Shown here: positions 1 to 22,862 of the stretch, in pieces
How the letters are laid out: each line of letters opens with the position of its first letter
Position numbering within the stretch: the stretch's first letter is position 1
IMG/VR virus record: IMGVR_UViG_3300030117_002489
Coordinates: 1-22,862 of that record
Reading direction: 5' to 3' (one strand)
Length of the DNA stretch: 22,862 nt
From: a virus
Translations under genes and position numbers: made by a program
The notes under the pieces: generated by a model
Seen by the model: only the letters and a program-made list of their open reading frames with translations
Told to the model about the DNA's origin: nothing
The model's database searches: none

Positions 1-1448
1 CTGATGTAGAGTATGATGCATTAGTAAATAATGGAGCAATGCTAAAAAGAATGATTGGCTATGATAAAGTAAGCGATATTGATGCTGAACTAATACAAGA
101 GTATGAAAGAAGAAAAGGGGTTAGAGCACAAAACATTTCTTATGATATTAATACTACATTATTAGAATTTACTAGAAGTCATATATTCCAACATGGTGAA
201 GGTGCATATAAAATGGAAGATGGGGTTATAAAAGAAAGAGAAGGTCGTTTTACTGGTATGGGTGATATAGCAATACTTACAGATTCTATTATAGGGTTTA
301 ATAAAAACTTAGATAATAAAAATGCTGTAAAGTATTTAACGGGCTGGTGGAAAGAAGGGTTTTTGACTATGGGTCAGACACAAGAAAGTGCAGTAGGTAA
401 AACAGGTGATAAGGTTATAGACTTTTTTGTAAGGCTTACATCGCTTAGATTACTTGGTTTAAATATGTCTGTTGGTATTGGTAACTTATTAGCAGGTAAG
501 TATCAAGAATTACGTAAACGTGGTGGTAAACAATTTATATTGGGTGAATCAAGGTATTGGAGAAATTTAAAAAAATCAAGAGAGATATTAAAAGATAAAA
601 GAATTGTAGAATATAGTTTTGATGAATTTATACACCTTGCAGAACAAAGTGGTCCAGCTAAAAAAATAGAAAAACTTGCCTATATATTTATGGACTATAC
701 AGAGGATTATATACAAGGAGCTGCATTTTTAGGAATGCTTACTGAACAAGAGTTTAACAACCCTGACACCATAACAGAAGAACGTGTAATGCAAATAAAT
801 AGCGCAATATCTACACTGCATGGAGAGGGTTATACAGCAATAGACGCAAGCTTATTGTCTATGTATTCATATGGTAGAGCGCTACTACAATTTAAAAAGT
901 GGTTTGTTACATTATTCAAAGACAGGTTTTCTGCGGAGGATATAGATAGATTTGGTGATGTAAACATAGGTAGTTATAGAGCTTCTGCAGATTTTGTTAC
1001 CGATTTATTTAGAAGATATTTTGCAGGTGATATAACCAAACAAGAGATAATGGAACTTTATAACAAATCAAGCGATGAACGTAAAGCAGCAATAAGAGCG
1101 CACGCTAGAGGTCTAGGTATTGGATTGTCTGTATTATCTCTTATAGCAATAATGGAAGATGATGATGACCCAGATGTAGGCACACTTAAAACATTAAAAA
1201 AGTTTTCTAACGATATATTTGTAACTACTGACATAAGAAGATTTGTAGATTACACTATTGTTCCTGCATCTATAGGTACAGCTAAAAACGCAAGTAAAGT
1301 TGTTATGCAAGCAGCATCTGGTGAAAAAACACAACGTAGAAGTGAGTACGCTGACAGAGGAGAATCTAAAGCGCTTAAAACTTTTATGACTGAAGTATCT
1401 CCTTTATCAGAGTTTAAAAAACAAATAGCAAGACTGGGAGAAGAATAA
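1..1448 (+). CDS. C-terminal part of a large phage virion-type protein (5' end outside window)
   Basis: The reading frame (first full codon at base 3) is open to the left edge, so the ATG at 39 is probably internal and this is the end of a longer gene. About 480 residues are visible. They are mostly charged and alpha-helical, with one hydrophobic stretch (about bases 1105-1160, GLGIGLSVLSLIAI) followed at once by an acidic run (EDDDD). The final part is basic and helical. Its size, its position just before small structural genes and the late hydrophobic segment resemble large internal virion or polyvalent proteins that are injected with DNA in some phages. That role is inferred from layout only, and I see no catalytic motif. 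The next gene starts 36 bases later. Confidence 0.6.
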   Translation, partial: DVEYDALVNNGAMLKRMIGYDKVSDIDAELIQEYERRKGVRAQNISYDINTTLLEFTRSHIFQHGEGAYKMEDGVIKEREGRFTGMGDIAILTDSIIGFNKNLDNKNAVKYLTGWWKEGFLTMGQTQESAVGKTGDKVIDFFVRLTSLRLLGLNMSVGIGNLLAGKYQELRKRGGKQFILGESRYWRNLKKSREILKDKRIVEYSFDEFIHLAEQSGPAKKIEKLAYIFMDYTEDYIQGAAFLGMLTEQEFNNPDTITEERVMQINSAISTLHGEGYTAIDASLLSMYSYGRALLQFKKWFVTLFKDRFSAEDIDRFGDVNIGSYRASADFVTDLFRRYFAGDITKQEIMELYNKSSDERKAAIRAHARGLGIGLSVLSLIAIMEDDDDPDVGTLKTLKKFSNDIFVTTDIRRFVDYTIVPASIGTAKNASKVVMQAASGEKTQRRSEYADRGESKALKTFMTEVSPLSEFKKQIARLGEE

Positions 1449-1463
1449 ATAATTTAATTTGAT

Positions 1464-1471
1464 TATATTTG
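1464..1471 (+). promoter_or_regulatory. Possible Bacteroidota -7 box (TATATTTG)
   Basis: TATATTTG fits the Bacteroidota -7 consensus TAnnTTTG and lies 13 bases before the ATG at 1485, in one of the few gaps in the late region. No TTTG is found at the usual 19-base spacing upstream. The same 8-mer also occurs inside coding DNA (for example near 1535), so chance is a real alternative. Confidence 0.22.
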
Positions 1472-1484
1472 TAAAAAATAATAC

Positions 1485-1856
1485 ATGAACGTAAACGATT
1501 TATTTAAAGCATCTTTTGGGCAGTTTGGATCTGTATATTTGACTGGTGATGGTGCGCAGTTAGATTTAGATGGAGCTACTGCTAATAGGTTTGTAATAGC
1601 TATTACCATGTTGGATGTAGTCAGATTTCAAGAGCTACACACTTTAGATAATTTAGTAGGTTCTATAACAACAGAAACAACACAATCACAAATAGATGAT
1701 GCTTTTGGTGCCGTAACAGATGATGCTAATAATGATCAGACAGAAATCACAACCTCTCATGAATTTCCAAAAGGTATAACCATATATGGTAAATGGGACA
1801 AGGTTGAATTACATGCTGGTTCATGCATTTGTTATCTAGCACCAGTAGGATATTAA
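1485..1856 (+). CDS. Small structural-type protein, first of a tandem paralogous pair
   Basis: This is a 123-residue acidic protein with no signal peptide or membrane segment. Its C-terminal third (GITIYGKWDK, then GSCICYLAP and a terminal aromatic residue) matches the next gene at 1869..2249 almost position by position (GTTIYGKWDK, GACIVYFAP). The two are therefore tandem duplicates that have diverged strongly in their N-terminal halves. The predicted beta content, small size and place among virion genes suggest a head-decoration or fibre-associated beta-sandwich protein. That is inference, and I do not recognise a named family. Translation probably starts at the ATG after an A-rich leader with no Shine-Dalgarno sequence. 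Confidence 0.75.
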   Translation: MNVNDLFKASFGQFGSVYLTGDGAQLDLDGATANRFVIAITMLDVVRFQELHTLDNLVGSITTETTQSQIDDAFGAVTDDANNDQTEITTSHEFPKGITIYGKWDKVELHAGSCICYLAPVGY

Positions 1857-1868
1857 AAAATAAAAATT

Positions 1869-2249
1869 ATGAGTTTTAAAAACATTGACCACACAAAATA
1901 CGTTTTAGGAGCTTACGGCTCTACATTATTATCAGGTACAGCTGGAATAAATTTAAGAGGAGATAATGCAAAAGTTTATGTTTGCGCTATTACAATATTA
2001 AATTCTGATGACGCTGATTCAACTTTTAGTGAAATGGAATCTTTAAACGGAGAAGTAGGCTGCATAAGCAGTGTAACTGCAGAAAATAATTTAGACCATC
2101 CAACTTTAGGAATAGGAGCTGGAGGTAACGGTGTAGACCTAGATAATAGTATACTTTTTGCAGCAGGCACAACTATATATGGTAAATGGGATAAAATTAC
2201 CATGGCAAGCGGAGCATGTATTGTTTACTTTGCGCCAAAAGGATTCTAG
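1869..2249 (+). CDS. Small structural-type protein, second of a tandem paralogous pair
   Basis: This 126-residue protein is paralogous to the product of 1485..1856. Both end in a TIYGKWDK segment followed by a short SG(A/S)CI-Y-AP-G-aromatic strand. The N-terminal halves share only a general pattern (a glycine-rich opening, then a V-AIT-L strand). Cysteines occur in the same C-terminal strand of both copies. Position and composition suggest a virion surface or decoration component, but the function is unknown. The gene ends in TAG, which shows TAG acting as a normal stop; the next ATG begins one base later at 2251. Confidence 0.75.
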   Translation: MSFKNIDHTKYVLGAYGSTLLSGTAGINLRGDNAKVYVCAITILNSDDADSTFSEMESLNGEVGCISSVTAENNLDHPTLGIGAGGNGVDLDNSILFAAGTTIYGKWDKITMASGACIVYFAPKGF

Positions 2250-2250
2250 T

Positions 2251-2409
2251 ATGGGTTTTGTACAAAAGTTAGCAAAAAGAAATCCAAGGGTTTATAAAAA
2301 AACAATTGAAGAAAAACCAGAAATTATTGTAAAAGATAATGTGGCATACAAAAAATTTGTAGGAAAAAAGAAAAATATATTTTATTACTTAAATCCAAAA
2401 AATTGGTAA
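2251..2409 (+). CDS. Small basic protein, 52 residues
   Basis: Starting at the ATG at 2251, directly after the preceding TAG stop, this frame gives a 52-residue, strongly basic protein rich in Lys, Tyr and Phe and ending in NPKNW. Upstream start codons in the same frame lie inside the previous gene and are less likely. It fills the space between 2249 and the next ATG at 2411 exactly, which supports it as a real gene in the late operon. There are no recognisable domain, cysteines or membrane segments. Its function is unknown. A small nucleic-acid-contacting or structural accessory protein would fit its charge, but that is a guess. Confidence 0.6.
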   Translation: MGFVQKLAKRNPRVYKKTIEEKPEIIVKDNVAYKKFVGKKKNIFYYLNPKNW

Positions 2410-2410
2410 T

Positions 2411-3172
2411 ATGGGTTTAGGTTTAGGCATAACAAATGAACCATTAGAATATCCTATAACATGGTTACCAAATGAGGATGAGTTGCAAACTTTTTTAAAA
2501 CTTTGGTTACAGGGAGGTGTTGGGGTTGCTACAAATGCTTGGACGGATTCAAGCGGTACGCAAAGTGGAGCAACACAAAGTTTGTCTGGTAACGCTCCTT
2601 CACTTTTAGGCGTAACACCTGAAGGTTTAAATTTTGACCAGTCAGGGCCGCCGCAATTTATGGACTTTGAACAAATAACAGTAGATGAAAATAGCGCTTT
2701 TACTTTAGCATTTGTAATTAAACTAAATTCTACAGTAAATCAAGTTATTTTATCAGATAGTGGAAACGAATTTATAGAAATTTTAAATAATAAAAATTTT
2801 AGAATAAAAACTAACAATCCAAGCAATGTGACTACTGTTTTAAAATCAAATGTATCAGTTTTTAATACTAGCTTATCAATCTTATTTTTATCTAGAGCGA
2901 GTAATGGAAAATTTGAATGGAGAATAAACGGAGAACAAATAAATTTTAATACAAGCACTTCGGTAAATCAAGTAAATACTGGGGGTTTTGATATACAAAA
3001 TTTATGTATAAGAAATGATAACGATAGAGCTGTAAGTGGAGAAGTAAGAGAAGTTATTTTTTATAATGAAATTGCTTTAGGTGATACGCAGTACCAATCA
3101 AAAATGGTAAACTTACACAACTATTTAGCGGATAAATTTGACATGACAATAGAATTAACAGATCTTGCTTAA
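2411..3172 (+). CDS. LamG/concanavalin-like structural protein (candidate receptor-binding or fibre protein)
   Basis: A 253-residue protein. After about 45 N-terminal residues comes the pattern of a LamG-like jelly roll: W-DSSG near residue 46, LNFDQSG near 73, FTLAFVIKL near 97, a FEWRINGEQI strand near 163, and a late EVREVIFYN-EIAL segment followed by a helix (MVNLHNYLADKF). This order is typical of Laminin_G_3-like domains found in phage tail and decoration proteins that bind glycans. The assignment rests on motif order, not on an alignment score. It lies between small virion proteins and the envelope-directed group, so a role in host-surface contact is plausible. No signal peptide is present. 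Confidence 0.6.
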   Translation: MGLGLGITNEPLEYPITWLPNEDELQTFLKLWLQGGVGVATNAWTDSSGTQSGATQSLSGNAPSLLGVTPEGLNFDQSGPPQFMDFEQITVDENSAFTLAFVIKLNSTVNQVILSDSGNEFIEILNNKNFRIKTNNPSNVTTVLKSNVSVFNTSLSILFLSRASNGKFEWRINGEQINFNTSTSVNQVNTGGFDIQNLCIRNDNDRAVSGEVREVIFYNEIALGDTQYQSKMVNLHNYLADKFDMTIELTDLA

Positions 3173-3181
3173 GAATAAAAA

Positions 3182-4312
3182 ATGATAAAAAAAATTACAT
3201 TAATAATATTTATATTCTGTTTAGTGGCTTGCGGGACTTCAAAAAAATGTTGTGCGCAAACTTTTGAAGTTAAAGGCTATGAATACAATATAAATGATAT
3301 TATAAAAAATCAATTAAAATTTTCTACTTTTTATGTAGCGGTAAATGGAGGTACTTCAGTATCTGATTTAAAAACTTATTCCGTAACATCTGGTATGTTA
3401 CAAGAAAATATAATTAGTACCCCATACGATTATTCTACTACTATTGGATTAAGGAAAATTGCTAGGTTTGGTTATGAAAACAAAGCAAACACATTTTATG
3501 ATGGTACTGAATCTAATTACACAGATGCAGCAACAGTAGGTAAAGTTCAAGGTTTTGAATATTTATTTGAGGTAGATTATGCAAGACAACAGGGCGTAGA
3601 ATTTATAGATCAACACCACTTTATTAGATATAGTTCTGATGATGATTGTGATGGACCCTTATGCGTAGAACATTTTGCAGCTAAAGTAGAATATTTAAAA
3701 GATGGATTTGCAGATGTAGAGTATTTTGAATTATCAGAAAGATACAGACATAAATACAGTAAAGATCTAGCGTTTAGTATTGGTTTTGCACATAGATTGG
3801 CAGAGCCATACGGGTACAATCCACTACAAGAATGGATCTTGGATAATGGAAATCTTCATTACACTTACTTAGCTATTCAAGAAGGGTATACCATTGACGT
3901 AGCAAATAGTGAGTATAAAGATCCTAGTGGTGCCCTAGTAGCAACAAATCCTGAAGTATGGAAAGAAGTTGTAATACCGCAAATGTTATCAAACTACACA
4001 GAGAAAAAAAGAAATGAATTAGAAAGAATCATTCAACATTCTATTGTAATAGGTTTTGATTATTATAAGTATAGCAAAAGTACATGGTTACATGCATGGG
4101 GCAATATATTACCTTGGCATTACAACGATGGTAATAATTTTTCATATCACAATTATATAGAAGATGACCAGTGGTATGACTATACAGCAGGATTGATATA
4201 CGGAATAAAAGTCAATAAAAATTTAGGATATTTTGTTGAAGGAAAATACAATAAGTACTGGAATAGAGAATGGTACGACTTTAAATTAGGTGTTAATTAT
4301 ATAATATTTTAA
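3182..4312 (+). CDS. Exported lipoprotein or outer-membrane-type protein encoded by the phage
   Basis: A 376-residue protein with a clear export signal: a basic start (MIKK), a hydrophobic core, then the lipobox LVAC at residues 14-17. A type I cleavage after CCAQ near residue 26 is an alternative. No acidic lipoprotein export signal follows the cysteine. The mature part is rich in Tyr, Trp, Asn and Asp, with many alternating strands (such as LAFSIGFAHRLA and WLHAWGNILPW) and it ends in a strand with terminal Phe (KLGVNYIIF), as outer-membrane beta-barrels do. I do not recognise a family. It opens a run of envelope-directed genes. Possible roles are altering the infected host surface (superinfection exclusion), acting in lysis, or being a virion part. 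The sequence does not decide among them. Confidence 0.65.
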   Translation: MIKKITLIIFIFCLVACGTSKKCCAQTFEVKGYEYNINDIIKNQLKFSTFYVAVNGGTSVSDLKTYSVTSGMLQENIISTPYDYSTTIGLRKIARFGYENKANTFYDGTESNYTDAATVGKVQGFEYLFEVDYARQQGVEFIDQHHFIRYSSDDDCDGPLCVEHFAAKVEYLKDGFADVEYFELSERYRHKYSKDLAFSIGFAHRLAEPYGYNPLQEWILDNGNLHYTYLAIQEGYTIDVANSEYKDPSGALVATNPEVWKEVVIPQMLSNYTEKKRNELERIIQHSIVIGFDYYKYSKSTWLHAWGNILPWHYNDGNNFSYHNYIEDDQWYDYTAGLIYGIKVNKNLGYFVEGKYNKYWNREWYDFKLGVNYIIF

Positions 4313-4314
4313 AA

Positions 4315-4422
4315 ATGAAAGAAATTATTTGTAAATTTGTAAAGAAGATAACTTTTGGAAAAATTTGTTTAGACTATTGTTATAAATCTAAATGCAAAAA
4401 AAATGGCAAAAGAGTTAAGTGA
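4315..4422 (+). CDS. Candidate 35-residue cysteine-rich basic peptide
   Basis: An ATG two bases after the preceding stop opens a 35-residue frame ending in TGA at 4420-4422, overlapping the next gene (start 4403) by 20 bases. The peptide is very basic (many Lys) and has four cysteines, at residues 6, 18, 22 and 27, in a C-x11-C-x3-C-x4-C spacing. It fills an otherwise unexplained 90-base gap in a region where genes abut or overlap, which is the main support. There is no signal peptide. The function is unknown; a small metal-binding or disulphide-rich peptide is possible. Conservation in related phages would settle whether it is translated. Confidence 0.45.
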   Translation: MKEIICKFVKKITFGKICLDYCYKSKCKKNGKRVK

Positions 4423-4684
4423 AGAAACGTCTTTTCAAGTTAGTTTAAAAACGCTTGGAGGTATAGCTGCTTTAATAGCAACGCTAGTCGGTATGTGGTT
4501 TACGCTGCAAGCTGATATAGCGGAAGCAAAAGAATTACCATCTCCACCAGATCCAGAAGTAACAAGGATGGAGTTTGACATGAAAGATCAAATGATACGC
4601 CAAACTATTATGGATACTAAAAAAGATGTAGAGGAAATGAAGGCTACATTAGAAAAAATTGAAGACAAGTTATATAATAGATAA
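4403..4684 (+). CDS. Small membrane protein with C-terminal coiled coil (lysis- or envelope-associated candidate)
   Basis: A 93-residue protein with one membrane segment at about residues 16-34 (TLGGIAALIATLVGMWFTL), a short Pro-rich linker (PSPPDPEV) and a C-terminal helix with heptad-like spacing (MEEMK-ATLEKIEDKL). This layout (N-terminal anchor, linker, coiled coil) is shared by many phage lysis accessories such as inner-membrane spanins and XhlA-like proteins, but no specific family motif is seen. The next gene overlaps it by one base (TAATG), pointing to translational coupling with the exported thioredoxin-like protein. The lysis role is inference. Confidence 0.65.
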   Translation: MAKELSEETSFQVSLKTLGGIAALIATLVGMWFTLQADIAEAKELPSPPDPEVTRMEFDMKDQMIRQTIMDTKKDVEEMKATLEKIEDKLYNR

Positions 4685-5043
4685 TGGAAAAGTCTGAAGG
4701 TTTTGGCCAGTACATAATATATTTTTTGATAATAGTATTTATGTTTTTGGTTGGAACTGCTTTTGGGCAAATAAAAGTAATTCAGTTTAACGCAGAATGG
4801 AACAAAACAAACGATGTAAGCTGGGTAAACAGTTTAAAAGATTGCAGAACTATTTCTTATACTGACGTATCAAAAGACAAAAAAGCACAAAAAAAATATA
4901 AAATAGCAGCTGTTCCTACTATTATAATATTTAAAGACGGTGAAGAAGTTGCTAGGTTTCAAGCTGACCTTAGTTTTACAATGGTAGCTACAAAAGAAGA
5001 AGTACAAGAAGAAATAGATAACATATTAATGAGTGATTTTTGA
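4684..5043 (+). CDS. Exported thioredoxin-fold protein lacking both active-site cysteines
   Basis: A 119-residue protein. Residues 8-29 form a signal or anchor segment ending in AFG. The rest follows thioredoxin: strand IKVIQFNAEW (30-39), the position of the WCxxC motif occupied by W39-N40-K41-T42-N43, a DVSKDKKAQKKYKI segment (61-74), the cis-proline motif AVPTIIIF (76-83), and KDGEEVARFQA (84-94). Both cysteines of the redox motif are replaced by Asn, so thiol-disulphide exchange at that site is excluded. The only cysteine is Cys54. The fold assignment is fairly secure; the function is unknown. A binding or chaperone role outside the cytoplasm is more likely than catalysis. It is coupled to the preceding membrane protein and precedes the secreted repeat protein by one base. 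Confidence 0.7.
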   Translation: MEKSEGFGQYIIYFLIIVFMFLVGTAFGQIKVIQFNAEWNKTNDVSWVNSLKDCRTISYTDVSKDKKAQKKYKIAAVPTIIIFKDGEEVARFQADLSFTMVATKEEVQEEIDNILMSDF

Positions 5044-5044
5044 C

Positions 5045-6928
5045 ATGAAAAAATTATTATTTTTATTACTACTACCAATTACCATGTTAGCACAAGGTCC
5101 ACCTAACTGCGTTCCTACAACTATTGTTATAAATTTAGATCAATATCAAGGTGAAACTGCTTGGGCTATATATGACACGGCTGGAAACATGTTGACATAT
5201 GGTCAGGGCTACAGCTCACAACCAGACTATGCTTCTGTGGTAGAACAAAGATGTTTACCTGCAGGTGATCTAACTTTTACAATATACGATAGTTATGGAG
5301 ATGGTGTAAACGGAGCTTTATGGGGTGGTTTAGATGGTTCGTATTATCTTATTCAATGTAATGACACTTTAATATATGGTACTAATGCTGCTTTTGGATA
5401 TGACACTACTCATGTTTTTGTGTCTGATGCTTGCCCACCCATACCTGGGTGTATGGATCCGATGTATGTAGAGTTTAATCCTCTAGCTGATACAGATGAC
5501 GGTTCATGCACGACACTAAAAGTATTTGGTTGTATTGATTCAACTATGTTTAATTATGATCCAAATGCAAATACCATGGCTTTGATCCCTAACTGTGATT
5601 ACGTCTTAACGCTATATGATTTAATAGGAGACGGCTGGGTAGGATCTTATTTAGAAGTAAAACAAGATACAAATGAGTATCAGTTTTGGATAGACACTAC
5701 TGCGTACACACAAGACTTTACTATAAATTTAAAGTCACCAATGCCTGTAGAATTTAAGTTCTACGTAACAGCACAAGCCCAATTAACAACACCTCATTGT
5801 GGATTTAAACTTACTAATCCATTAGGCAATACTATAATAGAAGTTTTACCACCATTTATTCAACCTATGTATAAATATAAAGTATCAACTTACTGTGGTA
5901 ATTTATGCATAGAAAAAACATTTGGCTGTATGGATAGTTTAGCTGTAAACTATTTAGACTCAGTAAATACAGATGATGGAAGCTGCTATTATTTGCCTGG
6001 ATGTACAAACTCTTCTTATTTAGAATATTATACACAAGGGTTTGTAGCGGATTACAATAATGGGTCGTGCCAAACTGAAGCTATATGGGGTTGTACTGAT
6101 AGCACAGCTTTTAATTACGACAGTATAGCTAATTTAGATAACGGAGGATGTGTGCCTGTTATATTTGGTTGTATGCAGCCTTTAGCTTTTAATTACAATG
6201 TAAATGCTAATACAGACGATGGTAGTTGTGTACCATACATATATGGTTGTACTGATCCTACTATGTATAACTTTGATGTCAATGCCAATACAGATGATGG
6301 ATCTTGCATTCCGTTTGTGTTTGGTTGTACAGACTCAACTATGTTTAATTATAATCCTTTAGCAAATGCAGATAACAACTCTTGTATACCTTATATTTAC
6401 GGTTGCACTGATCCTAGTATGCTTAATTATAATCCACAAGCCAACACGGAAAATTTTTCTTGCATACCTTTTGTGTATGGGTGCACTGATAATACTGCTC
6501 TTAACTATGATTCGTTGGCTAATACTGACAATGGTTCGTGTATATCTATCGTTGAAGGATGTATGGATCTCAATGCGTATAATTATGATGCGGAAGCAAA
6601 TGTAAACGATAGTTTAGCTTGCCTATATGATGCAGGTTGTGTTACTGGACCAGGTATACCTTATTGGTTGAATGACCCTTGCTATGCATGGGTTATATCT
6701 GTAGATGATTATTGTTGCGAAAACGAATGGGATAATATATGTCAATTAACTTATAATTATTGTGATGGATCTTATTATGGTCCAATACAAAAACGTACAA
6801 ATAAAAAATTAATAGCAATAACAGATTTATTAGGTAGACCTGTAAATGACGTTAAAAATAAATTTGTTATTTTTATATACGATGACGGAACAACAGAAAA
6901 AAAATTAATTAAAAAATGGCACTATTAA
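5045..6928 (+). CDS. Secreted Cys-rich repeat protein with type IX secretion C-terminal signal
   Basis: A 627-residue protein. I chose the ATG at 5045 because a signal peptide (MKKLLFLLLLPITMLAQG) begins there; an upstream GTG at 5033 is unlikely. Two segments with the DxxGDGWxG-like motif (near residues 85 and 195) resemble beta-sandwich modules of Bacteroidota secreted proteins. Eleven GC-D-(x)-NY-A-DDGSC-type repeats follow (nucleotides 5447..6622), then a Cys-rich module with YCCENEWDNIC. The C-terminus (LIAITDLLGRPVND through IYDDGTTEKKLI) has the form of the Bacteroidota type IX sorting domain. Such proteins are normally host-encoded and exported by the Sec and then the type IX pathway to the cell surface or medium. 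Here it sits one base after a phage gene and overlaps the next by 13 bases, so it is integral to the phage operon. Acquisition from a host is likely; its role is unknown. Confidence 0.85.
   Translation: MKKLLFLLLLPITMLAQGPPNCVPTTIVINLDQYQGETAWAIYDTAGNMLTYGQGYSSQPDYASVVEQRCLPAGDLTFTIYDSYGDGVNGALWGGLDGSYYLIQCNDTLIYGTNAAFGYDTTHVFVSDACPPIPGCMDPMYVEFNPLADTDDGSCTTLKVFGCIDSTMFNYDPNANTMALIPNCDYVLTLYDLIGDGWVGSYLEVKQDTNEYQFWIDTTAYTQDFTINLKSPMPVEFKFYVTAQAQLTTPHCGFKLTNPLGNTIIEVLPPFIQPMYKYKVSTYCGNLCIEKTFGCMDSLAVNYLDSVNTDDGSCYYLPGCTNSSYLEYYTQGFVADYNNGSCQTEAIWGCTDSTAFNYDSIANLDNGGCVPVIFGCMQPLAFNYNVNANTDDGSCVPYIYGCTDPTMYNFDVNANTDDGSCIPFVFGCTDSTMFNYNPLANADNNSCIPYIYGCTDPSMLNYNPQANTENFSCIPFVYGCTDNTALNYDSLANTDNGSCISIVEGCMDLNAYNYDAEANVNDSLACLYDAGCVTGPGIPYWLNDPCYAWVISVDDYCCENEWDNICQLTYNYCDGSYYGPIQKRTNKKLIAITDLLGRPVNDVKNKFVIFIYDDGTTEKKLIKKWHY
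5447..6622 (+). repeat. Eleven tandem Cys-delimited protein repeats within the secreted protein
   Basis: Each unit begins GC(T/M/I)(D/N), has an aromatic pair in the middle (usually NY), and ends in (D/N)(D/N)GSC or a variant. Unit length is about 21-24 residues with a 3-9 residue linker (often P-x-x-YG or PFV-x-G). Unit 2 is interrupted by one of the DxxGDGW modules. Units 6-10 are closest to one another, suggesting recent expansion. Similar repeats are common in Bacteroidota surface proteins. Confidence 0.8.
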
Positions 6929-7167
6929 CATCAATAGACGGAGTACCAGTATATAGCACTGTAGCAGAGGCTTTAGCTTACGCAGCTGCAAATAATTTAG
7001 TTGGTTTTCACACACATAATGTGCAAGGTCAAATAGGATATATGGGTGGGGCAACCCATACATCAGCTGCTACACCATCATCAGGTTTTAATCCAAACAA
7101 TCAAACTAATACTCCTCCTGCAACAAGTTCAAGCGGTACGTCTGGCACAGGTGGAGCTAGTTATTAA
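6916..7167 (+). CDS. Small protein with low-complexity Ser/Thr/Gly/Pro tail
   Basis: An 83-residue protein. Residues 1-45 form a compact part (GVPVYSTVAEALAYAAANNL, then FHTHNVQGQIGYMGG), followed by a flexible tail of Ser, Thr, Gly, Ala, Asn and Pro. The tail and the FHTHN motif suggest a virion-associated peptide, such as a fibre tip or linker protein, but no family is recognised. The gene overlaps the end of the secreted repeat protein by 13 bases and is followed after 9 bases by the holin, so it belongs to the late operon. Confidence 0.6.
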   Translation: MALLTSIDGVPVYSTVAEALAYAAANNLVGFHTHNVQGQIGYMGGATHTSAATPSSGFNPNNQTNTPPATSSSGTSGTGGASY

Positions 7168-7176
7168 AATAAAATT

Positions 7177-7563
7177 ATGTTAGATAAAATATTTAGTGGC
7201 GGGGCCACAGAATTAGTAAAAAGCGTAGGAGGTGTAATAGATAATTTACACACATCAAAAGAAGAAAAATTAGACGCAGAAAGAAAAATTAAAGAAATGA
7301 TAATGGGTTATGAAGCTGAAATGCAAAAGCAAGTAACTGAAAGATGGAAGGTTGATATGGCATCAGATTCATGGCTATCAAAAAACATAAGACCATTAGT
7401 TCTTATATTTTTATGTGTGTCAACTGTTTTGTTAATATTCATAGATGCAGGAGTGATTTCATTTGAGGTTAAAGCGTCTTGGGTAGATTTATTACAGCTA
7501 GTGTTAATTACAGTTATAGGTGCATACTTTGGCGGTAGATCATTAGAAAAAGTTAAAAAATGA
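7177..7563 (+). CDS. Holin, 3TM (GTA-type) family
   Basis: A 128-residue protein: an amphipathic N-terminal region (1-60), then SDSWLSKNIRPLVLIF at the start of the first clear membrane segment (about 72-92), a short loop, a second membrane segment (about 102-120) and the AYFGGRSLEK ending. The WLSKNIRPLVL motif and the G-A-Y-F-G-(G/S)-R-S-(x)-E-K tail are typical of the 3TM holins of gene transfer agents and Bacteroidota phages. Holins accumulate in the inner membrane and trigger lysis at a set time. The gene overlaps the next by ATGA. A peptidoglycan-active candidate follows at 8682. Confidence 0.8.
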   Translation: MLDKIFSGGATELVKSVGGVIDNLHTSKEEKLDAERKIKEMIMGYEAEMQKQVTERWKVDMASDSWLSKNIRPLVLIFLCVSTVLLIFIDAGVISFEVKASWVDLLQLVLITVIGAYFGGRSLEKVKK

Positions 7564-7829
7564 TAGATGATTTTGACAAAGAAGCAGAAGAAATTTTGCA
7601 TGAATGTATGACAAATTCATACATGATTATAACTAATAAGCTTACATTTGACGATTTATTAGATTATAATGGCTGCGCATTACCGTTTAACCCTAAAAAA
7701 AATATAGATAATAAAGTTATTGACAAAATAATTGATTATTTTTGTGAGTTGGAGGAATATGAAAAATGCGGAGAGCTTAAAAAGTTAAAAGATTCTAAAA
7801 AATATAAGAAAAATTTCATAAATTTGTAA
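7560..7829 (+). CDS. Hypothetical protein, 89 residues
   Basis: A soluble protein with an acidic N-terminal half and a basic C-terminal end. It shares ATGA with the holin stop, so it is probably translationally coupled to it. It has three cysteines (NGCALPF, FCELEEYEKCGEL), no membrane segment and no signal peptide. The helical pattern LDYNGCALPFNPKKNID followed by a long helix is not one I recognise. Its place directly after the holin makes a lysis-control or late accessory role possible, but nothing in the sequence shows it. Confidence 0.6.
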   Translation: MIDDFDKEAEEILHECMTNSYMIITNKLTFDDLLDYNGCALPFNPKKNIDNKVIDKIIDYFCELEEYEKCGELKKLKDSKKYKKNFINL

Positions 7830-7842
7830 AAAATAAAAAACA

Positions 7843-8232
7843 ATGCCACAAAATTACACATTAAACGCAAATATGAGTATGACCGCTACTTCGGCAACAG
7901 GTTACTCTCAATCACAATCTGGCTCATATACATTAAATATTACTGGAGTTGATCAAATAGAGACAGGAAGAAAAGACATAACACATGATGGTGATGTAAC
8001 AATTATGGCTGCACCAGGACACGGTAGATTCGTATACATAAAAAATTTAGATGATACTAATTTTGTAAAAATATATGACGGAGCATCTAGTGCTGGTGAT
8101 TACATTGGCATATTAAAACCAGGTGAGTTTTTAATGACAGTAATTAGAGGAACAGGCACAACAGTTGCAAGAGCTGATACAGCTACAGTAACGGTAGAAT
8201 ACGCTGCAGTAGAAATAGATTCAAACGCATAA
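7843..8232 (+). CDS. Small beta-rich structural protein, first of a second tandem pair
   Basis: A 129-residue protein rich in Thr, Ser, Ala and Gly. After a repetitive Ser/Thr N-terminus come GRFVYIKNLDDTNFVKIY and ILKPGEFLMTVIRG. The next gene shows the same order (YAFVKNVDTDYPVAV, then DLKPGECMVSPL), so the two are diverged tandem paralogs. The K-NLD-TN-V-I strand followed by a LKPGEF strand is the kind of jelly-roll or beta-sandwich seen in phage fibre or decoration proteins. No enzyme motif is present. Its exact virion location cannot be told from the sequence. Confidence 0.7.
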   Translation: MPQNYTLNANMSMTATSATGYSQSQSGSYTLNITGVDQIETGRKDITHDGDVTIMAAPGHGRFVYIKNLDDTNFVKIYDGASSAGDYIGILKPGEFLMTVIRGTGTTVARADTATVTVEYAAVEIDSNA

Positions 8233-8242
8233 AAAATAAAAT

Positions 8243-8671
8243 ATGGCAACACAAGCATTAACAATAACAATATCAGGAAGTGTGTCTTTAACAGACTCAA
8301 CAGGTACAGTAGTATTTACCTATTCACCAAGTTTTACTACAGACTCAACAACTGTAGATTCAGCTTTAATATCTACTGGAGAAATATTAACTAATGGAAC
8401 ATCAGACACTACTATAAATTTAGCAAGTCATAATAAAGACCGATTATATGCATTTGTAAAAAATGTAGACACAGATTACCCAGTAGCTGTTAAACCAGAC
8501 GGTGATGTAATAGCTGATTTAAAACCAGGCGAATGTATGGTTTCTCCTTTAAATTTAGATGGTGCAGCAGACAATTCTGCAAACTTAGATATTGCAGCCA
8601 CTACAGCAGCTCAAAAAGTACAATATTTATTATGTGATGGGGCTGATCTAGGTTTAACAGGTGATGATTAA
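8243..8671 (+). CDS. Small beta-rich structural protein, second of a second tandem pair
   Basis: A 142-residue protein paralogous to the preceding one over the YAFVKNVDTDYPVAV and DLKPGECMVSPL segments. The N-terminal half is a string of Ser/Thr-rich strands (SGSVSLTDSTGTVVFTYSP). The C-terminus is longer than in the first copy and ends in an acidic GDD. It is predicted to be a virion component; the function is not shown by any motif. This is the second tandem duplication in the late region, after the 1485/1869 pair. Confidence 0.7.
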   Translation: MATQALTITISGSVSLTDSTGTVVFTYSPSFTTDSTTVDSALISTGEILTNGTSDTTINLASHNKDRLYAFVKNVDTDYPVAVKPDGDVIADLKPGECMVSPLNLDGAADNSANLDIAATTAAQKVQYLLCDGADLGLTGDD

Positions 8672-8681
8672 AATATAAATA

Positions 8682-9158
8682 ATGAAACTTAAAGTATTAA
8701 GATTTAGTAGCCAGGAGGACAGTACTTCTGGCTTACTTTTTTTAGAAACAGACTTAGGTTTAAAGTTTCTTTGTTACACACTAGAAGATGAAGCAAGAGC
8801 TTTAAAAGTAAGAGGGGAAACTAGAGTACCTGCTGGTACATATCAAATTAAATTAAGAACTGAAGGGGGATTTCATGGTAGATATACTAAAAGATTTGCG
8901 GGCATGCATAAAGGCATGTTACACGTTATTGATGTACCGAATTTTAAATGGATACTTATACATACTGGTAACACTGATGAGCATACTGCTGGGTGCCTTT
9001 TGGTTGGCGACTCGCAAGAAAACAACGTTATCATTAAAGATGGGTTCATTGGTAAATCCACTAATGCGTACAAGAGAATATATCCGCCTATTGCTAAAGC
9101 GTTAGAAAAAGGAGAGGAGGTAACTATACAGTATATTGATTTAGATTCTTTAGTATAA
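8682..9158 (+). CDS. DUF5675-type protein, candidate peptidoglycan-acting lysis enzyme
   Basis: A 158-residue protein with the layout of DUF5675 proteins: TSGLLFLETDLGLKFLCYTLED (15-36), RVPAGTYQIKLR (48-59), HKGMLHVIDVPNFKWILIHTGNT (76-98) and HTAGCLLVGD (101-110). His94, His101 and Cys105 are spaced like the His and [S/T]xGC elements of L,D-transpeptidase (YkuD) folds, with Thr-Ala-Gly-Cys at the putative nucleophile. It lies four genes after the holin, and no other lysozyme, amidase or peptidase is visible in the window, so a peptidoglycan-acting (endolysin-like) role is a reasonable inference. Family membership is likely; the activity is not established here. Confidence 0.65.
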   Translation: MKLKVLRFSSQEDSTSGLLFLETDLGLKFLCYTLEDEARALKVRGETRVPAGTYQIKLRTEGGFHGRYTKRFAGMHKGMLHVIDVPNFKWILIHTGNTDEHTAGCLLVGDSQENNVIIKDGFIGKSTNAYKRIYPPIAKALEKGEEVTIQYIDLDSLV

Positions 9159-9159
9159 A

Positions 9160-10284
9160 ATGGCTCGTTGGTATGGCTATAACATAGAATCATTTCAACA
9201 TTTATTTCAACATAATGTAACGATAGAAGGGGGATTTATACTGACGGGTATTTTAGCTTACGCAGGTAGTGATGGAAAATATTTAGTGCTTGATGGATAT
9301 GGAAACGTTTCTACTAGAACAGCTGCAAATGTGTTAAGCGACATAGGTATTACGGATGCTACTTTAACTTCATCAGGTCTTATAGAATTAGCTACAGGGG
9401 CAGAAGTTACATCTGGAACAGACTCACAAAGGGCAGTAACTCCAAGCACATTAGTAAACAATTTTGCAGGTAGCACTAATATTGTAAGGCTAGGAACTAT
9501 AAGCACAGGAACATGGAATGGTTCTGCTATAGCAACAGATTATACAGCAGCTAAATTAATAGGTGCAGCGGCTGGAGAAGGAATAGATGTTAGTGTTTCA
9601 GCAGGAGAGTTGACAGTTTCTGGTGAAGATGCATCAACATCCAATAAAGGCGTGGCTAGTTTTAACTCTAATGATTTTACGGTAAGCTCAGGCGCGGTAA
9701 GTTTAATTGATTTGACTACTTCACATATTGCTGCAGGGACTTTAGTAGAGGAAGACGAGGGTATACCAAGTAATGATAATAACACAACTATACCTACAAG
9801 TGCTGCTGTTAAAAATTATGTAGATAGGCCAAATAAATTTGTAAACATAGTGCATAGTGCTTTTAGAGATGATATAGGCACAACCTTGCATTATATACCT
9901 TTACAGTCTACGGGAGAAAAAACATCTAACACCAATGAAGAAGTTCCTTTTGTTGCTCCATATAATGGTAAACTTTTACAGTTGCATTATAGAACAAGTG
10001 AAAATACAAGCGGTGCTACCGCAACTTTTTCTCTAGTCCAAATACTAAAAACTGAAAATGTATCTACGGCCAGAAACACTACTTTAGACACGCAAACTAC
10101 AACAGGTCCACAAAATACAAATGGTGGAAGTAATAATCTTCGTGTTGTTAATTTTGATGATGATGCTGCTTTTAACGCTGGAGATTTATTAGCTATATCA
10201 ATTCAACACGATAGTGCTGTTACAAGTTCTACAACTAAATTTTATATAACTACATTGTGGGAATATGATATAAGCTCTTTATAA
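9160..10284 (+). CDS. Tail fibre-like protein
   Basis: A 374-residue protein. Fibre hallmarks are in order: GLIELATGAEVTSGTDSQ and RAVTPSTL (about 73-98), a repeat also seen in lambda- and T4-like fibres; LGTISTGTWNGSAI (about 107-121), a common fibre-shaft element; a Ser/Gly/Thr-rich shaft; IPTSAAVKNYVD (about 211-222); and a C-terminal beta domain from about 228 (PFVAPYNGKLLQLHYRTS, then FYITTLWEYDISSL) that is probably the distal, receptor-facing part. It likely trimerises. It follows the DUF5675 gene by one base. The role in host recognition is inferred from the family. Confidence 0.75.
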   Translation: MARWYGYNIESFQHLFQHNVTIEGGFILTGILAYAGSDGKYLVLDGYGNVSTRTAANVLSDIGITDATLTSSGLIELATGAEVTSGTDSQRAVTPSTLVNNFAGSTNIVRLGTISTGTWNGSAIATDYTAAKLIGAAAGEGIDVSVSAGELTVSGEDASTSNKGVASFNSNDFTVSSGAVSLIDLTTSHIAAGTLVEEDEGIPSNDNNTTIPTSAAVKNYVDRPNKFVNIVHSAFRDDIGTTLHYIPLQSTGEKTSNTNEEVPFVAPYNGKLLQLHYRTSENTSGATATFSLVQILKTENVSTARNTTLDTQTTTGPQNTNGGSNNLRVVNFDDDAAFNAGDLLAISIQHDSAVTSSTTKFYITTLWEYDISSL

Positions 10285-10299
10285 TAAAAAATTTAAATT

Positions 10300-10896
10300 A
10301 TGCCATACATAAAAGATAAATATAAAGCTAAAGGAGGTAACGTAAGATCTTCATTTGTAAATAGAAAAGAAAACCCTGCAATTAAAGAGTCTGCTCCTGT
10401 GGGATTAACAAATCAACAAAGAGATCAAATAAATGCAGAAAATTTTAGAGCAATTTCTAATGAATCTGCACAAAATCAACTTGTTGCCACAAACCTACAA
10501 ACAACGACTACTACTACAACAGAACCATTATCGCATTTAAAAGGTTTTGTAATACAAGAAGCAAATGTAGTGCAAGAAATCTTAACATTACAACAAGGGT
10601 CTTCTTTAAATAATATAATAATACAAAATACATATAATGCTAATGCTGTTATCAATATATATTGGAGCGCAGGAGATCAATCAAGAGCTAGTTTTACGGT
10701 TTCAACTGGAAATGTTACAGATTTTAAAGGCATCTCTTTATTTACAATTTTTGGAGATTCTTTTGTTGCAAATGGCACAATTTCATTAGAGCATTTAGTA
10801 GCCGCAACTTATAAAAATGTATCTAACCCTATAACATTTTATGCGGTTTCTTCTATTGCTGGCCCAAGTATAACTCTTAGTGTAAACAATGGATAA
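10300..10896 (+). CDS. Structural-type protein with N-terminal helical part and C-terminal beta domain
   Basis: A 198-residue protein. The N-terminal 60 residues are polar and helical (GLTNQQRDQINAENFRA); a poly-Thr linker (TTTTTTTEP, about 68-76) follows; the remaining 120 residues are beta-rich (FVIQEANVVQEILTL, INIYWSAGDQSRASF, ISLEHLVAATYKN). This arrangement suggests an adaptor or fibre-associated virion protein, but I recognise no family. It lies directly after the tail fibre gene, and its last codons overlap the start of the next gene by 8 bases. Confidence 0.65.
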   Translation: MPYIKDKYKAKGGNVRSSFVNRKENPAIKESAPVGLTNQQRDQINAENFRAISNESAQNQLVATNLQTTTTTTTEPLSHLKGFVIQEANVVQEILTLQQGSSLNNIIIQNTYNANAVINIYWSAGDQSRASFTVSTGNVTDFKGISLFTIFGDSFVANGTISLEHLVAATYKNVSNPITFYAVSSIAGPSITLSVNNG

Positions 10897-11140
10897 GCCA
10901 CGAGGAGAGTTTAAAGTTCCGATATGGCTAAGCAATTGGACATTTAAAGACAGTAGAAATAAAAAATACACATTACACAATCAAGTAGTAAAGGGCTACA
11001 ATAAAGGCGAAATATTTACAAATCCTAAAATTGTTGAAAAACTTGTTAATAAAATTAAAGGAAGGCATTCAAAACAAAAGCTTGTTCCCTTAAATTTAAC
11101 ATTAATAAGTCAACATGGATATGGTGTTGAAGAAAATTAA
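10889..11140 (+). CDS. Hypothetical basic protein, 83 residues
   Basis: A basic soluble protein with PRGEFKVPIWLSNWTF at the start, a central helical part (NPKIVEKLVNKIKG) and a short C-terminal strand. It overlaps the preceding structural gene by 8 bases and is followed after 11 bases by the phosphoesterase gene, so it is part of the late transcript. It has no cysteines, membrane segment or signal peptide. The function is unknown. Confidence 0.6.
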   Translation: MDKPRGEFKVPIWLSNWTFKDSRNKKYTLHNQVVKGYNKGEIFTNPKIVEKLVNKIKGRHSKQKLVPLNLTLISQHGYGVEEN

Positions 11141-11151
11141 ACAATTTAACA

Positions 11152-12435
11152 ATGTCTTTAAATGATAAAATAAGAGAATATTTATTGCAAAATCCTAATT
11201 TGTTACGTAGCAAATATGCAGATACAGCAAAAAAATTTGGAACTAATTACGAGCAAATAAGAACAGTAGCAAGAGCACTAAGAAAAAAAAATCCAGACAC
11301 GGAACCTAAAGAAAAAGAGGTGATAAATTTTCAAGAAACTAAATCTAATGCTATACTTACTGCAGAAAACTGCACAAGAGTAAAATCATTAGAAGATTTA
11401 TTAGCTGCATGTGAGGTAGATTTAGATTTGTGGGACGTAGAGAAATATGACATAGGTACTTATGAAGTAACTGGTTTTGATAATGATCGTAATCCTGTTA
11501 CTGTAACTATGTATAGAACAAAAGCTTGGTTAAAAAAAATAAGTAAAAATTTAAATATAAAAAAAATTAAACAAGAACTTATAGAAGACTTACGCAACTT
11601 GTCTCCAAAAGTTTCTAAAAAAAATAGAAAAAGACCAACCGACAGAAATGATTTACATTTACTTGAAATATCTGCATTTGATTTGCATTTAGGTAAAATA
11701 GGAATAAAGGGAGATGAATATAGTCTTAAAATAGCCGAAGAACGTCTTTTAAGCGCCATAGAGCACCTTTTGTACAGAGCTAAAGGGTTTTATATAGATA
11801 AGATACTTTTTATCGTAGGGCAAGATTTGTTAAACTCAGACGGTGATTGGCCAATACCAGCTACAACAAAAGGCACACCACAGTTTAACAGCGATTATCA
11901 CATAGACATGTATAGGTCAGCAAGAAAACTTATGATAAAAGCAATTGACATTTTGTCTGAAGTAGCTGATGTACACGTTATGGTTATACCAGGAAACCAC
12001 GATAGAGAATCTGTTATGCATTTAGGTGATACTTTAGAATTATATTATGAAAATAATAAAAATGTAAAAGTAGATAATAGTGATTGTTTAATGAAAGCAT
12101 TGCCTTATGGTAATAATCTTATTATATCTGATCATGGTGATGGGCCTAAAACTAATGATTTGCCAGGTATTATAGCGCAAAGGTTTAAAAATTTATGGAG
12201 CAATACTGTATACGTAGAAGTACACAGAGGACATTATCACACTAATAAAGCTATGAAGCTACAAGCTATTGAAGAGTTAAATGGTATTACTGTAAGAAAT
12301 CTATCGTCTATGTCTGCTACAGATTATTGGCATGATAGCAAAGGTTTTATAGGCAATATAAAAAAAGCACAAGCATTTATATATAGTAGACAAAATGGAT
12401 TACAAGGTATACTAAATTACAACGTTAGCGTGTAA
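11152..12435 (+). CDS. Calcineurin-like metallophosphoesterase with N-terminal helix-turn-helix-like region
   Basis: A 427-residue protein. Residues 1-45 resemble a small DNA-binding helical unit (KYADTAKKFGTNYEQIRTVA). The phosphoesterase core carries the family metal ligands in order: FDLHLGK (D177, H179), GQDLLNSD (D225), PGNHD (N282, H283, D284), SDHGD (H328) and HRGHYH (H361, H363). These coordinate a two-metal centre that hydrolyses phosphodiesters or phosphomonoesters. The substrate is unknown; the HTH-like region hints at nucleic acid. The middle section (about 60-165) is charged and probably a linker. It is the last plus-strand gene, and its final 11 bases overlap the opposing minus-strand ORF at 12425..12526. 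Confidence 0.85.
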   Translation: MSLNDKIREYLLQNPNLLRSKYADTAKKFGTNYEQIRTVARALRKKNPDTEPKEKEVINFQETKSNAILTAENCTRVKSLEDLLAACEVDLDLWDVEKYDIGTYEVTGFDNDRNPVTVTMYRTKAWLKKISKNLNIKKIKQELIEDLRNLSPKVSKKNRKRPTDRNDLHLLEISAFDLHLGKIGIKGDEYSLKIAEERLLSAIEHLLYRAKGFYIDKILFIVGQDLLNSDGDWPIPATTKGTPQFNSDYHIDMYRSARKLMIKAIDILSEVADVHVMVIPGNHDRESVMHLGDTLELYYENNKNVKVDNSDCLMKALPYGNNLIISDHGDGPKTNDLPGIIAQRFKNLWSNTVYVEVHRGHYHTNKAMKLQAIEELNGITVRNLSSMSATDYWHDSKGFIGNIKKAQAFIYSRQNGLQGILNYNVSV

Positions 12436-12526
12436 GTTTTTGTATATGCTTATCTATTTTTTTTACCCATTTTAGTAAATACCTTCTGTATTTTTTCCAG
12501 TATCTTATTTGTTCTTGTTTATACAT
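12425..12526 (-). CDS. Candidate 33-residue basic peptide at the end of the early region
   Basis: An ATG (12526-12524) overlaps the stop of the preceding membrane-protein gene by 8 bases and opens 33 codons ending in TAA at 12425. The peptide is highly basic and aromatic (YKQEQIRYWKKYRRYLLKW, ending KLTR), like a single amphipathic helix. The overlap style matches the rest of this strand. The frame runs 11 bases into the 3' end of the opposing phosphoesterase gene. No function can be assigned, and it could be a chance ORF. Confidence 0.4.
   Translation of the reverse strand: MYKQEQIRYWKKYRRYLLKWVKKIDKHIQKLTR
12432..12464 (+). terminator. Weak candidate terminator for the late transcript
   Basis: GTAAG (12432-12436) can pair with CTTAT (12449-12453, one G-T pair) around a 12-base loop, followed after three bases by eight T residues (12457-12464). 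The stem is short and AT-rich, so it is a weak intrinsic terminator at best, but it lies right at the end of the last late gene. Confidence 0.3.
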
Positions 12527-12728
12527 TGTTTTTCCATTTATCCATTTCTTCAAAATATAAATCTCTAAATTTATCAACTTCTTTTTCTAATGATCTTATT
12601 TCTACTTTTGTATATATGAAAACGCATACAGCGCCTAATACAAACCCAAAGAATAATGTTATTGCTGTCATATATATAAATTCTAAAGCTAAGTTACACA
12701 TACCAAATTTTGTATATTTTAACACCAT
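12519..12728 (-). CDS. Small membrane protein with C-terminal coiled coil
   Basis: A 69-residue protein with a hydrophobic segment of about 25 residues (18-43, FIYMTAITLFFGFVLGAVCVFIY) followed by a charged helix (RSLEKEVDKFRDLYFEEMDKW). The start ATG overlaps the previous stop by one base (TAATG). The layout resembles small phage envelope proteins. Together with the next-upstream gene it makes a pair of membrane proteins at the tail of the replication region. The function is unknown. Confidence 0.6.
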   Translation of the reverse strand: MVLKYTKFGMCNLALEFIYMTAITLFFGFVLGAVCVFIYTKVEIRSLEKEVDKFRDLYFEEMDKWKNNV

Positions 12729-12949
12729 TAGAGGTGGTACATGCGAGTTCTTTTCTTTTTATTATTTTTTCTTTTTTTTGACTCTGATCCATATAAGCTG
12801 GATTTTTGCTGTTCAATTTTTTCTTCTTTGGCATATTTTTTCATGTTATCAATTAATAATTTATTGCTGTCTGTTTTTAGTTGTGTATATGTATAAGATA
12901 TTATTAACACAAGCATAAATATAATAATAAAATAGGCTACGTATTGCAT
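12728..12949 (-). CDS. Small N-terminally anchored membrane protein
   Basis: A 73-residue protein: residues 3-21 form a membrane segment (YVAYFIIIFMLVLIISYTY), followed by a soluble, very basic tail (SESKKRKNNKKKRTR). It overlaps the preceding DUF3310 gene by 13 bases and the next gene by one. The basic tail on the presumed cytoplasmic side could contact nucleic acid or phospholipid head groups, but this is speculation. No family is recognised. Confidence 0.6.
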   Translation of the reverse strand: MQYVAYFIIIFMLVLIISYTYTQLKTDSNKLLIDNMKKYAKEEKIEQQKSSLYGSESKKRKNNKKKRTRMYHL

Positions 12950-13215
12950 TTTTCTAATTTTTCTAGTTCAAATTCTAAATGTGCTATTGCTTTTTTAATA
13001 CAATCAACTGGTGATTTATGTTTGCGGTTCGCACGTAAAAGGTAAGTTACTGCAGTCCCGCAGTTGTAAGAAAGATCAAAATCTTCTACAACTTTACGGG
13101 CTTCATATTTATGTATTTTTCCTATGTAATAAGAAGGTATTCTTTTGTCTATTGTTGTGTCTGCAACATAACCATTTCTTCCTATTTCATAATAGTGTTC
13201 GCTGTGTTTTGCCAT
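12937..13215 (-). CDS. DUF3310 family protein
   Basis: A 92-residue protein. The C-terminal half has the DUF3310 pattern: LSYNCGTAVTYLLRA, then KHKSPVDCIKKAIAHL and a final charged helix. This matches the family's GNA-KY--RA---K-----DL-KA--YL layout, with Cys in place of the usual Asn/Gly neighbours. DUF3310 proteins are common in phage early regions. Some are linked to nucleotide metabolism, but the role is not settled. The start shares one base with the preceding stop. Confidence 0.65.
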   Translation of the reverse strand: MAKHSEHYYEIGRNGYVADTTIDKRIPSYYIGKIHKYEARKVVEDFDLSYNCGTAVTYLLRANRKHKSPVDCIKKAIAHLEFELEKLEKCNT

Positions 13216-13607
13216 TAATCTAATTTAGTTTTAAAGTGATCTATAATTTTATTCATTTGTCTTTTGTAAAACAATTCAAAATCTACATACTCCATTTGTC
13301 CTGTATCTCCATTAATAGATTTTGGTTGTGTTTTTTCCCATAGTTTATATAATACACCACGCATTCTTTGGCTAGGTGTTTTTTCATTAAACTCATTATT
13401 TGCTGTAGCTTTTTCTACAGCGTCTATTTGGTCTTGATTTATATGGTTGGTTGATATTAAAACATATCCTGGCTTTTTAATTAAACTAAAAAGATTAACC
13501 ATCGTTTCGTTAGATAGCTCTGGAGTCCCTATAAAGATACGTAAACTACCATCTGCTAAAGTGCTAACCTTATCAATACCACCCTCAAATACTACTGAAT
13601 GTTTCAT
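13215..13607 (-). CDS. Conserved-type phage hypothetical protein, 130 residues
   Basis: A 130-residue soluble protein. The N-terminal half contains strands (KVSTLADGSLRIFIGTPEL, then YVLISTNHI). The C-terminal half is helical with PSQRMRGVLYKLWEKT and DFELFYKRQMNKIIDHFKTKLD. That C-terminal pattern (R-(M/L)RGVLY-LWE followed by F--FY---M---I-H-K--LD) is one I associate with hypothetical proteins in phage replication regions. The function is unknown. It overlaps the preceding gene by ATGA and the DUF3310 gene by one base. Confidence 0.65.
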   Translation of the reverse strand: MKHSVVFEGGIDKVSTLADGSLRIFIGTPELSNETMVNLFSLIKKPGYVLISTNHINQDQIDAVEKATANNEFNEKTPSQRMRGVLYKLWEKTQPKSINGDTGQMEYVDFELFYKRQMNKIIDHFKTKLD

Positions 13608-14287
13608 TTTTCTTTTGTTTTGTTTTTTATATTTATTTTTTCTGCATTAGAATCATAAACAATTAAATATATTGGATCTGATTTTTCTACATTATTATTT
13701 TTATATATAGCCTTGCAACCATATAAGGCTTTTGATATATTAAAATTTTCTGTTATACTTTTAATTATTTTTTTTGTTTCTAACTCTATATTATTTACTT
13801 TATCTCCACATCTTTCTCCAGATATAACATAAAATATTTCAGTTTTATTATTATTTTTTGCAACTTGACAAGCAGATATATAATCATTATCTTTTTTAAT
13901 AATTTCAGTTACTTTTTCCATGTTTTTTAAAACGTTAAAATAATGTTTTTTAGTTTCTGCGTCTAATACAGGTAGTATACACATGTCTACTAAATAAACT
14001 GCATCTATTTCTAAATCTTTATTATACCTAAATTCATTATGCATATCAGGACTATAATATATGTTGTCAAATTCAAATTCTTTATTATTGTATTTGTATT
14101 TAATATTTATCCTACCTTGTAGTTTTTTAGGTTGACATATTAAGTAAACAGACTCTAGTTTATTTTCGTTTAATCTTATGTAGCCTGTTTTATCCTTTGT
14201 TACTATAAAGTCAAGCTCCTGACGTATATTGTCAGGAACCAACTTTATTAAGTAATTAACAAACTTATCTGTAAATTTTGGAATCAT
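13604..14287 (-). CDS. Hypothetical protein, 227 residues, after the exonuclease
   Basis: A 227-residue Lys/Asn/Ile-rich protein with no membrane segment. Strands such as ESVYLICQPKKLQGRINIKYKY and AVYLVDMCILPVL and a late DPIYLIVYDSN alternate with charged helices. It overlaps the PD-(D/E)XK exonuclease gene by ATGA and the following gene by 4 bases, so it is translated with the exonuclease. It could be a partner of the exonuclease, but I recognise no domain. It appears even more AT-rich than its neighbours. Confidence 0.6.
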   Translation of the reverse strand: MIPKFTDKFVNYLIKLVPDNIRQELDFIVTKDKTGYIRLNENKLESVYLICQPKKLQGRINIKYKYNNKEFEFDNIYYSPDMHNEFRYNKDLEIDAVYLVDMCILPVLDAETKKHYFNVLKNMEKVTEIIKKDNDYISACQVAKNNNKTEIFYVISGERCGDKVNNIELETKKIIKSITENFNISKALYGCKAIYKNNNVEKSDPIYLIVYDSNAEKINIKNKTKEK

Positions 14288-15093
14288 AATATATCTTCTG
14301 TCATTATATGGATAGTTCGTTTTGATTTTTTGTCTAAATAGTCAAAGCCTTGACCTGGCCAATAATTATTTTCTACACAGTATTTGTATATTTCTAAATC
14401 TCTATTGTACAATTCTCTACCTCTATCAATAAGATCATCACCAAGCTGGACAATACTTATACTATATGGTTTAGTTTTTTCTACCGCTACAATATAATAC
14501 TCATCTGCTTTTACAGCGTCCATATAAAATGCTGCTTGTTTGTGATAGTTATATCTTTTGATAGCATTAGCAAAACCAAAATATGATGTGTCTTTAGTGG
14601 TTTTTAAATCTACAATAATATTTCTTTCTTTATCAAATACATCTAACATACCCTTGCAATTTACATTATATTCTTCATTATGCCAAACAACTATATGTTC
14701 TTTTTCTCCATTAGACAATAGCTGTACAGCATCACCATCTTGAAATAATTTGCTAGTTATCTCCTGTATAGTATCATGATCTTCCTTTGATAATACAGTT
14801 TTAAACATGTGTTTGTTAGTAAATGCTTCAAAATCTTGTTTACCTTGTTTGGTTCTTTTGTCAAATTTGGGCATAACAACATAATGTTTGTCGTATTCTT
14901 TAGGTTGTAAAACCTGCATATGTAAAGCAGACCCAAACTTCATAGCTGCAGAAGCAGGCTGTGGGTTTTCTAACATATGTTTAAAATATTCTGGCGATTT
15001 ACCTGTTAAATTATTCAGCATACTATTTGTTACATGTTCTGTATCAATATAATAGCTGTCGTGATCTAAGTTGTGATTATTAATCAATTTCAT
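14284..15093 (-). CDS. PD-(D/E)XK exonuclease (RecE/lambda-exonuclease-like, DUF3799-type)
   Basis: A 269-residue protein. Family elements are in order: MKFGSALHMQVL (51-62), the GSALH motif of RecE-, AddB- and Cas4-like nucleases; KGMLDVFD (147-154) with metal ligand D151; VDLKTT (161-166) with D162 and catalytic K164; and YHKQAAFYMDAV (183-194) with Q186 and Y190. Such enzymes degrade one strand of double-stranded DNA 5' to 3', leaving single strands for an annealing protein. Here the matching partner is the Rad52-type protein at 17254..17718. The leader (15094-15212) carries two hairpins, suggesting its own regulation. Confidence 0.85.
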   Translation of the reverse strand: MKLINNHNLDHDSYYIDTEHVTNSMLNNLTGKSPEYFKHMLENPQPASAAMKFGSALHMQVLQPKEYDKHYVVMPKFDKRTKQGKQDFEAFTNKHMFKTVLSKEDHDTIQEITSKLFQDGDAVQLLSNGEKEHIVVWHNEEYNVNCKGMLDVFDKERNIIVDLKTTKDTSYFGFANAIKRYNYHKQAAFYMDAVKADEYYIVAVEKTKPYSISIVQLGDDLIDRGRELYNRDLEIYKYCVENNYWPGQGFDYLDKKSKRTIHIMTEDIL

Positions 15094-15118
15094 TTATTTT
15101 ATTTTAGAGACATCAAGA

Positions 15119-15134
15119 CCCTACCGAAGTAGGG
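15119..15134 (-). promoter_or_regulatory. C(UUCG)G tetraloop hairpin in the exonuclease leader
   Basis: On the minus strand the bases read CCCTAC-TTCG-GTAGGG, a perfect 6-bp stem closed by the extra-stable C(UUCG)G tetraloop, 26 bases before the exonuclease ATG. No T-tract follows, so it is not an intrinsic terminator. It may stabilise the mRNA 5' end or mark a processing site. The window is otherwise poor in GC stems, which makes this one stand out. Confidence 0.55.
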
Positions 15135-15146
15135 CCCTAATGAATC

Positions 15147-15170
15147 AAAACAAAAACCATGTGAACATGG
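15147..15170 (-). terminator. Candidate intrinsic terminator between the DnaA-IV operon and the exonuclease
   Basis: On the minus strand CCATG-TTCA-CATGG (15170-15157) is followed directly by TTTTTGTTTT (15156-15147). The stem is only 5 bp but the T-tract is good. It lies 43 bases after the stop of the 112-residue gene, a natural end for that transcript or an attenuation point. The rest of the 119-base gap holds only the tetraloop hairpin and a 27-codon frame that I do not believe. Confidence 0.5.
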
Positions 15171-15212
15171 ATAAGAAAGCATTACAAAAGTAATAAATAT
15201 ATTCTTTGCTCC

Positions 15213-15551
15213 CTATTCTTTCTCTTCTTTGTTTTGAACTTTTTCTTTTTCTTTAATTCTTTCTTGTATATCTTTTTCTAATTGATCGTCTATGTCTTGC
15301 ATTCTTTTTAAGATTTTATCTGCTTCTGGAATTTGCATACAATATTCTTCAAGGCTAGTTCTAAAACTATCAACTTCTTTTTTTGTAAATTTTCCTTTAG
15401 ATGTATAATCTTTGTGCACCCATGTTAATAACGCTACCTCATGTGATCTTAAGGCTTCTGACATAGACTTTAGGGTTTCGTTTACTTTTTCTTCAACTTT
15501 GTACTTCTCACCCATAATTTTAATTTCAATTTTTTTACTTTTTGATTTCAT
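15213..15551 (-). CDS. Hypothetical highly charged helical protein
   Basis: A 112-residue protein, almost entirely charged and helical, with a basic start (KSKSKKIEIKIMGEKYKVEE) and a long acidic/basic C-terminal coil (RIKEKEKVQNKEEKE). It overlaps the DnaA-domain gene by 17 bases, so it is probably made together with it. No catalytic motif, cysteine pair or membrane segment is visible. A partner or structural protein of the replication complex would fit its location, but this is inference. Confidence 0.6.
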   Translation of the reverse strand: MKSKSKKIEIKIMGEKYKVEEKVNETLKSMSEALRSHEVALLTWVHKDYTSKGKFTKKEVDSFRTSLEEYCMQIPEADKILKRMQDIDDQLEKDIQERIKEKEKVQNKEEKE

Positions 15552-15978
15552 TTAATTCCTCTTTTAATTGTTTAATTTTTGTTTTAAGTTTATCATTATT
15601 ATCTATTAGTATATCTACTAATTGTTTGTTTCTTTCTAAATCTGAAAGTATTGGTGAATTGTAATATTCTGCTAAATTTTCTTTGTGCTCTATAAGACAC
15701 TCTTCAGCTGCATCATAATATCTTCTTATGTATGGATATACTTTTATAAAATCTTCAATAGTTTTAATAGCGTGTAAAACAGTTGCATGATTTTTACCAA
15801 AAGCGTTTGCAATTTTATTAAGTGTCATTCCTAAAGATCTTCTTAACGTATACATTAATACCATTCTTTTTTCTACAAATTCTCTTTTGCGTGATTTACT
15901 ACAAAGTTCTTCAACAGAAATATCTACCTCTTTGCCGTAATCAAAAAAATAATCTAAAAGTGTTTGATTGTCTGTCAT
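15535..15978 (-). CDS. Free-standing DnaA domain IV protein with C-terminal coiled coil
   Basis: A 147-residue protein. Residues 25-75 match the DNA-binding domain IV of DnaA: SRKREFVEKRMVLMY, then LGMTLNKIANAFGKNHATVL and HAIKTIE, including the signature (D/N)H-(T/A)TV-HA. The AAA+ ATPase domain of DnaA is absent. After a linker, residues 113-147 form a coiled coil (NNDKLKTKIKQLKEELNEIKK), suggesting a dimer. It could bind DnaA boxes on the phage or host chromosome to steer or block initiation, or act as a transcription regulator. The domain call is secure; the role is not. It overlaps the resolvase gene by ATGA and the next gene by 17 bases. Confidence 0.8.
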   Translation of the reverse strand: MTDNQTLLDYFFDYGKEVDISVEELCSKSRKREFVEKRMVLMYTLRRSLGMTLNKIANAFGKNHATVLHAIKTIEDFIKVYPYIRRYYDAAEECLIEHKENLAEYYNSPILSDLERNKQLVDILIDNNDKLKTKIKQLKEELNEIKK

Positions 15979-16340
15979 ATTACTTCTATTTTTACACCAG
16001 CATTATTTTTATCTACAGAATAAATACCAAAGCTAGGTATTATATTTTCACAGTTATCATTTTCTACATAGCCATATTGCTCCATTAAATCTTGTATTGT
16101 TTGACAAGGATTTATGTAGTCAAATTTACGTCTTGTGTCTCTAATAAATGTAAATTTTATATTGTAAGGTTTTTGTTTATCTTTTATCAAGTCTAAAAAT
16201 TTTTGTTTGTTTTTAATCCAATCTGCTTTCGTTTCTTTTATGTAATTTCTAACTGTTTTAGAATGTACTAAATATTTACCTGTCCATTGTTTACTATTTT
16301 TGCTAGACGGTACATTCTTTGGTATAAAAATTGCACACAT
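15975..16340 (-). CDS. RusA-like Holliday junction resolvase
   Basis: Starting from the ATG at 16340 (an upstream GTG at 16376 is possible but would run through the putative promoter), the product is 121 residues. The RusA pattern is present: PSSKNSKQW near residue 11, a strand FTFIRDTRRKFD with D74, then QTIQDLMEQYGYVEND with D84 and D95, and a last strand GVKIEVI. In RusA these acidic residues bind the metal that cuts four-way junctions; the family works as a dimer. D74 is followed by YIN rather than the more usual DN, a mild deviation. It overlaps the DnaA-IV gene by ATGA and probably resolves recombination and replication junctions. Confidence 0.75.
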   Translation of the reverse strand: MCAIFIPKNVPSSKNSKQWTGKYLVHSKTVRNYIKETKADWIKNKQKFLDLIKDKQKPYNIKFTFIRDTRRKFDYINPCQTIQDLMEQYGYVENDNCENIIPSFGIYSVDKNNAGVKIEVI

Positions 16341-16344
16341 TTCA

Positions 16345-16352
16345 CAAATATA
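16345..16352 (-). promoter_or_regulatory. Possible Bacteroidota -7 box before the RusA gene
   Basis: The minus strand reads TATATTTG, matching TAnnTTTG, five bases before the ATG at 16340, so a transcript from it would be nearly leaderless. A candidate terminator lies upstream (16427-16447), which supports a new transcription unit here. No TTTG lies at the expected -33 spacing, only a T-run. Confidence 0.33.
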
Positions 16353-16426
16353 GTAAAAAAAAATAAAGAGTTGCACCCATGGTGTTATTACGACAATAAT
16401 AGGGGAAGTTGGCGCATTTAAGTCTT

Positions 16427-16447
16427 AAAAAACTAACTGGTAGTTTT
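16427..16447 (-). terminator. Candidate terminator after the SSB gene
   Basis: On the minus strand AAAACTA-CCAGT-TAGTTTT forms a perfect 7-bp stem running into TT, giving a T6 end, about 43 bases after the SSB stop. The stem is AT-rich and so of modest strength. The surrounding 150-base gap (16341-16490) also contains the palindrome CCCTAGGG (16456-16463) and a TTATT/AATAA dyad near 16387-16401. I see no gene in it. Confidence 0.42.
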
Positions 16448-16490
16448 ACCTGATACCCTAGGGATTTGTTATCTCTTTATTTTATTTTAT

Positions 16491-17063
16491 TTAGAACGGC
16501 ATATCATCATCAGCATCTTGCGCTACTGCTTTAGCTGCACCCCATGAAGCGTGCTTACTACTAAATTCAGCCATTTCTTCATTACTTAAGGTTTTGTTCA
16601 TATCATTATTGTATGTACATTTACCTCCTAGTTTAGAAGACCATCTGTATTTTACTGCTGTTCTAATTACAGGTTCTTCTGTTTCTTTATTAATACCAAT
16701 GTACTCTTCTGATATAAAAGCTATCATTAAATCTTGATTAATAGCTGCATTCATAGCTGTACTATCATCACTAAAATCTTTGACACCTGCATTAATTAAG
16801 AAATCTTTAATTTGTTTGGTTTTCCATTCTTTTGTAGATGGTTTATCAGATTCTTTTACTACCCAGAATCTACATCTACCTACTTTACCGCTAGTATTTT
16901 TTACAGTGTATTGTATAAATGGAGATCCGTTATAGTTTTCTAGACTATCTGATGTTGTTAGTCCTGTTACTTTACATTGATGAGCTCCTGGCTCAATATA
17001 TTCTACTTTTTCACCTTGTGTTCTAGTAGTTGTTGTTGTGTTTAAATTAAAAGGTAATGCCAT
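16491..17063 (-). CDS. Phage single-stranded DNA-binding protein with bacterial-style acidic tip
   Basis: A 190-residue protein. The N-terminal part (after a poly-Thr stretch) shows a beta-rich OB-like pattern: EPGAHQCKVTGLTTSD, PFIQYTVKNTSG, KVGRCRFWVVKESD, and later LMIAFISEEYIGI and AVKYRWSSKLGG. The C-terminus is the strongest evidence: an acidic run ending DDDMPF, nearly identical to the DDDIPF tip with which bacterial SSB recruits repair and replication partners. It lies between the Rad52-type and RusA-like genes, as expected for the third member of an annealing module. The fold call is from pattern only. Two bases separate it from the upstream coiled-coil gene. Confidence 0.65.
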   Translation of the reverse strand: MALPFNLNTTTTTRTQGEKVEYIEPGAHQCKVTGLTTSDSLENYNGSPFIQYTVKNTSGKVGRCRFWVVKESDKPSTKEWKTKQIKDFLINAGVKDFSDDSTAMNAAINQDLMIAFISEEYIGINKETEEPVIRTAVKYRWSSKLGGKCTYNNDMNKTLSNEEMAEFSSKHASWGAAKAVAQDADDDMPF

Positions 17064-17065
17064 AT

Positions 17066-17254
17066 TTATAATTTTACTAATTCTTCTATTTTAAATAATT
17101 TTTCTTTTATTGCTATATATTCTAATTTATAAAATTCATTGTTTTCTCTAAGTCTTGCATTATCTTTTTTTAAGGTTTGCAATTCTTTTATTAAATCCTC
17201 TTTACTATATTCAAGAGGTGTATTAATACTGTTTTTTGGTATATAAGTTTCCAT
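17066..17254 (-). CDS. Small coiled-coil protein, 62 residues
   Basis: A 62-residue protein. After about 18 residues it is one continuous charged helix with leucines at heptad-like positions (DLIKELQTLKKDNARLREN, then YIAIKEKLFKIEELVKL). Its start overlaps the Rad52-type stop by one base (TAATG), and it ends two bases before the SSB start. It could be a small bridging subunit for these recombination proteins, but only its position suggests so. Confidence 0.6.
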   Translation of the reverse strand: METYIPKNSINTPLEYSKEDLIKELQTLKKDNARLRENNEFYKLEYIAIKEKLFKIEELVKL

Positions 17255-17718
17255 TATTTATTGTTTTTAATTTTCCAATTAATATATTTAGTTAGCGTAT
17301 CGCCATCAAATATAATTTTATCTTTTTCTGGTGCATAAGGATAATCTTTACCCTTCCATTGTTTAGTTTGTAGAACTTGTATTGGTAGTCTGTATAAAAA
17401 TCTACCTATACCCCATGATACACATGCACGTTTGAATGCATCTGAAACATGACCTTTATCTTTTTCTACATTAGATTCTGATCCTGTGTCTGATTTCCAT
17501 ATCCAAATGTTTTCATTACAAAGAATACCTACTTTACAAAACAGTAAACCATTTTCTTCGTAGTATATACTTTGCCATTTATCAGGACCTACTACTTCAT
17601 CAAGCAGATCTTGACAGTCTCTTGCATCAATATATGCGACACAGGTAGTTTTTCCATACTTAGTGGATTGTACACGCCACTTATACGGTAGTTCTTTCTT
17701 TAGATCGTTTAAATTCAT
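17254..17718 (-). CDS. Rad52/Rad22-family single-strand annealing protein
   Basis: A 154-residue protein. The family core is visible: an N-terminal LPYKWRVQS segment, AYIDARDCQDLLDEVVGPDKW (28-48), strands YYEENGLLFCKVGI and NIWIWKSDTG, then KGHVSDAFKRACVSWGIGRFLYRL (88-111), the diagnostic KG--SDA-KRA---(W/F)G-G--LY motif. These proteins form rings on single-stranded DNA and anneal complementary strands during replication-linked recombination. It is short, as phage versions are. Its start lies 38 bases inside the upstream HU-like gene. It would act with the exonuclease at 14284..15093 and the SSB. Confidence 0.85.
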   Translation of the reverse strand: MNLNDLKKELPYKWRVQSTKYGKTTCVAYIDARDCQDLLDEVVGPDKWQSIYYEENGLLFCKVGILCNENIWIWKSDTGSESNVEKDKGHVSDAFKRACVSWGIGRFLYRLPIQVLQTKQWKGKDYPYAPEKDKIIFDGDTLTKYINWKIKNNK

Positions 17719-17950
17719 TTTTGTTTTCTTTATTTTGTTTTTTTATTTTTCTAATAGCTGCAGCTGCAACTACAAATTTTACAAAACGTCTTATCATTAC
17801 ATTTTTACCTCGTAGTAACAATATAACTGCTACTTCTTTAAAAGTAAGAATTATTACTTCTTTGACAAGTTTTTTGTTAATGCCTAGATCGTAAGCAATC
17901 TCATTAATTATAGATTTAAACTTAGATTTTTGCTTATCTTTCTTATTCAT
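17681..17950 (-). CDS. HU/IHF-like DNA-binding protein (divergent)
   Basis: An 89-residue basic protein. Residues 12-67 follow HU: FKSIINEIAYDLGINKKLVK, EVIILTFKEVAVILLLRGKN, VMIRRFVKFVVAAAAIRK. The GKNVMIRRFVKFVV segment sits where HU has GEKVQLVGFGTFEV, though the two glycines of GFG are replaced. The rest is a Lys/Glu/Arg tail instead of the usual DNA-gripping arm and closing strands. It may compact or bend phage DNA or be a related fold with another role. It overlaps the Rad52-type gene by 38 bases. A TATATTTG box lies 8 bases upstream. Confidence 0.5.
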   Translation of the reverse strand: MNKKDKQKSKFKSIINEIAYDLGINKKLVKEVIILTFKEVAVILLLRGKNVMIRRFVKFVVAAAAIRKIKKQNKENKNEFKRSKERTTV

Positions 17951-17957
17951 TATTAAG

Positions 17958-17965
17958 CAAATATA
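17958..17965 (-). promoter_or_regulatory. Possible Bacteroidota -7 box before the HU-like gene
   Basis: The minus strand reads TATATTTG, 8 bases before the ATG at 17950. The four bases at the matching -33 position are TTTT, one off the TTTG consensus. It lies in the short gap after the 50-residue membrane protein gene. Confidence 0.33.
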
Positions 17966-17972
17966 CTATTTT

Positions 17973-18125
17973 TTATTTATCATTAAAAATTTGAACAGCT
18001 AAATAGATAGGGAAAATAATAAGTGCGGCAATAAACAAGCTAAGCATAATGCGCCATGTAAAATATATAGTCGCTGCAAAAATAAATATAACCGTTATTG
18101 GATATTTTTCTATAATTTTATGCAT
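17973..18125 (-). CDS. Small two-segment membrane protein, 50 residues
   Basis: An ATG (18125-18123) overlaps the helicase stop by 8 bases and opens 50 codons ending in TAA. The peptide has two hydrophobic stretches, PITVIFIFAATIYF (9-22) and IMLSLFIAALIIFPIYLAV (26-44), with a short WR link: a helical hairpin in the membrane. The overlap, the clear hydrophobic design and the fit into a 167-base gap support a real gene. The function is unknown; it could anchor replication proteins or be a small toxin-like or holin-like peptide. Confidence 0.55.
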   Translation of the reverse strand: MHKIIEKYPITVIFIFAATIYFTWRIMLSLFIAALIIFPIYLAVQIFNDK

Positions 18126-19407
18126 TTTCATAGTCTACAAATTTTGTTATTTCACTTTTAAATTTTAAAGTAATTTCACCTACACCTATATTTCTACCTT
18201 TTGCAAAAATTATATTAGCAGTGCCTTTACTTTCTTTGCCGTCATCGTTATATTCTATACCGTAGTATTCAGGGCGATATATAAGCATAACTACATCTGC
18301 AGCTTGCTCTATTTCGCCTGATTCTCTTAGATCGGCTAATGTAGGTTTGCTATTGTTACGCATTCCTACACCTCTGTTTAACTGGCTAAGCGCAATAACA
18401 GTAATGTTAAGTTCTTTTGCTAAATTTTTTAATGTTCTAGCTACTTTGCTAACCTCCTGTTCACGACTACCAGCTTTGTTTTTTGAACTGACTAATTGTA
18501 AATAATCAATCATGACTAATTTAACTTTTTTTGTTTTGACATATTCTTTTATTCTGTGTACTAAATATGATAATGATGTTAGATTACCTTCGTCTATATT
18601 TAATGGTAAATTTTCTATATTACCTATAGCTCCATGTATTTTTTGTAATTCATTATTATTTAAAGTACCATTTGTTATGTATTTATTATTTATTTCTGAC
18701 TCCATTGAAGCCAGTCTTCTTACTAACTGTAATGCGCTCATTTCGTATGAAAATATTACTGTTGGTGTGTCTGTATATTTAGCTGCATTATATGCTAAAG
18801 CTAAAGCAAAGCTAGTTTTACCCATAGAAGAGGCACCACCGACTATAATTAAATCAGTTTCTTGCCAACCACCTGTAAATCTATCTATGTCTTTAAAGCC
18901 AGAAGCTATGCCTAATAAACCATCAGTATTCATACGTATTTCTACATCTTTTAAAAAGTTTTGTATTTGTGTTTTGATGTCTACTAATTGCTCTGGTTGC
19001 CCTATTTGCAATTTAGACATTTCATCCGTTAGTTTACCTACGATAAGCTCAAGCTCTTCATGATTGCTTAATTGATTATGCACATCATGCACAATACCCG
19101 ACAGAGTTCTTTTTTGAAAATCTTCCGTTAGCACACCTATACAGGTGATAGCTTCTGTAAAATCATACGCTCTGTCTGTCATTAATGAAAGTTCTAAAAC
19201 TATGTTTTCCCCTTTTATTAATTTAGAAACAGTTATAACATCTATGGTTTTGTTCTGTTCGTGTAGACTTATAAGAGCATGAAAGGTTGATCTATGCATA
19301 TCATGTTCAAATAAGTCTACATGTAATAGTTTGTAAAACTTGTCAATTAATTTAGGATTTACAATTAATTTACCAAGAAGAGTTTGTGCTATATCATAGT
19401 TGGTCAT
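18118..19407 (-). CDS. dnaB: Replicative DNA helicase, DnaB type
   Basis: Taking the ATG at 19407 (a TTG at 19431 is the only longer start and overlaps a promoter-like box), the product is 429 residues, close to the usual DnaB length. The N-terminal domain begins DIAQTLLGKLIVNPKLID. In the RecA-like motor domain are Walker A GGASSMGKT (about 190-198), catalytic Glu222 in FSYEM, Walker B MIDYLQL (299-305), SREQEV (about 314-319), SQLNR (341-345), LRESGEIEQAAD (360-371) and the KGRNIG arginine-finger region (403-408). It unwinds DNA at the phage fork as a hexamer. The helicase fold is complete. No primase or loader is recognised in the window, so these are either elsewhere or taken from the host. 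Confidence 0.93.
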   Translation of the reverse strand: MTNYDIAQTLLGKLIVNPKLIDKFYKLLHVDLFEHDMHRSTFHALISLHEQNKTIDVITVSKLIKGENIVLELSLMTDRAYDFTEAITCIGVLTEDFQKRTLSGIVHDVHNQLSNHEELELIVGKLTDEMSKLQIGQPEQLVDIKTQIQNFLKDVEIRMNTDGLLGIASGFKDIDRFTGGWQETDLIIVGGASSMGKTSFALALAYNAAKYTDTPTVIFSYEMSALQLVRRLASMESEINNKYITNGTLNNNELQKIHGAIGNIENLPLNIDEGNLTSLSYLVHRIKEYVKTKKVKLVMIDYLQLVSSKNKAGSREQEVSKVARTLKNLAKELNITVIALSQLNRGVGMRNNSKPTLADLRESGEIEQAADVVMLIYRPEYYGIEYNDDGKESKGTANIIFAKGRNIGVGEITLKFKSEITKFVDYENA

Positions 19408-19428
19408 TTTGATTTTTGTTTGAACCGA

Positions 19429-19436
19429 CAAATATA
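19429..19436 (-). promoter_or_regulatory. Possible Bacteroidota -7 box before the helicase gene
   Basis: The minus strand reads TATATTTG in the 32-base gap between the small Cys-rich gene and the helicase ATG at 19407. This would give a leader of about 15-20 bases. No TTTG is found 19 bases upstream. Confidence 0.33.
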
Positions 19437-19439
19437 TAA

Positions 19440-19667
19440 TTATTTACGAAATATGCGTCTTTCGTCCTCCATCATTTCTAAATAATTTTCTCTGCGTATT
19501 GCATTGTATTCGTAGTCTTCTATAATACCACAGTGATTACCGCAGTCTGCACACCATGTAACGTTATCTTCGTCTTCGTCATAATGTGTACCGCAGCATG
19601 ATGATACCATGTCGTATCCGCAACCATCATCTACTGGATTGCTTAGTTTCCATTGATCGTATGTCAT
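19440..19667 (-). CDS. Small cysteine-rich, zinc-ribbon-like protein
   Basis: A 75-residue acidic protein with six cysteines: C16, C24, C25, C39, C42 and C46. The pair SSCCGTHY and WCADCGNHCG gives two CxxC-like knuckles of the kind that hold one zinc ion. The rest is acidic (DEDEDN, EDYEYN) with a basic end (RRIFRK). Small zinc ribbons of this sort in phages often bind nucleic acid or the host polymerase, but nothing here shows which. The start overlaps the preceding gene by ATGA. Confidence 0.65.
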   Translation of the reverse strand: MTYDQWKLSNPVDDGCGYDMVSSCCGTHYDEDEDNVTWCADCGNHCGIIEDYEYNAIRRENYLEMMEDERRIFRK

Positions 19668-19825
19668 TTTATTATAATTTCGTTATTAGTTAACATCCAT
19701 TGACAATGTGTAGGGCTGTGACCCATTTCTCTTAATAAGTCATCTACCTCATCATCATTTATTCTTTCATCTATTGTATAGATGTAAGTAATGTCTTTGA
19801 AAAAATTTAATACTATTAGTTTCAT
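19664..19825 (-). CDS. Small hypothetical protein, 53 residues
   Basis: An ATG (19825-19823) shares ATGA with the stop of the 148-residue gene, and its own stop shares ATGA with the zinc-ribbon gene. This double coupling is good evidence for translation. The 53-residue product has a short beta-alpha start (KLIVLNFFKDITYIYTID), an acidic helix (NDDEVDDLLREM), then GHSPTHCQWMLTNNEIIIK. No family is recognised. Confidence 0.6.
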   Translation of the reverse strand: MKLIVLNFFKDITYIYTIDERINDDEVDDLLREMGHSPTHCQWMLTNNEIIIK

Positions 19826-20268
19826 ACTTGTGCTTCTGCTAATGCAAGCATTTGTTTAGGTGAGCCATCAAATATAATCTTTTTTGCCCAAACATCATAT
19901 GCGCGAACACGAACTTTTCCGTCTTGTTCATAAATAGTGTAAGTGTATTCTTCGCCACAATCTGAATCGTTTGGTTCGTGTATGTATATATTACCGATAC
20001 CATCTTTAAAATGTGCAATTAGTTGCGCTGCCAAACATCCCATACCATTCGCAGAACGCTTAGGAGTACCAGAATTGTAACCATTAACAACAGTAAAGTC
20101 TTGCAAAAACTCAGCAAGCTCTGCACCATGACCACTAAGATAGCCGTCATACTGACGATACATACAAAGTATGTTTTGTTTTGTTTCATGTACTTCATTA
20201 TTATTTTCTTCATCTGCTACGCATGTTTGATAAGATTCTTCTATGTAAGTTAAGCTTCTTGTTCCCAT
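19822..20268 (-). CDS. Phage hypothetical protein, 148 residues
   Basis: A 148-residue acidic soluble protein opening MGTRSLTYIEE, with ILCMYRQYDGYLSGHGAELA in the middle, GMGCLAAQLIAHFKDGIGNIY later and a beta-rich C-terminal half (YTYTIYEQDGKVRVRAYD). The MGTRSLT start, the MYRQYDGYLSGHG segment and the GCLAAQLIAHFK helix form a pattern I associate with uncharacterised phage and plasmid proteins. No known catalytic residues stand out; the conserved-looking YDGY-GHG could be an active or binding site. Overlaps downstream by ATGA. Confidence 0.65.
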   Translation of the reverse strand: MGTRSLTYIEESYQTCVADEENNNEVHETKQNILCMYRQYDGYLSGHGAELAEFLQDFTVVNGYNSGTPKRSANGMGCLAAQLIAHFKDGIGNIYIHEPNDSDCGEEYTYTIYEQDGKVRVRAYDVWAKKIIFDGSPKQMLALAEAQV

Positions 20269-20270
20269 AA

Positions 20271-20384
20271 TTATTTTGTTTTAGGTTTAGTTTTTTTTAA
20301 TTCTTTTTCTAATTCTTTTGTTGTTTTGTTTTCTTTAATCATTTTAGTAATTATACCAAAATATCTTTGTGATAATTCGTCCAT
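20271..20384 (-). CDS. Candidate 37-residue charged peptide
   Basis: An ATG (20384-20382) four bases after the GP88-type gene stop opens 37 codons ending two bases before the next gene's ATG. The frame fills the gap exactly. The product is a short helix with a Lys/Thr-rich tail (ENKTTKELEKELKKTKPKTK). The fit to the gap is the main evidence; the function is unknown. Confidence 0.5.
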   Translation of the reverse strand: MDELSQRYFGIITKMIKENKTTKELEKELKKTKPKTK

Positions 20385-20388
20385 AATT

Positions 20389-20994
20389 TTAGTGTTTTAT
20401 TAGTCCTACTTTATTATTTTTATTAAACCATTTTGTAGCATACAAATCTATTTTAGACGCATTAATATAATTATTATCTAGTAACTCTTGATAATTATCA
20501 AATATTTTTGTATGTCTATCTATCTTCCTGTTAATCAGGTGTTTTTGTTTACCGCTATCAGAAAATATAATATCATAGTTATCTGGTAGCTTTGCTTCTT
20601 TAAGCATTTTTACGCAATTAGTATAGCTGTAAAACTTAACTGCGTGATGTATTATTGCAATATCTATCCACTTTTGTAAATACTTAGGTGAATAGTAATC
20701 GCCAGAGTCATGTACACGTACAAAGTCTGGTTGTTTTTTTAGAATTTCTTTGGACATAGCTTTTACAAAATGATCTGTAAGTGTAAGCTGATAGCGTTTT
20801 TCAAAGGCAGGCTGCACATTACTCCATATGTATGCACCTTTCTTTGCGTAACAAAACTTTACACACTCGTCAGCAAAAGGACAAGTTAGCTTACCACTAG
20901 CAGATTTGTATGCAGGTATACCAAAGTTGTATACTTTAACGCCAAGCTCTTTAGACGTTTTCTTTAGCTTGCTGTTTTGTGTAAGTAGGTTCAT
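20389..20994 (-). CDS. GP88-family phage protein with N-terminal cysteine cluster
   Basis: A 201-residue protein resembling the family named after gene product 88 of mycobacteriophage L5. Visible elements: VKVYNFGIPAYKSASGKLTCP, then the cluster CPFADECVKFCYAKKG (C-x5-C-x3-C), a helix with FEKRYQLTLTDHFVKAM, DFVRVHDSGDYYSPKYLQKW, KFYSYTNCVKML and FSDSGKQKHLI. The three close cysteines suggest a metal or iron-sulphur site; VRVHDSGDYYS and FYSYT look like conserved core strands. The biochemical role of the family is not known to me. The start overlaps the upstream gene by 44 bases. Confidence 0.65.
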   Translation of the reverse strand: MNLLTQNSKLKKTSKELGVKVYNFGIPAYKSASGKLTCPFADECVKFCYAKKGAYIWSNVQPAFEKRYQLTLTDHFVKAMSKEILKKQPDFVRVHDSGDYYSPKYLQKWIDIAIIHHAVKFYSYTNCVKMLKEAKLPDNYDIIFSDSGKQKHLINRKIDRHTKIFDNYQELLDNNYINASKIDLYATKWFNKNNKVGLIKH

Positions 20995-21226
20995 TTATTT
21001 GATCTAAATGTTTTCTCAAAATATCAAAAACATCTTCATATAAACTTGGATGTATAATTGATCTTCTGTTGTTTAATTTTTGTCTTTCTAATTCATTTTC
21101 TGTTGTTTCAATACCTATAGCAATAATTTGTTCAAACAAAACATTGCCAAAATTGTATTTGTTAGCATCAGATAATTCTTTAATAGCTCGTTTTATCCTT
21201 ACCGAAGGATTGCTTGATTTTTTCAT
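20951..21226 (-). CDS. Hypothetical helical protein, 91 residues
   Basis: A 91-residue protein, basic at the start (KKSSNPSVRIKRAIKEL) and largely helical. It overlaps its upstream neighbour by 47 bases and the GP88-type gene by 44 bases, long overlaps even for this strand; there is no internal ATG, so a shorter product would need a rare start codon. It has no cysteines and no membrane segment. The function is unknown. Confidence 0.5.
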   Translation of the reverse strand: MKKSSNPSVRIKRAIKELSDANKYNFGNVLFEQIIAIGIETTENELERQKLNNRRSIIHPSLYEDVFDILRKHLDQINEPTYTKQQAKENV

Positions 21227-21470
21227 AATAATAAATTTTAATTCTTTCTATTATACCTCTACCATTTCGCGTATGAAACCCATAACTATGCGTATACAAA
21301 GATGGTATTGGTTTGTTTTCTATTAAGAAATAAAATAAATCCCACTCGTTAGAATAATCCATATCCTGTTGTGTTTGATTTATAGCCTCTGCTAAAGCAT
21401 AAGGATCATGTCTTAATGCTTCTTTTCCATATGTTTTGCATATGTATTTTTCTACATCTAATGCTGTCAT
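21180..21470 (-). CDS. Hypothetical protein, 96 residues
   Basis: A soluble protein rich in Tyr, Asp and Glu (YICKTYGKEALRHDPYALAE, then NEWDLFYFLIENKPIPSLY). The start shares ATGA with the upstream gene, and the end overlaps the next by 47 bases. The motif pattern is not one I recognise. The basic C-terminus (ERIKIYYYEKIKQSFGKDK) is the part that overlaps the next gene and may be less constrained. Confidence 0.55.
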   Translation of the reverse strand: MTALDVEKYICKTYGKEALRHDPYALAEAINQTQQDMDYSNEWDLFYFLIENKPIPSLYTHSYGFHTRNGRGIIERIKIYYYEKIKQSFGKDKTSY

Positions 21471-21733
21471 AGTTCTAATTTTATTTGTTTATGTGATTCT
21501 GTATCCCATTCGTAATAGTATAATGTATATGTTTTATCTCTACCAAACTTATCAGGAAACGTTTGTTCTCCTAGTAATGGAATGTTTTGATCTATAATCA
21601 TTTTCTTGTCACTATGCTTGACAAGTATTTTTGTACCATTGTATTTATACGGCAGAGCCACAAGCTGTTTGTCCTTGTGATCTGGACTTAGCTTGTAGCC
21701 TGGTATAAGTTTTTTAAGAAGATATGCTTTCAT
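21467..21733 (-). CDS. Hypothetical small beta-rich protein, 88 residues
   Basis: An 88-residue basic protein with several strands (LVALPYKYNGTKILVKH, KMIIDQNIPLLGEQTF, TYTLYYYEW). It begins 20 bases inside the upstream 55-residue gene and ends in ATGA with the next. It could be a small barrel or SH3-like domain, judging from strand density only. No catalytic residues are evident. Confidence 0.55.
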   Translation of the reverse strand: MKAYLLKKLIPGYKLSPDHKDKQLVALPYKYNGTKILVKHSDKKMIIDQNIPLLGEQTFPDKFGRDKTYTLYYYEWDTESHKQIKLEL

Positions 21734-21881
21734 TAGCTTTTTTTAATTTTGACTCTAAAACTTCTATATATTTTAATAAAGCTTTTATATAATATGTGTC
21801 ATCAGTATTTGTTTCTTCTAATCTATATCCATAAAAGTAATCAAACGCATCATCTACCTGATCTATAAGTTTTCTAGCCAT
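21714..21881 (-). CDS. Small hypothetical protein, 55 residues
   Basis: An ATG (21881-21879) overlaps the stop of the 83-residue gene by 8 bases and opens 55 codons ending in TAA at 21714-21716, within the start of the next gene. The product is an acidic helical peptide (ARKLIDQVDDAFDYFYGYR, then KALLKYIEVLESKLKKANES). Without it there would be a 140-base hole in a tightly packed strand. The function is unknown. Confidence 0.55.
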   Translation of the reverse strand: MARKLIDQVDDAFDYFYGYRLEETNTDDTYYIKALLKYIEVLESKLKKANESISS

Positions 21882-22125
21882 TTACTTTGCTTTTATAAGT
21901 TGTTCTATTCTTTTTAGAGTCAACGTGTACAACGCTTTTAAGCGTCCATAACGCTGTTTCTTTCTTAACAGTAGCGTAGCATTCCTGTATAAGTTCTTGC
22001 CTTTGTTCTTCAATAGGTCTTGTAGGATCAACAGTAATACTTTGACCGTAATTAATCTTAATAGCTTCAAAGTTACCGATGTTAATAGTTTTGCTGACAT
22101 TAAATGATATTGTATTTGTTTCCAT
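21874..22125 (-). CDS. Hypothetical protein, 83 residues
   Basis: An 83-residue protein with a beta-rich first half (NTISFNVSKTINIGNFEAIK, then INYGQSITVDPTRP) and a helical second half ending in basic residues. The VSKTI-IG-FE--KI opening followed by a TVDP turn and a helix (EEQRQELIQECYATVKKE) is a layout I have seen in early phage hypothetical proteins, with no assigned role. It starts three bases after the 42-residue ORF stop and is followed by an 8-base overlap. Confidence 0.6.
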   Translation of the reverse strand: METNTISFNVSKTINIGNFEAIKINYGQSITVDPTRPIEEQRQELIQECYATVKKETALWTLKSVVHVDSKKNRTTYKSKVNG

Positions 22126-22128
22126 AAT

Positions 22129-22257
22129 TTATTTTTTAAAGTTTGTATTGTACCATTCTATCATAGAATTAAGTTTGTATTCATATATATACCTAGTCCA
22201 TTCATGATATGTATTGATGTGGTGTTTGCCTACTTTTTTTACTTTCATAGGTTTCAT
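22129..22257 (-). CDS. Candidate 42-residue basic peptide
   Basis: An ATG (22257-22255) opens 42 codons ending in TAA at 22129-22131, three bases before the next gene's ATG. The product is basic and aromatic (KPMKVKKVGKHHINTYHEW, then RYIYEYKLNSMIEWYNTNF). It lies between the inverted-repeat gap and the 83-residue gene and fits the spacing well. An in-frame second ATG is at codon 4. The function is unknown. Confidence 0.5.
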   Translation of the reverse strand: MKPMKVKKVGKHHINTYHEWTRYIYEYKLNSMIEWYNTNFKK

Positions 22258-22282
22258 AATTATTTATTTAAAAGTTAGAAAA

Positions 22283-22357
22283 AGAAAGGAGGAATTGTAA
22301 TTACACACAAATTATAACCGCATTGTTATTAACTAAAATATTACTAACCTCCTTTCT
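22283..22357. repeat. 10-bp inverted repeat pairing a Shine-Dalgarno and an anti-Shine-Dalgarno sequence
   Basis: AGAAAGGAGG (22283-22292) and CCTCCTTTCT (22348-22357) are exact reverse complements separated by 55 bases. On the minus strand the RNA would have AGAAAGGAGG first and CCTCCTTTCT second, then TTTTCTAACTTTT, so it could act as a weak terminator or structured leader. It lies in a 106-base gap with no credible gene (only a 3-codon frame). The arms contain the canonical AGGAGG and CCTCC cores, odd in a genome whose genes otherwise show no such ribosome sites. Confidence 0.6.
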
Positions 22358-22363
22358 ATATAT

Positions 22364-22750
22364 TTATTGTGCTTTTAACACATTGGTTTTTAAGTTTTTA
22401 AAAACATTACCTAAAGTATTAGTTTTAAATTTTGCTTTATGTTTTGTAACAGCATTTATTACTCTGTAATATTTTTTAATGTACTCTCTGCGTTTAGCTT
22501 TGTAATGATCTGCACTAGACCATCTTACACGTTTCATTAGTTCATTGTATGTAGGTAGTGTACGTGTAACACCATTAAGATATGTGATGGTAAGCTTTGC
22601 TTTATCTACATGTTTAATAATCCAGTCTGCATTAGCTCTTCTGAACATTTTGTGAGCAATATCATACTTAGATATTTCATTGTTAAACAATTTCTTTTTT
22701 AATTGTTTGTAATAGTTTGGTGACTTGAAGTCAGTGATTTCTTTTTGCAT
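22364..22750 (-). CDS. Hypothetical basic protein, 128 residues
   Basis: I start it at the ATG at 22750 (MQKEITDFKSPNYYKQLKKK). A longer frame from 22828 is open but would begin inside the terminator hairpin. The product is strongly basic and helical, with FRRANADWIIKHVDKAKLTITY and WSSADHYKAKRREYIKKYYRV, and a Lys-rich end. There is no cysteine, membrane segment or known motif. Nucleic-acid binding is plausible from charge. It is the first gene after the terminator at 22785-22825, so its promoter should lie in 22751-22784, though I could not pick a convincing box there. Confidence 0.6.
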   Translation of the reverse strand: MQKEITDFKSPNYYKQLKKKLFNNEISKYDIAHKMFRRANADWIIKHVDKAKLTITYLNGVTRTLPTYNELMKRVRWSSADHYKAKRREYIKKYYRVINAVTKHKAKFKTNTLGNVFKNLKTNVLKAQ

Positions 22751-22784
22751 AATAAAAGTATTTTGATTAGTAATTATAAAGTTG

Positions 22785-22825
22785 AAAAAAAAAGAGCCAC
22801 TAGGACTCTTTGGTTTCTGGCTCTT
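22785..22825 (-). terminator. Intrinsic terminator at the right edge
   Basis: On the minus strand AAGAGCCA (22825-22818) pairs perfectly with TGGCTCTT (22799-22792) around an 18-base loop, and nine T residues follow (22793-22785, sharing the last stem base). The loop contains the TAG stop of the upstream gene, so the stop codon is built into the terminator. It is the strongest terminator in the window. Confidence 0.75.
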
Positions 22826-22862
22826 CAACTGACGGAGTTAGTGCCGTAAAGATTGAAAAGAA
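22800..22862 (-). CDS. C-terminal end of an upstream gene (partial)
   Basis: Only one of the three minus-strand frames is open from the window edge to the terminator. It gives the last 20 residues, FFSIFTALTPSVEEPETKES, then TAG at 22802-22800. The acidic end and the stop placed within the terminator loop agree with a real gene end. Nothing can be said about function. Confidence 0.5.
   Translation of the reverse strand, partial: FFSIFTALTPSVEEPETKES

Follow-up and report, generated by a model that had tools for sequence, protein, structure and literature searches.

The reading frame at positions 4684..5043 of the window (the whole stretch of DNA analysed here, an IMG/VR virus record of 22,862 bases) encodes a protein that, according to structure prediction, is a minimal thioredoxin fold behind a signal peptide, with Asn in place of both catalytic Cys. 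Its conservation across a large viral family gives good support to a function in binding without redox chemistry. We tentatively favour, at somewhat short of even confidence, an exported, redox-dead thioredoxin-fold binding protein that would serve a phage envelope (surface-export) module as adaptor or chaperone.

Predicted fold and export of the NxxN protein

The protein, named here after its active-site motif, has the following features in the window.

4684..5043, + strand: NxxN thioredoxin-fold protein, 119 aa, ATG start, stop counted in the coordinates
4684-4767, + strand: predicted signal peptide, followed by the mature domain from Q29 (4768-5040)
4798..4812, + strand: WNKTN, residues 39-43, in the position of thioredoxin WCGPC; N40 is 4801-4803 and N43 is 4810-4812
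4912..4920, + strand: V77-P78-T79, cis-proline loop, with P78 and T79 without variation
4954..4977, + strand: RFQADLSF, residues 91-98, beta4-alpha3 loop lining the thioredoxin substrate groove, with R91 invariant

The start of the frame shares one base with the stop of the upstream frame, and the next ATG (5045) lies one base after its own stop. Residues 1-28 form a signal sequence or TM helix, and the domain spans the 91 residues from Q29 to F119. The original prediction described an exported thioredoxin fold in which WCxxC had become WNKTN; the frame is real, both catalytic Cys are indeed Asn, and the cis-proline (AVPTI, residues 76-80) and the KDG turn (residues 84-86) were located as claimed. 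The proline, P78, is present in 190/190 homologues; its position was identified by sequence and its cis geometry is putative. The protein is nevertheless not devoid of Cys: C54, located away from the active site, is retained by 157/190 homologues and replaced by V, A or I in the others; it looks like a core position.

At the sequence level the match to Pfam Thioredoxin (PF00085) is just above the curated cut-off (23.8 bits vs 23.5, E 4.5e-5) and covers residues 50-95, the C-terminal half only; a relative from a deeper branch (L344) scores 26.4 bits. The thioredoxin equivalog TIGR01068 was not reached (26.6 bits vs a curated cut-off of 96.8), and a profile of 42 homologues matched PDB thioredoxins at 2.9e-7. 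AlphaFold2 with 87 homologues gave a mature-domain model with pLDDT 88.5 and pTM 0.77 and the secondary structure order beta-alpha-beta-alpha-beta-beta-alpha; modelling at full length gave a poor result (pLDDT 64). In Foldseek the best 50 PDB matches of the mature model were all thioredoxins or designs on the thioredoxin fold, with TMq up to 0.74, and an earlier fold search of lower quality gave an agreeing result. Structure prediction thus confirms the claimed fold, and the profile match, the model and the Foldseek matches together rule out a chance lookalike.

Compared with thioredoxin (PF00085, TIGR01068; S. aureus Trx 2o7k, plant Trx y1 7bzk), the NxxN protein has the same fold, FxAxW motif, cis-proline, KDG turn and groove loops, but differs in the two Asn, a shorter first helix, the signal peptide, an insertion of ~5-6 residues before the last helix and a score far below the TIGR01068 cut-off. 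The closest predicted viral folds, compared by fold, are four BFVD proteins (A0A516M0U0, A0A516L471, A0A516MHR8 and A0A516M4Z3; TMq 0.72-0.87, identity 26-35%).

Export of the protein is supported by residue 29, which is Gln in 187/190 homologues and falls at the predicted signal-peptidase site, many relatives having textbook signal peptides that end in FSQ or FGQ. Cleavage by signal peptidase I so as to expose Gln is the Q-rule of Bacteroidetes (PMC5837995, PMC10653852), and the near-invariant Q29 taken with this rule supports both export and a Bacteroidota host.

Conservation and origin of the asparagine pair

Homologues were retrieved by four routes, using the NxxN protein itself, the conserved domain peptides RFQADLSF and PTIIIFK, a DNA pattern for FQADLSFxxxAT, and the upstream gene alone. 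Among 190 distinct homologues, diverging to below 45% identity, N40 is present in 190 and N43 in 189, indicating that the pair is not a product of chance; free variation at the two sites is thereby rejected, and the CxxC active site of disulfide oxidoreductases is absent, with NxxN in all but one sequence. Both Asn codons are in use at each site (AAT/AAC 117/73 at N40 and 124/65 at N43), implying that the residue and not the DNA is conserved. When the set was thinned to 80% identity (70 sequences), the sole unvarying positions were N40, P78, T79, E88, R91 and F119. An N-glycosylation sequon, N-K-T, was considered and rejected, as it is not conserved and position 42 is mostly Ala.

Retrieval through the upstream gene is blind to the thioredoxin-like sequence and therefore unbiased for the Asn site. 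It gave a matching downstream gene in 78/80 loci, the other two stopping at a contig edge; of these 78, 75 read NN, two that encode an identical protein read N..K, and one was a misread of the pattern. The N..K protein (L345/L346:5261-5668, N43 to K, identical in both loci) is the sole departure from the Asn pair that we observed. Older branches reached by the same route (L344, L350, L352, L366 and L373) read FWAEWNxxN or near it, which, judged by sequence, is a direct C-to-N replacement of thioredoxin FWAEWCGPC. A tree that included 13 CxxC thioredoxins placed the 45 NxxN rows together on one side of a branch supported at 100/100; the inner forks are uncertain because few columns were available.

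We mapped the groove loops from E. coli Trx W31-C35, I75-P76 and V91-A93. The corresponding positions show higher conservation than randomly drawn sets of sites, with p 0.00045 for 8 positions and 0.013 for a wider set of 11, the latter being the fairer figure because the positions were chosen by us. The near-invariant Asn pair, the single NxxN clade and the conserved groove loops together lend good support to the earlier suggestion of selection for a role that does not involve thiols.

The proposed envelope module and possible roles of the protein

Neighbouring genes were counted in 118 distinct loci, each flanked by at least 2.5 kb in both directions. The genes concerned lie in the window as follows.

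3182..4312, + strand: outer-membrane beta-barrel-like protein, 376 aa, with signal sequence and C-terminal ..NYIIF; barrel assigned from sequence only
4403..4684, + strand: obligate partner gene upstream, 93 aa, encoding a single TM helix and a predicted coiled-coil tail; its stop codon shares a base with the start of the NxxN gene
5045..6928, + strand: exported protein with Cys-rich repeats, its C-terminal segment similar to a type IX secretion sorting signal
7177..7563, + strand: GTA-type 3TM holin, context gene
8682..9158, + strand: DUF5675 protein, context gene

The upstream gene is present in 118/118 loci, always upstream and at a median distance of -1 base. A second TM-plus-coil gene like it was seen at L344:2981-3307 (second hit of record G054), adjoining a peptidase M15-like gene. 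The barrel-like gene is present in 117/118 loci. We infer a barrel from the signal sequence, strand pattern and aromatic C-terminal end in an alignment of 19 members, which gave no Pfam or PDB family match, including to the PorP/SprF Pfam family. Starting from relatives of the barrel-like gene, the NxxN/upstream pair was found again in 67/78 loci. The 11 loci apparently lacking the pair are mostly contig ends: in L440 the pair lies at the opposite contig end from the barrel-like gene, and only L447, an 18.7 kb fragment, shows none. Giant proteins (~1.3-3.8 kaa) were also seen near the module (L426:245-7930 and an ORF upstream in L025), several of them with a terminal Cys/His tail, for example RCxMxTSNKSGxCYYHD.

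That the NxxN gene is so strictly paired with two phage envelope genes bears on a host-directed role, in which the NxxN protein would bind a host periplasmic protein (a Dsb/Trx partner, a T9SS part or a receptor), blocking superinfection or altering envelope redox. Small exported phage proteins can play roles of this kind, and a groove retained after its chemistry was lost would suit such a role; the pairing, however, points to a phage-encoded partner, and there was no match to defence families, so that we regard a host target as very unlikely. Competition with host periplasmic thiol enzymes, one of the options in the original prediction, has nothing in its favour.

The original prediction had also suggested that the protein might shield or escort the Cys-rich repeats encoded by the next gene; in this role it would hold the repeats in a reduced or unfolded state up to their export. 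This link is plausible because 116/118 loci have a Cys-rich repeat gene no more than 5 kb away (downstream in 100), and 49/50 whole records match the protein; TraF/TraH, discussed below, provides a precedent. It is not specific, however, given the 118/118 and 117/118 of the other two genes and the variable position of the Cys-rich gene, which makes its linkage looser than that of the upstream gene. The deep-branching L350 and L373 retain NxxN and have no gene for Cys-rich repeats within ~5 kb; the gene that follows in L352 and L373 encodes a small exported protein with few Cys. In L350 the module is kept while the whole 35 kb record has no match to the Cys-rich protein, indicating that a Cys-rich cargo is not obligatory. 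Escort of the repeats is conceivable but not essential, and a role specific to them we consider unlikely.

The window copy of the Cys-rich gene has no Pfam or NCBIfam match, the T9SS sorting-domain model included; the related gene L335:5661-8792 matches TIGR04183 at 5.5e-10. This gene and many related loci encode exported repeat proteins of large size, and in some of these a type A sorting domain of type IX secretion is present. Earlier reports of T9SS sorting domains in phage proteins concern Cryophage (PMC7468147) and crAss-like clusters (PMC6949934).

Lysis is the main rival explanation. The upstream protein, judged by its sequence, would be compatible with an inner-membrane spanin, which has an N-terminal TM helix and a periplasmic coil, and could act like such a spanin or an antiholin, with the NxxN domain as a periplasmic regulator or as a bridge to the outer-membrane barrel. 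An endolysin-like M15 peptidase and a 3TM holin lie closely downstream in L350, L352, L355, L373 and L344, a lysis-type gene occurs within 5 kb in 64/118 loci, and one of 33 upstream proteins matched a PHROG Rz-like spanin (5.8e-4). That match is weak, however, and coiled coils match easily; in almost half of the loci the surrounding 5 kb lack a recognised lysis gene; and a lipobox-like motif, sought with a simple pattern, was found in only 48/128 barrel-like neighbours and not in the NxxN protein. On balance a lysis function seems improbable to us.

F-plasmid TraF is not known to carry CxxC. In F conjugation it is a periplasmic protein with a thioredoxin-like fold and binds the cysteine-rich TraH (PMC7555446). 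In TraF/TrbB with TraH, too, an exported thioredoxin-fold protein belongs to an envelope assembly, of which a Cys-rich partner and an inner-membrane protein of bitopic type are also parts, but the proteins are larger and belong to another system, so that the likeness is an analogy only (PMC7555446). The tightest links being to the upstream and barrel-like genes, the Cys-rich gene not being required and the TraF analogy lead us to favour the adaptor or chaperone.

In the mechanism that we infer, from periplasmic location, host phylum and groove binding to partner identity, escort role and timing, cleavage before Gln29 would release a 91-residue domain into the periplasm of the host, a member of the Bacteroidota. 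The groove of this domain, formed by WNxxN, the cis-proline loop and the RFQAD loop, would hold a partner segment without a disulfide, and the adjacent inner-membrane coiled-coil protein would probably dock the domain at the inner membrane. These two proteins and the outer-membrane barrel-like protein would constitute the phage envelope module, whose most likely job would be the escort or assembly of phage envelope proteins late in infection, the proposed clients being the barrel and the exported repeat protein, the latter similar in appearance to cargo of type IX secretion. A bolder version, possible but doubtful, is that the module delivers phage surface proteins via host type IX secretion, with the thioredoxin groove serving as an Asn-based non-covalent peptide clamp. 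Shuttles of the PorP/SprF and PorV types are outer-membrane barrels, the former often encoded next to exported cargo (PMC12618676); the phage protein is likewise a predicted barrel near a putative cargo, but has no Pfam match to those families.

Distribution and significance

The NxxN family is large in IMG/VR, where, going by sequence matches, hundreds of uncultured viruses encode the protein; their hosts are probably Bacteroidota. INPHARED phages contained no relatives of the NxxN protein, the upstream gene or the barrel-like gene, L344 giving a single weak match there, and three Bacteroidota genomes gave no match. A cellular gene in a misclassified contig was considered and rejected: genome contigs yielded only ordinary thioredoxins and no close relative, and genes for a holin, a DnaB-like helicase and an exonuclease lie nearby. 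Beside the module in L335, ORFs at 362-5001 resemble, by eye only, a T4-type portal and prohead protease; with such neighbours the module may occur in different phage types. A GroEL-like ORF, also recognised by eye, lies at L440:10718-12331 (-), on a phage contig of the same group.

Our searches of the open-access literature turned up no account of a phage thioredoxin with NxxN. Redox-dead thioredoxin domains are already known; here the change is a clean C-to-N replacement at both positions, fixed across a large family of uncultured phages and tied to the same envelope genes. The family therefore offers a case, open to testing, in which a thioredoxin groove would have been retained solely for binding, and the module points to a hitherto undescribed route by which phages may remodel the envelope of T9SS-bearing hosts.
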